Part shown: positions 1-64,000 of the stretch, piece after piece | How positions within the stretch are numbered: the first letter of the stretch is position 1 | How the letters are laid out: each line of letters starts with the position of its first letter | Assembly (NCBI GenBank): GCA_016791365.1 | Contig: JAEUMT010000046.1 | Span: forward strand, 1-64,000 | Origin: Hyphomonadaceae bacterium | GTDB taxonomy: Bacteria; Pseudomonadota; Alphaproteobacteria; Caulobacterales; Aquidulcibacteraceae | Length of the DNA: 64,000 nucleotides | Reading direction: 5' to 3' | Position numbers and translations under genes: made by a program | The notes under the pieces: model-generated | The model's database searches: none | Seen by the model: the letters and a program-made list of their open reading frames with translations, nothing else | What the model was told of the DNA's origin: nothing

Positions 1-633
1 GGGGCGCTATGGCCCCGCGCGGGTGTGCCCCCCCCGGTGAGGGGGGGTGGGGTCGCGCCCAACGCGCGCGCCGGCGGGGGCGCGGGCACACAAATGTCTG
101 ACGCCGAGGCGCACCGCCCCCTCAGTCAGGCTTCGCCTGACAGCTCCCCCGCAAGCGGGGGAGCAAATCCCGAAACGCCGTTCGCGACGTTTGACGAAGT
201 GATGGAACGCATCAAGTTCGAGAACGACGTCGAGCTTGAAGTCGCGCTCGATCGTTTGAAGGTGGTCAGGTTCGCGCCGCAGGGCGAGCTTGTCTTCGTC
301 GCAAGTCCCGATCATCCGCGCGACATGGTGCGGCGCTTGAAATCGTTCCTCGAAGAGCACACGCCGTTTGAGTGGACGATCCGTTCGACGGCGGAATCCG
401 CCGCGCCGGTTGAGAGCTTGGCCGACAAGCGCCGCCGCGAGCGCCAGCGTGAACTTGATGACCTGAAAAAGCATCCGTTCATCGCCGAAGCGTTGAAGCA
501 TTTCCCGGGCGCCGAGATCGCCAAAGTGACGAAGCCGGTGGATGAGAGCGCGCAAGGCGGCGATGTTGTGCCGATGCCAGCCGCGCCGAACGCGCCGCAA
601 AACCCGGCGCGCAAGAAGGAAGCCGATAGATGA
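1..633 (+). CDS. dnaX: DNA polymerase III subunit gamma/tau, C-terminal part (5' end outside window)
   Basis: The reading frame is open from base 1, so only the C-terminal part of tau is present. The last ~150 residues fit the alphaproteobacterial tau tail that contacts the replicative polymerase: a conserved block (TFDEVMERIKFENDVELE), a basic helix (DKRRRERQRELDDLKKHP) and a short FPGAEI motif before an Ala/Pro-rich end. It is followed by ybaB with an ATGA overlap, and recR is close by, which is the classic dnaX-ybaB-recR cluster and the main support for the name. The N-terminal ~50 visible residues are low complexity, and 31 of them are encoded by a palindromic repeat that also occurs in yidD. 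The clamp-loader ATPase domain lies outside the window. Confidence 0.85.
   Translation, partial: GALWPRAGVPPPVRGGGVAPNARAGGGAGTQMSDAEAHRPLSQASPDSSPASGGANPETPFATFDEVMERIKFENDVELEVALDRLKVVRFAPQGELVFVASPDHPRDMVRRLKSFLEEHTPFEWTIRSTAESAAPVESLADKRRRERQRELDDLKKHPFIAEALKHFPGAEIAKVTKPVDESAQGGDVVPMPAAPNAPQNPARKKEADR
76..168 (+). repeat. 93-bp coding palindromic repeat, copy 1 (inside dnaX)
   Basis: This element holds two adjacent hairpins, one with stem TCAGGC/GCCTGA and one with stem CTCCCCCGC/GCGGGGGAG. It is read in frame within dnaX as 31 residues ending [17 protein letters not shown]. The second copy, at 53836-53928 on the minus strand in yidD, has exactly the same length, is read in the same phase and gives [17 protein letters not shown]. 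The last 60 nt differ at only three positions. Two of those three pair with each other in the first stem (C-G swapped for G-C), so the stem is kept. Confidence 0.85.
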
Positions 634-953
634 AAGACATCTCGCAGATCATGCGCCAGGCCCAGCAGATGCAGGCCAAGATCAACGAGGCGCAGAAGAA
701 GCTGGAAGCGATGGAAGTCGAAGGCTCCTCCGGCGGCGGCATGGTGAAGCTCACCATCACCGGCAAGAACGCGCTGGTCTCGATCAGTATCGATCCGTCG
801 CTGATGGTGGCGGACGAGCGCGAGATTCTGGAAGACCTGATCAAGGCCGCACACGACGACGCGCGACGCAAACTCGACGACGAGCAGAACGAGCAGATGA
901 AGGGTCTCTCCGGCGGCCTCGGCATCCTTCCCGGCTTCAAGATGCCGTTCTAA
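630..953 (+). CDS. ybaB: YbaB/EbfC nucleoid-associated protein
   Basis: This 107-residue protein has the family's usual length and layout: an N-terminal amphipathic helix (QIMRQAQQMQAKINEAQKKL), a central strand region (GGGMVKLTITGKNALVSISI) and a C-terminal helical part ending in a Gly/Pro/Met tail (GILPGFKMPF). Family members form tweezer-like dimers that bind DNA and are almost always co-transcribed with dnaX and recR. The start overlaps the dnaX stop (ATGA), and a purine-rich stretch (AAGAAGGAAG) lies upstream, so translation is probably coupled. Confidence 0.95.
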   Translation: MKDISQIMRQAQQMQAKINEAQKKLEAMEVEGSSGGGMVKLTITGKNALVSISIDPSLMVADEREILEDLIKAAHDDARRKLDDEQNEQMKGLSGGLGILPGFKMPF

Positions 954-961
954 CCTCGCCA

Positions 962-1465
962 ATGAACCTCGAAAGCCTTGCCCTGTTCAGCCAAGTCATT
1001 GGCGCGATTGCCGTGTTCGCGTCGCTAGTGTTCGTAGGGATGCAGATCCGCCAGCAAGCGGACGCCACGCGCGCGCAGACCGAGCAAGCAATTGCGACGA
1101 ACTGGATGGCGCTGGCGCAAGTCATTGGCGCGAGCGCAGAGGCTTTCACTGCGGGGTTGCTGAGCAAGAGCCCGACTTTCGCCGACCTCAGCGACGCCGA
1201 TCGAATGCGCTTTCTCACGGCGCTGTTTGCGCTCTTCAAGCACTACGAGAATATGTTTCTGCAATTCAAGAAGGGCCGGATTAGCGAGAGCGATTGGCAG
1301 CCCTGGTCGAACCATTTGGAAATGTATTTCCATCAACCCGGCGTGCAATCGTGGTGGCTGTTGCGAAAAGCGACTTTTTCGCCAGAATTTCGCGCCTTCC
1401 TGGATACGACCGTGGCGCCGAAAGAACTCAGTCCGGCTGCGCTCCATAATGCGGCGGCGGGTTGA
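962..1465 (+). CDS. Single-pass membrane protein of unknown function
   Basis: This 167-residue protein begins with one hydrophobic segment (about residues 8-28, [20 protein letters not shown]), followed by a Gln/Arg/Thr-rich stretch and a mainly helical soluble domain with several Trp residues. It resembles a widespread family of uncharacterised proteins with an N-terminal SQVIGALAV-like anchor; I know no function for it. It sits between ybaB and recR, 8 bp after ybaB and with its TGA overlapping the recR ATG, so it is probably co-transcribed and translationally coupled. That position is unusual because ybaB and recR are normally adjacent. The start was chosen as the first ATG after ybaB. Confidence 0.75.
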
Positions 1466-2079
1466 TGAGCCGTTCCAAATCAATCACCGCCGCACCCGAG
1501 ATAGAAGCGCTCATTGCGCTGCTGGCGAAGGTGCCGGGCCTAGGCCCGCGTTCGGCGCGGCGGGCGGCGTTGCAGCTGTTGAAGCGTAAGGATGCGCTAA
1601 TGGTGCCGCTTGCGGGCGCTTTGAATGAAGCGGCGCAGAAAGTCCGCGCCTGCTCCAATTGCGGCGCGCTCGATACGCAAGACCCGTGCATGCTGTGCTC
1701 AGCCGTCGATCGCGATGACGGGCTCATCTGCGTCGTGGCGGAAGTCGGCGATGTCTGGGCGCTGGAGCGCGCCGGCGCGTTCAAGGGCCGCTACCATGTG
1801 TTGGGCGGCGTGCTCTCGGCGCTGGACGGCGTGCGGCCGGAAGATTTGCGCATCTCGAAATTGCTCGAACGCGCAAGCGGCGCCGGCGTGCGCGAAGTGA
1901 TCCTGGCGCTCTCGGCGACAGTCGACGGCCAGACAACGGCGCACTATCTCGCCGAACGCTTGCAGCCTCTTGATGTCACAGTCAGCCGCCTCTCGCACGG
2001 CGTACCCGTCGGCGGTGAGCTTGATTTGCTCGACGACGGGACATTATTCGCCGCCCTCCAGAGCCGCCGCCCCTCCTGA
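1465..2079 (+). CDS. recR: Recombination mediator RecR
   Basis: RecR works with RecO and RecF to load RecA on gapped single-stranded DNA. The 204 residues carry the full family layout: a helix-hairpin-helix ([15 protein letters not shown]), a four-Cys zinc finger (CSNCG...CMLC), a TOPRIM domain ([17 protein letters not shown]) and the C-terminal Walker-B-like segment ([19 protein letters not shown]). The ATG at 1465 overlaps the preceding stop. A TTG codon lies just before it, but ATG is the better choice. It is the last gene of the dnaX cluster. Confidence 0.97.
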
Positions 2080-2149
2080 ACAAGTATCATCGCTGTGCGT
2101 TGACGCCCCTAACGGGCGCCCGCAATTTGATGGCTTCGGAGGTTTGGAA

Positions 2150-2548
2150 ATGGGCTTTTTGGATCGGTTTTCGCCGCAACTCCTCAGCGCGCTGCGCTTT
2201 GTGAGCGGGCTTTTGTTTCTGGCGCACGGCACGACGAAGCTGTTCGGCTTCCCGCCGACAGAGATGTTCGCGCAGCCGCCCGAAATGTTCTCGACGATGT
2301 GGTTCGCGGGCGTGATCGAACTCGTTGGCGGCGCGCTCATTGCGGTCGGTTTGTTCACGCGGCCCGCCGCGTTCGTCTGCTCAGGCATGATGGCGGTCGC
2401 GTATTGGATGGCGCACGCAACGCAATCCTTTTACCCGGTGCAAAACGGCGGCGACGCCGCGATCTTGTTTTGCTTCGCATTCCTCTACATCGCCGCTGCC
2501 GGCCCAGGTCCGCTCAGCCTCGATAGCGCCATTGCCAAGAAGGGCTGA
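2150..2548 (+). CDS. DoxX family membrane protein
   Basis: This 132-residue integral membrane protein has four predicted helices and the DoxX-family opening (LLSALRFVSGLLFLAHGTTKLFGFP) followed by VIELVGGALIAVGLFTRPAAF. DoxX proteins are associated with thiosulfate:quinone oxidoreductase or detoxification roles, but most, including this one, have no assigned substrate. A GGAGG at 2138-2142, 7 nt before the ATG, fixes the start; an upstream in-frame ATG would extend it into the recR region and is less likely. The gene has its own ribosome site 70 bp after recR. Confidence 0.9.
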   Translation: MGFLDRFSPQLLSALRFVSGLLFLAHGTTKLFGFPPTEMFAQPPEMFSTMWFAGVIELVGGALIAVGLFTRPAAFVCSGMMAVAYWMAHATQSFYPVQNGGDAAILFCFAFLYIAAAGPGPLSLDSAIAKKG

Positions 2549-2550
2549 CA

Positions 2551-2823
2551 CTACTCGCGGTGACGTTCCAGGCATTGCGTGCGCGCGCGCGTGATCCGCG
2601 GCTCCATCAGGCCGGTTTCGCGGAACCGCTCCAACGCGGCTTCGTACTCCTCGTACGTCACCGTTCGCGTGATCTTATCCCACGTGCACGTGCACACCGC
2701 GCTCTCGGGCGGGCATGACATCGAGAAGCGCTCATGGGCGCTTTGCGGGTATGAATTTGGCGCGTGCTCGCCGCACGAAGCCAACATGAGTGCGCCTACA
2801 AAGGCAGCGATCGCCAAACGCAT
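2551..2823 (-). CDS. Small Cys-rich lipoprotein (paralogue 1)
   Basis: This 90-residue protein has a lipoprotein signal peptide ending in the lipobox LASC. The mature part has a conserved pattern: FSMSCPP, then CTCTWDKI, a short acidic helix and a final Cys. The next gene (2924-3244) shares the pattern (FMSACE...CACVWDKI), and the N-terminal domain of the lipoprotein at 19720-20880 has a looser version (SCRAATQ...CSCAKGIL). The family is therefore expanded locally. Paired Cys residues suggest disulfides in the periplasm. The function is unknown to me. Confidence 0.75.
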   Translation of the reverse strand: MRLAIAAFVGALMLASCGEHAPNSYPQSAHERFSMSCPPESAVCTCTWDKITRTVTYEEYEAALERFRETGLMEPRITRARTQCLERHRE

Positions 2824-2923
2824 CGCTCAACTCCCACGCTCGGCAAAACTTGCCGCGTGATGGCGTTAGTATGCGCCCAACAGCGTTAAGATTGAACAGC
2901 GCAAACGTCGTTAAATCGCCCGC

Positions 2924-3244
2924 CTACGGCCCCGGAACCGGATCATCCTCTCCCGGCTCGATATGCGGCATCAGGTCGGCGTTACAGTCCGCGACATACC
3001 CGCTGATCTGCGCCGTCAGCGGATGCGCCTCACGTTGTGGGCCCGGCATGATCTCGAGCGACGCAAAATCGCCTGGTGTGATGTTTGCTTCGATCTTGTC
3101 CCACACACATGCGCAGAGCGCATTGGCCGAGCCCTGATTCTCGCACGCCGACATGAAATTGCGTTCGACGTCAGGAGCGTACGTCGCCGGCTGCTGTGTG
3201 CAGGCGCCAAGCGCAAGTGCGACAATGATAAATCCAATTCGCAT
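2924..3244 (-). CDS. Small Cys-rich lipoprotein (paralogue 2)
   Basis: This 106-residue protein has a signal peptide with lipobox LGAC, then a Cys-rich domain with CACVWDKIEANITPGDF that matches its neighbour at 2551-2823, and an acidic Pro-rich tail. Both genes are on the minus strand, 100 bp apart, each apparently with its own upstream region, so they look like a tandem duplication that has diverged. The product is probably an outer-membrane lipoprotein facing the periplasm. The function is unknown. Confidence 0.75.
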   Translation of the reverse strand: MRIGFIIVALALGACTQQPATYAPDVERNFMSACENQGSANALCACVWDKIEANITPGDFASLEIMPGPQREAHPLTAQISGYVADCNADLMPHIEPGEDDPVPGP

Positions 3245-3280
3245 CCGCGAGCTCCGTGGTTCGGCGCTGACCTGATAGCG

Positions 3281-4900
3281 CTAGTTGACGCCCTCTTCCA
3301 GCAATCTTCGCCCGATGACCATGGCTTGGATTTCACCGGCGCCTTCGAAGATGTTGAGAATGCGCGCATCCGCCAAAACGCGGCTGATCGGATATTCGAC
3401 GGCAAAGCCGTTGCCGCCGTGGATTTGCAGCGCGTTGTCCGCCGCCGCCCACGCCACACGCGCCGCCAGCAGCTTGGCCATCCCCGCTTCAAGATCGCAT
3501 CGTTTGCCGCTGTCCTTGCGCCGCGCCGCGAAATACGTGATCTGACGCGCCGCCATGAGTTCGGCGGCGATCATCACAAGCTTATTCGACACGCGCGGGA
3601 AATGGAAAATTTCCTGCCCGAACTGCTTGCGGTCGATCGCGTATTTGAGCCCAAGCTCCAACGCACTCTGCGCCACGCCAACGGCGCGCGCGGCCGTCTG
3701 AATACGCGCGCTCTCGAACGTCGCCATCAGCTGTTTGAAGCCCTGCCCCTCGACGCCGCCGAGCAGATTTGCCGCCGGCACTTTGAAACCGTCAAAGCCG
3801 ATCTCGTATTCCTTCATGCCGCGATAACCGATGACTTCGATCTCGCCGCCGCTCATGCCCGGGGTCGGGAACGGCTTGTCGCCATCGCCGCGCTGTTTCG
3901 GCGCGAGCAGCATGGAAAGGCCGTTGAAGCCGGTCGTGTTCGGATCGGTCCGCACCAGCAGCGTCATCACATCGGCGCGGGCCGCGTGTGTGATCCAGGT
4001 CTTGTTCCCGGTGACGACATAGGCCTCGCCATCCTTCACCGCCCGGGTGCGCAGCGAGCCCAAATCGCTGCCGGTATTAGGTTCGGTAAACACCGCTGTC
4101 GGCAAGATTTCCGCGCTGGCGATCTTCGGCAGCCACTCGGCCTTCTGCTCGGCGGTGCCGCCGATCATGATCAGCTCAGCGGCGATCTCGCTGCGCGTGC
4201 CGAGCGAGCCTGTGCCAATCCACGCGCGCGACAGCTCTTCGGAGACAACGCACATCGACGTCTTGCCAAGGCCAGAGCCGCCGAACTCTTCCGGTATGGT
4301 GAGGCCGAACACGCCCAGCGCGCCCATCTCCTCGACAATCTCGATCGGGATCAGCTCATCGTTGCAGTGCCATTGGTGAGCATGCGGCACGATCTTGTCG
4401 TCGGCAAAGCTGCGGAACTGATCGCGGATCATCTCGAAGTCGGGATCGAGATTGGTGTTCTCGAAGGTGGCGCGCCCCTGCGCATCATGCAGCAGCGCCG
4501 CGAGACGCGTCTTTTCTGTTTGTGTCACCCGAAGTGTGACGGGCGGCGCATCGATCCCGAAATCCGCCGGCCGGATGGTTTCAACCTGCGTCATCGGCAA
4601 GCCGCCGGCGAGCTGCGCCGCATATTCCGCGACCAGCACTCTCGCGAGCAATTGTTCCGTTTCGCCGAACTTGCCGGCGTCGTTCAGCGCACGCGCCCAG
4701 TCGCGCACTTCGCGCAGCGTTTCGGCGTAGGTTGCGACCCAAGCGAGGCCGTGAACGATGTGTTGCTCGCGGTCGAGCGCCACCCGGTCCAGCTTGCCGT
4801 CCTTGCTCACAAGCGGCCGCACCGCGACTCTCGCCGCATCCGCGTAGGCGCTTGCCGCTTCAGCAGCGGTTTCCAGTTGCGTTATCAGCTCAGCGCCCAT
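3281..4900 (-). CDS. mcd: (2S)-methylsuccinyl-CoA dehydrogenase
   Basis: Mcd oxidises (2S)-methylsuccinyl-CoA to mesaconyl-CoA with FAD in the ethylmalonyl-CoA pathway. The 539 residues consist of an N-terminal extension of ~150 residues (DGKLDRVALDREQHIVHGLAW) that ordinary acyl-CoA dehydrogenases lack, followed by a complete acyl-CoA dehydrogenase body: the FAD-contacting block FTEPNTGSDLGSLRTRA, VTGNKTWITHA, and the C-terminal QIHGGNGFAVEYPISRVLAD. The extension and total length match Mcd rather than short-chain enzymes. Ccr (12.1-13.4 kb) and Ecm (15.8-17.9 kb) in the same window support the assignment. The gene appears to be transcribed alone. Confidence 0.93.
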   Translation of the reverse strand: MGAELITQLETAAEAASAYADAARVAVRPLVSKDGKLDRVALDREQHIVHGLAWVATYAETLREVRDWARALNDAGKFGETEQLLARVLVAEYAAQLAGGLPMTQVETIRPADFGIDAPPVTLRVTQTEKTRLAALLHDAQGRATFENTNLDPDFEMIRDQFRSFADDKIVPHAHQWHCNDELIPIEIVEEMGALGVFGLTIPEEFGGSGLGKTSMCVVSEELSRAWIGTGSLGTRSEIAAELIMIGGTAEQKAEWLPKIASAEILPTAVFTEPNTGSDLGSLRTRAVKDGEAYVVTGNKTWITHAARADVMTLLVRTDPNTTGFNGLSMLLAPKQRGDGDKPFPTPGMSGGEIEVIGYRGMKEYEIGFDGFKVPAANLLGGVEGQGFKQLMATFESARIQTAARAVGVAQSALELGLKYAIDRKQFGQEIFHFPRVSNKLVMIAAELMAARQITYFAARRKDSGKRCDLEAGMAKLLAARVAWAAADNALQIHGGNGFAVEYPISRVLADARILNIFEGAGEIQAMVIGRRLLEEGVN

Positions 4901-5003
4901 GCAATCCCTCGCGAGTCACGTCACTTAAACCGACTTTCTCGCAGTTGCGAAAGGGGCGACGCCACGCCAACCTGTGCAGCGCCGCACCTTGGGAGCGAAA
5001 CGA

Positions 5004-6743
5004 ATGCAGCACGAGAGCGGCGGAGGCGAAGTCCTAACCCAAGCGCTCGTGTTCCTGGGCGCGACCTGCGTGCTGATCCCGGCTTTGAAGAAAGCAAAGA
5101 TCAGCACTGTAATGGGCTTCCTGATCATCGGCGTCGCCATGGGCCCGCACGTGCTCGGCCGCCTGGCGCAAGGCTGGCCGTTTCTCGCCGCGTTCGAGTT
5201 CGAACAGTCTCAACCAACCTTGCTGCTGGCCGAACTTGGCATCGTCTTCTTGCTGTTCGTGATCGGTCTTGAAGTGTCGTTCGAGCGTTTGTGGGCGCTG
5301 AGACGCTACGTGTTCGGTCTTGGCTTCTTGCAGGTCGCGCTGTGCACGTTGGCGATTAGCGGCATCGCGCTGGCGTTCGGCAACAGTTTCTCCGTCGCGG
5401 CGGTGCTGGGCCTGGCGTTCGCGCTCTCTTCAACGGCGCTTGTGCTCCAACTCTTGCGCGAACGCAGCCAGATCTCGACGCCCGTTGGCCGCGCCAGTTT
5501 TTCGATTTTGCTGATGCAGGATCTCATGGTCGTGCCGATCCTGTTTGTGGTCGCCGCATTGAGCCCGACCGGCAGCGCCTTTGGCGATCAGGTCGGCCTC
5601 GCCCTGGTGACCGCCCTCATCTCGCTTGGCGCGATCATCATCATCGGACGCCTGTTGCTCCGGCCATTGTTTCGCTGGGTGGCCGCCGCCGACAGTCGCG
5701 AAATCTTCATTGCCGCGGCCTTCCTCGCCGCGATTGGCATGGCGGGCGCCGCGCAGATGGCCGGACTCTCCGCCGCGCTCGGCGCATTCCTTGCCGGGCT
5801 CTTGTTGGCCGAGACCGAATTTCGCCACCAGATCGAGACCGACCTGGAGCCGTTCAAGGACCTCCTGCTCGGACTCTTCTTCGTCACCGTCGGCATGCAA
5901 ATTGACATCCCGCTGTTTCTGAATCAGCCGGTGCTGATCTTGATCGGCGTCGCAGGACTTTTCGTTGTGAAAGGCCTCATCATCGCGGTGCTCGCGCGTG
6001 TCTTCGGCTTCGCGTGGCCACGCGCCTTGCAGATGGGGCTGCTGCTTGGACAATCGGGCGAGTTTGCTTTCGTTGTCATCGCGGCGGCCAGGGCTGGCGG
6101 GGCCATCCCGCAAGATACCGCCGGCTACATGTTGATCGTCACAGCGCTCTCGATCTTCGTCACACCCATCGTTGCGGGTCTTGGCGCGCGCCTCGCGCGA
6201 CGCATCTACAAGGCAGGCTCCGCCGCGCCTCCAGCGGACGCGGCGCAGGAAAGCGGACACGTCGTCATCGCCGGCTTCGGACGCGTCGGCGCGACACTCG
6301 CGGATATCTTGAGCGCGCAGGAAATTTCCCATGTCGCCATCGAAGGCGACGCCGCCGCGGTGTCCAAATTCCGCGATGAAGGCCGGCCCGTTCACTACGG
6401 CGATGCATCCAACGCGCAAACCTTGGAAAGCGTCGGCGCGGCCAACGCCGCCGCGATCGTCGTGACAATCAACGACCCCGAAGCGGTCGAGCGCATCGTC
6501 GCCGAAGCCCGCCGCGCATGGCCGCACATTCCGGTTTACGCGCGCGCCCGAGACGGCGAACACGCACGCCGCCTGCACGCCGCCGGCGCGGCGCTCGCCA
6601 GCCCCGATTCGATCGAAGCCGCGCTGCAATTGGGCGAAGCGCTGCTGAACGGCGTGGGCATCCCGGACGAAATCGCGCGCCGGATCATCGCCGAACGGCG
6701 TGAAGAGGAAGTCGCCAAAGCGATTTATAGCGCGCCGTCGTGA
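5004..6743 (+). CDS. CPA2-family monovalent cation:proton antiporter with RCK domain (Kef/YbaL type)
   Basis: The N-terminal ~390 residues form a Na+/H+-exchanger fold of about 12 helices, with FLLFVIGLEVSFERL, LSSTALVLQLL and GLFFVTVGMQID typical of CPA2 members. The C-terminal part is a TrkA-N/RCK nucleotide-binding domain (GHVVIAGFGRVGATLADIL), which usually gates K+ efflux in response to a ligand. It is likely an inner-membrane K+/H+ or related antiporter; the ion cannot be settled from sequence. I chose the ATG at 5004, which has GGGAG 8 nt upstream (579 aa). A GTG 30 nt earlier is possible but has no clear ribosome site. Confidence 0.9.
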   Translation: MQHESGGGEVLTQALVFLGATCVLIPALKKAKISTVMGFLIIGVAMGPHVLGRLAQGWPFLAAFEFEQSQPTLLLAELGIVFLLFVIGLEVSFERLWALRRYVFGLGFLQVALCTLAISGIALAFGNSFSVAAVLGLAFALSSTALVLQLLRERSQISTPVGRASFSILLMQDLMVVPILFVVAALSPTGSAFGDQVGLALVTALISLGAIIIIGRLLLRPLFRWVAAADSREIFIAAAFLAAIGMAGAAQMAGLSAALGAFLAGLLLAETEFRHQIETDLEPFKDLLLGLFFVTVGMQIDIPLFLNQPVLILIGVAGLFVVKGLIIAVLARVFGFAWPRALQMGLLLGQSGEFAFVVIAAARAGGAIPQDTAGYMLIVTALSIFVTPIVAGLGARLARRIYKAGSAAPPADAAQESGHVVIAGFGRVGATLADILSAQEISHVAIEGDAAAVSKFRDEGRPVHYGDASNAQTLESVGAANAAAIVVTINDPEAVERIVAEARRAWPHIPVYARARDGEHARRLHAAGAALASPDSIEAALQLGEALLNGVGIPDEIARRIIAERREEEVAKAIYSAPS

Positions 6744-6795
6744 GCCTTTTTGTCGCCCCAGCGCCAGCCGATAGTACCAGTCCAGAGGGAAACCA

Positions 6796-7224
6796 ATGGT
6801 TCGCACCACCGCGCTCTTGATTGCCGGCCTTAGTCTCGCGCTCGCCGCCTGCTCACCGCCGCGTCAGGCTGAGACGCCCGCCACCACGGCCGAAACCGCG
6901 GTGAGCCTGGCGAACGTGTCGTCGCCGGTTTCAGGCGCGCGCGTGACGACGCCAGTCATAGTTGAAGGCGCGGCGCCCGGCGATTGGTTTTTCGAGGCGC
7001 AATTTCCGGTGAAGCTCGTCGCCGCTGACGGCACGGTGCTGGCCGAGGCGCCGGCGCGCGCGCAAGGGGAATGGGTGACCGAAGCGCATGTCGCCTATCG
7101 CGCGGAATTGGTCTTCATCGTCACCGGGGAAACGCAGGCGACCCTCGTATTGCAAGAGGATATGCCGGCCGACAACGCCAATCCACGCGAGGTCACCATG
7201 CCTGTGGTGCTCGCGCCGCGCTAA
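6796..7224 (+). CDS. Lipoprotein with Gmad2 immunoglobulin-like domain
   Basis: This 142-residue protein has a signal peptide and lipobox (LAAC). The mature part matches the Gmad2 domain: VSSPVSGARVTTPVIVEGAA, then FFEAQFPVKLV, GEWVTEAHVAY and a C-terminal strand with LVLQEDMPADN. Gmad2 domains are Ig-like beta-sandwiches first noticed in spore germination proteins and common in envelope lipoproteins; no specific activity is known. AGAGGGA lies upstream of the ATG. It follows the antiporter by 52 bp and runs convergently into the Rieske gene with a 3-bp gap. Confidence 0.85.
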   Translation: MVRTTALLIAGLSLALAACSPPRQAETPATTAETAVSLANVSSPVSGARVTTPVIVEGAAPGDWFFEAQFPVKLVAADGTVLAEAPARAQGEWVTEAHVAYRAELVFIVTGETQATLVLQEDMPADNANPREVTMPVVLAPR

Positions 7225-7227
7225 GCG

Positions 7228-8286
7228 TCAACTCATCCAGCGCAATGTTGTTGGCTCGATCGGATTCATAAAGTCGCGTTCTTCCTCGCGGCTCTTGGTC
7301 CATTCGCGCTTCAACTTCAAATACCACTTGGCCTGAACGTCGATGTCGTCGATCCAGAGCATGCCCGGCTTGTAGGCGAGGCCAGTGTTCTGAAGATCGA
7401 CCATACGCCCGTCCTGATCGAGGAACTCGCGGCCGGCCGGAACAAGGATTGGTTTCATCACATCGAGCAGCGGCGCATTTTTCCAATACGTCACTTGCGT
7501 AATCCGCGTCGAAGTTTCGTTCTCGGGCGTAAGAAATGTCAGCGTAAACAGACGCGATTTCTCGTTCTCGACCACCTCCCACCGGAAGCCTGGCAGCATG
7601 AACGAAATCTCGGTCGTGACATTGCCGCCAAAAAGCATGCGATAGGCCAGCGAGTTGCCGCTCGGCGCGTGACGCTCGATCGCCCATCCGCGCTCACGCG
7701 GCACGAAGCGCTTTTCCTTCAAACGCCGCCCCGTGCTCGGCGGGCGCCACCACCATTGATTGTGCACGTACGGCACGTGCGCGGGGTCCATCAAACCCAC
7801 GACGGCGTTGTCCATGTTCGCCGCGAAGATGCGATGAATGACGAATTTGGGTTCGACAAAATCGCCAAGGCCGAACTCCGGCGGCGCCGCCGGTTCGGCC
7901 GTTGAGCGCGGGTCCGACGAAACGAATGCAAGCACAACCCCATTCGCTTCATATGTCGGGAAACGACGCACGCGAATGCGATTGGCGTCGTAGGTCTGAT
8001 CCTTCACCATCGATGGGATAAGTTTGCAGACCCCGTCCTGCGTCCCATAGCGCCAGCCGTGATACGGGCACTCGACAGTCTGCACGCCGTCCTCGGACAC
8101 GATACGTCCAGCCGACAGCGGCACGGCGCGGTGCGGGCAGATGTCACGGAGTGCAAAGGCATTGCCCTCCTGGTCACGGCCAAGCAGCACCGGCTCGCCG
8201 AGAATTTCGCGCCGGAACATCTGGCCGCGCTTCAACTCACGCGACGTCGCGGCAAAATACCAAAGATCACGGAGAAGGTCGCTCAT
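7228..8286 (-). CDS. Rieske non-heme iron oxygenase, alpha subunit type
   Basis: This 352-residue oxygenase has an N-terminal Rieske [2Fe-2S] motif (CPHRAVPLSAG...CPYHGWRYG) and a C-terminal catalytic domain. The mononuclear iron ligands are expected around MDPAHVPYVHNQW, which gives two His, with an Asp further on. It resembles the vanillate-demethylase / pheophorbide-oxygenase-like group rather than the classic dioxygenase alpha/beta pairs. The substrate cannot be named, and no ferredoxin or reductase gene lies nearby. The start overlaps the stop of the small membrane-protein gene at 8283-8510 (ATGA), so the two are probably co-expressed. Confidence 0.9.
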   Translation of the reverse strand: MSDLLRDLWYFAATSRELKRGQMFRREILGEPVLLGRDQEGNAFALRDICPHRAVPLSAGRIVSEDGVQTVECPYHGWRYGTQDGVCKLIPSMVKDQTYDANRIRVRRFPTYEANGVVLAFVSSDPRSTAEPAAPPEFGLGDFVEPKFVIHRIFAANMDNAVVGLMDPAHVPYVHNQWWWRPPSTGRRLKEKRFVPRERGWAIERHAPSGNSLAYRMLFGGNVTTEISFMLPGFRWEVVENEKSRLFTLTFLTPENETSTRITQVTYWKNAPLLDVMKPILVPAGREFLDQDGRMVDLQNTGLAYKPGMLWIDDIDVQAKWYLKLKREWTKSREEERDFMNPIEPTTLRWMS

Positions 8287-8510
8287 TGCTGAGCGAGATA
8301 CAGGATCGCGGGGATGCCGACAAAGCCTAGCGCCGCGGATGCGACAATCCCGCACGCGCAAGCCGCGGCGAGAAAGGCCCGGCGGCGGCGCATATCGAGC
8401 GGCCGCGCCTTATTCATCGCGCCGCCCGCAAAGAAAATGAGCGCCAGCGTGCAGGCGACGATGCCGCCGACGGCCAGCATGTAAAGAGCGGTCTGGGCGA
8501 AGAAGATCAT
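8283..8510 (-). CDS. Small two-helix membrane protein
   Basis: This 75-residue protein has two hydrophobic segments (ALYMLAVGGIVACTLALIFF and FLAAACACGIVASAALGFVG) joined by a basic loop (RPLDMRRRRA), the layout of an inner-membrane hairpin. It is the gene immediately upstream of the Rieske oxygenase, with a 4-bp ATGA overlap that suggests translational coupling. The family is not recognised; a role in anchoring or assembling the oxygenase is only a guess from the overlap. Confidence 0.65.
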   Translation of the reverse strand: MIFFAQTALYMLAVGGIVACTLALIFFAGGAMNKARPLDMRRRRAFLAAACACGIVASAALGFVGIPAILYLAQQ

Positions 8511-8575
8511 CTTGGATCGCGGGCCTTCAGGCCCGCATGCGCGTCTGCAGACGCACGGTCCAAGGGATAAGATCC
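8511..8575. repeat. Compound inverted repeat between two minus-strand genes
   Basis: Three nested or adjacent palindromes fill this gap: GCGGGCCTTCAGGCCCGC, GCGTCTGCAGACGC and GGGATAAGATCCC. The outer parts CTTGGATC and GGTCCAAG are also roughly complementary. The gap separates the I42 inhibitor gene from the small membrane-protein gene. It could form a strong RNA hairpin, acting as a terminator or RNA-stability element, or be one copy of a genome-wide palindrome. There is no clear U-run. Confidence 0.6.
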
Positions 8576-8577
8576 CA

Positions 8578-9039
8578 CTATTCCGCGACGATGGTGACGC
8601 GGAAGGTCGCGTTCGGCGCTTCGCCCGCGCCCTCCCAAGGGCGGCGTTGCTCCATGACGATGTCGCCGGTGCCGGCGGCTGTCGCCGAGAACATCGTGAC
8701 TTCCCAATGGTTGCCGCCGGTGAAGCCCGGCTGGCTTTGCGCTTGGCTGGTGTTGCCCGAAGCTTCGCCCGCGCGCGTCACGAAAGCCGGAATTTGCGCC
8801 GGCGCCCAAACATAACCGGCCGTCGGCACACCGACGAGCTCAACCGCGAAGCGCTGGTTGACCGCGACACGCACGACCTGCCCATTCTGCTCGGCGGTTA
8901 TATGCGTCGTCACATCGCTTGGCGTCGGCGCGGGAACGGCGGTGTTGGACACAGGCGTCGGCTCCTCGTTCTGGGCTTCCTGTGCGGGCGCGCACGCTGC
9001 AAGCGCGAGCGCCGCGGCGAACAGTGCTGTTCTGATCAT
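8578..9039 (-). CDS. Exported chagasin-type (I42) cysteine protease inhibitor
   Basis: This 153-residue lipoprotein (lipobox LAAC) has an acidic, Pro-rich linker and then a chagasin/I42 domain. The three inhibitory loops can be placed: VPTAGYVW (usual form NPTTGYxW), GGNHWEVTMF and the RPWEG loop (EQRRPWEGAG). Family members block papain-like peptidases, here in the periplasm or outside the cell. The start overlaps the stop of the M20 peptidase gene (ATGA), so peptidase and inhibitor form one transcription unit. A serpin at 62.6-63.8 kb is a second exported inhibitor in the window. Confidence 0.85.
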   Translation of the reverse strand: MIRTALFAAALALAACAPAQEAQNEEPTPVSNTAVPAPTPSDVTTHITAEQNGQVVRVAVNQRFAVELVGVPTAGYVWAPAQIPAFVTRAGEASGNTSQAQSQPGFTGGNHWEVTMFSATAAGTGDIVMEQRRPWEGAGEAPNATFRVTIVAE

Positions 9040-10514
9040 TGCATCGCTCCTGCTTCCATGAGGCCGATATAGAACCGGATTGTGCGGTCGAGATTGGCGA
9101 AACTGAGATGCTCGTTCGTGCCGTGAATCCCGGCGAGGTCATCGGCGCCAAACATCATCGGCTGGAAGCGATACACGTTTTCAGCCACCTCCGAATAGTT
9201 TCTTGAATCGGTGCCGGCCAAGACGAGCCCCGGCGCCACCGGCGCATCGGGCATGACGGCCGTCGAAAGCGCCGCCAGCAGCGCGTAACTGGCGCTGGTC
9301 GTGCTGGACGTCGCGGTCGCCTCGCGCGGCGTATCGGCCCAGTCCACGTCAACGCCCTCAAGATCGGCGACCTCACCCCGGGCGCGTTCGAGAATTTCGG
9401 CCGCGGTGTCGCGCGGGTGGAAACGATAATTGATCATCGCCGTCGCTTCCGCAGGCAACACGTTCGGGCGGACGCCGCCATTGAGCATGGTCGGCGCGAC
9501 CGTCGTGCCCATCAGCGCACGCGCGGTGCGATCCTGCGCCATACGCTCGCGCAGCAGCGGACCAAACAGCCACTCATTGGCGACAGCCATGCGGTTGGTG
9601 AGCGAAATCTCCGGCGCCAGCGCCCGCATCATGTCGAGCGCCGGTCCGCCCTCCAGACGCTGTTCGATCGGCATGTCGTGGATACGCACAACCGCCTCGG
9701 ACACCAGTGACACAGCCGTTTCCGGCGGCGGCATCGAAGAGTGCCCCGGCTGGCCGACAGCATGCACGCGCATTGTGCCAAAGCCACGTTCGGAAATGCC
9801 GATCATCGAGGCGGGGCCGCCGGTCAGCGGGTGTTCGCTGAGCGCCGCCATGCCTTCATCAAGCACAAACCAGGCGCGCACCCCGCGTTCCGCCAACAAC
9901 GCCGCAACCTGCACCGCGCCATCCTCGCCGCCGAGTTCCTCGTCATGACCGAACGCGAAAATAATCGTGCGGACCGGGCGCTTTCCCTGCTTGGCCAAAT
10001 ACTCGGCCGCTTCGAGCAGCAGCACGAGCGAGCCTTTGTCATCAATCGCGCCGCGTCCCCACACGGCTTCATCACGAATCTCGCCGCCAAACGGATCGAC
10101 GCTCCACGCCGCGCGCGTGTCGTCCGGCACCGGCACAACGTCCTGGTGCGCAAGCAGAAGCAGCGGCGGCTGCGCGGGATCGCTGCCCTCCCAGGTATAG
10201 ATCACCGTGAGATCGTTCACCATCTCGCGCCGCGCGGCCGCGTTGAACGCCGGATACGTCGCGATCATCCAGGCCTGGAATTCGGTGAACGGCGTGCGGT
10301 CTTCTTCCGGGGTCACCAGCGACACGGTGCGGAAGCGGATAGCTTCTGAAAGATGCGCCGCGGCTGTCGGGACGTCGATCACATAAGCGCTGGTGTCAGG
10401 GACAGCGACATCGCTGGGCGGCGGCGGCGCCGTGAACGACATCGTCCGGTAGCCGACGAACCCAACCAACGCGACAAGTACGAGCGCAATGCCCGCAAGT
10501 ATGAGACGCACCAT
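9036..10514 (-). CDS. M20 family metallopeptidase (carboxypeptidase S / PM20D1-like), membrane-anchored
   Basis: This 492-residue protein has an N-terminal hydrophobic anchor (LILAGIALVLVALVGFVGY) and a full M20 di-zinc peptidase: LLLAHQDVVPVP gives the HxD metal site, WGRGAIDDKG the bridging Asp, AFGHDEELGG the catalytic Glu pair and HGTNEHLSF the last His. The Asp-rich WSVDPFGGEI segment and length match carboxypeptidase S / PM20D1-type enzymes, which cleave dipeptides or N-acyl amino acids. The anchor implies periplasmic activity. The I42 inhibitor follows directly with an ATGA overlap. Confidence 0.9.
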   Translation of the reverse strand: MVRLILAGIALVLVALVGFVGYRTMSFTAPPPPSDVAVPDTSAYVIDVPTAAAHLSEAIRFRTVSLVTPEEDRTPFTEFQAWMIATYPAFNAAARREMVNDLTVIYTWEGSDPAQPPLLLLAHQDVVPVPDDTRAAWSVDPFGGEIRDEAVWGRGAIDDKGSLVLLLEAAEYLAKQGKRPVRTIIFAFGHDEELGGEDGAVQVAALLAERGVRAWFVLDEGMAALSEHPLTGGPASMIGISERGFGTMRVHAVGQPGHSSMPPPETAVSLVSEAVVRIHDMPIEQRLEGGPALDMMRALAPEISLTNRMAVANEWLFGPLLRERMAQDRTARALMGTTVAPTMLNGGVRPNVLPAEATAMINYRFHPRDTAAEILERARGEVADLEGVDVDWADTPREATATSSTTSASYALLAALSTAVMPDAPVAPGLVLAGTDSRNYSEVAENVYRFQPMMFGADDLAGIHGTNEHLSFANLDRTIRFYIGLMEAGAMQ

Positions 10515-10710
10515 CGTGGAATTCCCCCGCGGGCGCGTTGCTCCCCACGCCGCTTTCGCGGATTGGAGCGCCGGGCGGCGGCAAGGTCAATTGCGCACAG
10601 CCGCCGGGGCGGGCATGGCGCGGCGCGTGCGGCAGCCGGGACACGGCAGCCGCGATGGCCAAAATTGGATTTTCTTGGGAGGCGCGGCGTGATTGCCCGC
10701 GCCGCGACCG

Positions 10711-10941
10711 TCACTCTTCGACGCGGGCCGCTTGCTTCTTCGCGGCGGCTTTACGTACCGGCGGCTTGCGCACTGGCGCCTTGGCTTTGCGTTCGGCAAG
10801 CTCAGCGTCGATGAGCGGCATCAGGCGGGCGGCTTCGGCGCGTTGCGCCGTGGAGCCAGAGTCCGCCAGCCGTCGCACATTATCGTGCAACGACGCGAGT
10901 TCCTTATCGGAGAAGCTCGTGATGCGCTCATCGATCGCCAT
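10711..10941 (-). CDS. Small basic protein, unknown function
   Basis: This 76-residue protein has an acidic/polar helical N-terminal part (ITSFSDKELASLHDNVRRLAD) and a Lys/Ala/Pro-rich basic tail (KAPVRKPPVRKAAAKKQ) of the type that binds nucleic acid non-specifically. It lies 3 bp downstream of the cold-shock gene on the same strand and is probably co-transcribed with it. The family has no name that I know. A role with nucleic acid is inferred from the tail and the neighbour only. Confidence 0.7.
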   Translation of the reverse strand: MAIDERITSFSDKELASLHDNVRRLADSGSTAQRAEAARLMPLIDAELAERKAKAPVRKPPVRKAAAKKQAARVEE

Positions 10942-10944
10942 GAC

Positions 10945-11151
10945 TTAGTCGACCTTCAAATTGGTCGCGGATTCGCGGCCCTGACGGTCCTTTTCGAGCT
11001 CGAACGAGACCTTTTGGCCGTCATTCAGGCCACGAAGGCCAGCGCGCTCAACAGCGGAGATGTGCACGAACACATCCTTGCCGCCGCCTTCCGGCGCGAT
11101 GAAGCCGAAGCCCTTAGTGGTGTTAAAGAATTTTACTGTTCCAGAAGCCAT
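10945..11151 (-). CDS. CspA-family cold-shock protein
   Basis: This 68-residue OB-fold protein has both RNA-binding motifs, GFGFIAP (RNP1) and DVFVHI (RNP2), preceded by GTVKFFNTTK. These proteins bind single-stranded RNA/DNA and act as RNA chaperones. Two ATGs are close together; AAGGAG is 6 nt before the second one (MASGTVKFF) but abuts the first, so the second was chosen. About 175 bp of non-coding sequence lies upstream before the racemase-like gene and should hold the promoter and a leader. The small basic protein at 10711-10941 follows directly. Confidence 0.95.
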   Translation of the reverse strand: MASGTVKFFNTTKGFGFIAPEGGGKDVFVHISAVERAGLRGLNDGQKVSFELEKDRQGRESATNLKVD

Positions 11152-11351
11152 GACCATCTCCTTGATGGGTCGCACCGCCTGTTCGGGACATACCCAACGG
11201 GCTCGAACTCGAAGGAAAACGTCAGGAAATCCGGCGCGAAAGCGAGGGACAAAGCGTAACGCGACGAAGAACGATGGGGGTCATGTAGGCGCTTTCCCCA
11301 CAAATAGCGAGGGGTGATGGATTGCGCCGGTGATCTAAATGCCGAGTTCCG

Positions 11352-12074
11352 TCAGCGCGGCCCCCCGCGCCATTGCGGCGCAGGCGCATGGCCGAGGGCA
11401 ACCGCGACCGCCGCGCGGGCCAAGAGGCGCGTTGAGTCCAGGGTCGGGAGCGACGAATTTTCGGGTGTCACAATCAGCGGGATTTCGGTGCAGCAGAGCG
11501 CGGCGGCGTCGCAGCCCTCCGCTTTCAGCGCCTCGATCACCCGCAGGAATTCACGGCGCGCGGGCGCCTCGAAGCGGCCCAGGCAAAGTTCATCGAAAAT
11601 GATCCGGTTGAGCAACTCGCGATCGGCGGCGCCAGGCGTACGCATCTCAAGTCCGTGACGCGCGAAGGCGGCCGCATAGACCGGCCCCTCCATCGTATAG
11701 CGCGTGCCGAGCAAGGCGATGCGCTTATGGCCGTCAGCCTTCGCGCGCTCGGCGACGACTTCGGCAATGTGCAAACCCGGCAGCGGATATGGCTCGGCGG
11801 AAGCCTCGAGCGCGATGTGCGCGGTGTTGTCCGGGCAGACGAAGAAATCGCAACCGGCGGCGGCGAGGCGCGCGGCCGTAGCGCGCAGATGCGCGTTGAT
11901 CTGATCGAGATCACCAGCCTCCCACCAAGGGATCGTCGGCCCCATCGGCAGCAGCGACATGGTGATCTCAGGATGCGCGTGATCGCCCAGCAGCCGCGCG
12001 CTTTCGCGGACGCATTCCAGATAGCAAAGCGCGGAGCCGTCAGCAGAGTGGCCGAGAATGCCGATGTGGAGCAT
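11352..12074 (-). CDS. Aspartate/glutamate racemase family protein with altered first active-site motif
   Basis: This 240-residue protein matches the Asp/Glu racemase superfamily: IGILGHSADGSAL at the N terminus, FVCPDNTAH in the position of the usual CNTAH, and LCCTEIPLIV for the second catalytic Cys. In racemases the residue before NTxH is the catalytic Cys. Here it is Asp, with a Cys two residues earlier. The protein may therefore be a one-base enzyme, or an isomerase or decarboxylase of the same fold. It lies 9 bp downstream of ccr on the same strand and is possibly co-transcribed with it. Confidence 0.8.
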   Translation of the reverse strand: MLHIGILGHSADGSALCYLECVRESARLLGDHAHPEITMSLLPMGPTIPWWEAGDLDQINAHLRATAARLAAAGCDFFVCPDNTAHIALEASAEPYPLPGLHIAEVVAERAKADGHKRIALLGTRYTMEGPVYAAAFARHGLEMRTPGAADRELLNRIIFDELCLGRFEAPARREFLRVIEALKAEGCDAAALCCTEIPLIVTPENSSLPTLDSTRLLARAAVAVALGHAPAPQWRGGPR

Positions 12075-12083
12075 AGGCGGAGA

Positions 12084-13355
12084 TTACCCCCGCGTCGCAC
12101 TCAACTCCAGCACGTCATCGAACGTCCGCAGGCCGCTCCGCTGCGCATTCACCAGCACCGCCATATTCCCCGGCGCGTGCTTGTTATCGAGCATCTTCTC
12201 GTGCGCATCGGGGATTTTGTCCCAGGGCAGCACTTCCGACATCGCCGGATCGATACGGCGGTCGATGACGAGTTGGTTGGCCTGGGACGCGTGATAAAGA
12301 TGCGCGAAGTGTGAGCCCTGCACGCGCTTTTGGTGCATCCACAGATAGCGCGCGTCCATGGTGAGATTATAGCCGGTGGTGCCGGCGCAAATGACGACCA
12401 TGCCGCCGCGCTTCACGATCCGCACCGAAACCGGGAACGTCGATTCACCCGGATGTTCGAACACGATGTCCGGATCCTTGCCGCCGGTGATCGCGCGCAC
12501 GGCTTTGCCGAACTTGCCGACTTCTTTCATGTACTCGGCAAAGCCCTCGCCGTTCACTTTCGGCAGCTGGCCCCAACAATTGAATTCCTTGCGATTGAGC
12601 ACAGCCTTCGCGCCCATCGACAGGACGTAGTCCTTCTTCTCATCATCCGAGACGACGCCAATCGCGTGGGCGCCGGAAACGGCGCAAAGTTGAACCGCGA
12701 AAACACCGAGACCGCCCGAAGCGCCCCACACCAGCACGTTCTGGCCCGGACGCAGCACGTTCGGACGCCAGCCGAACAGCATGCGATAGGCAGTGGCGAG
12801 CGTCAGCGTGTAACAAGCCGCCTCTTCCCAAGTGAGGTGCTGCGGGCGCGGCATCAGCTGGCGCGCCTGCACTTTGCAGAATTGCGCGAACGAGCCGTCG
12901 CTGGTTTCGTAGCCCCAGATTTTCTGCGTCGGCGAGAACATTGGGTCGCCGCCATTGCATTCTTCGTCGTCGCCGTCGTCTTGGTTGCAGTGGATGACGA
13001 CTTCGTCGCCCGGCTTCCAGCGCTTCACCTTCGTGCCAACGGCCCAGACGATGCCGGAGGCATCGGAGCCGGCGACGTGGTAGGGCTGCTTGTGCACGTC
13101 AAGCACGCTCATCGGCTCGCCAAGCGCCGCCCACACGCCGTTATAATTGACGCCCGCCGCCATCACGAGCACGAGCACTTCATCTTCCCCGCACTTCGGC
13201 GTCGGCACTTGCTCAAGCTGCATCGCTGAGAGCGGACGTCCGTGTCTCTCCTTGCGGATCGCCCACGCCCACATTTTTTCCGGCACATGATAAGCGGGCG
13301 GGATTTCGCCGATGTCGTAGATGTCTTTGACTGCTTTCAAATTGGCTTGAGACAT
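12084..13355 (-). CDS. ccr: Crotonyl-CoA carboxylase/reductase
   Basis: Ccr reductively carboxylates crotonyl-CoA to (2S)-ethylmalonyl-CoA with NADPH and CO2, the committing step of the ethylmalonyl-CoA pathway. The 423 residues form a zinc-free MDR enzyme with family-specific blocks: IPPAYHVPEKMWAWAIRKER near the start, NYNGVWAALGEP, IWGYETSDGSFAQF, the NADPH loop VWGASGGLGVFAVQL and GSHFAHLYHASQAN. These distinguish it from ordinary quinone or enoyl reductases. The start is at the conserved MSQANLK; the reading frame extends further upstream but without similarity. Ecm is encoded 2.5 kb away, with a SIMPL protein and a low-complexity protein in between. Confidence 0.96.
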   Translation of the reverse strand: MSQANLKAVKDIYDIGEIPPAYHVPEKMWAWAIRKERHGRPLSAMQLEQVPTPKCGEDEVLVLVMAAGVNYNGVWAALGEPMSVLDVHKQPYHVAGSDASGIVWAVGTKVKRWKPGDEVVIHCNQDDGDDEECNGGDPMFSPTQKIWGYETSDGSFAQFCKVQARQLMPRPQHLTWEEAACYTLTLATAYRMLFGWRPNVLRPGQNVLVWGASGGLGVFAVQLCAVSGAHAIGVVSDDEKKDYVLSMGAKAVLNRKEFNCWGQLPKVNGEGFAEYMKEVGKFGKAVRAITGGKDPDIVFEHPGESTFPVSVRIVKRGGMVVICAGTTGYNLTMDARYLWMHQKRVQGSHFAHLYHASQANQLVIDRRIDPAMSEVLPWDKIPDAHEKMLDNKHAPGNMAVLVNAQRSGLRTFDDVLELSATRG

Positions 13356-13521
13356 GGCGCGACCCTGATTTTGCTGCGGCGCACAATGGAGCGCTTCCCC
13401 GGCCAGCGTCAATGCCGCGAACGTGCGACGTGCACCAACGAAGGCGATCCTCCACGCAGGTACGGCCCCAAGGCGGCCTTAACCCTAAGCCAAAGACAGC
13501 GCACGGATTGGAGAAGCTGAC

Positions 13522-14256
13522 ATGTTTTCACGTCAATTGAGTTTTCGGCCCTGGACGCGAGGCTTCTTCGCCTTGGCGTTGGTCGCCCTAGCCGTCGGAA
13601 CTCTGGGCGCTTGCGAGCGCCGCGAGACGTTGCTGACGGTGCATGCAAGCGCCACCACACGCACCGCGCCTGACCTCGCGATCGTAACCCTGGGCGTCGT
13701 CGCCCGCGGCGCCACGGCGCGCGCGGCGCAGAACGCCCAGAACGAGCGCATGCAAGCCGTCATGGCAGCGGTGCAAGCGGCCGGCGTTGAAGAAGGCGGC
13801 GTCCAAACCGTGGGCTTTTCGCTCGATCCAATCTACGCCTACCCGCGCAACGCCGCGCCGCGCATCACCGGCTATCAAAGCACCAACGTCATCAGCATCC
13901 GCGTCAGCAATCTCGACGCCATCAGCGGTTTGATCGACGCCACCGTCGCCGATGGCGCCAACACGCTGCAGGGCATCCAGTTCACCTACGCCAACGAAGA
14001 AGCCTCACGCGAAACCGCACGCGCCCAGGCCGTCGAAGTCGCGCGTGCGCGCGCCGACGCCTACGCAACCGCCGCCGGCATGAAAGTCGCGCGCGTTGTA
14101 TCGATCACCGAGCCTGGCGCATTCGCTCCCTCGCCCACGTCCCCGTACGAATACGCGGCGCGCGACGTCGCGTCGGAGCAGGCGATGAGTAACGCAATCG
14201 CGCCGGGCCAACTCGACAATCCCGCCAGCGTCACGATCGTCTTCGAGTTGCGCTAA
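13522..14256 (+). CDS. SIMPL (DUF541) domain lipoprotein
   Basis: This 244-residue protein has an N-terminal signal with a lipobox-like LGAC and then a SIMPL/DUF541 domain: LTVHASATTRTAPDLAIVTL, a long helix with AQNAQNERMQAVMAAVQAAG, GYQSTNVISIRV and the C-terminal VTIVFEL strand. Proteins of this family (YggE, BP26) are periplasmic, form ring-like oligomers and have been linked to oxidative-stress protection, but the molecular role is not settled. It is divergent from ccr across 166 bp and ends at a strong hairpin shared with the convergent gene. Confidence 0.9.
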   Translation: MFSRQLSFRPWTRGFFALALVALAVGTLGACERRETLLTVHASATTRTAPDLAIVTLGVVARGATARAAQNAQNERMQAVMAAVQAAGVEEGGVQTVGFSLDPIYAYPRNAAPRITGYQSTNVISIRVSNLDAISGLIDATVADGANTLQGIQFTYANEEASRETARAQAVEVARARADAYATAAGMKVARVVSITEPGAFAPSPTSPYEYAARDVASEQAMSNAIAPGQLDNPASVTIVFELR

Positions 14257-14262
14257 ACGAAA

Positions 14263-14284
14263 CAGCCCCGGTTTCCCGGGGCTG
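14263..14284. terminator. Bidirectional hairpin between convergent genes
   Basis: The palindrome CAGCCCCGG-TTTC-CCGGGGCTG (9-bp stem, 4-nt loop) lies 6 bp after the SIMPL stop and 21 bp from the stop of the convergent low-complexity gene. There is only a weak T-rich stretch (CTCGTCTTTCT) on the plus side, so termination by structure is likely but not textbook. Confidence 0.7.
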
Positions 14285-14305
14285 CTCGTCTTTCTGGCGT
14301 ATCGC

Positions 14306-15490
14306 TCAGCTTTCGCCGTCGCGTTGCACGCGGCGCGGTGGGCGCCGGCGCGCCGGCGGCGGAACCGGCGGCGTGACAACCGGCGGCTCTTCGCGAACGA
14401 CCGGCGGCAGCGGCGCCGGCGGCGGCGCGACGACGGCAACGACCGGCTCCGGACCATTCGGGCACGGCGTGCCGGCCTGCTCCATCGCAGCGCGCACATC
14501 GTCGTCGACGCACATCAGAGCCGTCGCGGCGCGGTGATAACCGAGCGCGACAAGCTGACGCGAGTTCTTCAGACGCTGGCAGTTGCTGTCGCGCCAGGTC
14601 GTGCCGACCGAAATGCCGAAGCTGACGGCCTGGGCGCCGAGCGAGCTCGAACCCATGCAGGTGTCTTCGCCCGACACGAGCGGCGCGGCGAACGCCGTGT
14701 TGACCGGCGCACGCTCGTTGTACGTGTTCACGTTCACATCCTGGCTCGAATTGTTCGAGTTCGACGTGTCGCTTTGGTTGCTCACCGATTGCGACTGGGT
14801 TTGATCCTGCGCGTTCGACGAGCTTGAGTTGTTGTTACCGTTGTTATTGCCGTTGTCGTTGCCGTTATTGTTGCCGTTATTGTCGGCAGTCGACGTGCTC
14901 GCGCCGCCCGTCGCGGTGCTTGAACCGCCGGTCGCGCTGCTCGAATTGTCGGCGCTGTTGGTGTTGCTGTTGGTCGCCGTGCCGCCTTGGCCGCCCGCGC
15001 CGCCTTGCCCGCCGGCGCCGCCCGCCCCGCCCGTGGCGTGGCTGGAATTGTCAGCGCTGTTGGTGTTGGTGTTCGTGGCCGACCCGCCGTTTGACGTTAC
15101 GGTGTTGGTGTTCGTGGACGAACCGCCATTTGACGTCACGGTGTTGTTGTTGGTGTTGGCCGCGTCGTTGTGGTTGGTGTTGGTGGCGTTGCCGCCGGCG
15201 CCGCCCTGCGACGTCACCGTGTTGTTGTTCTGCGCGTTGTTGGTGTTGCTGTTCGACGCATTGCCGCCGGCGCCGCCTTGGGCCCAGGCGCCGCTATGGC
15301 TGTCGATCGTCGCGACAATATCAACGTCGTTGCCGCCATTGCTGGTGCTGCTGCTGTGATGCCCGCCACCATTGTTGCTGTGACCGCCACCGCCGCCATG
15401 ATCGTCCTTGTCATTTCCGGCGGAGGCCGCGGGCGCGAGCGCAAGCGCGCCCACGACGGCAATCGCCGCCATATATTTTTTGAAGTGCAC
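14306..15490 (-). CDS. Exported Asn/Thr/Gly-rich repetitive protein with conserved Cys-containing domain
   Basis: This 394-residue protein has a signal peptide (AAIAVVGALALAPAASA), a His/Gly-rich start, then ~200 residues of low complexity built from SNGGS-TNTNT-type and GGAGGQGG-type repeats with almost no charge. Next comes a compact domain (DTCMGSSSLGAQAVSFGISV...DSNCQRLKNSRQLVALGYHRAAT...CVDDDVRAAME), then a Pro-rich basic tail. The layout suggests a surface or extracellular matrix protein. A GTG at 15490 has AAGGAG 8 nt upstream and was preferred over the ATG at 15472, which has no well-placed site. The repeat DNA is strongly biased and may vary in length between strains. Confidence 0.75.
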   Translation of the reverse strand: MHFKKYMAAIAVVGALALAPAASAGNDKDDHGGGGGHSNNGGGHHSSSTSNGGNDVDIVATIDSHSGAWAQGGAGGNASNSNTNNAQNNNTVTSQGGAGGNATNTNHNDAANTNNNTVTSNGGSSTNTNTVTSNGGSATNTNTNSADNSSHATGGAGGAGGQGGAGGQGGTATNSNTNSADNSSSATGGSSTATGGASTSTADNNGNNNGNDNGNNNGNNNSSSSNAQDQTQSQSVSNQSDTSNSNNSSQDVNVNTYNERAPVNTAFAAPLVSGEDTCMGSSSLGAQAVSFGISVGTTWRDSNCQRLKNSRQLVALGYHRAATALMCVDDDVRAAMEQAGTPCPNGPEPVVAVVAPPPAPLPPVVREEPPVVTPPVPPPARRRPPRRVQRDGES

Positions 15491-15827
15491 GTCCGTCTCT
15501 CCTTGGCTTATTGGCCAGGTCCGGGACATGCATCGCGCGCACCGTCGCAAAGCGGCGCGAAACGATACGAAAGACAATCCCGCGCGCGAACGAAGCGACG
15601 CCGACATATCTTGTCAGGCGCTGTAACGGCGTCCCGTTTTGGCGTGATCGCGTTTTTGGAGAGAGGGTCTAGCGGCGCCCGCTACGCAGGCGAACCGCCA
15701 ACCTTGTCACGCTTTTCGACATTCCCCGCATTTGCCCCGACGCCGCAAACCTCAGTGCAAGAAACGGCGCACAAACAACGCACGGCGCTTTAACGCGCCA
15801 AAGGGACTAGCGGCGACGCATTTTGCA
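15491..15827. other. Divergent intergenic region upstream of the repetitive protein and ecm
   Basis: This 337-bp region separates two divergent genes and should carry both promoters. The only site I can place is the AAGGAG ribosome site of the repetitive-protein gene (about 15499-15504 on the minus strand). I saw no convincing -35/-10 pair, riboswitch or inverted repeat. Confidence 0.5.
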
Positions 15828-17858
15828 ATGCAGCATATTCACGCGATGCCGACTCCCTTTCAACATTCACCCGATCCGCCGTGGATCTTCCGCACCTATG
15901 CCGGGCATTCGACCCCCGCGGAATCGAACAAGCTCTACCGCGCCAATCTGGCGAAGGGTCAGACAGGCCTTTCCGTGGCGTTCGATCTGCCGACGCAGAC
16001 GGGCTACGACAGCGATCACATCCTGGCGCGCGGCGAAGTCGGCAAAGTCGGTGTGCCCGTTGGCCATATGGGCGACATGCGGGCGCTGTTCGACGGCATT
16101 CCGCTGGAGCAGATGAACACGTCAATGACGATCAACGCGCCGGCGGCGTGGTTGCTCGCGCTCTACGTCGCATTGGCCGAAGAGCAAGGCGCCGATCCCG
16201 CCAAGCTCACCGGCACGACGCAGAACGACATCCTGAAAGAATATCTCTCGCGCGGCACCTACATCTTCCCGCCCGCGCCGAGCTTGAAGCTGACGGCGGA
16301 TACGATCGCCTGGAGCCTCGATGCGATTCCGAAGTGGAACGCGATGAATGTGTGCTCGTATCACTTGCAGGAAGCCGGCGCGACGCCCGAGCAGGAGCTG
16401 GCGTTCGCGCTGGCGACTGCGATCGCGGTGTTGGATGAAGTGCTCGGTCGTTATGGACCGCCGGCGTCCCGCCGGCCAACGCCGGAGCATGCCGGCGAGA
16501 CGCCGGCGGTCCATATGGCTGACGTGTTTTCCCGCATTTCTTTCTTCGTGAACGCCGGCATGCGGTTCATCACCGAGACCTGCAAAATGCGTGCTTTCGT
16601 GCAGCTCTGGGACCAAATCGGCCGCGAACGCTACGGCGTCGAAGACCAGAAAGCGCGGCGCTTCCGCTACGGCGTGCAAGTCAACTCGCTGGGGCTGACC
16701 GAGCAGCAGGCCGAAAACAACGTCTATCGCATCTTGCTTGAGACACTGGCTGTCACGCTCTCGAAAGACGCGCGCGCACGCGCCGTGCAATTGCCGGCAT
16801 GGAACGAGGCGCTCGGCCTTCCACGCCCGTGGGACCAGCAATGGTCGCTTCGCATGCAGCAAGTGCTGGCGTACGAAACCGATCTGCTGGAATTTGAAGA
16901 TATCTTCGACGGCTCAAAGGTCATCGAGGCGAAAGTCGCGCAGTTGGTCGAGGGCGCGCGGGCTGAACTCGCAAAGCTGGAAGCCAGCGGCGGCGCCGTA
17001 GCCAATGTCGAGTACATGAAGGCCGAGTTGGTCAACGCGAACCGCCGTCGCATCGAGCAGATCGAAGCCGGCGGACAAAAAGTAATCGGCGTCAACGCAT
17101 TCACCGAAGGCGAGCCCTCGCCGCTCGAAGCTGGTGAAAAGAACATCCAGGTCGTCGATCTCGCTGCTGAAGCCGAACAGATCGCACGCCTCAAAGCATG
17201 GCGCGCATCGCGCGACAGCGCGGCGGCGCAAGCCGCTCTGTCGCAACTGGAAGACGACGCACGCGCCGATAGAAACGTCATGCCCGCCTCGATCGCCGCG
17301 GCCAAAGCGGGCGTCACCACCGGCGAATGGGCGCAGACCCTGCGCCGCGTCTATGGCGAATATCGCGGCCCCACCGGCGTGGCGCTCGTGATCGAGAGCG
17401 GCGGCGAAGACATCGAAGCCGTAAAGCAGCAAGTTGCCGCGCTCAGCGAACGGCTTGGGCGCCAACTCACATTCCTCGTGGGCAAACCCGGTCTCGATGG
17501 GCACTCGAACGGCGCCGAGCAAGTCGCCGCGCGCGCACGCGCCGTCGGAATGGACGCGATCTATGAGGGCATCCGGCTCACCCCGGCCGAAATCGTGAGC
17601 GCCGCCAAGGAAAAGAAGGCGCACGCTATCGGGCTCTCCATTCTTTCGGGCTCGCATCTCGATCTGGTTCAGGACGTCGTGCGCCTCATGCGCGCCGAGG
17701 GCCTGGACAATGTGCCGCTCGTTGTCGGCGGCATCATTCCGCCGGCGGATGCGCTCGCGCTGAAGCAAATGGGCGTCGCGGGCGTTTACACGCCGAAGGA
17801 TTTCAAGATCACCGATATCATGAGCGATGTCGTGAAACTGGTCGCCGCGCGTGCGTGA
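15828..17858 (+). CDS. ecm: Ethylmalonyl-CoA mutase
   Basis: Ecm is an adenosylcobalamin enzyme that converts (2R)-ethylmalonyl-CoA to (2S)-methylsuccinyl-CoA between Ccr and Mcd. The 676 residues comprise a TIM-barrel mutase domain (PWIFRTYAGHSTPAESNKLYR, TGLSVAFDLPTQTGYDSDH, NVCSYHLQEAGATPEQELAF) and a C-terminal B12 domain with the cobalt-ligand motif (GKPGLDGHSNGAEQ, i.e. DxHxxG) and the GGIIPPADAL loop. ATG 15828 and ATG 15846 are both possible starts and neither has a strong ribosome site. Residues 209-229 (YGPPASRRPTPEHAGETPAVH) are encoded by an inserted palindrome and interrupt an otherwise conserved stretch just before RISFFVNAG. A methyltransferase gene overlaps its 3' end. Confidence 0.93.
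   Translation: MQHIHAMPTPFQHSPDPPWIFRTYAGHSTPAESNKLYRANLAKGQTGLSVAFDLPTQTGYDSDHILARGEVGKVGVPVGHMGDMRALFDGIPLEQMNTSMTINAPAAWLLALYVALAEEQGADPAKLTGTTQNDILKEYLSRGTYIFPPAPSLKLTADTIAWSLDAIPKWNAMNVCSYHLQEAGATPEQELAFALATAIAVLDEVLGRYGPPASRRPTPEHAGETPAVHMADVFSRISFFVNAGMRFITETCKMRAFVQLWDQIGRERYGVEDQKARRFRYGVQVNSLGLTEQQAENNVYRILLETLAVTLSKDARARAVQLPAWNEALGLPRPWDQQWSLRMQQVLAYETDLLEFEDIFDGSKVIEAKVAQLVEGARAELAKLEASGGAVANVEYMKAELVNANRRRIEQIEAGGQKVIGVNAFTEGEPSPLEAGEKNIQVVDLAAEAEQIARLKAWRASRDSAAAQAALSQLEDDARADRNVMPASIAAAKAGVTTGEWAQTLRRVYGEYRGPTGVALVIESGGEDIEAVKQQVAALSERLGRQLTFLVGKPGLDGHSNGAEQVAARARAVGMDAIYEGIRLTPAEIVSAAKEKKAHAIGLSILSGSHLDLVQDVVRLMRAEGLDNVPLVVGGIIPPADALALKQMGVAGVYTPKDFKITDIMSDVVKLVAARA
16452..16515. 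repeat. Palindromic repeat inserted in frame within ecm
   Basis: The element starts TATGGACCGCCGGCGTC and ends with the exact reverse complement GACGCCGGCGGTCCATA, so it has perfect 17-bp arms around a GC-rich inner part. Related copies with the same left half lie between genes at 32759-32816 and 63889-63940. In ecm it is translated as about 21 residues and keeps the frame open. Confidence 0.85.
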
Positions 17859-18396
17859 GCCCAAGGCAATGGCGCCGGCGCGCATACGTTGGGCGCTCGA
17901 GCTTCTCGATATTGAAAAGTCGAGCAACGTGTTCGAGATCGGTTGCGGCAGCGGCATCGCCGCGCAGCGTATTTGCCCGGTCCTCGGCCGCGGCAGCTAT
18001 ATGGGCGTGGACAAATCGCCCGCCGCGATCAAAGCCTCGCTCGCGCGCAACGCCAACTACGCCAAAGCCGGCCGCGCCACCTTCGTGGAAAGCGCCTTCA
18101 GCGCCGCTGACCGTGAACCGCAAGTGTTCGACCGCATCCTCGCCGTCAACGTCAACGCGTTCTGGAGCGGCGACGGCGCCGAGATTTTAGATGTGCGCCG
18201 CCTAATGCATTCCAGGAGTCTCTTCGTGCAGGTGTACGAACCGCCCGAAGCAGACCAACGCGCCAGGATCGCGCGCATATTGAAGCGGCGCCTTGCTCCT
18301 TATTTCGGCAATGTCATCGCAACCATGCGAACGACCGGCGGCGCGAAATTGCTGGCAATTGTCGCGACCGGCGAAATGGCGAAACAGGCGGCATGA
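17851..18396 (+). CDS. SAM-dependent methyltransferase (class I)
   Basis: This 181-residue protein has a class I methyltransferase core: motif I FEIGCGSGIAAQRI, motif II-like MGVDKSPAAI, and FDRILAVNVNAFW in the motif IV position. It begins with GTG at 17851, overlapping the end of ecm by 8 bp; an internal ATG at 17869 would remove the overlap. It ends with an ATGA overlap into the acetyltransferase gene, so ecm, this gene and the GNAT gene may be one unit. The substrate is unknown. Confidence 0.8.
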   Translation: MREPKAMAPARIRWALELLDIEKSSNVFEIGCGSGIAAQRICPVLGRGSYMGVDKSPAAIKASLARNANYAKAGRATFVESAFSAADREPQVFDRILAVNVNAFWSGDGAEILDVRRLMHSRSLFVQVYEPPEADQRARIARILKRRLAPYFGNVIATMRTTGGAKLLAIVATGEMAKQAA

Positions 18397-19139
18397 TCCC
18401 GCCAACCGCCGCCGATATCGATCGCGCCACGATCGTCACATGGCCGGCCCGGGTGACCGAAGAACGCGACGGCTGGTTCTACCTCGCCGACAATGGCGTC
18501 ACCGGGCGCGTCAACGCTGTTTGGCCGCTCGGGCAACCCGGCGGCGACATCGACCACGCGATCGACGCCGCCGAGGCCTGGTACGCCGCACGCAATCTGC
18601 CGCCGCGTTTCAAGCTCACCGACGGCGCAACGGCGCCGGACGATCTGGCCGAACGCCTGGCGCGGCGCGGCTACACGCAAGCCTCGCCGACCCTGGTGAT
18701 GCGCGCGCAATTATCGGCGGACCCCGGCGCTTATGAAGGCGTTGAACTCGCCGCCGCGCCGCCGCCCGCGTTCAACCAGGCGTTGGAAGCGTCCGCCGTC
18801 AGCGCCGAAGATATGGCGGAACGCCGCGGCATCGCTTTGCGCGCGCCACAGCCGGCCGCGTTCGGATCGCGCATGCGCGACGAACGCGTCGTCGCGGTTG
18901 GCGTTAGCGTTGTCAGCGCGCGCCTGGCCGGCATCTACCTGATGCGCACCGTGCCGGACGCACGCCGCCAGGGCCACGCGCTGCATCTTTTGCGCGGACT
19001 ATTGGATTGGGCGGCAAACCGGCAAAAAGCACAGCACGCATTCCTGCAGGTCGACACCGACAACACGCCCGCGATCTCGCTTTACTTGCGCGAAGGTTTC
19101 GAGACGCTGACCACCTATCGCTACTGGAAAAAGAGCTAG
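18393..19139 (+). CDS. GNAT family N-acetyltransferase
   Basis: This 248-residue protein has a GNAT domain in its C-terminal half: GIYLMRTVPDARRQGHALHLL is the acetyl-CoA-binding loop in variant form (DARRQGHA), followed by AFLQVDTDNTPAISLYLREGFE and the typical ending TTYRYWKK. The N-terminal half is divergent and probably fixes the substrate, which is unknown. It overlaps the upstream methyltransferase by ATGA. A decayed relative lies directly downstream (19273-19676) behind a copied piece of another gene. Confidence 0.85.
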   Translation: MIPPTAADIDRATIVTWPARVTEERDGWFYLADNGVTGRVNAVWPLGQPGGDIDHAIDAAEAWYAARNLPPRFKLTDGATAPDDLAERLARRGYTQASPTLVMRAQLSADPGAYEGVELAAAPPPAFNQALEASAVSAEDMAERRGIALRAPQPAAFGSRMRDERVVAVGVSVVSARLAGIYLMRTVPDARRQGHALHLLRGLLDWAANRQKAQHAFLQVDTDNTPAISLYLREGFETLTTYRYWKKS

Positions 19140-19140
19140 C

Positions 19141-19272
19141 GGCGCGACTGAATAAGGCGCGTCATCGCGCTCGCGCCAACAAGCGGCGCAAGGAACGGCG
19201 CCAGCGAGCACGCAAGGCCAACCATGAACACCTCGCTGCCGTGACGTTTGCGAAGCGCGACGGCGTCCCGAT
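19141..19272 (-). pseudogene. Duplicated 3' fragment of the EI24/CysZ-like gene
   Basis: These 132 bp match 21240-21371, the 3' end of the EI24-family gene, with four mismatches and no gaps. In minus-strand translation the piece still reads RDAVALRKRHGSEVFMVGLA...IQSRR and ends in a stop. It begins 2 bp after the stop of the GNAT gene and abuts the 5'-truncated GNAT copy. Because it is so similar to its source, the duplication must be recent or kept by gene conversion. Confidence 0.9.
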
Positions 19273-19676
19273 CGCCGATGCTGTGGTGGAGCTTCACGAT
19301 CAGCCCTCTTCCGATATCTGGTCGCCGCTGGAAGAAATCGCGCCGGGACCAGGCGACGCCGCCGAGCGGCGCGAAATCGTCGAACGCATCGCTGTTCCAC
19401 GCGTCTTCGCGCTCGTTCGGATGGACGATAAGCCGGCGGCCGTGGGCCTCGGCGTACTGAGCGGCGCAGGTCGGCATCTATCTCATGCGCACCGCGCCCT
19501 GGGCGCGGCCGCGCGGTTTCGCGCGCGACATCGTGCATGCGCTCATCAATTGGGGCGCCCAGCGCGGCGCGGATACGGCCTACCTGCGAGTCGAAGCCGC
19601 GAACGAAGTGGCCGTCGCGCGCTATCTCCACGAAGGCTTCAACGTCACCTGCCGTTATCGCTACTGGCGGCGGTGA
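19273..19676 (+). pseudogene. Decayed GNAT acetyltransferase copy (5'-truncated, frameshifted)
   Basis: Two frames together give a GNAT C-terminal half. The first, from about 19276, reads VVELHDQPSSDIWSPLEEI...FALVRMDDKPAAVGLGVLSGA. After a one-base shift near 19467 the second continues VGIYLMRTAPWARPRGFARD...AANEVAVARYLHEGFNVTCRYRYWRR. It parallels the intact gene upstream (GIYLMRTVPDARRQGHA, YLREGFETLTTYRYWKK), so it is a paralogue that lost its N-terminal half where the EI24-gene fragment begins and then acquired a frameshift. Confidence 0.85.
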
Positions 19677-19719
19677 CGGGTGACACCGCATTCGAAGAAG
19701 GTAAAGATCGCGCGTCTCT

Positions 19720-20880
19720 CTACCGTTCAGGTGGCTCCCATCGTATGTTAAAGCGGTGCCTGCGCCCGGCAGTCGGTGTACCGTCGACCAACTCCGGCGC
19801 CATCCTAAAATATCGAGTCATCCGCAACGTCGCGGTGGCGAATTCTTCTGATTGCTGTTGCGCTTCAACACGATCCACTATGCAGTCTATACCGCCGGTG
19901 GCGTCAATCGCACAGTCGAGCGCCACGCGCGCGCCGACGCCCGCTTGCAGAGCCTCGGGAGGATAATGGCGTGCAAAATCTGCCGGCGTGGGCCGCGCCG
20001 TCCATCTTTGGCCGCGGACATATATCCCAGAGGAGCCCGCGGTTTGTGATGTCGCTGGCGCCTGCGCAGAAGTGCGGATGGGGCGCCCATATAGAGCCAC
20101 CGCGTAATAGCACGGCGCGGCGCTGCAAGTCGGCATTTGCACTTGGATCGTAAAGCGACCGTCGCGGTGGGGAATCACGCCGACAATAGGTCGTCCATTT
20201 GGGGCTGTGTCCTGCGTAACCAAAGTGCCGCCTTGATCATGCAGAGCCAAATCCAGGTCGGTGCAGTCATCGTCGCAGATCCCGATGACCCGGTAATCGA
20301 AACCCGCGGAGAGCTCGATCGGGACGTTTTCGGTCTGCCCTTGCGCGAGACCGCCAGAGAACGTCTGGCCGACGGCTTGAAAACCCTGCGGCGTGAGTTC
20401 GGCCCGCGCCTGCGCTAAGCGTGCGAGAACTTGTTGCTGCGGATTTCCCGAGGGAGCGCTCGTGCTGGCGGCACGCTGACTGGACGGCACTACTGGCGGC
20501 GGCTGTGCAGTGGTTTGTGGTGCCTCAGCGGTGTTTCTTGAACCTCCAGCGGGGCACTGCCGCTGCACCATTTCCATCCCCAAACCAAACGCAACAATCT
20601 CGCCCGGGTCTCCATTGGTCCCTTCTGCTAGAGAGTACTGCATGGCGGCTTGGTTTTGCTCTGTTGTTTGGTTGGGGTCCTGTGATGCGAGCGCCCTGCC
20701 GTAGAGAGCGAAATGATCCTCGGACAGAATGCCTTTCGCGCATGAGCAGTGTTGCGATGATTGCGTCGCCGCACGGCATGACCTCATCGCTTCAGCACCC
20801 GGACCTGGGGCCATGCTGTCACATGCAGTCAGCACTAGCAAAGCGACGACGGTCGAAATCGTGCGCAACTTTCCCTCCAT
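19720..20880 (-). CDS. Lipoprotein with Cys-rich N-terminal domain and TonB C-terminal domain
   Basis: This 386-residue protein has a lipobox (LTAC) and then three parts. A ~90-residue Cys-rich segment (SCRAATQSSQHCSCAKGIL) recalls the small lipoproteins at 2.5-3.2 kb. A middle beta-rich domain (IELSAGFDYRVIGICDDDCTDLDLALHD) looks like a pre-peptidase-type fold. The C-terminal ~90 residues fit the TonB_C domain (YPPEALQAGVGARVALDCAID...RMAPELVDGTP). TonB_C normally follows an inner-membrane helix and a Pro-rich spacer. Here it sits on a lipoprotein, so energy transduction is doubtful and a structural or binding role is more likely. Its base composition is less GC-rich than that of its neighbours. 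Confidence 0.75.
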   Translation of the reverse strand: MEGKLRTISTVVALLVLTACDSMAPGPGAEAMRSCRAATQSSQHCSCAKGILSEDHFALYGRALASQDPNQTTEQNQAAMQYSLAEGTNGDPGEIVAFGLGMEMVQRQCPAGGSRNTAEAPQTTAQPPPVVPSSQRAASTSAPSGNPQQQVLARLAQARAELTPQGFQAVGQTFSGGLAQGQTENVPIELSAGFDYRVIGICDDDCTDLDLALHDQGGTLVTQDTAPNGRPIVGVIPHRDGRFTIQVQMPTCSAAPCYYAVALYGRPIRTSAQAPATSQTAGSSGIYVRGQRWTARPTPADFARHYPPEALQAGVGARVALDCAIDATGGIDCIVDRVEAQQQSEEFATATLRMTRYFRMAPELVDGTPTAGRRHRFNIRWEPPER

Positions 20881-21234
20881 TCAACGCCCAAAGATTACTT
20901 GCCACACATGTCGGAGCGTGGGCAATCTACAAGGGAAACGACTCCACGTGGTCACGTGATCCGCAGCGCATGCAACGCGCGGGAATCTGGTCAAGGCAAA
21001 GGCAGCCTCAGCACGTGATCGCAGGGGACGGCCTGTGGCCCTCGTACTGGGCAGGCCGGATTGAAGCGCGCAGGGATTCTCGGAGACGACCTCCCCTGGG
21101 CGGCGTCGCGGGTTGCGAGCGACGCTCTCCGGCGATCTCCTGTTGGCGGGTGACACACGCGCACCCAAACAATTTTGCCTAACTCACTCCGGCTTTGCGG
21201 GTGCGCGTGTGTCACCCGCTAACAGCACGCGCCA
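20881..21234. other. Intergenic region with long inverted repeat
   Basis: No gene is supported in these 354 bp. The first part should hold the promoter of the minus-strand TonB-C lipoprotein. Near the other end is the long inverted repeat described separately (21142-21223), which lies just downstream of the EI24-family gene stop and could terminate it. Confidence 0.6.
21142..21223. repeat. Inverted repeat with perfect 21-bp core arms
   Basis: The left arm core GCGGGTGACACACGCGCACCC (21146-21166, 21 bp) is the exact reverse complement of 21199-21219, separated by 32 bp. Extending outward adds four more positions with one mismatch. The arms carry repeated GTGTCACCCGC-like words. It lies 12-93 bp downstream of the EI24-family stop codon. 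Possible roles are terminator, small mobile palindrome or protein-binding site; there is no U-run. Confidence 0.75.
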
Positions 21235-21882
21235 TCACCGGCGCGACTGAATGAGGCGCGTCATCGCGCTCGCGCCAACAAGCGGCGCGAGGAACGGCAC
21301 CAGCGAGCACGCGAGGCCAACCATGAACACCTCGCTGCCGTGACGTTTGCGAAGCGCGACGGCGTCCCGATAACTCATATGCCGCGCCGCCGTGATGGTT
21401 GCGTATTCGCGTCCCATCAAGAAGCCGTTCAACGTATAGAACGTAATCGCGTTGACGACCGGGATAAAATAAAGCGGGATCGCAAGCAGGTTGAGCGCCA
21501 GCGCCGGCAGCGCAATGCGCACGCCATTCATCAACCCTTCCTGTATCGGCACAGCGCGCGCTTTCGGCGCGCCGATCTTCTTTTCAATGCGCTCAGCCGC
21601 GAAATCGAACAGCGCGCCGCCAACCACCATTGAGATCGCCGGCGACAGCGCAACCGCGAGAACAATGACCGCGACGCTGGCGAAGAATGATCCCGCCATC
21701 GAAACGTAGCCAAGCCAGCCGCCGCTATCGGGGACAAGCGGCACAAGATATCTCAATCCGGCCCGTGCAATGAAAACCGTGATCGTCGCGGCGACAACCA
21801 AATTGATCAGCGCCAGCCACGTCAGGCGCCCGAAGATGACATCCTTCAGCCCACCGAGGATTGCGGTTGTTGCGCGCGTCAC
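21235..21882 (-). CDS. EI24 domain (CysZ-like) membrane protein
   Basis: This 215-residue protein has four to six hydrophobic helices and the family signature NGFLMGREYATITAARHMSYRDAVALRKRHG. CysZ in enterobacteria mediates sulfate uptake, and EI24 proteins are its distant relatives. No sulfate gene is nearby, so transport of sulfate is not established here. The last 132 bp of this gene have been copied to 19141-19272. It is divergent from lepB across 71 bp. Confidence 0.85.
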   Translation of the reverse strand: MTRATTAILGGLKDVIFGRLTWLALINLVVAATITVFIARAGLRYLVPLVPDSGGWLGYVSMAGSFFASVAVIVLAVALSPAISMVVGGALFDFAAERIEKKIGAPKARAVPIQEGLMNGVRIALPALALNLLAIPLYFIPVVNAITFYTLNGFLMGREYATITAARHMSYRDAVALRKRHGSEVFMVGLACSLVPFLAPLVGASAMTRLIQSRR

Positions 21883-21953
21883 GTGTGACCTCCGCCGCTT
21901 CCGGCTTGACGGCAGATAATTCGCTTCCCACGCTGGCGCCAGAGGAGTTTGTG

Positions 21954-22694
21954 ATGTCGGAACGGCGTTGGCGCGGCGAAGCGATCGAATGGGCGAAAAC
22001 CATCGGCGCGGCGTTCGTGGCTTATCTCGCGTTCACCACCGTCGCGTTCGCGCAATACCGGATCCCCTCCGAAAGCATGGTGCCGCACATTGAAGTCGGC
22101 GATCGGGTGACGGTGTCGAAGTTCGCTTACGGCTACAGCCGCTTCTCGCTGCCGTTCGACATCGGCTTTGCGCTGCCGCGATCAGACCATCGCTTGTTCG
22201 AGAGCCTGCCGCGGCGCGGCGACGTCGTGGTGTTTATTCATCCAATGACCGGCGTCGTGATGATCAAGCGCGCCATCGGCCTGCCTGGCGACATCATCGA
22301 AATGCGCGAAGGCACATTGCTGATCAATGGCCGCGCCGTCGAAACGACGGAGCCGCGCCTGCTGATGCGGGCCGTGCATCCGCGTGGCCGCGAATGGGCC
22401 GAGCGCTACGAAGAAACCTTGCCTGGCGGCGTGGTCCACGCCGTGCACGATCTCACGGACGGCGCGCCGCTCGACAATTTCGGGCCCTACACCGTGCCCG
22501 AGGGCCACATCTTCTTCATGGGCGATAATCGCGACAATTCGCTCGACAGCCGCTGGAGCGGCATGGGTCCGGTGCCGGTCGAGAATCTCGTCGGCCGCGC
22601 CGAGCTTGTATATGCAACGCCGGTGGCCTCATGCGGCCGCGATCCAACCGTCGCGTGTCCGATGGAGCGCTGGCTGCGCCCATTGCATCACTAA
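21954..22694 (+). CDS. lepB: Signal peptidase I
   Basis: Type I leader peptidase removes signal peptides after Sec or Tat export. The 246 residues have one N-terminal helix (AKTIGAAFVAYLAFTTVAFA), the catalytic Ser in RIPSESMVP, the catalytic Lys in VMIKRAIGLPGD, and the conserved box E motif (FFMGDNRDNSLDSR). AGAGGAG lies 6 nt before the chosen ATG. The gene stands away from the usual lepA/rnc/era cluster, so it may be a second copy. Its stop overlaps the convergent transporter stop. Confidence 0.93.
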   Translation: MSERRWRGEAIEWAKTIGAAFVAYLAFTTVAFAQYRIPSESMVPHIEVGDRVTVSKFAYGYSRFSLPFDIGFALPRSDHRLFESLPRRGDVVVFIHPMTGVVMIKRAIGLPGDIIEMREGTLLINGRAVETTEPRLLMRAVHPRGREWAERYEETLPGGVVHAVHDLTDGAPLDNFGPYTVPEGHIFFMGDNRDNSLDSRWSGMGPVPVENLVGRAELVYATPVASCGRDPTVACPMERWLRPLHH

Positions 22695-23575
22695 GCGCGA
22701 TTGCGCTGCACGACATAAATCCCGGCCAGCACGAGCCCCGCGCCCACCAGCGCGACAGGGCCAAGCGCCTCGCCAAACATCACCCATGAAAGCGCGGCCG
22801 CCACCAGCGGCTGCATCCAGAGCAACACGGTCGAAGCGACGATCGGCAATCGTCCCACGCCATAGGCGACAAGCCCCTGCCCGCACACCTGCACAATGAT
22901 CGCAAGGCCAAGCAGGATGAGCCAGCCGTGCAATGTCCGCGGCAGGAACGGCTCGTGAAAGATCAGCGCAAGCGATAGCGCCACCAACGCCGCGCCCAAC
23001 GTCGCCCAAAACATCACGGCGCCGACATTCACCTCTTTGCCGAGCATGCGCAGGATGAGCAGATAGCCGGCGTAGCCGACGGCGGCGCTGAGCCCGAGCG
23101 CATCGCCGATCCAGCCGGTTTCGGGATCACCCGTCGGCCCGGCGGCGGCCCGCGCGCGCGCCAGCGCCAACAACGCCGCGCCCGCCAACGAAATCGCGAC
23201 GCCCAGCATGATCGGCAGGCTCAGCCGCTCCTTGAACAGGAACCAGCCAAACAGAGCCGCGAAAACCGGCGTCAGGTTGGCGAGCAACGTCGCGTTGGTG
23301 ACGGTCGTCAGTCCGAGCGCGGCAGCCCAAAGCGACACCTCGATTCCAAACAGAACACCGGCGAAAACGAGCCAGCCGGTCTGCCGGACACTGGGAATCG
23401 GCCGCGCCACCCCGGCCCACAGGGCCAGAATCGGCAGCGCCAGAAGGAATCGCCAGAAGTTGGAGGCGTGCGGACCCACTTCCGAGAGCCGCATCGCGAT
23501 GGGAGAGAGCCCCAGCAGCGCGCCACCCGTTAACGCCGCCAGCGCCGCTTTTCCCTGTCCCGAATGATCCGCCAT
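22691..23575 (-). CDS. EamA-family (DMT) transporter
   Basis: This 294-residue inner-membrane protein has ten hydrophobic helices in two EamA repeats (ALTGGALLGLSPIAMRLSEV... and ALGLSAAVGYAGYLLILRML...), typical of drug/metabolite exporters. Substrates in this family range from amino acids to nucleotides and none can be assigned. The start at MADHSGQGK was chosen over an upstream extension because it begins just before the first helix. It converges with lepB by a 4-bp overlap. Confidence 0.88.
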   Translation of the reverse strand: MADHSGQGKAALAALTGGALLGLSPIAMRLSEVGPHASNFWRFLLALPILALWAGVARPIPSVRQTGWLVFAGVLFGIEVSLWAAALGLTTVTNATLLANLTPVFAALFGWFLFKERLSLPIMLGVAISLAGAALLALARARAAAGPTGDPETGWIGDALGLSAAVGYAGYLLILRMLGKEVNVGAVMFWATLGAALVALSLALIFHEPFLPRTLHGWLILLGLAIIVQVCGQGLVAYGVGRLPIVASTVLLWMQPLVAAALSWVMFGEALGPVALVGAGLVLAGIYVVQRNRA

Positions 23576-23746
23576 TCGCCTGAAAAACGCCGGATTTTGG
23601 TAAGGTGCAAGGCCAGATTTTACGGCATCTGAACACCGCAATTGCGTTAACGGTTGAACCTCTATCCACCCCTGTGTTCACAGATTCGACACCCTAAATT
23701 TCACCGCCAGGCCCTTCTCCCATTGACCCTGCATTAACGGGTGGCA

Positions 23747-23762
23747 TCACTATATATAGCGG
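23747..23762 (+). promoter_or_regulatory. Candidate NrdR box upstream of nrdA
   Basis: The 16-mer TCACTATATATAGCGG fits the NrdR-box core (C-W-A-T-A-T-A-T-W-G) and lies 87 bp before the nrdA ATG. NrdR represses ribonucleotide reductase genes when dATP is high and usually binds two such boxes; I could not find a convincing second box. A CtrA-like TTAA-N7-CTAA lies at about 23817-23831, but only as a partial match. Confidence 0.55.
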
Positions 23763-23848
23763 TACGGTTCAGTCAGGCACGCAAGGACGTGTGGTTTGGC
23801 CCAGGACCGAGTCGAGTTAACACAGAGCTAAATTCGGGGGCTGGAAAC

Positions 23849-25723
23849 ATGCAGGCACGAGCGGAAAAAGCGGGGGTCCACCGCATGGGCGAAGTCCATC
23901 GCGGCAAGCCCAAGCCCCTGCGTCCGCTCAAGGTCGTGGAGAAGGTCGTTACGGATCCGAGCCGCGATGCGCTGCTGACGGAATTCGGCAAGACGACGCT
24001 CACCGATCGCTACCTGCTGCAGGGCGAGTCCTATCAGGACATGTTCGCGCGCGTCGCGACCGCGTTCGCGGATGACATTGGGCACGCGCAACGAATCTAC
24101 GATTACATCTCCAAGCTCTGGTTCATGCCGGCGACGCCTGTCCTTTCTAATGGCGGCGCCGAGCGCGGACTTCCGATCTCGTGCTTCTTGAATGCTGTCG
24201 GCGATTCACTCGATGGCATCATGGACACCTGGAACGAGAACGTCTGGCTCGCTTCTAATGGCGGCGGCATCGGCACCTATTGGGGCGGCGTTCGTTCCAT
24301 CGGCGAAAAGGTCGGTCAGAACGGCCAGACGTCCGGCATCATTCCATTCATTCGCGTGATGGACTCGCTGACGCTGGCGATCTCACAAGGCTCGCTGCGC
24401 CGTGGTTCGGCTGCCGTGTATCTCGACATCCACCACCCGGAGATCGAGGAATTCCTCGAAATCCGCAAACCCGCCGGCGATTTCAACCGCAAGAGCTTGA
24501 ACCTGCACCACGGGCTCAACCTCACCGACGAATTCATGATCGCGGTGCGCGACGATCTTCCGTTCGCGCTGCGAAGCCCAAAAAACCAAGAGCCGCTAAA
24601 GCACGTCAACGCGCGCAAGCTCTGGCAGAAGATTCTTGAGCTCCGCCTGCAAACCGGCGAGCCCTACATCATCTTCTCCGACACCGTGAACAAGCAGATG
24701 CCGAGCCACCAGAAGAAGCTCGGCCTCAAGGTCCGCCAATCGAACCTCTGCTCGGAAATCATGCTGCACACCGGCATGGACCACAACGGCCGCGAGCGCA
24801 CCGCCGTATGCTGCCTCTCTTCGCTGAACGCCGAGACGTTCCTCGAATGGCAGAACGAGCCGCAATTCATGGAAGATATCTTCCGCTTCCTCGACAACGT
24901 GCTGGAAGACTTCATCGCCCGCGCGCCGCCGGAAATGGAACGCGCCGTTTACGCCGCCATGCGCGAACGCTCAGTGGGTTTGGGCCTCATGGGCTTCCAC
25001 TCCTTCCTGCAGAAGCAAGGCGTGTCGATGGAATCGGCGATGGCGAAGGTTTGGAACAACAAACTCTTCAAGCACATCCGCCGCGGCGCCGACGCTGCCT
25101 CCGTGAAGCTCGCGCAAGAGCGCGGCGCTTGCCCGGATGCGGCCGAGAACAATGTGATGGCGCGCTTCTCACACAAGCTCGCGATCGCGCCGACCGCGTC
25201 GATCTCGATCATCTGCGGCGGCACCTCAGCCGGCATCGAACCGATCCCGGCCAACATCTACACCCACAAGACGCTTTCAGGCTCGTTCGCGGTGAAGAAC
25301 CCCTACCTTGAGCAAGTGCTCGAAGCGAAGGGCAAGAACACCGAGAGCGTGTGGAGCTCGATCCTCAAGAACGAAGGCTCGGTGCAGCATCTCGATTGCC
25401 TCAACGAAGACGAGAAGAACGTGTTCAAGACCGCGTTCGAGATCGATCAACGCTGGATCATCGAACTCGCCGCCGACCGCACGCCGCTCATCTGCCAAGC
25501 GCAATCCCTCAACATCTTCATCCCCGGCGATGTCGATAAGTGGGACCTGCACATGCTCCACTGGATGGCGTGGGAGCGCGGCGTGAAGAGCTTGTACTAT
25601 TGCCGCTCGAAGTCAGTGCAACGCGCGGGCTTCGCGGGCGAAGACAACAAGGCCGATATCGACACGTCGCCGGATCTGACGATCGAAAAGACCGATTACG
25701 AAGAATGCCTCGCGTGCCAGTAG
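23849..25723 (+). CDS. nrdA: Ribonucleoside-diphosphate reductase alpha subunit (class I)
   Basis: NrdA reduces ribonucleotides to deoxyribonucleotides with the radical subunit NrdB. The 624 residues contain the active-site blocks SNLCSEI, SNGGGIGTYWGGVRSIG and ERSVGLGLMGFHSFLQ, and end in the redox pair CLAC used to re-reduce the active site. The protein starts near the catalytic region and lacks an N-terminal ATP-cone, so overall activity regulation by dATP is probably absent. A GGGGG stretch 8 nt upstream supports the ATG at 23849. nrdB is not adjacent. An NrdR-box candidate precedes the gene and a strong terminator follows. Confidence 0.96.
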   Translation: MQARAEKAGVHRMGEVHRGKPKPLRPLKVVEKVVTDPSRDALLTEFGKTTLTDRYLLQGESYQDMFARVATAFADDIGHAQRIYDYISKLWFMPATPVLSNGGAERGLPISCFLNAVGDSLDGIMDTWNENVWLASNGGGIGTYWGGVRSIGEKVGQNGQTSGIIPFIRVMDSLTLAISQGSLRRGSAAVYLDIHHPEIEEFLEIRKPAGDFNRKSLNLHHGLNLTDEFMIAVRDDLPFALRSPKNQEPLKHVNARKLWQKILELRLQTGEPYIIFSDTVNKQMPSHQKKLGLKVRQSNLCSEIMLHTGMDHNGRERTAVCCLSSLNAETFLEWQNEPQFMEDIFRFLDNVLEDFIARAPPEMERAVYAAMRERSVGLGLMGFHSFLQKQGVSMESAMAKVWNNKLFKHIRRGADAASVKLAQERGACPDAAENNVMARFSHKLAIAPTASISIICGGTSAGIEPIPANIYTHKTLSGSFAVKNPYLEQVLEAKGKNTESVWSSILKNEGSVQHLDCLNEDEKNVFKTAFEIDQRWIIELAADRTPLICQAQSLNIFIPGDVDKWDLHMLHWMAWERGVKSLYYCRSKSVQRAGFAGEDNKADIDTSPDLTIEKTDYEECLACQ

Positions 25724-25753
25724 CGCGCTGAGTTTGGTTGGATTGGAGTGACT

Positions 25754-25787
25754 GGGCGCTGAGAGCAATCTCAGCGCCCTTTGTTTT
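25754..25787 (+). terminator. Rho-independent terminator after nrdA
   Basis: A perfect 11-bp stem, GGGCGCTGAGA-GCAA-TCTCAGCGCCC, is followed by TTTGTTTT. It lies 30 bp after the nrdA stop. Its end coincides with the stop of the convergent TIR-like gene, so it may serve both. Confidence 0.9.
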
Positions 25788-26634
25788 AGGGCTCGTATCT
25801 CGCGCGCCGCACAGTTCGCGCCGACGGCGGTTCGACGCCGCGCCGGCCAATCTGGGCTGGCGCTTCGGGCACGCTGTCGTCCAGCCCCACGGCTTCAGCG
25901 GTCGCGGACGCGAGGCTAACGCCCTGCCCATCCCGGCGAAGCTCAACCTCGGCACGCGGCGCCGGCGCGACAACGCCGGACGGCGCGCTCAGCACAACAG
26001 CCGTGCCGCCTACAAGCGCGAGCAGCGCGAACGCCAAAGCAGCGTGTGCGCGGTTATAGTGGAGCCGCTTGAGACGACGGAAATCGCGGCGCGGCGAAGG
26101 CGCGCCAATCTTCGCTGCCTGCACAGCGTCCGCTTGCACGGGCCGCGGCACGCCCGCCGGGATTGGCGTCTCCCAAGCGGCGCGCGCACGATTCCGCGGC
26201 ACGCTGACGACGTGCGTGAGTTGCAATGGCGCCTCGGTGAATTCCGCGTCAGTATAAACCGGCCCTGGCAGCGCGATGACATTGGCGCGCACCGGGTGGA
26301 CAACATCGAGCACCGCCTCCAGCAGCGGCGCCAGCCCCGCTTCGTCAATGCCGTCCCACGCGGAGATGTCCGCCACGACAGCGCCTTGCGCCAGATCAGG
26401 ATACGGCGCTGTTACCAGACTCGCGACGACAGCGCGCGGCGAGCGCAGAACCCGCGCCGCTGCCGCCCGAAACGCTGCACAAAGCATAGCCGCGCGTGAC
26501 CAGACGACGACATGCAGAGCCGCATCGTCGCCATCACTGCCTGTAATGCGATAGCCAGCGCGATCAAACGCTTCCGCCAGCGCTTCCACATCGCTTGCGT
26601 CTTCGCGCACGAAAATAAAGACAACGCCCGCCAT
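25786..26634 (-). CDS. TIR-like domain protein with C-terminal membrane helix
   Basis: This 282-residue protein has an N-terminal ~110-residue domain that looks like a TIR or TIR-like fold: VVFIFVREDASDVEALAEAFDRAGYRI, then ALHVVVWSRAAMLCAAFRAAA, and a final DISAWDG. A Pro/basic linker leads to one membrane helix (ALAFALLALVGGTAVVLS) and an exposed, charged tail. In NAD-cleaving TIR domains a Glu follows the SxxAxxSxW stretch; here that position is Ala, so NADase activity is unlikely. ATG 26634 was preferred to a TTG 60 nt upstream. Confidence 0.6.
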   Translation of the reverse strand: MAGVVFIFVREDASDVEALAEAFDRAGYRITGSDGDDAALHVVVWSRAAMLCAAFRAAAARVLRSPRAVVASLVTAPYPDLAQGAVVADISAWDGIDEAGLAPLLEAVLDVVHPVRANVIALPGPVYTDAEFTEAPLQLTHVVSVPRNRARAAWETPIPAGVPRPVQADAVQAAKIGAPSPRRDFRRLKRLHYNRAHAALAFALLALVGGTAVVLSAPSGVVAPAPRAEVELRRDGQGVSLASATAEAVGLDDSVPEAPAQIGRRGVEPPSARTVRRARYEP

Positions 26635-26913
26635 CACGCGCGCCCCGTTTGCCAGCGAAACTGGTCCTGAAATTCGCGGCGCCCGTTGCGTCAAAAAGGC
26701 GCCGCGGCGGGTGAACGGGTCAGGCGAAATTCAGTTCCGAGCCCTCACGGTTTTTCCGCCAACGAAAAAACCGACCCGCCAACAACCGCGCTCAAGGACT
26801 TGTGATTGAACAAATGCCGTCAAGTGACCGGCGTCACGCGCGTGCATCCAACCCATTCTCACGTTCATCCCACACTCAGGAAACTTAAGTTTGACTACGG
26901 GTGTTGGGGAGAC

Positions 26914-27531
26914 ATGACACGCTTGGCCGCCTCCGCTCTAGCAACCGCCTTCGCGCTTGTGATGCTTGGCGGTTCGACCGTGGCGACGCTCCAACAAAGC
27001 GCTCAAGCAGAGCCGCGACCAGCCAGCGCGCCAGCGCGCGCTCCAGGCTTGGCCGATGGCATGCGCCTGGGCCAATGCCGCATTCAATACCCGCATCTGG
27101 CCGCCGAACGCCAACCGGCGCCTATGGAATGCGAGCACGCCGAATGGATCGCTCAACGCTGGGGCGGCGCGGTGATGGAAAGGACCGGCGCCGGTCTCGT
27201 TGAACGCGCCGTGTACGAAGGCCGCAACAATTTCGCCGGTGTTCCAACCCGCGACGTGCCGCGCGCCGGCTGGTGCCGCGCTTGGATCGAAGGCGCCGCC
27301 GCACAGCCCGAGCAAAGCGATGCCGCACCGCTGAACGCCGCGCCGCCGCTCAAAACGGTCGCGTGCTCTTCATGCCGCTTTAAGCGCGCATGGCGCCGAA
27401 TATGGCTCTGTGCCGCTCAAGAATATTCGCGGTCGCCTGCGGGTCCGGCTCCAACGACCAATTGCCATGCTCAAACGTGCCGCCAAGCACGATCCCATCG
27501 CGGCGGCCGAACATGTAGCCGCGCGCGATGA
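26914..27531 (+). CDS. Exported protein of unknown function
   Basis: The 205-residue protein starts with a signal peptide (RLAASALATAFALVMLGGSTVATLQQSAQA). The mature part has a conserved-looking segment, CRIQYPHLAAERQPAPMECEHAEWIAQRWGG, and later ERAVYEGRNNFAGV and RAGWCRAWIEG. The last ~50 residues are basic and Cys-rich and are encoded opposite the end of the oxidase gene (152-bp convergent overlap). They may be read-through after a lost stop rather than functional protein. The upstream 279 bp (26635-26913) contain a small hairpin (CGGTTTTTC...GAAAAAACCG). Confidence 0.6.
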   Translation: MTRLAASALATAFALVMLGGSTVATLQQSAQAEPRPASAPARAPGLADGMRLGQCRIQYPHLAAERQPAPMECEHAEWIAQRWGGAVMERTGAGLVERAVYEGRNNFAGVPTRDVPRAGWCRAWIEGAAAQPEQSDAAPLNAAPPLKTVACSSCRFKRAWRRIWLCAAQEYSRSPAGPAPTTNCHAQTCRQARSHRGGRTCSRAR

Positions 27532-28510
27532 CGTTGTAGTCGATCTCCGGTTGCGGCAGCAGGATGGCGAGTTGCCCGCGCACCGGCTCAATTTCGGTGT
27601 CGCCGAACAATCGCCCCGCGCCGAGGCCGGTGCAGTTGAAAATAGTCTGCTCCGGCAACGCCTGCACCTGAGAAATGTCCGCGAACTCGCGCACATGAAT
27701 CTCGCCGCCGGCCTGACGCACGTCCAACTCCATACGCCGCAGATAGAGCGGTGTCTCGATCATCATCGTATCGAACTGGCGCACGAACGGACTGGCGAAA
27801 TTATGCTCATCCGGCCCGAGCCTGCGCAGATTGACGATCAGCGCATGCATCGGATCGTCCGGCGCGGCCGGGTATGTTGAGTTCGGATTGTTGGAGAGCG
27901 AGTAATTCGTTTCCCAACTCACGCCATACGCGTCCCCCACCAATGACTGATAGCGGCGGAACGCAAACCGCGCCGCTTCGAACTGGCGTTGACGAATTTC
28001 CGGACCGGCCGTCTGCTCGTCGAAAGTTGACGACGGCCACCATTGCGCGCCGGCGACATTGGAGGTCGTGTTCGGCGGCAGATCCTTGGCGTAAACGCGG
28101 ACGTTCGCGCCACGCTCCTGCAAGAGACGCGCGGTGGCTAAGCCCACGGCGCCGCAGCCAAGAACGGCGACATCCGGCTTCGAAGCATCGTAGCCAAGAT
28201 CAACCGCCATCTTCGCGGTGCCCCAGGACAGCGTGATGCCGCCGCCGCCGTGACCATAATTGTGAATAAGCGTCTTGTTGCCGAACGCTTCGCGTTCAAC
28301 GCGAAATCCGCTGGCGCGATATGGGCGCAATCCAACATCGATGCGAATGATGCGCTCTTCCGACACCAGCACCGGCGCCAGGCGCACAGGCCGCGTTCCC
28401 GGCGCCATGCGCAGATCGCGCATCAAACCGCCGCCAAATCCGCGCGCCGTCGCGCAGGACGAAACAAGTCCGGCGGCGCCAATCGCCAAAATTGTCCGGC
28501 GTGAGTGCAT
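27380..28510 (-). CDS. Circularly permuted D-amino-acid-oxidase-like FAD oxidoreductase, Tat/lipoprotein signal
   Basis: This 376-residue protein begins with a twin-arginine signal (SRRTILAIGAAG) followed by SSCA, which may be a lipobox. Normal D-amino-acid oxidases start with the FAD GxGxxG fold and end with HNYGHGGYGLTIHWG. Here the C-terminal-type block comes first (LRPYRASGFRVERE at 61-74, HNYGHGGGGITLSWG at 83-97), and the FAD fold (AVLGCGAVGLATARLL, 115-130) follows it. The protein then ends at the GTFEHGNWS segment that normally precedes the first block. The substrate-binding Arg and FAD motifs are all present, so an active flavoenzyme outside the cytoplasm is plausible. The substrate is unknown. 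Confidence 0.8.
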   Translation of the reverse strand: MHSRRTILAIGAAGLVSSCATARGFGGGLMRDLRMAPGTRPVRLAPVLVSEERIIRIDVGLRPYRASGFRVEREAFGNKTLIHNYGHGGGGITLSWGTAKMAVDLGYDASKPDVAVLGCGAVGLATARLLQERGANVRVYAKDLPPNTTSNVAGAQWWPSSTFDEQTAGPEIRQRQFEAARFAFRRYQSLVGDAYGVSWETNYSLSNNPNSTYPAAPDDPMHALIVNLRRLGPDEHNFASPFVRQFDTMMIETPLYLRRMELDVRQAGGEIHVREFADISQVQALPEQTIFNCTGLGAGRLFGDTEIEPVRGQLAILLPQPEIDYNVIARGYMFGRRDGIVLGGTFEHGNWSLEPDPQATANILERHRAIFGAMRA

Positions 28511-28597
28511 GATGTTATCTTATCCCCTCGCTCCGCATGAGAAAGCAGTTCGCCAGCGTGTCAATGCCGCCTTGCCGTTCACGCGATTCCGCGCCAA

Positions 28598-29521
28598 ATG
28601 GCGGGCATGCACGGGCATCACGGACACGCGCACGATCACAGCCACGATCACGCCCATCACCATCCCGCGCCCACGGACAAACGTTATACCATCGCAATCG
28701 CGCTGAACCTTGGGTTCGTAATTGTTGAGGCCGCGGCCGGCTTCTTCGCCAATTCCACGGCGCTGCTTTCCGACGCAACGCACAATCTCTCGGACGTCCT
28801 GGGACTAGCGCTTGCCGGCGGCGCGGCTTGGCTCGCCAAGCAACACGCGAGCGCCCAACGCACATACGGCTACTCCAAGGCGACGGTGCTGGCGGCGCTC
28901 GCAAACGCGCTCGTCCTCGTCATCGCCTGCGGCGGTCTGCTTTGGGAGGCCTCAACGCGCCTCTTCACACCTGAGCCAACCCAACCCCTCTTCATCATGG
29001 CCGTCGCCGCGATCGGCGTTGCGATCAACGGCACGACAGCGGCGCTCTTCCTCGCCGGGCGCAAAGAGGACGTGAACGTGCGCGGCGCCTATCTGCACAT
29101 GCTTTCCGACGCCGGCGTCTCAGCCGCGGTCATCGTGGCCGGCGCCGTCATCTACTTCACTGGCCTCAATTGGATCGATCCCGCGATCTCCATCGCCGTC
29201 GTGCTGCTCATTTTGTGGAGCACATGGGGATTGTTGCGGGAGTCGCTTGATCTGTCGCTGGACGCCGCGCCCGCGCATATCAATGTCGCCAAGGTTCGCG
29301 AGTATCTGGCGAGCCAGCCCGGCGTAACCGCGGTGCACGACCTCCACATCTGGGCCATGAGCGCGACCAAACCCGCGCTCACCGCTCACCTTGTGCGCCC
29401 CGAAGGCCACGACGACGCCTTTCTTGCGACGATTTCGAACGGCGTCACAGCCACGTTCGGCATCTCACACGTGACTCTGCAAATCGAGCGCGCGCAGCGC
29501 GACGATTGCGAACACTGTTAG
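28598..29521 (+). CDS. CDF-family divalent metal cation exporter (ZitB/CzcD-like)
   Basis: This 307-residue antiporter moves Zn2+ or similar ions out of the cytoplasm in exchange for protons. It has a His-rich N terminus (MHGHHGHAHDHSHDHAHHH), six membrane helices, the two metal-site motifs ALLSDATHNLSD and HMLSDAGVSA (HxxxD type), and a C-terminal cytoplasmic domain with AVHDLHIWAMS. The His-His-Asp-Asp set supports zinc over manganese. It is divergent from the oxidase gene across 87 bp and its stop overlaps the nudC stop. Confidence 0.93.
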   Translation: MAGMHGHHGHAHDHSHDHAHHHPAPTDKRYTIAIALNLGFVIVEAAAGFFANSTALLSDATHNLSDVLGLALAGGAAWLAKQHASAQRTYGYSKATVLAALANALVLVIACGGLLWEASTRLFTPEPTQPLFIMAVAAIGVAINGTTAALFLAGRKEDVNVRGAYLHMLSDAGVSAAVIVAGAVIYFTGLNWIDPAISIAVVLLILWSTWGLLRESLDLSLDAAPAHINVAKVREYLASQPGVTAVHDLHIWAMSATKPALTAHLVRPEGHDDAFLATISNGVTATFGISHVTLQIERAQRDDCEHC

Positions 29522-30432
29522 CGCTCGGACCAGGTCTTTAAGAGCTGATGCGCGATCGCGAAGGGCGGCGGCGCCCACGCGTCAGGATGTTTGCCCGAGA
29601 TCAGCAGCCTCGCCTCGTCACGCGTGAACCAGCGGCCGCTTTCGAGTTCAGTCACATCGACCGTCTCATTGGCGTCTTCGACTTCGCAAAGCACGCCGAT
29701 CATCAAGGAGTGCGGAAAGGGCCACGGCTGCGTGGAGTGCATTTCCACATGCTTCACTTTCAGCCCCGCCTCTTCGAGCGTCTCGCGCGCCACCGCTTCC
29801 TCGATCGCCTCTCCCGGCTCGATGAAGCCGGCGAGCGCCGAGTGCATGCCTTTCGGCCACGCTTTCTGGCGGCCCAGGAAGCACCTATCGCCGAATGTCG
29901 GCGTCATGATGCAAACCGGATCGACACGCGGATAATGCTCCGCCGCGCAAGCGTCGCACTTGCGCACCCAGCCCGCTTCGACAACGCGCGATGGCGTTCC
30001 GCAATTGGCGCAGAACCGGTTGCGGCCATGCCACTCAAACAGCGCCCGCGCCGTGCCGACAATCGGCAAGCGGCTTGGCGCCAGGCGCGGCGCCGCCGGC
30101 CGTAATTCCTCGAAAACGCCAAGCTCGCCCAACGGCGCGGCGTCGGCGACTTCGCACGCAAAATGCGGCGCGTCATTTTCATCCAGGCCAAGGAAGATCA
30201 GCGGCTGCTCCTTGTCGCCAAGCTGCGCATGCACATGCGTCGATAGCCACAGCACATCCAACCCGCCAGCGACTTCCTGAAACAGCGGCCGGCCCTTGCT
30301 GAACACCAGCAGGCCGGCATTTTCATGCGCCATGGCGGCCTTGAGCCAGCCCTCGTCCTTGCGGCGAAGGCCGGCTCTATCCAGCGGCGAACGCGTGAAG
30401 GCGTTCGGATTCTGCGGCAAGAGCAAACCCAA
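29518..30432 (-). CDS. nudC: NAD(H) pyrophosphatase / NAD-cap removal hydrolase
   Basis: NudC hydrolyses NAD(H) to NMN(H) and AMP and removes NAD caps from RNA 5' ends. The 304 residues have an N-terminal domain, a four-Cys zinc ribbon (CANCG...CDAC), a Nudix box (GFIEPGEAIEEAVARETLEE) and the family-specific SQPWPFPHS motif (here TQPWPFPHS). Length and order match bacterial NudC. It lies 5 bp before (in transcription, downstream of) the exported methyltransferase-fold gene at 30437-31210. Confidence 0.95.
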   Translation of the reverse strand: MGLLLPQNPNAFTRSPLDRAGLRRKDEGWLKAAMAHENAGLLVFSKGRPLFQEVAGGLDVLWLSTHVHAQLGDKEQPLIFLGLDENDAPHFACEVADAAPLGELGVFEELRPAAPRLAPSRLPIVGTARALFEWHGRNRFCANCGTPSRVVEAGWVRKCDACAAEHYPRVDPVCIMTPTFGDRCFLGRQKAWPKGMHSALAGFIEPGEAIEEAVARETLEEAGLKVKHVEMHSTQPWPFPHSLMIGVLCEVEDANETVDVTELESGRWFTRDEARLLISGKHPDAWAPPPFAIAHQLLKTWSER

Positions 30433-30436
30433 GCGC

Positions 30437-31210
30437 CTAGTTTGCCGGCTTCACGAAGCGCAGCGCGAACTGATCGGTATGACCGCGAATGTCGCTCTCA
30501 AACACGCGCGCGCCGCGATTGTCGGCCGGGTTGCGCAGCACGTCCGTTTCTTCCTGCAACACGAAGCCGGCGGCCGTGAGATCGCTGATCACCCGCGCGC
30601 GGTCGATCCGGTGCAACGTGTCTGTCACCGTGATCGGACTTCCATCGACAGCCGCGTGATCGATGATCACCAACACACCGCCAGGCTTTAGCGCCGCGAA
30701 CATGTGCTGGTTCAGCGCCGGCACATCGATATTGAGCGCCGGCAGATAGAAGTCGTGATAGATTTGCGAAATGAAGATCGCATCGAGCGGCTCGCTGATG
30801 GTCCAGCCCTGATATCCCGCCGTCAGGTGGGTGATGTTGCTGTACGTCGGCGCCACCGCAGCCATCGGTCGTGGGCGCTCGGCGGTGCCGGCGCGGTCGA
30901 CCGCATAGACACGCCCGGCATCGCCTGCCGCGACAGCAAAGAGACGCGAATAATAACCACCGCCGGGTCCGATATCGGCGATCCGCCAACCAGGTTGCAC
31001 GCCGCTGAACGCCAATATCTCCGCCGGATGACGAAGCGCGTCGCGCGTTGTGTCGGCTTCGGGACGACGCGAATCCGTCACAGCGGCGACGATCTGCGGC
31101 GAGGTCGCGGTCGGCATCGCCGGCGTCGCCATCATGAGGCCGGGAACGGCGCCGCCCGCACACGCGCCAATAAGCAGCGCAACACCCAGGCCAGCCAGCA
31201 ATTTCCGCAT
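30437..31210 (-). CDS. Exported methyltransferase-fold lipoprotein (COG4798-like), copy 1
   Basis: This 257-residue protein has a lipoprotein signal (LIGAC). The mature part has a class I methyltransferase fold: ILAFSGVQPGWRIADIGPGGGYYSRLF (SAM-binding glycine loop), IFISQIYHDFYLP, and LKPGGVLVIIDHAAVDGS. It ends HTDQFALRFVKP. The 31906-32688 gene encodes a close paralogue. SAM is a cytoplasmic cofactor, so the function of an exported copy is unclear. GGAGG 5 nt before ATG 31210 decides the start over an ATG 15 nt upstream. Confidence 0.85.
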   Translation of the reverse strand: MRKLLAGLGVALLIGACAGGAVPGLMMATPAMPTATSPQIVAAVTDSRRPEADTTRDALRHPAEILAFSGVQPGWRIADIGPGGGYYSRLFAVAAGDAGRVYAVDRAGTAERPRPMAAVAPTYSNITHLTAGYQGWTISEPLDAIFISQIYHDFYLPALNIDVPALNQHMFAALKPGGVLVIIDHAAVDGSPITVTDTLHRIDRARVISDLTAAGFVLQEETDVLRNPADNRGARVFESDIRGHTDQFALRFVKPAN

Positions 31211-31335
31211 ATCGTCCTCCCTCATTCAGGCGGCGGTTTAGCCCAGGCGCGAGCCTCTGTCTCGCGCTTCGCAGGGGCCAGAACCAATAGTGACGTGAAC
31301 GATTGGAAACCGGCTCGGGTTACACTGCGCACGCC

Positions 31336-31758
31336 ATGATTCCCGTGACGCCCTCCCTCGCCCTCGACGAGCGCGACCTCGAAGAACGCTTCATCCGGGC
31401 CTCGGGCCCGGGCGGACAAAACGTCAACAAGGTGTCGACCGCCGTCGAGCTGCGCTTCAACATGAACGGCTTCACCGAGATGCCGGACGATGTGCGCGCG
31501 CGGCTGGAGCGGCTCGCGGGCCGGCGCCTGACGCTCGACGGCGAAATCGTCATCCGCGCCGACGAACACCGCACCCAAGATCGCAACCGCTCCGAAGCGC
31601 AAGCGCGGTTGGTAGCGCTGGTTGAACAAGCAACGCACCGACCGAAGCCGCGCAGACCGACGAAAGTGTCGAAGGCGCAAAAGGAAAAGCGACTCGACCA
31701 CAAAGCAAAGCGCGGCGACGTAAAAGCCCGGCGCGGCAAAGTTCGCGATCACGACTGA
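31336..31758 (+). CDS. arfB: Alternative ribosome-rescue factor / peptidyl-tRNA hydrolase
   Basis: ArfB (YaeJ) releases nascent chains from ribosomes stalled on non-stop mRNA. The 140 residues have the GGQ domain (FIRASGPGGQNVNKVSTAVE) and a basic C-terminal tail (RPTKVSKAQKEKRLDHKAKR) that threads into the empty mRNA channel. It lacks the codon-recognition domains of true release factors. It sits between the two exported methyltransferase-fold lipoprotein genes, on the opposite strand. Confidence 0.94.
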   Translation: MIPVTPSLALDERDLEERFIRASGPGGQNVNKVSTAVELRFNMNGFTEMPDDVRARLERLAGRRLTLDGEIVIRADEHRTQDRNRSEAQARLVALVEQATHRPKPRRPTKVSKAQKEKRLDHKAKRGDVKARRGKVRDHD

Positions 31759-31775
31759 ACACGTTTCCCGGACGC

Positions 31776-31865
31776 AGCCCCGGCGAAAGCCGGGGTGCGA
31801 GCCGGGACCCAGGGGCTTTATGCGCCTGGAGTGAGAGCCCCTGGGTCCCGGTTCTGCGCTCGCAC
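31776..31865. repeat. Compound palindrome downstream of arfB
   Basis: A small hairpin (AGCCCCGGCGAAAGCCGGGGT) is followed by a long imperfect one whose arms GAGCCGGGACCCAGGGGCT and AGCCCCTGGGTCCCGGTTC pair over about 18 bp. It lies in the 147-bp gap between the convergent arfB and methyltransferase-fold genes, so it can act as a terminator for both. The sequence type (GACCCAGGGGC...GCCCCTGGGTC) recalls dispersed palindromes of alphaproteobacterial genomes. Confidence 0.7.
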
Positions 31866-31905
31866 GCATCTTGCGATGCGCGCGAGCTTGACCGGGAAGC
31901 GTTGG

Positions 31906-32688
31906 CTATTCCGGCTTTCGGAAGCGCATCATGAACTGATCCGTTTGCCCACGGATCGCCGGATCGAAGACACTCGCCGTATGCGGATCGGCGGCGTTGC
32001 GCAGCACATCGCTTTCGCCGTCGAACACAAAGCCGGCGGCTTCAACCTCCGAACGCAGCACCGCCGGATCGATGCGGTGAAGCGCGGTTTCCGCGTCAGT
32101 CTCAATCGCGGCGCCCGCATTGGCGGCGTGATCGATGATGACATAGACGCCGCCCGGTTTCAGCGCCGCGAACGCCGTTGCGTTCATGCGCGCGCGATCG
32201 CCCAACGCGTAGGCGGTCAAAGGCATGTCATGATAGTTCTGCGCGGTGAAGATGACGTCGAGCGGCTCAGGGTACGCGAGCGCATCGTACGGCGTGCGCG
32301 CCATCACCGCGTTCGGATATTGCGCGGCGACAGCCAGGACCGGCGTTTCATATTCGCCCGCGACGCCGTCGGGACGAATGGTCGGATAGACGCGCCCGCT
32401 CTCGCCAACGCCAACCGCGAAGAGCCGCGTGAAATATCCGCCGCCCGGGAAAATCTCACCAACCTTGTCGCCCTCTTCGATGCCGGCGAAGGCAAGTGTT
32501 TCGGCCGGATGACGCGCCGCGTCGCGCGCCGTGTCTTCCGCGGGCCGCCGCGTATCGGCCAAGGCCGCGACGATGTTGGCTGCGTCCGGCGAGACCGCGA
32601 CCTGCGCCAGCGGCGGAGTTTCCTGCTGCGCCGGCGGACTACAAGCGGCCAGCGACAAAGCCGCGGCGGCGAAGAACAAGTGTTTCAT
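31906..32688 (-). CDS. Exported methyltransferase-fold lipoprotein (COG4798-like), copy 2
   Basis: This 260-residue protein has lipobox LAAC and is paralogous to 30437-31210 over its whole length: TRRPAEDTARDAARHPAETL, GGGYFTRLFAVGVGESGRVY, LKPGGVYVIIDHAANAGA and the ending RGQTDQFMMRFRKPE. In the glycine loop it reads GEIFPGGGYFTR where copy 1 has ADIGPGGGYYSR, so the SAM-site acidic residue has shifted. The two copies flank arfB. The role is unknown. Confidence 0.85.
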   Translation of the reverse strand: MKHLFFAAAALSLAACSPPAQQETPPLAQVAVSPDAANIVAALADTRRPAEDTARDAARHPAETLAFAGIEEGDKVGEIFPGGGYFTRLFAVGVGESGRVYPTIRPDGVAGEYETPVLAVAAQYPNAVMARTPYDALAYPEPLDVIFTAQNYHDMPLTAYALGDRARMNATAFAALKPGGVYVIIDHAANAGAAIETDAETALHRIDPAVLRSEVEAAGFVFDGESDVLRNAADPHTASVFDPAIRGQTDQFMMRFRKPE

Positions 32689-32758
32689 CGAGCGTCTCCC
32701 TCTGAGACGCCTCTAGCGTGTCGCGCGCAGCCCTTCATCAGCTACGCGACGAACAGCG

Positions 32759-32816
32759 CAATATGGACCGCCGGCGTCCCGCCGGCCTGCACCGGCGTTG
32801 GCCGGCGGTCCATATT
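32759..32816. repeat. Intergenic palindromic repeat, same family as in ecm
   Basis: The arms CAATATGGACCGCCGGC and GCCGGCGGTCCATATTG are exact reverse complements (17 bp). The left half TATGGACCGCCGGCGTCCCGC is identical to the copy inside ecm. It lies 2 bp downstream of the rmuC stop and about 70 bp upstream of the methyltransferase-fold gene, so it may also work as a terminator or attenuator. Confidence 0.85.
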
Positions 32817-32818
32817 GG

Positions 32819-34135
32819 CTAGCGTGCGCGCTTTGGCGGCGGCGGCATCAGTTCCAGCTGCTCGGGCGGCGCAAGCTGACGCGGCGCGCTTTCAATCTGC
32901 TGCGGCGCGGCAATTTCAATGCCAGCGTCGCCAGCGCCCAGTTCCTTGAACTTACGCGCTTGCGGCAGCACGCGGCTTTCGACCGAGCCGACGAGGTCAT
33001 TATAGCTCTTCACTGACTTTTCGATCGTGTCGCCGACCTTGGCCATCTTATCGACCATGATCGCCATTCGGCTGTGCATCTCGCGGCCCAGCTCCGCGAT
33101 CTTCTGCGTGTTCTTGGCGCTGTCTTCCTGACGCCAGCCGTAAGCGATCGATTTCGCCAGCGCGACCATCGTCGTCGGCGTGGTGAGGATGACCTTTTGC
33201 GCGAACGCGTCGTCAAACAAATTCGGATCGCGCTCCGCGGCAGCCGCGAGGAAGTTCTCGCCCGGCACAAACAAAACCACGAACTCGGCCGTATCCGGCA
33301 CGTGCTTTTGATATTCCTTCGACGAAAGGTTTTTCACGTGGGCTTTGAGTTCGGCCAGGTGCTTCTTCAAATGCAATTCGCGCGTTGCGTCATCGGTGGC
33401 TTCCACGGCGTCGAGATAGCCCGAGAGCGCGACCTTTGAATCCACCACGATGCAGCGCCCGCCTGGAAGATTGATCACCACGTCAGGCCGCAGACGCGCG
33501 CCCTCGCCGTCCGTCGTCGAGAATTGCTCCTTGAAATCGACATGCGCCGAAAGACCCGAAAGCTCGAGCACGTTGCGGAGCGTCTGCTCACCCCAGCGCC
33601 CACGCATCTTCGGCGAGGCGCGCAACGCCGAGAGCAGCTGCGTCGTCGTCTTATTCGTCGTCCCGACAGCATCGACGATCTGCTTCACCTGCTCATTGAT
33701 CGCCGATTTGTCCTGCAGTCGCGCCTTCTCCAGCGCCTCCACATTCAGGGCCAGCTTCGCCAATTGCTCTTGCGCGGGCTGGAGCACTTCCTTGACGCCG
33801 CCTTGCGCGGCTTGCTTGTGCTTTTCAAACGTCGCATTTGCGAGCGTCATGAAGTTGGTCTGCGAAGCTTCCAGAGCCTTGGCGGCCAGCGCCAGGAAGC
33901 GCGCCTCTTCCGACTCCGAGCGCTCGGCCTTCTGCGCCTGCGTCGCCGCCAGCTCCGCTGTCAGCCGCGTATTTTCCTCGCGCAGAGCTTTCAGCTCCAC
34001 CAGGGCGCGGTCCCGCTCGCCCTTGATCAGTTCAGCGCCGCCCGCCAGCGACTGCGCCTGCATGGCCCGCCACGCAAAAAAGGCCGCCGCGCCGATGGCC
34101 GCCAGGGCCAGCAAAAAAGGAAGTGATTCGATCAT
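32819..34135 (-). CDS. rmuC: DNA recombination protein RmuC
   Basis: RmuC limits DNA rearrangements and is predicted to be a membrane-anchored, nuclease-like protein. The 438 residues have an N-terminal helix (SLPFLLALAAIGAAAFFAW), a long coiled coil (ERDRALVELKALREENTRLTAE...) and the conserved core MRGRWGEQTLRNVLELSGL, LRPDVVINLPGGRCIVVDSKV and FVVLFVPGENFLAAA. The core contains the restriction-nuclease-like D...DSK motif. The tail is Pro-rich. The downstream side carries a palindrome of the ecm family. Confidence 0.94.
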   Translation of the reverse strand: MIESLPFLLALAAIGAAAFFAWRAMQAQSLAGGAELIKGERDRALVELKALREENTRLTAELAATQAQKAERSESEEARFLALAAKALEASQTNFMTLANATFEKHKQAAQGGVKEVLQPAQEQLAKLALNVEALEKARLQDKSAINEQVKQIVDAVGTTNKTTTQLLSALRASPKMRGRWGEQTLRNVLELSGLSAHVDFKEQFSTTDGEGARLRPDVVINLPGGRCIVVDSKVALSGYLDAVEATDDATRELHLKKHLAELKAHVKNLSSKEYQKHVPDTAEFVVLFVPGENFLAAAAERDPNLFDDAFAQKVILTTPTTMVALAKSIAYGWRQEDSAKNTQKIAELGREMHSRMAIMVDKMAKVGDTIEKSVKSYNDLVGSVESRVLPQARKFKELGAGDAGIEIAAPQQIESAPRQLAPPEQLELMPPPPKRAR

Positions 34136-34236
34136 TCCGGAAGCCTAGCAGTCCGCCGGCCCCGACCACATGCCCTGCCAGCATAGGCTTGATTTGGCGC
34201 ATAGCGGAAGGGCGTCCGCGGGCGTAAGTTTCGGCT

Positions 34237-34440
34237 ATGAACCCTTTTGCTTATGCCATCCCGGTCGGCCTCGGCGTCGTTTTCCTGATCCTGTGCTTCG
34301 GGATTTACACATTGTTCCGGGGCGGCGATTTTTCGCGCTCCTGGTCAAACAAGGCGATGCGCTTTCGGGTCGTGGCCCAGTTCGTGGTGATCCTGATCCT
34401 GGTCGGCGCCATGCTGTGGAGCAGAAGCCTGAATGGTTAG
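34237..34440 (+). CDS. Twin-transmembrane HIG1-type protein
   Basis: This 67-residue protein has two hydrophobic helices (IPVGLGVVFLILCFGIYTLF and FVVILILVGAMLW) joined by a basic loop with RSWSNKAMRFRVVAQ, which fits the bacterial HIG_1 twin-transmembrane family. In several alphaproteobacteria such a gene precedes the PduO-type adenosyltransferase, as here with an 8-bp overlap. Mitochondrial relatives associate with respiratory supercomplexes; the bacterial role is not established. Confidence 0.85.
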   Translation: MNPFAYAIPVGLGVVFLILCFGIYTLFRGGDFSRSWSNKAMRFRVVAQFVVILILVGAMLWSRSLNG

Positions 34441-35002
34441 GCTGGACAAGATCGTCACCAAGGCTGGCGATGGCGGCAAGACCCGCCTCGCCACCGGCGA
34501 ACCTGTTTCAAAAGCCAGCGCGCGCGTCGAGGCTTACGGCGCCGTCGACGAACTGAACTCCGCGCTCGGTGTGGCGCGGCTCTACACCACCGCTGACCCG
34601 CTGCTCGATCCCATTCTCGATCGCGCGCAGAATGATCTCTTCGATCTCGGCGCCGATCTCGCGACCCCACACGCGGATGATTTGAAATTCGAGCCGCTGC
34701 GCATTCAGGCGAGCCAGACAGATCGGCTTGAGCGTGAAGTGGACGACCTGAACGCAAAGCTCGAGCCGCTGACATCCTTCATCCTGCCTGGCGGATCGCC
34801 GGCGGCCGCGCATCTGCATCTGGCGCGCGCGATCGCGCGGCGGGCCGAACGCGCCATCGTCGCACTCGCGGATGCTGAACCAATTTCGCCGGAAGCTGTG
34901 AAGTTCGCGAACCGGCTTTCAGATCTGCTGTTCGTGGCGGCGCGCTACGCCAACGATCAGGGCAAAGCCGACCTGCTTTGGAAACCAGGCGCCAACCGCT
35001 GA
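34433..35002 (+). CDS. pduO: PduO-type ATP:cob(I)alamin adenosyltransferase
   Basis: This enzyme adds the adenosyl group to cob(I)alamin to give adenosylcobalamin, the cofactor of Ecm and methylmalonyl-CoA mutase. The 189 residues carry the PduO motifs: TKAGDGGKTRLATGE (ATP site), RVEAYGAVDELNSALG, and FILPGGSPAAAHLHLARAIARRAER with the active-site Arg residues, then NRLSDLLFVAARY. It overlaps the upstream HIG1-type gene by 8 bp and the downstream toxin gene by 1 bp, forming a tight operon. Confidence 0.95.
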   Translation: MVRLDKIVTKAGDGGKTRLATGEPVSKASARVEAYGAVDELNSALGVARLYTTADPLLDPILDRAQNDLFDLGADLATPHADDLKFEPLRIQASQTDRLEREVDDLNAKLEPLTSFILPGGSPAAAHLHLARAIARRAERAIVALADAEPISPEAVKFANRLSDLLFVAARYANDQGKADLLWKPGANR

Positions 35003-35430
35003 TGCGCCTCGTGGTCGATACGTCGGTCATCGTCAAAGCAATCAGGAACTTCAACGGCGCTTCCGCGGCGCTGATCCAGGAGGCGATCCGCGAACGGGTC
35101 GTTCTGCTCGTCTCCACGCCGCTCTGGCTGGAGTACGAGTCGGCCCTGCAACGTCCCGAGCACTGGGTCTGGCCGGGCTTCGGCGCGGCGGATGCTGACA
35201 GATTTCTCGACGTATTGGCAAACATCGCCACGCCCATCGAGATCAGGTTTCGTTGGCGTGGCATTCTTCCCGATCCAGATGACGAAATGGTGCTCGAAAC
35301 GGCAATCAACGGCGGGGCAGATTTTCTTGTAACGTTCAATCAGCGCGACTTCGCGCCGGCTACGACAGCGCTTGGATTGGAAATATGCCGTCCCGATGCT
35401 ATCTTAGCCCGATTGAAAGAACGTCCATGA
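35002..35430 (+). CDS. PIN-domain toxin
   Basis: This 142-residue PIN nuclease belongs to the COG1569 type of putative toxin. The acidic residues that bind the metal can be seen in LVVDTSVIVKA, in PDPDDEMVLETA and in LVTFNQRDF. Such toxins cleave RNA. It is the first gene of a toxin-antitoxin pair, with an ATGA overlap into the antitoxin at 35427; most vapBC-type modules have the antitoxin first. It starts on the A of the pduO stop codon, so it may be co-transcribed with pduO. Confidence 0.85.
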   Translation: MRLVVDTSVIVKAIRNFNGASAALIQEAIRERVVLLVSTPLWLEYESALQRPEHWVWPGFGAADADRFLDVLANIATPIEIRFRWRGILPDPDDEMVLETAINGGADFLVTFNQRDFAPATTALGLEICRPDAILARLKERP

Positions 35431-35696
35431 CAAAGCCGCTCACAATTGAGATCGACGAGGCGGTCGCCGAGCAGCTGACCCGCATCGCAAACGACTTAGG
35501 CGAAACGCCTGAGCAGATCGCCGCGCGTGCAGTGACAGCGAGCATCCAATCGTTCGAGTCCAATGTACTGTTCGCGCGGCGCGCAAAGGGGCTTGATCGC
35601 AGCGCGGCGCTCGCGTGGTTGCGCGAACTTGGACAGGAAGGCCCCGCCACCGACGAGGATGATCGCCTGCCTGCAGGCTACGCCCCAAACCGCTAA
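35427..35696 (+). CDS. Antitoxin paired with the PIN toxin
   Basis: This 89-residue protein opens with a ribbon-helix-helix-like segment (KPLTIEIDEAVAEQLTRIAN) and a helical tail (LDRSAALAWLRELGQEG) ending in acidic residues, the typical form of an antitoxin that binds DNA at one end and the toxin at the other. The start overlaps the toxin stop (ATGA), and its own stop overlaps the next gene. Identification rests on size, fold pattern and position. Confidence 0.75.
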   Translation: MTKPLTIEIDEAVAEQLTRIANDLGETPEQIAARAVTASIQSFESNVLFARRAKGLDRSAALAWLRELGQEGPATDEDDRLPAGYAPNR

Positions 35697-36103
35697 TGCG
35701 CGGGGGCGTGCATCACATCGACCTTACGGTGAAGGACGCCGCACGCTCGCGTCCCTTTTACGAAGCGGTGTTGGGGCACATGGGCTACGTGCTCGCCACG
35801 GTTTACCCCGACGGCTATTGCGACTTTGACCTCAACGGCGCGCGCTTCTGCTCCATCGGCATCCGCGGCGAGAGCGGACCAAACGCCGGGCGCACGCACG
35901 ATCGCTATACGCCGGGTTTGCATCACATCGCCTGGCAAGCGGAGAGCCGCGCGGATGTCGATGCGCTCTACGCGCTGCTGCGGGAGATCGGCGCAACGAT
36001 CCTCGATCCGCCCGCCGACTATCCCCAATACGGCCCCACCTACTACGCCGTCTTCTTCGCCGATCCCGACGGTTTGAAGCTCGAATACGTGCACAAGCCC
36101 TAA
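35696..36103 (+). CDS. VOC (glyoxalase/bleomycin-resistance) family protein
   Basis: This 135-residue single-domain VOC protein starts with the metal-site strand VHHIDLTVKDAARSRPFYE and has LHHIAWQAESRADVDALYALL and DPDGLKLEYVH at the positions of the other two ligands (His, His, Glu). Family members include glyoxalases, ring-cleaving dioxygenases and drug-binding proteins, so a specific reaction cannot be given. It is the last gene of the pduO-toxin-antitoxin run and is followed by a hairpin. Confidence 0.85.
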   Translation: MRGGVHHIDLTVKDAARSRPFYEAVLGHMGYVLATVYPDGYCDFDLNGARFCSIGIRGESGPNAGRTHDRYTPGLHHIAWQAESRADVDALYALLREIGATILDPPADYPQYGPTYYAVFFADPDGLKLEYVHKP

Positions 36104-36105
36104 CG

Positions 36106-36134
36106 AAAAACGGCCCGCACTTTCGCGCGGGCCG
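36106..36134 (-). terminator. Hairpin terminator for the CsbD gene (shared with the VOC gene)
   Basis: The stem CGGCCCGC / GCGGGCCG (8 bp, plus CG extension) lies between the convergent VOC and CsbD genes. On the minus strand it is followed by five T residues, so it is a standard terminator for csbD. From the plus side there is no T-run. Confidence 0.8.
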
Positions 36135-36156
36135 CTCTAGCGTAACCAAGCCGGTT

Positions 36157-36342
36157 TTAGTTCGGCTTATCGTTCTTCTTCATCGCGTCCTTGGTGTCGC
36201 CAAGCACTTCGCGGGCTTCGCCCTTCGCCTTGTCGATCTTGCCTTTTGCTTCGAGCGATGCGTCGCCCGTTGCTTTGCCGATGCCTTCTTTCACCGCGCC
36301 CGAAACCTTGTCGGCCGCGCCTTTGACGTGTTCTTTGTCCAT
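36157..36342 (-). CDS. CsbD-family stress protein
   Basis: This 61-residue protein is highly charged and helical, with the CsbD pattern KGAADKVSGAVKEGIGKATG followed by AKGKIDKAKGEAREVLGD. CsbD-like proteins accumulate under general stress or stationary phase; the mechanism is unknown. It has its own terminator and is transcribed toward the VOC gene, separately from phaB. Confidence 0.92.
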   Translation of the reverse strand: MDKEHVKGAADKVSGAVKEGIGKATGDASLEAKGKIDKAKGEAREVLGDTKDAMKKNDKPN

Positions 36343-36397
36343 GAATTCAGTCTCCTTGGAATGGAGAAAGAACGCTGAACAAACGTCATCGTTCCAA

Positions 36398-37123
36398 TCA
36401 GGTGATGTATTGCGCGCCGTTCATCGTAAGCGTGGAACCGGTCATGAAACCTGATCCATCTGATGCGAGGAATGACACTGTGCTGGCGATTTCCTCCGCC
36501 TTGCCGAGACGGCCAACCGGAATTGTCGAGATGATTTTCTTCAAAACATCTTCTGGCACCGCCTGAACCATCTCGGTGTCGATGTAGCCCGGGCACACGC
36601 AATTGACAGTAATGCCCTTGCTTGCGCCTTCCTGCGCCAGCGCCTTGGTGAAACCGATCATCCCGGCCTTGGCGGCGGAATAGTTCACCTGACCCGCCTG
36701 GCCCTTCTGACCATTGATCGAGCTGATGTTGATGATGCGGCCCCAGGCGCGGTTGCGCATGCCTTCGATGACCTGGCGTGTCATGTTGAAGCAAGAATCC
36801 ATGTTCACGCGGATCACTTCCGACCATTGCTCATGGCTCATCTTGTGGAAGAAACCGTCGCGCGTGATGCCGGCATTGTTCACCAGCACGTCGATCGGGC
36901 CCAGCTGATCCTCGACCGCCTTGGCCGCCTTCACGCAATCGTCGAAATTCCCGACATTGCCCTTCACGACCATGATGCCGAGTTCCTTGGCGGTCGCGTC
37001 AGCGGCGGCGTCATTGCCGGAATAGCCGGCCGCGACCTTCATGCCGTCGGCCTTGAGCCGCGCCGAAATGGCCTTGCCGATCCCACGGGTGCCGCCGGTT
37101 ACAAAAGCCACGCGCGTCGTCAT
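36398..37123 (-). CDS. phaB: Acetoacetyl-CoA reductase
   Basis: PhaB reduces acetoacetyl-CoA to (R)-3-hydroxybutyryl-CoA with NADPH for polyhydroxybutyrate synthesis, and it feeds the ethylmalonyl-CoA pathway. The 241 residues form a short-chain dehydrogenase with FVTGGTRGIGKAIS, NNAGITRDGFFHKM, the catalytic Ser-Tyr-Lys set (NISSINGQKGQAGQVNYSAAK) and the PhaB-typical ending MNGAQYIT. GGGAGG 6 nt before the ATG fixes the start. FabG is the alternative, but length and tail favour PhaB, and phaA and phaR are in the window. Confidence 0.92.
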   Translation of the reverse strand: MTTRVAFVTGGTRGIGKAISARLKADGMKVAAGYSGNDAAADATAKELGIMVVKGNVGNFDDCVKAAKAVEDQLGPIDVLVNNAGITRDGFFHKMSHEQWSEVIRVNMDSCFNMTRQVIEGMRNRAWGRIINISSINGQKGQAGQVNYSAAKAGMIGFTKALAQEGASKGITVNCVCPGYIDTEMVQAVPEDVLKKIISTIPVGRLGKAEEIASTVSFLASDGSGFMTGSTLTMNGAQYIT

Positions 37124-37244
37124 GAAGTCCTCCCAGGTCCGTTTCGTCTGATGCGAAATCTCTGAGGTCACATTGCGCGAGTTCTGCCCGGAGGCAACCG
37201 TTCGTTCTTGGCGTTGCACGCGCGGTTCGCCACACTGAACCGGT

Positions 37245-37658
37245 ATGATCCGGACCGTCGTCCTCTACGCCTTGGCCCTCGCCGCCGGCGCCTTCGCGCT
37301 GCAGTGGCTGCAGTACAATTACCTCGTCCGGACCTTCCCGTTTGAGATCTACATCGCGCTGATCGCGATCGCCTTCGCCGGTCTTGGCGTCTGGGCCGGT
37401 TTGCGGCTGGCGCGCCGCCCGCCATCGGCGACCTTCGAGAAGAACACCGCCGCCTTGGCGTCGCTCGGCATCACGCTCCGCGAGCAGGAAGTGCTCGCTC
37501 TGCTTGCGGCGGGCAAATCCAACAAGGAAATCGCCCAAAAGCTCGGCGTCTCCCCCAACACGATCAAGACCCAGATCGCCAGCCTCTACCAAAAGCTGGA
37601 AGTCCAGCGGCGCACCCAGGCCGTTCAAAAAGCGCGGGAGCTCGCGCTTATCCCCTGA
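37245..37658 (+). CDS. Membrane-anchored LuxR-type transcriptional regulator
   Basis: This 137-residue protein has two membrane helices (TVVLYALALAAGAFALQWLQ and IYIALIAIAFAGLGVWAGLRL), then a LuxR/GerE helix-turn-helix (LTLREQEVLALLAAGKSNKEIAQKLGVS-like; here ITLREQEVLALLAAGKSNKE), with VSPNTIKTQI as the recognition helix. Such short membrane-bound HTH proteins are frequently found next to DUF4199 genes, as here. The DUF4199 gene 110 bp downstream is the likely target. It is divergent from phaB across 121 bp. Confidence 0.88.
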   Translation: MIRTVVLYALALAAGAFALQWLQYNYLVRTFPFEIYIALIAIAFAGLGVWAGLRLARRPPSATFEKNTAALASLGITLREQEVLALLAAGKSNKEIAQKLGVSPNTIKTQIASLYQKLEVQRRTQAVQKARELALIP

Positions 37659-37767
37659 TCGCGCCTCCCCAAACGGCTGATTTTGCTGATTTGGTACTTT
37701 CGGGTGATGGATTGGCGGCCCGGGCGCCGGCTTGCTCGGCTCATCGCAACCCAAAGGAGCAAGCCCC

Positions 37768-38307
37768 ATGTTCGCAACCGCCCTACGCTACGGCGCCATT
37801 TCCGGCCTGGTCGTCATCGCCGTCATCATCGCCGGCATGATGTACGCGGACGGCCCCGGCGGCGGCCACGCGACCTCATCGCTCTGGTTCGGCTACCTCG
37901 TCATGATCCTGGCGCTGTCGACGATCTTCCTGGCGATCCGCGAATACCGGAACAAGGCGCTCGGCGGCGTGATCAAATTCCTGCCGGCGTTCGGCCTCGG
38001 CCTGCTCGTCGCGGCCGTCGCGGGCGTCGTTTACGTCATCGCCTGGGAGACGTTCCTGCAGGTCAGCCACTATCCGTTCATGGAGAACTACACGGCCGCC
38101 ATGGTTCAGGCGCAGCGCGACGCTGGCGTCAGCGGCGCCGAACTCGACGCGTTCATTGCGCAAATGGAAAAAGCCAAGGCCGATTACGCCAACCCGCTCT
38201 ACCGCCTGCCGATGACCTTCATCGAGATATTCCCGGTCGGTTTCCTGATCGCGCTCATCTCGGCCGCCATCCTGCGCAATCCGAAAGTGCTGCCGGCGCG
38301 GGGCTGA
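37768..38307 (+). CDS. DUF4199-type membrane protein
   Basis: This 179-residue protein has about four hydrophobic helices (YGAISGLVVIAVIIAGMMY, LWFGYLVMILALSTIFLAI, FLPAFGLGLLVAAVAGVVYV and IEIFPVGFLIALISAAIL), with a soluble helical loop between helices 3 and 4 (MVQAQRDAGVSGAELDAFIAQ). This matches DUF4199, whose function is unknown. AAAGGAG upstream of the ATG supports this start. It is probably controlled by the membrane LuxR-type regulator just before it. Confidence 0.85.
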   Translation: MFATALRYGAISGLVVIAVIIAGMMYADGPGGGHATSSLWFGYLVMILALSTIFLAIREYRNKALGGVIKFLPAFGLGLLVAAVAGVVYVIAWETFLQVSHYPFMENYTAAMVQAQRDAGVSGAELDAFIAQMEKAKADYANPLYRLPMTFIEIFPVGFLIALISAAILRNPKVLPARG

Positions 38308-38406
38308 TCACGGGGACGGCGTCGCCGCCGGCGGCGCCGTTCGCGTTTCGCTTGAGCTCTGGGCGGCTCACCTCTAGGCCTTCGTCGCGGGCGGGGGAAC
38401 GAGCAT

Positions 38407-39120
38407 ATGTTGGTTGGCATTTTTGTGCCCAGGGCCACGATCATGGGCCAGGGCACGATCGGCACGGGCGCGGCTCTGTTGGCGATCCTGATCGTCGTCG
38501 GGATGATCCACGCGTTTCTTGTCGCCGTCTTTTCAGCTATCGCCGCGGCGATCGTGACCATCGGCCTGCTCGTCGCCTCGACTGCGTTGCGCTGGGATGC
38601 GAATTTCAAACCGCGGCCATTGTTCAACGTACTGGTCAACGCGTTCATGGCGATGACCATCGTGACATGGCTCCTGGATTTGCTGCTGCACTCCTACTTC
38701 TCGGTGCCGACCATGATCGTCGCACTCGATCAACAAAGGTGCGATCCGTATTGCGCCGGATACTCCGGCAACACCTCGAACGCGCTGATCCAATCGGTCT
38801 CGGACTATTATCGCTACGCGGTCGCGACGGCGCCTGGCGGCGGATGGCTGCGTTATCTGATTCAGCACATTCCCGGCCTGATCGCGTTCGCGTGGGTTCT
38901 CGGCAGCGGCGAGCCGGATGCGTTTCAAGACCGCATCGCCGCGAACATCGCGTTACCCGGGCCAGGCGGGCGCTTCGCCGACAGCGCCACGGCGCACCTC
39001 GCGCGCAACAAGCTGAAACGCTTGGCGGTCGTCAGCGTCATCAGCGTCGGCGCCGCACTCGCCTTGGCGTTTCCGATCTTCGTTCAGCTGATGCTGGGGT
39101 TGCGCGGCTTGGCGCACTAA
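38407..39120 (+). CDS. Multi-pass membrane protein, unknown function
   Basis: This 237-residue protein has about five hydrophobic segments, among them ALLAILIVVGMIHAFLVAVF, AAAIVTIGLLVASTAL, VNAFMAMTIVTWLLDLLL and a C-terminal LAVVSVISVGAALALAFPIF. A soluble loop carries two Cys (QQRCDPYCAGYSGN) that could form a disulfide on the periplasmic side. The family is not recognised. It follows the DUF4199 gene by 99 bp. The start has a G-rich stretch (GGGGGAAC) upstream. Confidence 0.7.
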   Translation: MLVGIFVPRATIMGQGTIGTGAALLAILIVVGMIHAFLVAVFSAIAAAIVTIGLLVASTALRWDANFKPRPLFNVLVNAFMAMTIVTWLLDLLLHSYFSVPTMIVALDQQRCDPYCAGYSGNTSNALIQSVSDYYRYAVATAPGGGWLRYLIQHIPGLIAFAWVLGSGEPDAFQDRIAANIALPGPGGRFADSATAHLARNKLKRLAVVSVISVGAALALAFPIFVQLMLGLRGLAH

Positions 39121-39256
39121 CGCCTCCGGCGGGCTTTCTGATCGTAAGGCCGACCTGCCTGTACCCGTTCCGGCGTGGCAAAGGCTGGATACCCCGGCCG
39201 CCGCCTTTGCCCGTTGCTTGCGCCCGAACGCGTCCCGCTGTTAGCTGACGCAGGGG

Positions 39257-40834
39257 ATGCCGATGACTGAATCCAGCCTGCCACAGACTCCGGACGAAAT
39301 CTGGGACGCCATCATCGGCGCCTTTCCACCGCCGCTGCAGCCTTACGTGGGCTTTGTCGCGGCGCTGCTGGCCGGCCTGCTGGTTGTGCTCGGCCTGGTG
39401 AAGCCATTGTTTGAGTCCCTGGGGCGCGGCGCGCCCACCGCCGTCCCGGCAACCGGCAACGCCCATCTCGACGCCTTGCTCGCGCTCGAAGCCCGCGGAA
39501 AGCTTGATGACGGCGAACGGCGCAAACTGAAGGATGTGCTGTTCACGCATATCGTCGCGCAGGGCGCCACCGCCAGCGCCGGCGCAAAAGCTGAATCGCG
39601 CGATACATTCGATCAGGCCATCGACAACGTTCTCAATGAACAATCATCGAAGGAGGCGGCCACGCAACTCGCGGAATTCGCCAACGATCCGCTGGGCCAG
39701 GTCGACGCCATGCTCGCCCGCGCCCGGACCGCGGCTGAATTCAAGGAAGCGGGCGACCTCGCCTTTCTGCTCGATACAGATCGCGCCATGCGGGCGTACG
39801 AGAGAGCCCTGGCGCTCGATCCGAACGATTTGGACAACCTCTGCAAACTCGGAAGATGTCACTATCGAATTGGCGCCACCAATGAGGCGCGCGGAATTTG
39901 GAATGGTCTGATTGACACCGCACAGTCGCGGGACCCCACCGTGTTCTGCAAGGCGCTTATTGGTCTCGCAAGCTGCTGCTACCGGGAAAGCGACATCACC
40001 GCGAGCCGCACATTCGCGCATCGCGCCCTCGGCGCCGCGCAAGCTGTAGGCGCGCGCAAGGTCGAAGCGGCGGCGCTTCTCTCGCTTGGCACCGCCGCCG
40101 CCCTGCAGGACAGCACGGCCGAGGCTGAAAACTATTTCAACGACGCGCTCGCGATTGGTCAGGCGCTCGACGACAAAGGCGTCCAGGCCGAAGCGATCTC
40201 TCGGCGCGCGCTGCTTCTTGATGCGAGCGGCAATCACGATGAAGCCATTGAGCTGCTCAACAAGTCCCTTTCGCTGGCGCGCGAAAGCGGAGACCTCCGC
40301 AGCCAGGCCGACTCGCTATTGTGCTTGGGCAACGCAACCAGCGGAAAACAGGATTATCCCGCCGCGAAGAGCCACTACCAGGCTGCCCTCGCCGCCTACG
40401 GCCAGATCGGCGACAAGGAAAATGCCGCCACCGTGATGGGCAATCTGGGCAATGTGGTCGAAGAGCTGGGCGACCTCGGTGAGGCAAGCCGTCTTCAAAC
40501 CGAAGCGCTCGCCATGCACCGCGAGCTTGGCAAGAAAGAGGGTCAGGCAAACTGCCTCTTCAGCTTGGGAAGCCTCGCGGAGAAACACGGCCGAGGCGAA
40601 GAGGCCGAGCGTTACATCAACGAAGCGCTTGTCCTCTACCGGCAGATTGGAGCGCGGATCAATGAAGGCGCCTCTTTGAACTATCTCGGCGTAATCTTGT
40701 ACGACCGCGGCGACGGCGACGGCGCGCACAAGAAATGGCAGGAAGCGCTGGCGATCTACGAAGCGAGCAACAACACCGAATGCGAGGGCGCACGCGCCGC
40801 CCGCCAGAACCTGGCCTTGAAAACAACCGCCTAG
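39257..40834 (+). CDS. Membrane-anchored TPR protein
   Basis: This 525-residue protein has an N-terminal helix (YVGFVAALLAGLLVVLGLVK), a short helical segment with LLALEARGKLDDGERRKLKD, and then about nine tetratricopeptide repeats, for example AMRAYERALALDPNDLDNLCKL and the kinesin-light-chain-like AEAENYFNDALAIGQALDDK. TPR arrays mediate protein-protein contacts; the partner is unknown. ATG 39257 or 39263 is equally possible. It converges with phaA with a 10-bp gap. Confidence 0.85.
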   Translation: MPMTESSLPQTPDEIWDAIIGAFPPPLQPYVGFVAALLAGLLVVLGLVKPLFESLGRGAPTAVPATGNAHLDALLALEARGKLDDGERRKLKDVLFTHIVAQGATASAGAKAESRDTFDQAIDNVLNEQSSKEAATQLAEFANDPLGQVDAMLARARTAAEFKEAGDLAFLLDTDRAMRAYERALALDPNDLDNLCKLGRCHYRIGATNEARGIWNGLIDTAQSRDPTVFCKALIGLASCCYRESDITASRTFAHRALGAAQAVGARKVEAAALLSLGTAAALQDSTAEAENYFNDALAIGQALDDKGVQAEAISRRALLLDASGNHDEAIELLNKSLSLARESGDLRSQADSLLCLGNATSGKQDYPAAKSHYQAALAAYGQIGDKENAATVMGNLGNVVEELGDLGEASRLQTEALAMHRELGKKEGQANCLFSLGSLAEKHGRGEEAERYINEALVLYRQIGARINEGASLNYLGVILYDRGDGDGAHKKWQEALAIYEASNNTECEGARAARQNLALKTTA

Positions 40835-40844
40835 CCTGGCGCGA

Positions 40845-42017
40845 TTAGCGCTCCACGCACACCGCAATGCCCATGCCGCCGCCGATGCAGAGCGTGGCGA
40901 GGCCTTTGCTCTTGCCACGGCGTTGCAGCTCATAGAGCAGCGTCGTCAGCACGCGCGCGCCAGACGCGCCGATCGGGTGCCCAATCGCGATAGCGCCGCC
41001 ATTGACGTTCACGATGTCCGTGTCCCACCCCATGTCCTTGTTCACGGCGCAGGCCTGCGCGGCGAAAGCTTCGTTGGACTCGACGAGATCAAGATCGCCG
41101 ACCTTCCAGCCCGCACGCTCAAGCGCCGCCTTCGACGACGGGATCGGGCCAGTGCCCATCACTGTCGGATCGACGCCGCGCGAGGCCCATGAGGCGATGC
41201 GCGCAAGCGGCGTGAGGCCGCGCTTTGCGGCTTCATCCGCCGTCATCAGCACCAAAGCAGCAGCGCCGTCATTGATGCCCGACGCGTTCGCCGCCGTGAC
41301 CGTGCCGTCCTTCTTGAACGCCGCGCGCAGCTTGGCCGCGCCTTCGATCGTGGCGTCGTGTTTGATGTATTCGTCGTTCTCGACGATCGTATCGCCCTTG
41401 CGGCCCGACACCGTCACCGCGACGATCTCATCCTTGAACTTGCCGGCCTTCTGCGCCGCGCTCGCCTTCTGCTGACTGAGCGTCGCGAACTGATCCTGCT
41501 GCTCGCGCGTGATCTGCCATTTCTCGGCGACGTTCTCGGCGGTGATGCCCATGTGATATTGGTTGAAGACGTCCGTCAGCCCGTCCTTGATCATCGTGTC
41601 GCTGAACGAGACATCGCCCATCTTCGCGCCGGTGCGCAGCATCGCCGCGTGCGGGGAAAGGCTCATATTCTCCTGCCCGCCCGCGACAATGATCTTCGCA
41701 TCGCCTGCTTTCAGCTGCTGGTAGCCGACGACGACGGCCCGCAACCCCGAACCGCAAACCTGGTTCAGCGACCAGGCCGGGCTGTCGTCGGGGATGCCGG
41801 CGGCGCGGCTGGCCTGGCGCGCCGGGTTCATGCCCTGGTTTGCCGTCAGCACCTGCCCCAGCACTACTTCCGACACCTCCTTGGCGTCGACTTTTGCGCG
41901 CTGCAGCGCAGCTGTGATCGCGGTCTTGCCCAGCTCATGCGCGGGCGCCGCAGCAAAAGCGCCGTTAAAGGAGCCAACAGGCGTACGGGCGGCGGAGACA
42001 ATGACGATATCGGTCAT
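40845..42017 (-). CDS. phaA: Acetyl-CoA C-acetyltransferase (beta-ketothiolase)
   Basis: PhaA condenses two acetyl-CoA to acetoacetyl-CoA, the first step toward PHB and the ethylmalonyl-CoA pathway. The 390 residues have the thiolase motifs: the acyl-accepting Cys in LNQVCGSGLRAVV, NVNGGAIAIGHPIGASGAR with the active His, and the second Cys in GLATLCIGGGMGIAV. Length and motifs match biosynthetic thiolases. It is divergent from phaR across 241 bp. phaB lies 3.7 kb away, so the pha genes form a neighbourhood rather than an operon. Confidence 0.95.
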   Translation of the reverse strand: MTDIVIVSAARTPVGSFNGAFAAAPAHELGKTAITAALQRAKVDAKEVSEVVLGQVLTANQGMNPARQASRAAGIPDDSPAWSLNQVCGSGLRAVVVGYQQLKAGDAKIIVAGGQENMSLSPHAAMLRTGAKMGDVSFSDTMIKDGLTDVFNQYHMGITAENVAEKWQITREQQDQFATLSQQKASAAQKAGKFKDEIVAVTVSGRKGDTIVENDEYIKHDATIEGAAKLRAAFKKDGTVTAANASGINDGAAALVLMTADEAAKRGLTPLARIASWASRGVDPTVMGTGPIPSSKAALERAGWKVGDLDLVESNEAFAAQACAVNKDMGWDTDIVNVNGGAIAIGHPIGASGARVLTTLLYELQRRGKSKGLATLCIGGGMGIAVCVER

Positions 42018-42258
42018 GACGAACGGGCTCCTGAGCAGCGAAGGGCTTGGACCGGAAGGGAGACTTGTCGGGCTCCTATCGCACAAGCGGCGCGCGAAAT
42101 CCACGCGGACGGACTGCCAACGCCACCCCTAAACGGCGGCTTTGTCTTGCATTGCGGCGAAGGAAGCTGGATTCTGTTCCAAAGCCCTGACTTCGCGGGC
42201 GCAAACAATGAGGCGTTAGCGCTTTTGCGCGGATCGCCCAACAAAGAGGGACACCCAA
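42018..42258. promoter_or_regulatory. phaA-phaR divergent promoter region
   Basis: This 241-bp gap must hold the promoters of phaA (minus) and phaR (plus). PhaR repressors bind TGC-rich sequences near their own gene; TGTCTTGCATTGCGGCG (about 42143-42159) is the only candidate I noticed and is weak. An AGAGGG (42245-42250) serves as the phaR ribosome site. Confidence 0.5.
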
Positions 42259-42906
42259 GTGGCGGATACGAGTGGCCCCGCAGCAGGGGAAGCCGGCGGC
42301 GCAGAGGCTCAAGCCGCGCCGATCGTCATCAAGAAGTACGCCAACCGGCGTCTCTACAACACCGGCGAAAGCAAGTACGTCACGCTCGACGATCTCTCCG
42401 AGATGGTGCGCGAGAACACCGACTTCATCGTCCTCGACGCCAAGACCGGCGACGACATCACCCGCTCGGTGCTGACCCAGATCATCTTCGAACAAGAGAG
42501 CAAAGGTCAGAGCATGTTGCCGGTGCAGTTCCTGCGCCGCCTCATCCGTTTCTACGGCGACCAGATGCAAGGCTTCCTGCCGCCCTATCTCGAGATGAGC
42601 ATGGAAAGCTTCTCGAAGGCGCAAGAGCAGATGCGCGAGAACATGTCCCGCACCTTCGGCGCATCGACGCCGATGGCCGCGTTCGAAGAACAAACCCAAC
42701 GCAACATGGCGCTCTTCCAGCAAGCCATGAAAGTGTGGGCGCCGTTCGCCGCCGGCACGATGCCGAACATCCCGGGAATGCCCGGCATGCAAGCGCCGCG
42801 GCCTGGCGACAGCGAGGAAGACAAAGACGAGCAGCTCGCCGAACTGCGCAGGCAGATGGAGCAAATGCAGAAGCAGCTCGACGCCATGGCGCGCTCAAAA
42901 GGCTGA
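42259..42906 (+). CDS. phaR: Polyhydroxyalkanoate synthesis repressor PhaR
   Basis: PhaR senses PHB granules and represses phasin and other pha genes. The 215 residues have the N-terminal PHB/PHA accumulation regulator DNA-binding domain (IVIKKYANRRLYNTGESKYV) and two granule-binding PHB_acc repeats (QSMLPVQFLRRLIRFYGDQM and SFSKAQEQMRENM), then a Met/Pro-rich linker and a C-terminal coiled coil (LAELRRQMEQMQKQLDAM). The start is GTG, supported by AGAGGG 8 nt upstream. It is divergent from phaA. Confidence 0.95.
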   Translation: MADTSGPAAGEAGGAEAQAAPIVIKKYANRRLYNTGESKYVTLDDLSEMVRENTDFIVLDAKTGDDITRSVLTQIIFEQESKGQSMLPVQFLRRLIRFYGDQMQGFLPPYLEMSMESFSKAQEQMRENMSRTFGASTPMAAFEEQTQRNMALFQQAMKVWAPFAAGTMPNIPGMPGMQAPRPGDSEEDKDEQLAELRRQMEQMQKQLDAMARSKG

Positions 42907-42974
42907 TTATTAGCCAAACCCCTATCGCGAAAGCATTTTGACGCCGCGCTGCGGTATGCAATGGCTTGTCACAG

Positions 42975-44003
42975 ATGGCGCGAGACTCTGCGGGAAGCTT
43001 GGGCGAGTTCGACATTCGCGAGCGCTTGGCGCCGCGTTCGCCCGTGTGGGCGGTCCAAATCGGGTTCGCGTTCGTCTGCATCTTCGCGGAGATCGTTGTC
43101 CGCGCGCTCATCAACCAGGTCTTCCCGGGCGCGGCGCCATTCGCTCTGATCTATCCCGCTGTCCTCGCCGCCACATTGTTCGCGGGCTGGCAGTGCGGCG
43201 TGCTCGTGCTCGCGATCTCCGAACTGCTGGCTTGGTATTTCGTTCTGCCCGTCGTCGGAAGCTTCGTGCTGGCCAATCCTCCGGCCGACGGCCCGCGGCT
43301 TGTGGTGATTTTCATCTCCGGCCTGATCGTCGTGTTTCTCGCCAGCGCTTTTCGCGGCGCGGTCCGCAACGCCGCGCGCCAGCGCACCGCGCAACTGGCC
43401 GAGCGCGACCTGCTGCTCCGTGAAATCGAACACCGCACCAAGAACAATTTCGCGATGGTCTCCGGCCTCATCGATATGCAGCGGCGCCGCTCCGACAGCG
43501 AAAACGTCAAAGCCGCGCTCTCCGGCGTCATGGCGCGGCTGGAAAGCTTCTCGCGCGCCCACGCACACCTGCACCATGCCGGCGGCGATCTCAGTGTCGT
43601 TGAAATGCGCAACTACGTCACCGGCCTTGGCGACGCGCTGGCCCAGGCGCTGACGCTCCAGGGCGGGGTGACGCTTTCGTCCGACGCTGACGATACGACA
43701 ATGGACCGCGACCGCGCCGTCACCATCGGGCTCCTGATCAACGAACTCGTCACCAACGCCGCCAAGCATGCCTTCAAAGGCCGCGATCGCGGCGCGGTCG
43801 AAATTAAATTCAAACGCACGGACAATGGCTGGCGTCTGATCGTCGCCGACGATGGCGTCGGCATCGACCCGGCCAAGGCCGAACGCGCCAAGGGCGGGTT
43901 GGGCCAACGCCTGGTCGACGCGTTTGCGCGCCAGGCCAACGGCACTTTGAGCATCGACAGCGACACATCGGGCACGCGCGTCACTGTCGACTTCAAGGCC
44001 TAG
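42975..44003 (+). CDS. Membrane sensor histidine kinase, HisKA_2 family
   Basis: This 342-residue kinase has an N-terminal DUF4118-like block of about four helices (FVCIFAEIVVRALINQVF, FALIYPAVLAATLFAGWQCG, VLVLAISELLAWYFVLPVV and LVVIFISGLIVVFLAS). The HisKA_2 phosphoacceptor segment follows (LLREIEHRTKNNFAMVSGLI, His in EHR), then a Bergerat ATPase domain (LINELVTNAAKHAF and VADDGVGID). HisKA_2 kinases often act in light or general-stress signalling. No response regulator is adjacent. A TTG nine nt upstream is an alternative start. Confidence 0.9.
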   Translation: MARDSAGSLGEFDIRERLAPRSPVWAVQIGFAFVCIFAEIVVRALINQVFPGAAPFALIYPAVLAATLFAGWQCGVLVLAISELLAWYFVLPVVGSFVLANPPADGPRLVVIFISGLIVVFLASAFRGAVRNAARQRTAQLAERDLLLREIEHRTKNNFAMVSGLIDMQRRRSDSENVKAALSGVMARLESFSRAHAHLHHAGGDLSVVEMRNYVTGLGDALAQALTLQGGVTLSSDADDTTMDRDRAVTIGLLINELVTNAAKHAFKGRDRGAVEIKFKRTDNGWRLIVADDGVGIDPAKAERAKGGLGQRLVDAFARQANGTLSIDSDTSGTRVTVDFKA

Positions 44004-44815
44004 CGGCGCTTCACCGTAACGCGCAGGAACGTCGCCGGAATGCTGGTCGCTCCGGCGCGGGGGGACCTGTTCTGCGCATCGAACAACGTTTCGAGTTCAG
44101 CCCGCAAGGCATCGGCCTTGCCGTTCTTCTCGGCCGCCTCGAACGCATTCATCGTCGGCCCGTAAAAGGCGCGGAACTCGTTCACGAACGCCTTCGGCTC
44201 TCCAGCGAAGTTGAACGTGTAGGTCTGACGCTCGCAGGCAATGTCCTCCGCCGGCACGCCCGCCGCGCCGAACCGCTCGATCACATTGGACTCAACGCCC
44301 CACGTCACGGGGCTGATGAAGCCTTCCGGCGGCGGCGGCGTGTAGGCGGCGCTGATCTTCAAAATCTGCGCAACCAAAGTCGGATCGCCAGGTATCCAAT
44401 TGCCCATGACGATACGCCCGCCGGGCTTCGTCACCCGCACCATTTCCTTGGCGACATCGAACGGCTTCGGCGCGAACATCGCGCCGAAAATCGAGACGAC
44501 AAGATCGAAGCTGTTGTCGGCGAGACCTTCGAGATTACAGGCATCGCCCTCCTGAAAGCGCACATTCGTCAGCCCCGCCGCCTTGGCGCGCGCATCGCCG
44601 GCCGCCACGAGGTTGGCCGCGATATCGACGCCAAGCACATCCGCGCCCCGCTGAGCCGAGGGCAGCGCCGTCGTGCCGTCGCCGCAGCCGAGGTCGAGCA
44701 CTTTCATCCCGGGCTTCACGCCCAGGCTTTCAACCAGCGCATCGCCGCTCTCACGCATGGTCGCGGCCAACCTGGTGAAGTCGCCCTTTTCCCAGAGCGC
44801 TTTGTTCGGATTCAT
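44000..44815 (-). CDS. SAM-dependent methyltransferase (class I)
   Basis: This 271-residue cytoplasmic methyltransferase has motif I (VLDLGCGDGTTALPSA), motif II (VLGVDIAANLV), NSFDLVVSIFGAMFAPKP and RVTKPGGRIVMGNWIPG. This last segment with its acidic context resembles the UbiE/COQ5-like and small-molecule methyltransferase group. The substrate is unknown. It overlaps the histidine-kinase stop by 4 bp (convergent) and lies 69 bp downstream of the amidase. Confidence 0.85.
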   Translation of the reverse strand: MNPNKALWEKGDFTRLAATMRESGDALVESLGVKPGMKVLDLGCGDGTTALPSAQRGADVLGVDIAANLVAAGDARAKAAGLTNVRFQEGDACNLEGLADNSFDLVVSIFGAMFAPKPFDVAKEMVRVTKPGGRIVMGNWIPGDPTLVAQILKISAAYTPPPPEGFISPVTWGVESNVIERFGAAGVPAEDIACERQTYTFNFAGEPKAFVNEFRAFYGPTMNAFEAAEKNGKADALRAELETLFDAQNRSPRAGATSIPATFLRVTVKRR

Positions 44816-44884
44816 AACGCACCTCTTCCGCGAACGACTTAAAGCCGCGTCATCGCCGAAGCAGTGCCCGCCGTCACGAAAAGC

Positions 44885-46306
44885 TTAGTTCCACACCGGG
44901 GGCTTGCGATCCTTCCACGGCATTTCTTTTTCAAGCTGCCCCGCGAGACGAAACAGCGTCGCTTCATCCGCGTAGCGCCCCGTGAACATCATCCCGATCG
45001 GCAGATTGCTGTGGCTGTGCGCAAGCGGCAGCGAGAGCGATGGCTGGCCGGTCATGTTGAAGGGCGGCGTGAAGCCGAACGTCGCCGCTTGCCGGCGATC
45101 GAACTCCTTTAGATCGTCAGTCAGCGTGTCGAGGTAATCGACACGCGGCACATTGGTGCTGAGCACCGGCGTCAGCCACGCATCCCAAGTCTCGAACTTC
45201 TGCAGGATCTGCCGGTTCATCAGCCGCAATTGCTGCCAGCCCCAACCCGCATCCTGCGCGGTCAGTTTTTTGCCCGCCTCATAAGCGCGCCGCGCCAAGC
45301 CTTCGATATCGTCGCCTGGCTCGCGCCCCTTGATCTCAACCCAGCGCTTTATGCCCGCCGAAAAGTTCGCCGCGGAAACCAATCCCTGCGCGCGATAGAG
45401 CAGCCGATAGTCAATCCCCAGCCCTTCCTCGCGCACTTCGTGCCCAAGCGCCTTGAGCGTTTCCGCCACGCGCTCGAGCGCGGCCCGAATTTCAGGATCA
45501 ACCGGCTTGCCGCCCGGGGTCTCGCTGGAGAACGCAATGCGCAGCTTGCCGGCCGGACGCGAAATCTCCTCCAGATACGGCCGCTCCTTGGCTGGATACG
45601 CAAACGGGCTTGCGGGCTCCGGATAGCCCGTTGCGTCCAACATCGCCGCGCTGTCGCGCACGCTGCGTGACACGACGTGGTCAACGCTAAAACCAATGGC
45701 GCGGTCGGCATCGTGCTGGCCATTCGGATTGCGGTCGCGCGTGACCTTCATCCCAACCAGCCCGCAGCACGCCGCTGGGATACGGATCGAGCCCAACCCG
45801 TCGCTCGCATGCGCAAGCGGCACGATGCCCGCCGCCACCGCGCTCGCCGCGCCGCCGGACGAGCCGCCGGAGATGTGATCGGTGTTCCAGGGATTGCGGC
45901 ACGGCCCGAGCAGCGCTGACGTGGTTACGCCCGGAATGCCGAATTCCGGCGTATTGGTCTTGCCGGCAAGCACAACGCCCGCCGCGCGATAGCGCTTGGT
46001 GAGTTCACTATCTTCGCTATCGGCATCGACTTGCGCAAACCGGCTCGCGCTTGTGCGCGGCCAGTTCTTAACGCGCACGCCGAGGTCCTTGATCAGGAAT
46101 GGGACGCCTCTGAACGGCCCGTCCGGCAGCGCTCCTGTCGCGGCCGCGCGCGCTTCATCGTAAGCTTTGTGAACGACGGCGTTGAGTTTGAGATTGTGCC
46201 GCTCGATGCGTTCGATCGCGGCGTCGAGAAGCTCCGCGGGCGTCACGTCGCGATTGCGGACCAGCTCCGCCAGCCCGAGCCCGTCATAGTCCGCAAAATT
46301 CTGCAT
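44885..46306 (-). CDS. Amidase (amidase-signature family)
   Basis: This 473-residue hydrolase has the Ser-cisSer-Lys triad: Lys in [11 protein letters not shown], the Gly/Ser loop [20 protein letters not shown] and the nucleophile segment [20 protein letters not shown], where the usual DGGGS reads DGLGS. C-terminal [14 protein letters not shown] is also conserved. Substrates in this family include amides, nylon oligomers and glutaminyl-tRNA; with no GatB/C nearby it is a free amidase. GGAGG 5 nt before ATG 46306 decides the start. Confidence 0.93.
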
Positions 46307-46376
46307 GCGCGCCTCCGTCATCGCTAACGCTAGCGGTTAATTTTCGTTTGGCACGTGAAATGCAGGCCTCGCTTGC

Positions 46377-46613
46377 ATGAGCGCCGCCCGCCCCGCGCCA
46401 GCTGCATTGGACGCCGATTTCGAGGAAATCGGCGATCAGCGCCGGACGGACCGGCGCACCAGCGATCGCCGCGCACCGCGCATGAAGCTCGATCCAATGT
46501 TTGCAGCAACGCTCGTCAACCAAATCGCGAAGGCCGAGCGCGCGCCTTTGCAAGGTTACGCTACCCCTACGGCCCACCTGCGCGCCGGCGCTGTGTTGAA
46601 CGTGCGCGCATAG
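46377..46613 (+). CDS. Small basic protein, unknown function
   Basis: This 78-residue protein has an acidic start (ALDADFEEIGDQRRTDRRTS), a cluster of Arg residues and then KLDPMFAATLVNQIAKAE. The pattern of charged repeats (TDRRTSDRRAPRMKLDPMFA) resembles a small uncharacterised family of Caulobacterales-type genomes as I recall it, so it is likely a real gene. It has no strong ribosome site. It is divergent from the amidase and is followed by an inverted-repeat element. Confidence 0.55.
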   Translation: MSAARPAPAALDADFEEIGDQRRTDRRTSDRRAPRMKLDPMFAATLVNQIAKAERAPLQGYATPTAHLRAGAVLNVRA

Positions 46614-46614
46614 C

Positions 46615-46761
46615 ACCCATTCCCGGATTGGCGCGCAGCGACAAGTCCGGGACCCATAAACGCGCTTGTTGGAAGGCGACCACAACAGCCGGCATACCAG
46701 AGGTAGGCATGCGTGTTTGTGGATCCCGGGCTCGATGCTTCGCATCGCCCCGGGAATGGGT
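46615..46761. repeat. MITE-like inverted-repeat element
   Basis: The two ends of this 147-bp stretch are imperfect inverted repeats of about 47 bp. The left end begins ACCCATTCCCGG and ends GGGACCCATAAAC. The right end begins GTTTGTGGATCCCGGG and ends CCCCGGGAATGGGT. The middle ~50 bp is not shared and there is no open frame of note. It could be a small non-autonomous mobile element or a strong bidirectional terminator. Confidence 0.75.
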
Positions 46762-46766
46762 GAGCG

Positions 46767-47102
46767 CTAACCAGCCGCCTTTTTCTTCGTCGCTTCGAAT
46801 TCGGCCAGCCAGGTGTCGATCGCATCGAGCCGCGCTTCTATGCTCTCGATGCGATCCTCGGGGTCCGCGCCCGGCGCCGACTCCCGCACCGCGACGCCGC
46901 TGCGGATCGTCACCTCCAGCAGATCAACGCCGAGCACCCGCGAGAATTCTTTGAGTTCGTCAGCCGTGGGCGAGCGTTCGTTGGTGAAGATGGCGTGCAA
47001 TTCACCACGATCGATACCCGTCGCGACGGCAAGCCCGACACGGTCGGTGCCGCGTGCGGCGAGGCGCTGGTCGAACCATGAAGCATCGAAAAAGAGCGCC
47101 AT
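46767..47102 (-). CDS. Helix-turn-helix (XRE-like) protein
   Basis: This 111-residue protein has an N-terminal Cro/XRE-type domain: FDQRLAARGTDRVGLAVATG, then DRGELHAIFTNERSPTADEL as the recognition region and FSRVLGVDLLEV. The C-terminal half is an acidic coiled coil (DPEDRIESIEARLDAIDTWL) that probably dimerises. It differs from phage repressors by lacking a peptidase or sensor domain. The target is unknown. Confidence 0.75.
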   Translation of the reverse strand: MALFFDASWFDQRLAARGTDRVGLAVATGIDRGELHAIFTNERSPTADELKEFSRVLGVDLLEVTIRSGVAVRESAPGADPEDRIESIEARLDAIDTWLAEFEATKKKAAG

Positions 47103-47160
47103 TCACCACCCAAGCTCTAGCGACGCCAGGACCGGCGCCGAACCTGCAGGACGGCGCCGA

Positions 47161-47241
47161 ATGGCGTCGTTCATCATCCCCCGATTCGGCCGTTGGCTCG
47201 ACTTCACGATCGCTCTGGCGCTCGGTTTATGGTGCATGTGA
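47161..47241 (+). CDS. Possible 26-residue membrane peptide
   Basis: ATG to TGA gives a 26-residue peptide with a basic start (MASFIIPRFGRWLDF) and a hydrophobic stretch (TIALALGLWCM), the form of a small single-pass membrane protein. It occupies the 217-bp gap between a helix-turn-helix gene and a four-helix membrane gene. No clear ribosome site was found, so this is tentative. Confidence 0.3.
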   Translation: MASFIIPRFGRWLDFTIALALGLWCM

Positions 47242-47246
47242 GTAAA

Positions 47247-47318
47247 GGGGAATGGGGAATAGCGAATGGGGAATAGGGCGCGATCACCCTATTCCCCACT
47301 CCCAATTCCCTATTGCCT
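47247..47318. repeat. GGGGAATA-rich inverted and direct repeat
   Basis: The word GGGGAAT occurs three times in a row (GGGGAATGGGGAATAGCGAATGGGGAATAGGG is split as direct repeats of about 9 bp) and is then mirrored by CCCTATTCCCCACTCCCAATTCCCTATT. The centre GGGGAATAGGG-CGCGATCA-CCCTATTCCCC is a perfect 11-bp stem. It lies 1 bp after the stop of the membrane gene at 47320-47760 (minus strand), a terminator position. Confidence 0.75.
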
Positions 47319-47319
47319 C

Positions 47320-47760
47320 TTAGTGTTGCCCCGCGAACTCCACGTCGCGGCGGGCCGAGATGATCGTCACCACCACGCCGGCGAGCACGTCGAGCAGCGC
47401 CATCACCAGGATCACGAAGAACACGCTGGTGGCGAACGCCGGGTGCAGCAGGAACTCAACCAGGCAGATGATGAACACCAGCATCGACAGCGCGTGATTG
47501 AAAATCGCCGCGGTGCCGGTGGAGGTTGATTTCAGAAGTTCGATGAACAGCAGGATAAGCGCGAGCAAAATGAGCACGTCGCCAAAGGCGATCGTCCATT
47601 CGGCGCCGGACGCCATCGGCATACGCACCCAGGCGTCCTGCAAATGTTGACGCACTGAAGCGCCGTCGCCGCTATTGGCCGCGGTGGCGCCGAATGCCCA
47701 GATATTGTACGTCAGAACCGGGATCAGGATCAGCGGAAAGACGTTGAAAATGGCCCCCAT
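47320..47760 (-). CDS. Four-helix membrane protein, unknown function
   Basis: This 146-residue protein has four predicted helices (FPLILIPVLTYNIWAFG, AFGDVLILLALILLFIELL, LSMLVFIICLVEFLLHP and FFVILVMALLDVLAGVVVTI). The start at MGAIFNVFPL was chosen because GGGGAG lies 5 nt upstream. It lies 90 bp downstream of the glycosyltransferase gene and may be part of the same unit. No family name is known to me. Confidence 0.75.
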   Translation of the reverse strand: MGAIFNVFPLILIPVLTYNIWAFGATAANSGDGASVRQHLQDAWVRMPMASGAEWTIAFGDVLILLALILLFIELLKSTSTGTAAIFNHALSMLVFIICLVEFLLHPAFATSVFFVILVMALLDVLAGVVVTIISARRDVEFAGQH

Positions 47761-47849
47761 GGGACTCCCCTGCTGTTGCGTGCGAGACCGACGCCCCCGC
47801 GTCGCCGCCGTTTGTAAAGCTAGTCGTTCGCCCGGGTCGACGCGATCAT

Positions 47850-48581
47850 TCATAACTCGTCAGCTCCCCCAGGCAGACGCCCCCGGCTTCTCAGCCACAT
47901 AACGCCCCAGAGGTCCGTCATGTTCGCGGCCAGTCTGCCGAGATTCGTGTACTTCGAGCGACCCGCGCTCCGTTGTCGATGATTAACCTCCAAAAACTCG
48001 ACTGCATAGCCTTCGCGCAGCATCAGTGCGGCCATGAAACGGTGCATATGGTCAAAGTATGGGAGGCGCAAAAAAGCTTCGCGTTTGAACACTTTGACAC
48101 CGGAACCGCTGTCGATTGCGTTGTCTTTCAGCGCCGCGCGGCGGATGGAATTGGCGATACGGGATGCAGCGCGCTTGCTCCAATTGTCCTGCCGCTTGAG
48201 GCGGTTTCCGGCTACCATGCCCAAATCCGACGGCGCTTCGGGGCGCGTCAACTTCGCCAAAAGCCTCGGCAGATCGGCGGGATCGTTCTGACCATCGCCA
48301 TCCAATGTGCCGATAATCGGCGCGCGCGCCGCCAGCACGCCGGTGCGCACAGCGCGGCTTTGGCCGGCATTGTGGCGATGACCAAGCACACGCAACGCAG
48401 GCAATTCGGCCTTCAACGCCGCCAGTTCCGCACGCGTGTCGTCACGGCTGGCGTCATCCACGAAGATGATCTCGTAGCTGCGCCCATCGAGCACGGCGGC
48501 GATCTCGCGTGCGAGAGCGGCGGCGTTGCCCTCCTCGTTCATGACGGGGACCACTACGCTAAATTCGATAGTCTCGGCCAA
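47850..48581 (-). CDS. GT2-family glycosyltransferase (polyprenyl-phosphate sugar synthase type)
   Basis: This ~243-residue enzyme is of the DPM1/ArnC group: FSVVVPVMNEEGNAAALARE, YEIIFVDDASRDDT, the DxD-type TLDGDGQNDPADLPRL and KVFKREAFLRLPYFDHMHRF. It would transfer a sugar to undecaprenyl phosphate, giving the donor for the ArnT-like enzyme encoded divergently at 48700. There is no clear ATG at the conserved start; TTG 48581 with GGGGA upstream is my best choice, and a GTG at 48674 is possible but adds an unlikely N-terminal extension. Confidence 0.82.
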   Translation of the reverse strand: MAETIEFSVVVPVMNEEGNAAALAREIAAVLDGRSYEIIFVDDASRDDTRAELAALKAELPALRVLGHRHNAGQSRAVRTGVLAARAPIIGTLDGDGQNDPADLPRLLAKLTRPEAPSDLGMVAGNRLKRQDNWSKRAASRIANSIRRAALKDNAIDSGSGVKVFKREAFLRLPYFDHMHRFMAALMLREGYAVEFLEVNHRQRSAGRSKYTNLGRLAANMTDLWGVMWLRSRGRLPGGADEL

Positions 48582-48699
48582 GCGGCGTCCCCGGGCGCGT
48601 GAAAAGCCGGGTCTCTTAGCCGCTCCAGGGCCATGAAGCGAGTGGGAGCACCTCGCAGGGCTGCAAACCGTCACACTGACCGGCCAAACTGGACCCTCG

Positions 48700-50445
48700 A
48701 TGGCTACACCTGTCTCCCCGGCATTGTTCGACCAGTTCGCGCGCGGCTGGCGGGGCTACGTCCTCATCGCACTCATCGCGCTGACCTCGGGTCTGCTCGG
48801 CGCGACACGCGTGCCGGTCACCGACGTCGACGAAGCCCGCTTCGCGCAAGCGACGCGGCAAATGATCGAGACAGACGATTACCTCCGCATCCGCGTTCAG
48901 GACGCCGAGCGCAACCGCAAGCCTGTCGGCATCTATTGGCTGCAGGCGGCGTCGGTGAATGCGCTGCGGCCACACCTTGAGCGGCTGAACACCATCTGGC
49001 CGTATCGTCTGCCCTCGGCGCTGGGATTGATGCTCGCCAGCCTCGCGACATTATGGGCCGGCGCGACATTGTTCGGCAGACGCGAAGGCGTTGTCGGCGC
49101 CGCGATCTTCGCGGTGGGCCTGCTCGCTGGCGTCGAAGGCATGCTCGCGAACACCGACGCGGTGATGACCGGCTTCACCGCACTGGCGCTGGCCGCGCTC
49201 GCGCAATTGCGCGCCGGCACAACACGGCCGCGCATCGTCTCGCTCGCCTTCTGGATCGCGATCGGTTGCGGGATCATGATCAAGGGTCCGATCACGCCGC
49301 TGGTTGCGCTGCTCACACTCGCCACTCTTGTGCTGTGGGAACGCCGCGCCGCCTGGGCAAGGCCACTCGCGTTTTGGCCGGGCCCTGTGCTCGCGCTCGC
49401 CATCACGCTGCCGTGGCTGATCGCCATCGGCGTCGCGACCGGGGGCCGCTTCTACACCGATTTTCTCTTGCACGAGATTGGCCCGAAACTTGTGTCCGGC
49501 GGCGATCACCGTCACGGCGGCATCCCCGGCTATTATTTGCTCTGGCTGCCGCTCCTGATCTTCCCGGCCAGCTACGCGCTTCCCGCTGCCGCGCGTTTGG
49601 CCTGGTCCACGATCCGCGCGCCGCGCGACGACGACGCCAACGCCCCGTTCCGTTTTCTCATCGCATGGGCAACGCCGACATTCCTGTTCTTCGAAATCAT
49701 GCCGGCAAAGCTCATCCACTACACGTTGCCGGCTTACCCCGCGATCGCGCTCATGTGCGCGGCCGGGCTCTTCGCGATGCGCGGCAAACGCTGGCGTACG
49801 GCGCATCCTGCCGGCCTCGTGCTCTTCGGCGTCTCCGGCGCGCTCTTCGTCGCCGCCATGGCGGTCGTCTCGACATTCATGCCTGGCTACCTCGCCGACG
49901 CTGGCGTCCGCCGCGCGGTCGCGACGGCGTTGATCGGCGCCGCGACCGTTGGCGCTGCGATCGTCGGCCTCATCCTGCTGCGCCGCCCCACGACGCGCGC
50001 CATCGTGCTTGTGGCGTGCGCGCTGACGCTTTCATTCAGTCTGCGCGAGCGGTTGCTGCCCGAGGCGCGCACGCTCTTCGTCAGCAACGAAGCCGCGGCC
50101 ACCATGACGCGCGCGCGCCTGACGCCGCAGGAAGGACAGAACTTCTGGATCGTCGGCTACGAACAGCCCAGCATCATCTTCCTGACCCGCACCTGGGTGC
50201 GCCTGGTTGAGATCGGAAACGTCGCGCAAACGCCGATCAACGCCGGCGACGGCATCATGATCGAAGGCCGCGTGTTCGATCAGGCGCAAGCCGCGCTTTC
50301 GGCGCGCGGCCTGGAATTTGAAGCCGCGGATCAGCCCGCGCGCGGCATGGCCATCGGACGCGGCGAATACATGACGCTGAACATCGGCCGCGTGCGCGAA
50401 ATCGCTAGCGGTTCTTCCGCGGCTTCCCCGCAACCAGATCCCTGA
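48700..50445 (+). CDS. ArnT/PMT-like lipid-linked glycosyltransferase (GT83 type)
   Basis: This 581-residue multi-pass enzyme has about 12 helices and the PMT/ArnT first-loop motif VTDVDEARFAQATRQMIETD, with the acidic DxDE pair, then the loop YLRIRVQDAERNRKPVGIYW. Later it has IMPAKLIHYTLPAYPAIALM. It likely adds a sugar from undecaprenyl phosphate to a lipid A or other envelope acceptor on the periplasmic face. The C-terminal ~150 residues are soluble. It is divergent from the GT2 gene, its presumed donor supplier, and overlaps the convergent GT2 gene at 50405 by 41 bp. Confidence 0.88.
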   Translation: MATPVSPALFDQFARGWRGYVLIALIALTSGLLGATRVPVTDVDEARFAQATRQMIETDDYLRIRVQDAERNRKPVGIYWLQAASVNALRPHLERLNTIWPYRLPSALGLMLASLATLWAGATLFGRREGVVGAAIFAVGLLAGVEGMLANTDAVMTGFTALALAALAQLRAGTTRPRIVSLAFWIAIGCGIMIKGPITPLVALLTLATLVLWERRAAWARPLAFWPGPVLALAITLPWLIAIGVATGGRFYTDFLLHEIGPKLVSGGDHRHGGIPGYYLLWLPLLIFPASYALPAAARLAWSTIRAPRDDDANAPFRFLIAWATPTFLFFEIMPAKLIHYTLPAYPAIALMCAAGLFAMRGKRWRTAHPAGLVLFGVSGALFVAAMAVVSTFMPGYLADAGVRRAVATALIGAATVGAAIVGLILLRRPTTRAIVLVACALTLSFSLRERLLPEARTLFVSNEAAATMTRARLTPQEGQNFWIVGYEQPSIIFLTRTWVRLVEIGNVAQTPINAGDGIMIEGRVFDQAQAALSARGLEFEAADQPARGMAIGRGEYMTLNIGRVREIASGSSAASPQPDP

Positions 50446-51298
50446 GCGTCAGCAAAACCACAAGCGCCGGCCCCGCCACCGAAGCGAAGGCCTTTTCGAG
50501 CGGCGTCTGCGCGCTCTTGACCGCGAACCGCGTCAGCCCCTGCACTTTGCGGCTCTTGCGCGCCTGCGCGAACTCAAACTGCACGCCAGAAGCATCGGGT
50601 TGAAACAGCACGCTGCCGCCGGCGGCGACGGCACGGCGGCAAAGATCAAGGTCGGCGCAATCGGTGTCGAACTGTTCATCGAAACCACTGAGCTGAACAA
50701 AATCTCCGCGCGGGATCAGCATCAGCGCCCCGGAGACAGCGCCGACCTTCGTCGCCGCATCTTCACGCCTGCGCGCACGCGCCGGTCGCGCCGGCCACTG
50801 AACCGCCACAGCGATCGCCGAAAACGTATTGAGCGAACCTGCCCGCGCGGCCTGCCGCTCGCGGCCTTCAAGATCGAGTAGGCGCCCGCCGACGATCCAG
50901 GGCTGCTTGGCCTCGCCGCCCGCCGCCGCCAGCCGCGCCACCGCGCCACGCTGCAACACGACGTCGGCATTCAAAAACAGCAACCAGCGGCCGAGCGCCG
51001 CCTCGGCGCCGACATTCGCCGCCGCCGCGGTGCTCAAGCTTGGATCGGCGGTGACAACATGCACGTCGCGGCGGTCAGCCCGGAACGCGCGCAACGTCGA
51101 CGAAATTTCCTCGGCATTGTCATGATCGACAATAACGAGTTCATCGATCCAGTCTTCGGCGAGCGCGCTGCGTAAGCAAAGGTCAAGCGGCGCGCGCCCT
51201 GAAGCGCTCGCGCAAACCTTGTGCGCGACGACGATCGCCGTGACACGCGGCTCCAATGTCGCGTTCGCCGACCGTGCGCGTGACGGATGCCTGTCCAA
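50405..51298 (-). CDS. GT2-family glycosyltransferase (rhamnosyltransferase-like)
   Basis: This 297-residue enzyme has a GT-A fold: TAIVVAHKVC, ELVIVDHDNAEEI, WLLFLNADVVLQRGAVARL (the DxD-like NAD), and SGALMLIPRGDFVQLSGFDE with DLDLCRRA. These are typical of WbbL/rhamnosyl transferases. In this subfamily the second Gly-rich segment (IVDHDN) usually reads VVDNxS, so it is divergent. The acceptor is unknown. It overlaps the end of the ArnT-like gene by 41 bp. Confidence 0.8.
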   Translation of the reverse strand: MDRHPSRARSANATLEPRVTAIVVAHKVCASASGRAPLDLCLRSALAEDWIDELVIVDHDNAEEISSTLRAFRADRRDVHVVTADPSLSTAAAANVGAEAALGRWLLFLNADVVLQRGAVARLAAAGGEAKQPWIVGGRLLDLEGRERQAARAGSLNTFSAIAVAVQWPARPARARRREDAATKVGAVSGALMLIPRGDFVQLSGFDEQFDTDCADLDLCRRAVAAGGSVLFQPDASGVQFEFAQARKSRKVQGLTRFAVKSAQTPLEKAFASVAGPALVVLLTLRDLVAGKPRKNR

Positions 51299-51467
51299 CC
51301 CTGTCTCCGCCCCCTACCCGCGGCCATCCTGGATTGCGGCCTGCCCGTCTGTAAAGATGCTCGGCTACCGCAATCCATAGCCGCGCTCACGGTCATCACA
51401 TCGGGACCCGTTCCCGCCACTGCAAGTCATACAGGCCGGACCAAGCGAATCCTGGCAGTTCTGCTCG

Positions 51468-51893
51468 ATGGACCCGCGTCATGTTCAGCTTGTGCAACAC
51501 TCGTTCGCTCGTGCGTCACGCATCGGCGCGCACGTAGCGGCCACATTTTACAGCGAATTATTCGCGATTGATCCAACGCTCCGCCCCCTGTTCAAAGGCG
51601 ATATGATCGCTCTCGGCGTGAAGCTGATGAGCATGCTCGAATATGTCGTCACACGCCTCGATCACCCCGAATCCATGCTCCCGGAGGTGCGCGCGCTGGC
51701 CGTGCGCCATATCGATTACGGCGTGGAAAGCCACCATTACGCAACCGCCGGCACGGCCTTGTTGCGCACGCTGCGCCACGAACTGGGCGCCGATTTCACC
51801 CCGGAAACCCGCGCCGCGTGGGTCGAGGCGTACCAATTGCTGTCCGACGAGATGCGCGAGGCGGCTTATGGCGCCGCCCCGCGCTCCCGCTAG
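51468..51893 (+). CDS. Single-domain globin
   Basis: This 141-residue haemoglobin of the flavohaemoglobin-like (Vgb) group has [20 protein letters not shown] (helices B-C/E), and [20 protein letters not shown] carries the proximal His (H of RHIDYG). No FAD/NAD reductase domain follows, so it is a single-domain globin. It may bind O2 or NO or protect against NO. It is expressed alone and ends with a 4-bp overlap with thrS (convergent). Confidence 0.9.
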
Positions 51894-53821
51894 CGTTTGA
51901 GATCGGGCGGCGTCGCCTCAGCGACAAGCGCCTCTTGTGCATCCGCGAGCGACATCACGTGCTGCTCTTGGCTGCCAAAGCGCCGGATCGCGACACCCCG
52001 CTCCTCGGCTTCCTTTTTGCCGACCACCGCAATAGCCGGCACCTTCATCAGCGAGTGTTCGCGGATTTTGTATCCGACCTTTTCGTTGCGGAGGTCGAGT
52101 TCGACGCGCAGCCCAGCCTTACGCAGCGTTCGGGCAACGTCCTCGGCATAATCGTTCGCATCCGACGTGATAGTCGCGACAACCACCTGCACGGGCGCGA
52201 GCCACATCGGAAACGCGCCGGCGCAGTTTTCGATCAGGATGCCGATGAAGCGCTCCAACGATCCGAGGATCGCGCGGTGCAACATCACGGGGCGATGCTT
52301 TTGCCCATCCTCAGCCACGTATTCCGCATCGAGACGATCCGGCAGCTGATAGTCGAGCTGGATCGTGCCGATCGTCCATTCGCGCCCGATGGCGTCCTTC
52401 ACCGAGAAGTCGAGCTTCGGCGCATAGAACGCGCCGTCGCCTTCGGCGATCACCGGCTCAACACCAGCCGCGCGCGCCGCATTCAGCATCTGCGCTTCGG
52501 CCTTGTCCCAGAACTCATCTGAACCAACGCGCATTTCAGGCCGCGTCGCCAGCGCGATCTTGTCGCTCTTCATGCCGAAATCGGCGTGGATCGACCCGGC
52601 AAGTTGAATGAACCGCGTCGTCTCTTCTTCGATCTGATCCTCGCGACAGAAGATGTGCGCATCGTCCTGCGTAAACGCGCGCACGCGCATCAGACCATGC
52701 AGCGAACCTGACGGCTCGTAGCGATGGCAGGCGCCGAACTCGGCCATGCGCAGCGGCAGATCGCGGTAGCTCTTCTGCCCGAACTTGAAAATCTGCACAT
52801 GACCTGGGCAGTTCATCGGCTTGAGCGAAAGCGTTTCCTCTTCCACCGTCTCGCAAACGAACATGTTTGGCCGGTACTTGTCCCAGTGCCCGGACTTTTC
52901 CCAGAACACGCGGTCAAGCACCTGCGGCGTGCGCACTTCCACATACCCGGCGGCGTCCAAGCGGCGGCGCATGTAGGCCTCGATCGTGCGCCACAGCATC
53001 AGGCCCTTCTCGTGCCAGAACACCATGCCGCGCCCCTCTTCCTGCATATGGAAGAGGTCCATCTGACGGCCGAGTTTGCGGTGGTCGCGCTTCTCAGCTT
53101 CTTCAAGACGCAGCAAATGCTCTTCGAGCTGCTTCTCGTCAGCCCAAGCCGTGCCGTAGATACGCTGCAGCTGCTGGTTTTTCTGATCGCCACGCCAATA
53201 GGCGCCCGCCAGCTTCATCAGCTTGAAGGCTTTGCCGAGCTTGCCCGTCGAAGGCAAATGCGGCCCACGGCAAAGATCGCCCCACTTGTCGCCATGCGAA
53301 TAGACCGTGATCGGCTCGCCCGGCTTGATCACTTCATCGATCGTCTCGGCTTTGTAGATTTCGCCAAGCGATTTGAAGTGCGCGATCGCATCCTCTTTTT
53401 GCCAAACCTTGCGCTGAATCGGCAAATCGGCATCGACGATCTCCTTCATGCGCTTTTCGATCTTGCCGAAATCGTCCGTCGAAAACGGTTCGGCGCGCGC
53501 GAAGTCGTAGTAAAAACCATCCTCCGTCACCGGACCGAACGTCACTTGCGTGCCGGGAAAAAGCTCCTGCACCGCCTGCGCCATCACGTGCGCCGCATCG
53601 TGGCGCAGCACTTCGAGGCCATCGGCGCTATCGCGCATGACCAGTTCGAATTTGCCACCGCCTTCCAGCGGGCGCGTCAAATCCCACCACGCGCCATCGA
53701 TCTTGGCGGCCACAACCTTCTTTGCCAGCGATTTTGAAATGCCTTCCGCGACCGCCAGCGGCGTCACGCCATCGTCGTACGAACGCTCGGCGCCATCGGG
53801 AAATTTAAGAGAAATGCTCAT
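51890..53821 (-). CDS. thrS: Threonyl-tRNA synthetase
   Basis: ThrS charges tRNA-Thr and edits mischarged Ser. The 643 residues show the whole family order: an N-terminal TGS domain ([15 protein letters not shown]), the editing domain with [17 protein letters not shown] (HxxxH), a class II core with the zinc-binding Cys in [11 protein letters not shown], motif 2 [20 protein letters not shown], motif 3 [15 protein letters not shown], and the C-terminal anticodon-binding domain. The start overlaps the yidD stop (ATGA), so yidD-thrS is an operon. Confidence 0.97.
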
Positions 53822-54276
53822 AACTTGCTCTTCTTATTTGCTCCCCCGCTTGCGGGGGAGCTGTCACGCGAAGCGTGACTGAGGGGGAGGTGCGCTTCAC
53901 CGTTGACCGTTGGTGCGGTTGCGCCCCCTTCGTCATTGGCTTCGCCAATGACACTTACCCCGCTTGCGGGGGAAGAAACGGGAGGCGGCCTGTAGCCACC
54001 TTTCCAATCGCCATAGCGCCAAGGGCGCCACCACGAATTCGTCCTGATCTCGCGCGGCGCCGGGTCCCAGCCATGCCCGCCCCAAGGCGCGCACCGGCAG
54101 AGCCGCGCGCCCGCCATCCAGCTTCCAGCCCACGCGCCATGCATGCGCACGCAATCAGCAGCGTACGATGAGCACGTCGGCCGATAGCGGCACGCATTGC
54201 CGATGAGCGGCGAAAGCGTCCACTTATAAAGCTGGATAAGGCCCAGAAGGCCCCGCGCAGGAATGCTCGGCGACAT
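53818..54276 (-). CDS. yidD: Membrane protein insertion factor YidD, with repeat-encoded C-terminal extension
   Basis: YidD assists YidC-dependent membrane protein insertion. Residues 1-75 are a complete YidD ([47 protein letters not shown]). The normal protein ends near here, at ~70-90 residues, but this one has 152. The last ~56 residues are Ser/Gly/Ala-rich and are encoded by palindromic repeats, including the 93-bp element (53836-53928) whose peptide ([17 protein letters not shown]) also occurs in dnaX. The extension was probably added after a repeat insertion removed the original stop. The ATG at 54276 was preferred to the preceding GTG. Confidence 0.9.
53836..53928 (-). repeat. 93-bp coding palindromic repeat, copy 2 (inside yidD)
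   Basis: It has the same length and reading phase as the dnaX copy at 76-168, on the opposite strand. The 3' 60 nt differ from that copy at three positions. Two of these restore base pairing in the first hairpin (stem TCACGC/GCGTGA here, TCAGGC/GCCTGA there). Another hairpin (GTCATTGGC/GCCAATGAC, 53933-53952) and a CCCCGCTTGCGGGG stem (53959-53972) follow in the same gene and are also translated. Confidence 0.85.
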
Positions 54277-54476
54277 CACAAACTACAGCGATTTGATTGG
54301 TTCACGATCGGGGCCAAGCGCAGCCGCTGCGGCGCGCCCGATCCCGCGCCGCCGGCTTTAGTAGGTCGTAGTCGTGACGAAGCGCCGGATCATCCGCCGT
54401 AAATAACACGTTCCGCGCATTTGCAAACCCGTTCCCGCTATGGGAACCGGATCGGCCGCCGAGGGATTGACGCCCG

Positions 54477-56585
54477 ATGCCTTCGGAACGCACGCCAGGA
54501 CGGGTGATCATAACCTATGGCCGCAGCCTGATGGCGCTGGTCATCGCGCGTTCGCTGGCCGAACGGGGCGTCGAGGTCATCGCATGCGACGATGTCGGCA
54601 TGACCGTGTGCTCCTTTTCACGCCACGTGCAGGAGACCTTTACGGTCGCGCCCTGGGAACGAGAGCCCGAGCAATTTCTGCAAGATCTGCAGGCCGCGGT
54701 GCTGGAATACGCGCCGGCGGACGGGCGTCCCTACGTGCTGATGCCCGTCTTCCGCGACATCGACCTGATCGCGAAAAACCGCAAGCTTTTCGAGCCCACA
54801 ATCAAACTCGCCGCACCGCCCATTGCGAGCATCGAACTGGTGACGCCAAAAAACCGGTTGGCCGCGCTGGGCGCCGAGCACGGCCTTAACATTCCAGAAA
54901 CCTGGATTCCCGCGTCACTAGAGGAGTTAGGCGAGATCGCGCCGAAGCTCACTTATCCTGTCATCTTCAAACCAGCCGATGGCGCCGGCGGACGCGGCGT
55001 TTGCCGCGCGCAATCCGGGGAAGAGCTTCATACCTGCGCAACTGAACTGGGATTTGAGCCGCCGCCTCTGATCCAGGAATGCATCGAGGGCGACGATTAT
55101 TGCGTGGCGGTGCTGGCGCGCGCGGGCGAACTGAAGGCGATCATGGCGTATCGCAACGTCACGACGTTTCCGCGTGAGGCGGGCGCGGGCGCCGTGCGCG
55201 AGACCGTCGACGCGGAGAATTTCCGGGCGGAAACCGAAAAGCTGCTCGCGGCGACGGCCTGGGACGGCGTCGCGCAAATCGACTTTCGCTGGAGCGGCAA
55301 GTCTTCCGACACGCCCAAGCTCATTGAAGTCAACGCGCGGTTTTGGGCCGGGATTTTTCATTCCGTTGAATCGGGCGTGGACTTTCCATGGCTGCTCTAC
55401 CGCCAAACAATCGGTGAAGATGTCGGCGTCAGAGACGAATCCGACATCGGCGCAGTGACCAAGACCTCTGGCGCCTGGCTGCTCGCGGCGATCGAGGACA
55501 TCGCCGCCTCCGATCCACATTTCAACGCCGCGTCCGAAGCCTGGAGCGAAGCGAAGAGCAATATCAAGTCCGGCGCGATGCTGGCCGCAATCGAGAACGC
55601 GGGCAAAGCCGTCAAAGAGACGTTCTCGCTGAAGAGCGCCGCCAGCGAGTTACGCGACACGTTGCGGTCGTTGAAAGATGCGCCAAGTGAACTCAGCGAA
55701 GCAAGAGACCCGCTCGTCGGACTCGGCGCCCTGTTTGTGCTCTCGTCGCTCGTGCGTCACGGCAAGCTCCCGCCCGAAGTGACGTACAAGCCCGACGAAA
55801 GCAGCGCGGACCTCGAACCGCCGCCCACGCGTAAGCGCCCGGTCATTGGCATAACCAAGCCGGAGGAAGGCGATACGTTGGCGTATCTGGCGATGCGGCT
55901 CGCGGTTTGGCTGGCCGGCGGCGATGCGGTGAAAGTCACGGCGCGCGCGCCGCGCGATCCCCGTTCGATCGACGGACTGATCTTCGGCGGCGGCTCGGAC
56001 GTGTATCCCAAGCGCTACCAGGGGCAGCCGAAAGAGGGGTATCGCTACGACCTGGCGCGCGGCGACATGGAAGCGTCGTGGGCGCTCGCGGCGCGGCGTC
56101 ACAATTTGCCGGTGCTTGGGGTTTGCCGTGGCGCCCAGATGCTCAACGTGCTGGCTGGCGGCACGCTGCACATGGACCTCTCCGAGTTCAATCCGAAGCG
56201 GCACCGCAACCCAATTATCCGCTTCTTCGAACGTTACCCGATCCGCATCCGCTACAAGTCAAAGCTGTCGGCACTGACGCGATGCCCGAAGCAAATGCAG
56301 GTCAACGCCATTCACTCGCAGGCGATTGATCGGCTTGGCGCTGGCATGACTGTCAGCGCGCGCGAACCCAACGGCGTGATCCAGGGCATTGAGGATACAT
56401 TGCAGCCGTTCTGGATTGGGGTGCAGTTTCACCCGGAATTTTTGATCTACCGCGCGCCATTTCGCCGGCTGTTCCGCGCGCTGGTCGAAGCGGCGGCCGC
56501 GCGTGCGGAGGAGCGGCGCATGGCGCATCTCCGCAAATTGGAAGCCGACGCGAAAGCGGCCCCGAGCAACGCCGCAGCCGCTTAG
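54477..56585 (+). CDS. ATP-grasp / peptidase C26 (class I amidotransferase) fusion protein
   Basis: This 702-residue protein joins two enzyme types. Residues ~10-330 are an ATP-grasp ligase: VIITYGRSLMALVIARSLAE (pre-ATP-grasp), YPVIFKPADGAGGRGV (~160-175) and PKLIEVNARFWAG (metal site, ~280-291). A helical linker follows. Residues ~450-690 are a C26 glutamine-amidotransferase-like domain with the nucleophile elbow LGVCRGAQMLNVLAGGTLH (Cys ~550) and the WIGVQFHPEF His-Glu pair. It may be an ammonia-channelling, glutamine-dependent ligase, or a gamma-glutamyl ligase plus hydrolase. The gene stands alone; the upstream 197 bp should carry its promoter. Confidence 0.85.
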   Translation: MPSERTPGRVIITYGRSLMALVIARSLAERGVEVIACDDVGMTVCSFSRHVQETFTVAPWEREPEQFLQDLQAAVLEYAPADGRPYVLMPVFRDIDLIAKNRKLFEPTIKLAAPPIASIELVTPKNRLAALGAEHGLNIPETWIPASLEELGEIAPKLTYPVIFKPADGAGGRGVCRAQSGEELHTCATELGFEPPPLIQECIEGDDYCVAVLARAGELKAIMAYRNVTTFPREAGAGAVRETVDAENFRAETEKLLAATAWDGVAQIDFRWSGKSSDTPKLIEVNARFWAGIFHSVESGVDFPWLLYRQTIGEDVGVRDESDIGAVTKTSGAWLLAAIEDIAASDPHFNAASEAWSEAKSNIKSGAMLAAIENAGKAVKETFSLKSAASELRDTLRSLKDAPSELSEARDPLVGLGALFVLSSLVRHGKLPPEVTYKPDESSADLEPPPTRKRPVIGITKPEEGDTLAYLAMRLAVWLAGGDAVKVTARAPRDPRSIDGLIFGGGSDVYPKRYQGQPKEGYRYDLARGDMEASWALAARRHNLPVLGVCRGAQMLNVLAGGTLHMDLSEFNPKRHRNPIIRFFERYPIRIRYKSKLSALTRCPKQMQVNAIHSQAIDRLGAGMTVSAREPNGVIQGIEDTLQPFWIGVQFHPEFLIYRAPFRRLFRALVEAAAARAEERRMAHLRKLEADAKAAPSNAAAA

Positions 56586-56605
56586 CTCTTAGTGTGCCTT
56601 GGCGC

Positions 56606-56932
56606 CTACGAGGCCCCGGCCCCGCGGTCGACGCGCCGGCACTGAACCTGCGTGAACGCGCCCCAGCATTCGACATAAGCGGCGCCCGGCATGTCGATCG
56701 TGAACTTGGACGCCACATAGTACGTCTCGTACCGGCCCTGACCCGCCATCATGCCGGTGACAAAATCGACGATGCCGTCCAGCGAAATGCCGGATTGTTG
56801 CTGAACCTGGCTGGTCTGTTCTTGCGCCTGCGCTTCAAGCAAAGCGCGTGCTGCTGCTTCATGGGTTTCGCGCGTCGGCACGGTGAAATACGCGGCGACG
56901 CCAATCAAAATCAGAAGCAGCAGCATTCGCAT
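56606..56932 (-). CDS. Small membrane-anchored protein with CWGAF motif (copy 1)
   Basis: This 108-residue protein starts with a hydrophobic signal-anchor (MLLLLILIGVAAYFTVPT) and has a Gln-rich spacer. The C-terminal domain reads YETYYVASKFTIDMPGAAYV, then ECWGAFTQVQCRR. The adjacent gene at 56935-57225 has the same layout and the same CWGAFxQVQC motif, so they are tandem paralogues, 2 bp apart. The two Cys of CWGAFTQVQC probably form a disulfide in the periplasm. The function is unknown. Confidence 0.75.
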   Translation of the reverse strand: MRMLLLLILIGVAAYFTVPTRETHEAAARALLEAQAQEQTSQVQQQSGISLDGIVDFVTGMMAGQGRYETYYVASKFTIDMPGAAYVECWGAFTQVQCRRVDRGAGAS

Positions 56933-56934
56933 GA

Positions 56935-57225
56935 TTAGCCGCCCGTGCGCGTGTCAGCGGCGCGGTTGCATTGCACCTGCTGGAACGCGCCCCAGCAGGT
57001 AACGACCGGTTGGCCGTCGAGCGTCACGTTGTACTTCGCGGCGACGTAGTAATTGCTGTAGGCGCGATCGCCCGCGAGCGCTGTCGCCACGCCTTCAAAA
57101 CCCTGACTGATGGTCTGCGGATCGCTCAGCACCGCCTCGGCGCGCTCGCGCATCACCGCTTCTTCCGGCTTGGTGAAGTAACCGGCCACGCCGGCCAGCA
57201 CCAAAAGCAACAAAATCCATTTCAT
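56935..57225 (-). CDS. Small membrane-anchored protein with CWGAF motif (copy 2)
   Basis: This 96-residue protein has an N-terminal helix (WILLLLVLAGVAGYFTKP) and the shared C-terminal domain (YSNYYVAAKYNVTLDGQPVV, then TCWGAFQQVQCNR). It is the first gene of the pair and is co-transcribed with copy 1. The helix and motif spacing are the same in both. No family function is known to me. Confidence 0.75.
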   Translation of the reverse strand: MKWILLLLVLAGVAGYFTKPEEAVMRERAEAVLSDPQTISQGFEGVATALAGDRAYSNYYVAAKYNVTLDGQPVVTCWGAFQQVQCNRAADTRTGG

Positions 57226-57289
57226 GTGACGTACTCCCAGGTCCCCAATGGCCGGACGCTAGCCGCAAAAGGCCCGTCCCGGAAGCCGA

Positions 57290-57691
57290 TCAAACCGCTT
57301 TGCGGCGCTTCGGGGCGGCGGGCGGCGCAAAAGCGCCCGAGAGTTTCTTCGGCGCCACGGCGCGCCAGCTTTCGTCCAGATAGTCGATCAGCTTGGCGAC
57401 CGGCGGTTTCGCCTTCGCGGTGAACCGGAACGTGACCCAGCCGGCGCGCCCGAGGCCATACTCGGTTGGCGCCGCGCCTTTGATTTTCAGCGCTTCCTCA
57501 TTGCGGAACGGCAGCTTCATCGAGCACGCCCAGCCGCCCTCTTCGTCCTCGCCGAGGAACAAAAACACTTTCTTGCCAGCGATTTTGAAAGCGCTGTGAC
57601 CCCAGGGAAAATCCTCCACCGTCTCGGGATACACGAGCGCCGCCTTACGCATGTCCTTCGCCAGCGCGTGCTTGAGTTTCGGCGCGCTCAC
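57290..57691 (-). CDS. MmcQ/YjbR family protein
   Basis: This 133-residue protein has the YjbR fold: MRKAALVYPETVEDFPWGHS, AFKIAGKKVFLFLGEDEEG, LKLPFRNEEALKI (here MKLPFRNEEALKIKG) and GWVTFRFTAKAKPPVAKLID. YjbR proteins are DNA-binding-like domains of unknown function, related to the double-wing fold. The start is GTG (57691), overlapping the stop of the upstream exported-protein gene (GTGA). Confidence 0.85.
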   Translation of the reverse strand: MSAPKLKHALAKDMRKAALVYPETVEDFPWGHSAFKIAGKKVFLFLGEDEEGGWACSMKLPFRNEEALKIKGAAPTEYGLGRAGWVTFRFTAKAKPPVAKLIDYLDESWRAVAPKKLSGAFAPPAAPKRRKAV

Positions 57692-58014
57692 TCTTCGGCG
57701 CCCATGCAGCGCCGATTTTCTTCGGCGGTGACGCGATCGGCTCCAATGCTCACAGTGGCGACATCGAAGCACGAACCTCCAGCTTCGCGCACGCGCGTGC
57801 ACTCGCTGCCAACTGCGCTGTGCTGACACTCGAAGCCTGCGGCGGCGAGATCGGCGATCAACGCGGATGGCAGTTCGTTTGCGGCATAGCGGCTAGCGAC
57901 GTAAGCGGGCGCATTGGCGATCAGCGCTTCCGCCGAAAATGCCGCGCGCGTTTGCGCGCTACTCAGGCCCGCGAAGAAAAACAGGCTCGCCGCTAAGATC
58001 AAAAACACCCGCAT
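57688..58014 (-). CDS. Small exported protein, unknown function
   Basis: This 108-residue protein has a signal peptide (MRVFLILAASLFFFAGLSSAQ). The mature part reads FSAEALIANAPAYVASRYAA and has four Cys (FECQHSAVGSECTRV, SCFDV, NRRCMG), suggesting two disulfides. The frame is open far upstream, but the signal peptide decides the start. It overlaps the YjbR gene by 4 bp (GTGA). The family is not recognised. Confidence 0.7.
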   Translation of the reverse strand: MRVFLILAASLFFFAGLSSAQTRAAFSAEALIANAPAYVASRYAANELPSALIADLAAAGFECQHSAVGSECTRVREAGGSCFDVATVSIGADRVTAEENRRCMGAEE

Positions 58015-58067
58015 GTACGGAGTATAGGCATGCAAGCCGCCAGGTTGGATAGCCCTATTCGCGCGGG

Positions 58068-58313
58068 CTAGGGGTGAGGCGGGTCGTCGTTTTCGCGCTC
58101 TTCGAGCTTCTTGGCGTCCTTCGCTTCGACCACATGTTGCGCCGCGGGATTTGTGAAGGTGTTCAACTCCATCAGCGCCGAACCTAAGGCGCCGGTCTGC
58201 GCTCGTTTGCGTCGCCAATAGATCCAGCCGCGCTCTTCCGCCCACAGCCCGAGGCGGTCGATCAGAAAGAAAGCGACTAGGGCGCCGCCGATCCAAGGCG
58301 CTGTGCTCAGCAT
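58068..58313 (-). CDS. Small membrane protein with charged tail
   Basis: This 81-residue protein has one N-terminal helix (APWIGGALVAFFLIDRLGLW) followed by a basic region (WIYWRRKRAQTG) and a charged, acidic C terminus (AKDAKKLEERENDDPPHP). Its ATG overlaps the stop of the NifU-like gene by one base (TGATG), so the two are coupled. The role is unknown. Confidence 0.65.
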   Translation of the reverse strand: MLSTAPWIGGALVAFFLIDRLGLWAEERGWIYWRRKRAQTGALGSALMELNTFTNPAAQHVVEAKDAKKLEERENDDPPHP

Positions 58314-58744
58314 CACGCCGCCTTCTTTTGCGCCTGATCGAGCGCTTCAACCGCGGCGTCGAACGCCAGCATCGTCGAAGCGTGCCGCGCCGGATAATCG
58401 CGCACGCCTTCGAGGTGGCGCAACTCCCAGAAACGCCCAGTCGGCGGCGGCCCTTCGCCCTTCAACATGGCGCGCAGGCCATCGCGCGCATCGCGGATTT
58501 CCTTCGCTGTCGCGCCAATCGCGTGCATCGCAAGCACGCCGGTCGCCGCCTGCCCCAGCGCACAGGCTTTCGGGTGCACGGCCACGTTGGTGACCACGCC
58601 ATCACGCAGCGCCAATTCCACGGTCACCACAGAGCCGCAGACGCGGCTCACCTTCGTGGCCGCCCCGTCTGGCGCGTCGAGACGCCCAACATGGGGAATA
58701 TCGGCCGCGAGCTCCATGATCCGGGGGTGGTAGAGGTCGTCCAT
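58313..58744 (-). CDS. IscU/SufU-like iron-sulfur scaffold family protein with changed third ligand
   Basis: This 143-residue protein has the U-type scaffold fold: MDDLYHPRIMELAADIPHVG, CGSVVTVELALRDG (first Cys), HPKACALGQAATGVLAMHAI (second Cys) and a C-terminal helix. In IscU/SufU the third Cys lies in a CxxL(P/A)W-like segment. Here the corresponding stretch is ARHASTMLAF with Ser in place of Cys. Cluster assembly by the usual three-Cys site is therefore doubtful, and it may be a partner protein or a zinc-dependent variant. Confidence 0.8.
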   Translation of the reverse strand: MDDLYHPRIMELAADIPHVGRLDAPDGAATKVSRVCGSVVTVELALRDGVVTNVAVHPKACALGQAATGVLAMHAIGATAKEIRDARDGLRAMLKGEGPPPTGRFWELRHLEGVRDYPARHASTMLAFDAAVEALDQAQKKAA

Positions 58745-58810
58745 CCGCCCTTATGTGGCCTTCCTTCGCGGGCAAGCAACGGGCAAAATCGGCCCTCTGG
58801 AGCGGCGAGC

Positions 58811-59308
58811 ATGTTGCGACGCACATTACTGATCAGCGCGCTTGGCGCTTGGCCCGCCGCCGCCTGGGCGCAAACGCCGGAAGCCGCGACGCCGCCGCCA
58901 GCGGCGCGGCGCGAGCCTGAAGTCATCACGCCCACGAACGCGCTCGAATATGCGTTTGTCTCCGCGCTCACCAACGAAAACATGCGGCCGATCTTCCGGC
59001 GCTATTTAATGGAAACCCACGTCGCGCTCGCGCTCACCGAAGCTGGCGAAGACGCCGCCCCGCGCGAAATTCGCGTGCGCGAAGGCTTCAACGCCGGCGC
59101 CATCTTCACCAGCGAGCAGCGTCTGCAGCAGGTGCTCGGCGCCGACGCGCCGCACGTCATCATCAACGGCCGCGCCGCGCTGACGCGGCTCGTCGGCAAG
59201 AACGTCGTGATCAATCCGGGCCTAGTGCCGATGCTGACACTCGAGCCGCGCGACCTTGCGGTCTATCTCGCCACCCAAGGCGAAAGCTCAGCCGGGCCCA
59301 CCCAATAG
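58811..59308 (+). CDS. Exported SseB-like domain protein
   Basis: This 165-residue protein has a signal peptide (LLISALGAWPAAAWA) and an SseB-type domain: NALEYAFVSALTNENMRPIF, a variable strand and IREGFNAG (here VREGFNAGAIFTSEQRLQQV), then LVGKNVVINPGLVPMLTLEP. SseB-domain proteins are usually cytoplasmic and of unclear function, so the signal peptide is notable. It is divergent from the scaffold gene and converges with the lipoprotein at 59288 with a 21-bp overlap. Confidence 0.75.
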   Translation: MLRRTLLISALGAWPAAAWAQTPEAATPPPAARREPEVITPTNALEYAFVSALTNENMRPIFRRYLMETHVALALTEAGEDAAPREIRVREGFNAGAIFTSEQRLQQVLGADAPHVIINGRAALTRLVGKNVVINPGLVPMLTLEPRDLAVYLATQGESSAGPTQ

Positions 59309-59737
59309 GCCATCGCCGCCGCAACGGCGATCATAGAGCCCGCGCGTACGCGCCAGCGCCTCGCCTTCGGCAACCAGATGCACCTGCCATGTATGCGTGC
59401 AGCCGTTCGCGGTCGTTGTCTTGCGGCACACTTGCGCCGGCGGATCGCCGCGATTGCCCTCCGCGCGCGGCGGCGCGGCGCTGCAGTTGAAATCATTGCG
59501 CCGCAGATCGCCGGAGACGCTCGCCAGCGGCAGGCCCGCCGCGTAACGCGCGGTCACGCCCTGCTGAAACGCCTGCAGCGTCGCCGCCTCCGTCGCGTTG
59601 CGCCAATCGCCAAGCTCGATCGCCGACGCCGGGATCGAAGCCGGCCCCACGGGCGGCGGCGCGGCGCCCGTCGGCAGCGTTTCGCAAGCGCCCAGAAGCA
59701 GCGCCAGGCTGACGGCAATCGTACGTGCGTGCTTCAT
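59288..59737 (-). CDS. Small Cys-containing lipoprotein (copy A)
   Basis: This ~149-residue lipoprotein (lipobox LGAC) has a Pro/Ala linker and a domain with IELGDWRNATEAATLQAFQQ, AGLPLASVSGDLRRNDFNC and a Cys/His-rich end (VCRKTTTANGCTHTWQVHLV). The adjacent gene at 59743-60195 shares this pattern. ATG 59737 was preferred to a GTG at 59746. The last 21 bp overlap the SseB-like gene. The function is unknown. Confidence 0.7.
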   Translation of the reverse strand: MKHARTIAVSLALLLGACETLPTGAAPPPVGPASIPASAIELGDWRNATEAATLQAFQQGVTARYAAGLPLASVSGDLRRNDFNCSAAPPRAEGNRGDPPAQVCRKTTTANGCTHTWQVHLVAEGEALARTRGLYDRRCGGDGLLGGPG

Positions 59738-59742
59738 ATCCC

Positions 59743-60195
59743 TCACCTGTTAGCGCCGAGGCACATCTGCTCGAACCCGGCGACAGGTTCGCGCTCACCG
59801 CGCTCCAACACAACATACCAGTCAAACGCGCATTGGCGCTCCATGATTTCAATCCGGCAGTCCAAACGGCGCTCGTCCTCGCAAGCAAAGCCATTGGCCT
59901 CCAGGCTCGCGCGCAGCTGAGCCGTGTTCTGGCCCGCGAAACGCTGGCGGATCTGGGCCTGGAAGGCCGGCGCATAGGCGGCCGGATCGGCGCTTTTCCA
60001 GCGGCCAAAATCGATGCCGCCGCTCGCCACGCCCTCAGGCGGCGTCGTCTGGCCTGGCGCGCTCGGAGGGCGCTCGGCGGTGCCGCGCTGGACCGGAAAC
60101 GGCGAGGGGCCGCCGCTCGCCACATCAGCGCCGCCGCTACCGCCGCTGGCGCACGCACCCAAAAGCGCAACCAAAGCAATCGCCATTACCCGCAT
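59743..60195 (-). CDS. Small Cys-containing lipoprotein (copy B)
   Basis: This 150-residue lipoprotein (lipobox LGAC) has a Gly/Ser/Pro-rich linker and a domain that parallels its downstream neighbour: DFGRWKSADPAAYAPAFQAQ, FAGQNTAQLRASLEANGFAC and CAFDWYVVLERGEREPV, with four Cys. The two genes are adjacent and co-directional, a tandem duplication in one transcript. The function is unknown. Confidence 0.7.
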   Translation of the reverse strand: MRVMAIALVALLGACASGGSGGADVASGGPSPFPVQRGTAERPPSAPGQTTPPEGVASGGIDFGRWKSADPAAYAPAFQAQIRQRFAGQNTAQLRASLEANGFACEDERRLDCRIEIMERQCAFDWYVVLERGEREPVAGFEQMCLGANR

Positions 60196-60331
60196 GCGTA
60201 TGTCCTCGTTCCCCCCCGCCCTGGTGCTTAGTCGGCGCGGGCGGCTGCATCAAGGCGCATAGCCGAACACGAAATCCTGACGCCGCCTGGCACGCAGGCG
60301 ATGCTAGGGCTGGTGCAAGAACGAGGCTGAA

Positions 60332-60802
60332 TTGGGCAAAACAAAAACGAGCGACCGCGCAAGAGGTCCAACCCGCGCCGAAGGCAAATGCCTCTGCGGC
60401 GCTGTCATCGTCGAGATCGCCGTGCCAGCCCAATGGGCCTGGCACGATCATTCGCCCTCAACCCGCAAAGCCCACGGCGCCGCCTACGCAACGTACGTTG
60501 GCTCTTGGGCGAGCCGCTTCCGCTTCGTGCAAGGCGAAGACAATCTCACGCGCTACGACGATAAAGAACGCGGCGGCGTGCGCAGCTTCTGCTCCACCTG
60601 CGGGTCGCCGGTCACCTTCCAACGCAACACGCAGAACGTGAACATCCCGCGCGCGCTGTTCACCAGCGGCGTCGGTCGCGAACCACGCTATCACCTCGCC
60701 ATCGATCAACTACAGGAATGGACCTATCTCGGCGAAAAGCTCGGCCCGCTAAAAGGATTCCCAGGCGTCGTATGGACCGGCGGCAAGAAGAAGCGGGCGT
60801 AA
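60332..60802 (+). CDS. GFA (CENP-V/GFA) family protein
   Basis: This 156-residue protein belongs to the family named after glutathione-dependent formaldehyde-activating enzyme: EGKCLCGAVIVEIAV, then SFCSTCGSPVTFQRNTQ, and a C-terminal YLGEKLGPLKGFPG. The structural zinc site (CLCG...CSTCG) is present. The middle catalytic zinc segment, normally CHCSxCRK, reads HDHSPSTRK here, so its Cys are lost. The start is TTG (60332) with CGAGG upstream, since no ATG lies near. Confidence 0.8.
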   Translation: MGKTKTSDRARGPTRAEGKCLCGAVIVEIAVPAQWAWHDHSPSTRKAHGAAYATYVGSWASRFRFVQGEDNLTRYDDKERGGVRSFCSTCGSPVTFQRNTQNVNIPRALFTSGVGREPRYHLAIDQLQEWTYLGEKLGPLKGFPGVVWTGGKKKRA

Positions 60803-61084
60803 CTAAAACAGCGTCGGCGTCCGTTGAAGGTTGTGCAGCGTATCGCGCGTCTCGTGGCTTTGCTGGCCGTTGCGCGACCGGCACGTCACCAAGCTCGCCA
60901 ACCGCGTTCCGGTAAGATTGCGCATTCTGCAGCGCCGCTCGCGAGTCTGCGCCTCTTCTTCCGTTTCTTGTTGTCGCTGCGTCTGAGTGGTTTGAATCGT
61001 CCCTATTTGAGCCGGCGGAGGCGTCACGGCCGGTTGAACGGGGTCCGTCGTCTGCAGCAAGAGAGCCAGTACAACCTCAAGCAT
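60803..61084 (-). CDS. Small exported Cys-containing protein
   Basis: This 93-residue protein has a short hydrophobic N terminus (LEVVLALLLQTTDP), a Gln/Thr/Glu-rich linker (QTQRQQETEEEAQTRE) and a basic domain with two Cys (RRCRMRNLTGTRLASLVTCRSR), ending QETRDTLHN-like (SHETRDTLHNLQRTPTLF). It fits a group of small alphaproteobacterial secreted proteins with a conserved CRxxxxTGTR...C pattern, as I recall it. It is convergent with the GFA gene. Confidence 0.65.
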   Translation of the reverse strand: MLEVVLALLLQTTDPVQPAVTPPPAQIGTIQTTQTQRQQETEEEAQTRERRCRMRNLTGTRLASLVTCRSRNGQQSHETRDTLHNLQRTPTLF

Positions 61085-61183
61085 CGCGATTCCTCCCTCT
61101 GACGAGAAGACAATCGCCGCGCGGAATTTTTTTGCAAACGGCCTGCGACGAGGCAGTGCTCACGTTTCGGTGAAGCCGACAAT

Positions 61184-61213
61184 GAACCGCCCCGGATTGC
61201 TCCGGGGCGGTTC
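61184..61213. terminator. Hairpin downstream of the RcnB-like gene
   Basis: A 12-bp perfect stem (GAACCGCCCCGG / CCGGGGCGGTTC) with a 6-nt loop lies 15 bp after the stop of the minus-strand RcnB-like gene. A U-run is missing on that side, so it may act as a stability element or as a terminator by structure alone. Confidence 0.7.
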
Positions 61214-61228
61214 GCGTTTCAGCTCAGC

Positions 61229-61765
61229 TTATTGGCTGAGAATGACGCTCAGAATGACGCCGGTAGCGATGCCGACGAGCAGGTAATCGCCGCGATCGTC
61301 TTCTACGTAGCGATAGCCGCGCGGCGGAGCGCGAAGGTGCTCGCGACGATAGTCAACTTGGCGATAGCGGCCCTGGTAATAACTCGGCAGACGGTCGCCG
61401 CGGCGCCAATCGCGATAGCCGGCCTGGTAGCCACGATGCGCGGCTTGCGGCGGGCCATAATACCATCGGCCATTGTAGCTGTAGCCATTGTTGCGGGCGT
61501 CGTTCCAGCGGCCGTTGCCACGGTCATTGCGATCCCAATTATTGTCGCCGCGGCCGCGATGGTCGTTGGCGCGATCGCCACGATTGTCGTCACGGCCACG
61601 ATCATTGCGATCATCATTGCGACCACGGTTGTCGTCGTTGCGATCACCGCGATTGTCGTTTTGGTCGCCGCGATGGCCGCGGTCGAAATCCTGAGCCGAT
61701 GCCGTGGTCGCGAGCGGGCCAGCCAACATCAGGGCGGTCGCGGCAGCGAGTGCGATACGTTTCAT
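61229..61765 (-). CDS. RcnB-family periplasmic protein
   Basis: This 178-residue protein has a signal peptide (RIALAAATALMLAGPLATTASA), ~80 residues rich in Asp/Arg/Asn repeats (DRNDDNRGRNDDRNDRGRDD) and the RcnB domain: RDWRRGDRLPSYYQGRYRQV, DYRREHLRAPPRGYRYVEDD and a C-terminal hydrophobic stretch (DYLLVGIATGVILSVI). RcnB in enterobacteria tunes Ni/Co efflux; in other groups the role is open. A hairpin follows the gene. Confidence 0.88.
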   Translation of the reverse strand: MKRIALAAATALMLAGPLATTASAQDFDRGHRGDQNDNRGDRNDDNRGRNDDRNDRGRDDNRGDRANDHRGRGDNNWDRNDRGNGRWNDARNNGYSYNGRWYYGPPQAAHRGYQAGYRDWRRGDRLPSYYQGRYRQVDYRREHLRAPPRGYRYVEDDRGDYLLVGIATGVILSVILSQ

Positions 61766-61963
61766 GGGTCTTGCTCCTCAGCGAAGCAGCACACCGCGAA
61801 AGCGGCGGCCCTTCGTCTGGAGCGAATATGCGCAAAGGCTGCTGAACCGCCTGTGGGACACAAACTCATAGTCCGCACATTGTTTTGTCAGAATGTGTCG
61901 GCGGCGCCCGGGGCCGGTTGACCCCGGAAACATGCAGTATCCGACATGAGCCGGTGCTGAGGA

Positions 61964-62521
61964 CTAGCCTGGCCCGCCAGGCAAGCGTTGTGGACGCGGA
62001 CCCTGGCGTGGATCGATGCGCAATGTCGGCAGAATGCGCATCGGATTGCACGCAACATTGTTGCGCTCGTTCGATTCCGCGACGCGATTGCCGAGATCAA
62101 CCCCGGCGCAGAGAAAATAATCGCCGGGCGGAATGCCCGTCGGCAATGTGAACGGGCCGATCTCGTAGCGCGGCGCGCCATAACGCGCGCTCACGCCCGG
62201 CCCTACGCTGTGGGTGCGCGAAACGCGGCCGCTGCGCAGCAACACATCTTCACGCCACGTCGCGTTGTAAACGGCCCATGTCGGTGGCGCGTTGCGATCG
62301 GCGGATAGAAAGATGTCGACCATATAACTCGCGGCTGGCGGCGCCTCGATCGATCCGGGGCAATTGGTGTCGCCCCGATTGGCGATCGCCAACGTGATCA
62401 TCACATCTTGACCTTCGCGCCTCTCGGCGGGAGCGCCGATTGTGGGCGTGAGATCGCACGCGGCGAAAGCAGGCGCGGCGAGCGCAAACATGGAAATCAA
62501 AGCCATCGCGAAGATGCGCAT
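61964..62521 (-). CDS. Exported CARDB-like domain protein
   Basis: This 185-residue protein has a signal peptide (RIFAMALISMFALAAPAFA) and a CARDB-type beta domain: DVMITLAIANRGDTNCPGSI, SYMVDIFLSADR, and the conserved GPFTLPTGIPPGDYFLCAGVD with VAESNERNNVACN. CARDB domains are cell-adhesion or structural modules in exported proteins. Two Cys pairs probably form disulfides. The tail is basic and Pro-rich. The upstream 198-bp gap (61766-61963) lies downstream of this gene and shows only a small GC hairpin. Confidence 0.75.
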   Translation of the reverse strand: MRIFAMALISMFALAAPAFAACDLTPTIGAPAERREGQDVMITLAIANRGDTNCPGSIEAPPAASYMVDIFLSADRNAPPTWAVYNATWREDVLLRSGRVSRTHSVGPGVSARYGAPRYEIGPFTLPTGIPPGDYFLCAGVDLGNRVAESNERNNVACNPMRILPTLRIDPRQGPRPQRLPGGPG

Positions 62522-62590
62522 GAGCGGCAGTCCTCTGAAAGCGTCCCTCGCCCGCATTGGCGCGCAAGTGCGCCGCTATGGCAAGCGATT

Positions 62591-63826
62591 TCAGACTTGC
62601 GCCACACGCCCCATGAACAGCCGCGTTCCCGTCGGCTTGTGACGCAGCACCATGAAGAACGGGTGATCGGCTTTGAACTCGATCGGCGGCGCTTCGGGCT
62701 GCGGCATCGCCGAGGTCGCGCGCATATCGATCGCTGTGACCGCCGCCGCCTCCGTGCCCTCTTCATCGATCGCCAGGAACGTCTTGTGGATGACGGCGCT
62801 GACAGCAAGCCGCTCCTGCTCGGTCACGCCGGAAAAATCGGCGCTATCCATGAACGCCTGCTGCAGGCCCAACGCCCGCAATTGCGGCACAAGATCATAG
62901 TCGCTGCGCATCTCAACCTTCGGCAGCGTGACATCAAGCCGGACACGCTCGGCCGCATCGAGATCAACAAGCCAGCGATCAAGGGCTGAACCCATGAGCC
63001 GGCGCTCGAACGCCGCCAGCCCGTCACGCGCGCGCGGCAGGAACACCGCCAGCGAAAACGCGCCGTCATCGTACAAAAACTCAGCGGCCTGAAAGCCCTC
63101 GCCCTCGTAATACGGCGTACGCATGACTTTGCGCATCAGCCGCGCCCGCTGCGCCGCGCCGCTTTCGCCAAAGAAATCGCCATCGCGCGTCGCGTTGGCC
63201 GAGAATTGCTGCTGCCACCTGCCTTTGAAATAAACGGCGTTGGTCAGCACCAGACGGCGCGCCGGATCCGGTTCAGTCAAAATCTCAGGAATGCGGTCGC
63301 GCGTTTCGCGCGCCGCCCAGGCATTGATCGTGCGCAGCGCCGCCGCCTGATTGGCAATGAACGGCACCGCCTCGATCGTGGCGCCCAATCCATCGCGGAT
63401 GGTGCGCGCATAGGCGGCGCGCAATGCCATTGTCCGCTCAACCCAAGCGGCGTTGGCGGTGGTGAACTCGCTGCCGCCGGTTTGCCCCGCCAGCGCATCG
63501 CGCTGCGCGCGCGTGCTCGCCACTTGCGCCGCGACATCAGCGTTGAACCCGAACGTCGCCGCCATCTCGGCGGCCGTCCGCCCGTGCGCGCCCGGATAAA
63601 GCAGCGCGAACGCGCTGGCGACGCTGTACGGCGAAATGAACTGATTGCCCGCGTGCGCGGCGATCGCCCGATAAAGGCCGACATCAAAAGCGTCAGGCAA
63701 CGGCGTCACGATAGGCGCCGGCGCGGGATCAACGCGCGGCGCCGGCTGTTCCGGCGCGGGGCTGGCGCCGGCGCAGCCGGACACGGCCGCCGCGGCGGCT
63801 GATAAGAGTAAAGCGCGACGGTGCAT
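62591..63826 (-). CDS. Serpin-family serine protease inhibitor, exported lipoprotein
   Basis: This 411-residue protein begins with a signal peptide and lipobox (VSGCAG), a Pro/Ala linker, and then a full serpin: NQFISPYSVASAFALLYPGA, LVLTNAVYFKGRWQQQF, VIHKTFLAIDEEGTEAAAVT (hinge) and HPFFMVLRHKPTGTRLFMGR. The hinge EEGTEAAAVTAI has small residues, so the loop can insert and the protein should be inhibitory. Counting from the hinge puts P1-P1' at about Thr-Ser of RATSAMP. GGAGG 7 nt upstream supports ATG 63826. Confidence 0.93.
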   Translation of the reverse strand: MHRRALLLSAAAAAVSGCAGASPAPEQPAPRVDPAPAPIVTPLPDAFDVGLYRAIAAHAGNQFISPYSVASAFALLYPGAHGRTAAEMAATFGFNADVAAQVASTRAQRDALAGQTGGSEFTTANAAWVERTMALRAAYARTIRDGLGATIEAVPFIANQAAALRTINAWAARETRDRIPEILTEPDPARRLVLTNAVYFKGRWQQQFSANATRDGDFFGESGAAQRARLMRKVMRTPYYEGEGFQAAEFLYDDGAFSLAVFLPRARDGLAAFERRLMGSALDRWLVDLDAAERVRLDVTLPKVEMRSDYDLVPQLRALGLQQAFMDSADFSGVTEQERLAVSAVIHKTFLAIDEEGTEAAAVTAIDMRATSAMPQPEAPPIEFKADHPFFMVLRHKPTGTRLFMGRVAQV

Positions 63827-63888
63827 GCCATGGCCTCCTGCCCTCGCCTCCATGGTGGCGACGCATACGGCAAACAGATGGCGAAAAA

Positions 63889-63940
63889 TATGGACCGCCG
63901 GCGTCCCGCCGGCCAGCGAGGGCGCCGGCCGTCCCCATTG
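63889..63940. repeat. Intergenic palindromic repeat, third copy of the ecm family
   Basis: The left half TATGGACCGCCGGCGTCCCGC is identical to the copies at 16452 and 32762. The right half (GGCGCCGGCCGTCCCCATTG) has decayed, so the palindrome is imperfect. It lies between the serpin start and the stop of the next minus-strand gene. Confidence 0.8.
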
Positions 63941-63941
63941 C

Positions 63942-64000
63942 TCAGCCCTTGCGCCGCCAGGTTGAGCCGCTGGCGCTGTCCATCACCTCAACCCCGCGCG
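63942..64000 (-). CDS. 3' end of a minus-strand gene running off the window
   Basis: Reading from the right edge, an open frame gives RGVEVMDSASGSTWRRKG and a TGA at 63944-63942. Only 18 residues are visible, so the product cannot be named. The EVMDS segment is plausible coding sequence, and the palindrome that follows would sit in a normal 3' position. Confidence 0.4.
   Translation of the reverse strand, partial: RGVEVMDSASGSTWRRKG

Follow-up and report, generated by a model that had tools for sequence, protein, structure and literature searches.

Known palindromic repeats and DUF559 proteins

Bacterial genomes contain several described kinds of palindromic repeat that resemble the element reported here. 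Intrastrand triplex motifs (TM, earlier PIT) combine pyrimidine, purine and purine tracts in which the third tract mirrors the second (Holder et al. 2015, PMC4666352). According to the available portions of that paper, the triplex is stable in vitro and a stable triplex in cells is unsupported, variability is raised around the motifs, and some motifs form inverted pairs; mobility activities are described there as absent from their gene contexts. In-frame fusion of bacterial MITEs outside Rickettsia has already been published, as the available text of two papers indicates (PMC2229807, PMC10969869).

The second component of our analysis is the DUF559 protein family. Its E. coli member YcjD was earlier assigned to the PD-(D/E)XK superfamily (PMC1189080, available part). 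VsrA, a DUF559 protein of Caulobacter, is reported to be needed for the DNA damage response in cells without a cytosine methylase and has been proposed to be a mismatch-repair enzyme (PMC12907096, available part). No link between DUF559 and palindromic or triplex repeats was found in the titles and abstract openings searched, a scope outside which most subscription papers and bioRxiv fall. Here we describe a repeat that is, with a probability of about 0.7, a non-autonomous, MITE-like copy of a mobile element that also has a form carrying a DUF559 gene, with DUF559 as the putative mover.

The repeat in the window

The window is the whole stretch of DNA analysed, 64,000 nucleotides in length. 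A sequence-only reading had reported a 93-bp palindromic repeat at 76-168 (+) and again at 53836-53928 (-), translated in one phase in DnaX and in YidD. Both stretches are real and measure 93 bp, with 77/93 positions identical. Their last 60 nt differ at three positions as claimed (57/60 identical), and two of the three are stem partners, TCAGGC/GCCTGA versus TCACGC/GCGTGA, which bears out the proposed compensatory change. Translation yields the same peptide from both copies, and the host proteins had been named correctly, with DUF3646 in window 1-633 (DnaX) and the YidD family TIGR00278 over residues 10-68 of 53818-54279 (-). The repeat unit, however, is longer than had been thought: the 93 bp comprise the middle and right arm of an element of 140-150 bp, and a covariance model from 19 copies covers window 24-169 and 53835-53979. 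The features of the two copies are as follows.

24..169, plus strand: family-1 element copy in dnaX (model match C38:24-169), with bases 1-75 as error-laden left arm at the contig end
126..140, plus strand: small variable hairpin in the right arm of the dnaX copy, TCAGGC-TTC-GCCTGA (sequence and alignment pairs)
143..164, plus strand: outer hairpin in the right arm of the dnaX copy, GCTCCCCCGC-AA-GCGGGGGAGC (sequence and pattern scan)
About 117-123, minus strand: mirror purine tract of the dnaX right arm (mirror rule)
1..633, plus strand: 3' part of dnaX, open at the contig end (ORF, Pfam and front part on L005)
53835..53979, minus strand: complete element copy with both arms, at the yidD 3' end (model match)
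53954..53975, minus strand: outer hairpin in the left arm of the yidD copy, CTTCCCCCGCAAGCGGGGTAAG (pattern match with 1 mismatch)
53841..53860, minus strand: outer hairpin in the right arm of the yidD copy (pattern scan)
53818..54279, minus strand: yidD with an element-coded C-terminal tail (ORF, TIGR00278 over residues 10-68)

In DnaX the peptide encoded by the element lies ahead of DUF3646, the gamma/tau C-terminal domain. Base 1 of the window is a contig end, and bases 1-75 look like an error-laden stretch that represents the damaged left arm of the dnaX copy. The front part of dnaX is found on the reverse strand of contig C44 (L005), where it continues in frame into this element; the assembly thus seems to have broken within the gene, at the repeat. 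Two contigs terminate within the dnaX element, and their sequence there, window 1-75 and L005:1-73, is error-laden.

In each window copy, three of the six reading frames lack stops over the 93 bp, so a phase shared by two genes says little by itself. The 93-mer, searched against the whole source genome, gives 54 matches at E ≤ 10 and the repeat is therefore far beyond chance.

Element plan and families

The element is a two-armed inverted repeat. All families share one plan. An arm has an outer G/C hairpin, in many cases a small variable hairpin as well, and a purine tract; a short middle separates it from its mirror image. This layout, with inverted palindromic arms on either side of the middle, is REPIN-like. 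By eye, several sequence families follow this plan and some places hold half elements. Base pairing is kept among the genome copies as well as between the window copies: RNAalifold on 19 aligned copies predicts 32 pairs, 8 of which are changed on both sides.

The covariance model was built from 19 copies of the source genome's own family 1, and element counts in other genomes depend on it. It returned 117 rows at E ≤ 1 in the source genome, palindromes being counted on both strands, and 68 places were drawn from these. Matches were found in 35 of the 41 genomes searched. The small hairpins were compared across 37 contexts. The methylation site GANTC occurs in 2 of the 19 aligned copies. One family, CCTTCTCCTGGTTAAGGAGAAGG, has by eye no DUF559 partner among the 10 DUF559 genes of the source genome. 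Comparison of 18 loci with known RNA families gave a single match at the gathering threshold, to 6S RNA; a 6S RNA gene directly adjoins one element copy (L010:1162-1321).

Triplex potential of the arms

A hairpin was resolved in 105 of the 108 arms; this parse took the place of a first automatic triplex scan, which had resolved 16. When T is accepted opposite A, 64% of the 105 arms have a third purine tract that is a mirror image of the purine strand at ≥87%, as against 13% with the tails of arms having a different purine strand and 9% after shuffling. Judged from their sequence, the arms are potential single-strand triplexes. Family-1 arms depart from the exact E. coli consensus, CCCTCNCCCN3-6GGGNGAGGGN3GGGNGAGGG, in their bases and in having a hairpin as the second loop. 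Family-6 arms resemble it by eye and are the only ones to do so.

Motif no. 9 of the published E. coli set (PMC4666352) maps about 170 bp away from ycjD, which is the DUF559 gene in K-12.

NC_000913.3 1351204-1351760 (L247): E. coli ycjD (DUF559) locus, adjoining the published triplex motif

No inverted arm pair was found at ycjD, and the PF04480 search of the E. coli control genome gave no match. The gene is present in 3365 of 5426 E. coli genomes. One genome without it was read and has an RND efflux operon at the site, and ycjD has been reported where eefRABCD is absent (PMC12817139, available part). Since the alternative allele is the efflux operon and leaves no empty site, ycjD was rejected as a clean insertion test.

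Copies read inside proteins

A full family-1 copy is read in four proteins, namely the DnaX linker, the YidD tail, UbiG and the linker of an E2 acyltransferase, and in all four hosts the phase is SSPASGG...DSSPxxGGA. TIGR00278 and TIGR01983 score above their cut-offs, and the E2 models and the partial match for DnaX fall short of theirs. Stop codons leave two or three open frames across each of the four copies, so the coding phase is partly forced. The UbiG insert sits before the nucleotide-binding motif, which we take to be of the GxGxG type. Codon-usage scores were nearly as high for the antisense frame as for the sense frame and played no part in our decisions.

Of the 30 genomes of the genus, 26 yielded a UbiG orthologue. 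The full insert is missing from all 25 others, whose main match begins at query residue 85-100, past the insert. Fourteen of these relatives were read at the DNA level: the insert is absent from 13, and in G011 a remnant of the right arm persists at the same position and in the same phase. Within the 26 matched genomes, the full UbiG insert is private to the source species. DnaX was compared with its orthologues, as the sequence-only reading had suggested: the element is absent from the three fetched with enough linker (L034, L036, L037). By eye, the DnaX linkers of relatives L035 (about 1-101) and L036 (about 2860-3000) contain a different palindrome in frame, of the GCCGGCGAGGC...GCCGGCGCTCC type, which resembles the repeat around the source genome's own Y1_Tnp genes of L032 and L033.

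A ligase-associated DEXH helicase (L126:32-2770, minus strand) holds a half copy together with an insert of another family. TrmB (L131:810-1667, minus strand) contains a palindrome-coded insert of a further family just before the stretch covered by its family model, at a position relatively similar to that of the UbiG insert. Two other candidates were not accepted as hosts. PdhA is not a fifth in-frame host, as the copy at L003 lies between the stop of E1-alpha and the start of the next gene, and L008, a doubtful in-gene copy, has no NCBIfam match. The family-1 copy at L003:1450-1617 forms an ORF of at most 67 residues with TGATG overlaps on both sides, possibly a new small protein.

Open frames were examined in 66 element entries. 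So far a handful have a demonstrated, family-supported host protein, and coding use therefore looks like a tolerated by-product of the element. This bears on the comparison with Rickettsia palindromic elements that had been drawn earlier, of which the compensatory palindrome, the one-phase peptides in unrelated proteins and the relatives without insert stand, and which, given the small number of copies with supported hosts, explains only a part of the finding. The repeat might be a protein-coding palindrome family of that kind, tolerated or selected for its peptides and moved by some other enzyme, with DUF559 as a frequent neighbour or passenger. The four hosts sharing a phase and the absence of the UbiG insert from 25 other genomes fit such a family, but the phase is partly forced by stops, supported hosts are few among the 66 entries, and the packaging and co-occurrence of DUF559 described below would be left unexplained. 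We consider it unlikely.

DUF559 genes between arms

The source genome has 11 PF04480 matches above the model cut-off, one of them a 27-residue fragment; all 11 lie outside the window. On inspection, each of the 10 full-length DUF559 genes is flanked on either side by palindromic arms, and in L149 and L152 the gene lies directly between the arms. We quantified this arrangement by scoring each upstream flank against the reverse complement of the downstream flank. For Caulobacterales the threshold was 15.0, the 99th percentile of 191 shifted windows (control median 10, maximum 16.5), and the 39 loci comprised the 10 from the source genome and one fetched locus for each of 29 relatives. The threshold was passed by 33 of the 39, with a median of 23.5 against 10 in the shifted controls, and by 9 of the 10 loci of the source genome, where L150 scores exactly 15.0. 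None of 25 ubiG control loci passed (Fisher p 1.8e-12 against DUF559).

The arrangement extends beyond Caulobacterales. At DUF559 loci of other orders or classes (n=29, one per genome), 17 score above 15 and 13 exceed 24.6, the 99th percentile of the 145 controls drawn for this set; these controls contain repeats themselves. Ten plasmid loci were picked for breadth out of 39 records, and six score above 15 (two from Deinococcus and one each from Azospirillum, Sphingomonas, Pseudanabaena and Sinorhizobium meliloti); the Synechocystis and Picosynechococcus plasmid loci are just over the control maximum of 12, and those of Sinorhizobium K101 and Lelliottia do not reach 15. In all, 6/39 Caulobacterales loci, 12/29 from other orders or classes and 4/10 from plasmids do not pass 15. 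Inverted arms of the CCCCCTAAATCCCCC type flank DUF559 on the Pseudanabaena plasmid (L316); repeats of this type are common in cyanobacteria. DUF559 relatives also occur in two phage records. The similarity of the arms is weakly correlated with that of the DUF559 proteins (Mantel r 0.12, p 0.003 over 68 loci; r 0.16, p 0.006 over 39).

The DUF559 protein

All 14 DUF559 proteins compared, YcjD included, have the invariant residues E17, D46, E57-x-D59-G60 and H63 (E, D, E-x-D-G-x-x-H). The DUF559 profile matches the solved endonuclease-like protein 3hrl (5.9e-38), the mobile-intron endonuclease 3r3p (E 1.4e-4) and Vsr (1cw0, 8.4e-4). Vsr is a repair nuclease. By these residues and profile matches, DUF559 (PF04480) is a predicted Vsr-like PD-(D/E)XK nuclease.

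Presence and absence at fixed sites

Two intergenic gaps, presumably fadA-fadB and purL-gor from the protein sequences of the bordering genes, were followed across the 30 genomes of the genus, with several states assigned by eye at each. The fadA-fadB gap was matched in 27/30 genomes and inspected in 23, and contains a DUF559 unit in four species, a decayed unit in one, an element without the gene in three and neither in 15. The purL-gor gap was matched in 30/30 and inspected in 24. Here DUF559 is found directly upstream in six genomes and further upstream in one, a remnant in one and an element in one; the remaining genomes have a single hairpin (2), a clean short gap (7) or unrelated upstream DNA (6). 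Empty, arms-only and arms-plus-DUF559 states occur at both gaps in different species. A direct repeat of about 15 nt bounds one element adjoining the source genome's purL, and no general target duplication was found, 6 of 39 elements exceeding the 95th percentile for flanking direct repeats.

These site states bear on the possibility that DUF559 uses the arms as sites for recognition, regulation or repair, for example as a structure-specific repair nuclease acting on triplex or hairpin DNA, and does not move them. The kinship of DUF559 with the repair nuclease Vsr is in keeping with such a role. So is the mismatch-repair function proposed for the Caulobacter protein (PMC12907096, available part). 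Against it stand the empty, arms-only and arms-plus-gene states of the same gaps, and the position of the gene directly between the arms in L149 and L152. We likewise regard it as improbable.

Co-occurrence across genomes

With cut-offs of E ≤ 0.001 for the element and E ≤ 1e-10 for DUF559, the two occur together in 34 of the 41 genomes, the element alone in one, DUF559 alone in none and neither in six (rho 0.74); one of these six is 65% complete. The single element-only genome is G023, with 38 element matches but no DUF559 match at that cut-off. Outside the genus the pattern holds throughout: 11 of the 16 genomes have both and five have neither.

Y1 transposases of the RAYT type are distributed differently. 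They are present in 16 of the 41 genomes and absent from 19 of the 35 that bear the element, including G018 (67 element matches) and G020 (45). The source genome has three Y1_Tnp matches, one of which passed the inverted-flank test, and two of these genes (L032, L033) are flanked by eye by a repeat of a different type. It is very unlikely that the repeat is a REPIN-type element moved by a RAYT (REP-associated tyrosine transposase): the gene-less pair of inverted arms does look like a REPIN and Y1_Tnp genes are at hand in the genome, but they are missing from more than half of the element-bearing genomes, and the repeat beside L032 and L033 is another one. RAYT was accordingly rejected as the mover, the distribution of the Y1 enzyme not following that of the elements. 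An origin in chance similarity, ordinary terminators or an assembly artefact, to which the error-laden contig end at dnaX might have pointed, is refuted by the 54 matches in one genome, the covarying stems, the matches in 35/41 genomes and the yidD copy inside its contig.

A proposed DUF559-associated mobile element

The packaging of DUF559 between arms, its co-occurrence with the elements and the site states point to it as the mover, and we infer that it catalyses the movement in the manner outlined here. Each end is an arm made of a G/C-rich outer hairpin with pyrimidine and purine strands, often a small variable hairpin, and a third, mirrored purine tract. The gene-carrying form has DUF559 as its single gene between the inverted arms, and the window repeat belongs to the gene-less form. 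DUF559 may recognise the folded arms when they are single-stranded and then nick or cut at the arms or at the target, and a copy would spread during replication or break repair, mostly into intergenic gaps. Since one sense phase of the element can lack stops, copies landing in protein linkers, tails or loops would persist as inserts of some 45-50 residues (SSPASGG...DSSPASGGA).

Arms and DUF559 together would make up a putative new class of mobile element. On a broader view, which we hold to be somewhat better than an even bet, DUF559 is the mover of a distinct and very widespread group of bacterial mobile elements with hairpin/intrastrand-triplex ends, and the triplex-type repeats of Proteobacteria, Deinococcus and Cyanobacteria are gene-less copies of them, which in Caulobacterales also add peptides to core proteins. 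If so, a common domain of unknown function gains a role and a widespread class of unexplained bacterial repeats gains a mover. The DNA damage attributed to the Caulobacter DUF559 protein would then have an alternative reading (PMC12907096, available part). Core proteins would then be lengthened by selfish DNA outside Rickettsia as well. With a candidate cognate nuclease in hand, the nature and spread of the repeat become directly testable with a protein of about 120 residues and an arm of about 50 nt.

Comparison with known systems

The arms share with intrastrand triplex motifs the pyrimidine-purine-purine order, the mirrored third tract and the occurrence of some inverted pairs, and family-6 arms fit the E. 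coli consensus by eye. Family-1 arms differ in having a small hairpin instead of the 3-nt second loop, and neither a nearby mobility gene nor a link to DUF559 is reported for those motifs in the available part of the paper (PMC4666352). The CIR repeats of Caulobacter are also alphaproteobacterial and have two inverted-repeat arms and a linker; in the available text, however, they carry GANTC and are never intragenic (PMC2229807), whereas here GANTC is found in 2/19 copies and copies lie in genes. Rickettsia palindromic elements are likewise palindromic repeats of about 150 bp read in frame in unrelated proteins, their size and habit being taken from the available part of PMC10969869. The element described here differs in its few supported in-gene copies, its DUF559 partner gene and its different alphaproteobacterial order, and the likeness drawn here is one of size and habit.

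At the protein level, the Vsr-like homing endonuclease of a mobile intron (3r3p) and Vsr (1cw0) are related to DUF559 at a level detectable by profiles, and 3r3p is itself the nuclease of a mobile unit. Homing targets one cognate site. The elements here, in contrast, occupy many sites that are unrelated to one another, possess arms and also exist as copies without a gene.

A further parallel is to REPIN-RAYT systems, which also combine inverted palindromic arms, a swarm of gene-less copies and one small nuclease gene as the putative partner. That partner is here a PD-(D/E)XK protein of the DUF559 family and not a Y1 enzyme. Because Y1 genes do not track the elements, the family is not a member of the REPIN-RAYT group; with movement as the putative step, we judge that it works like one.
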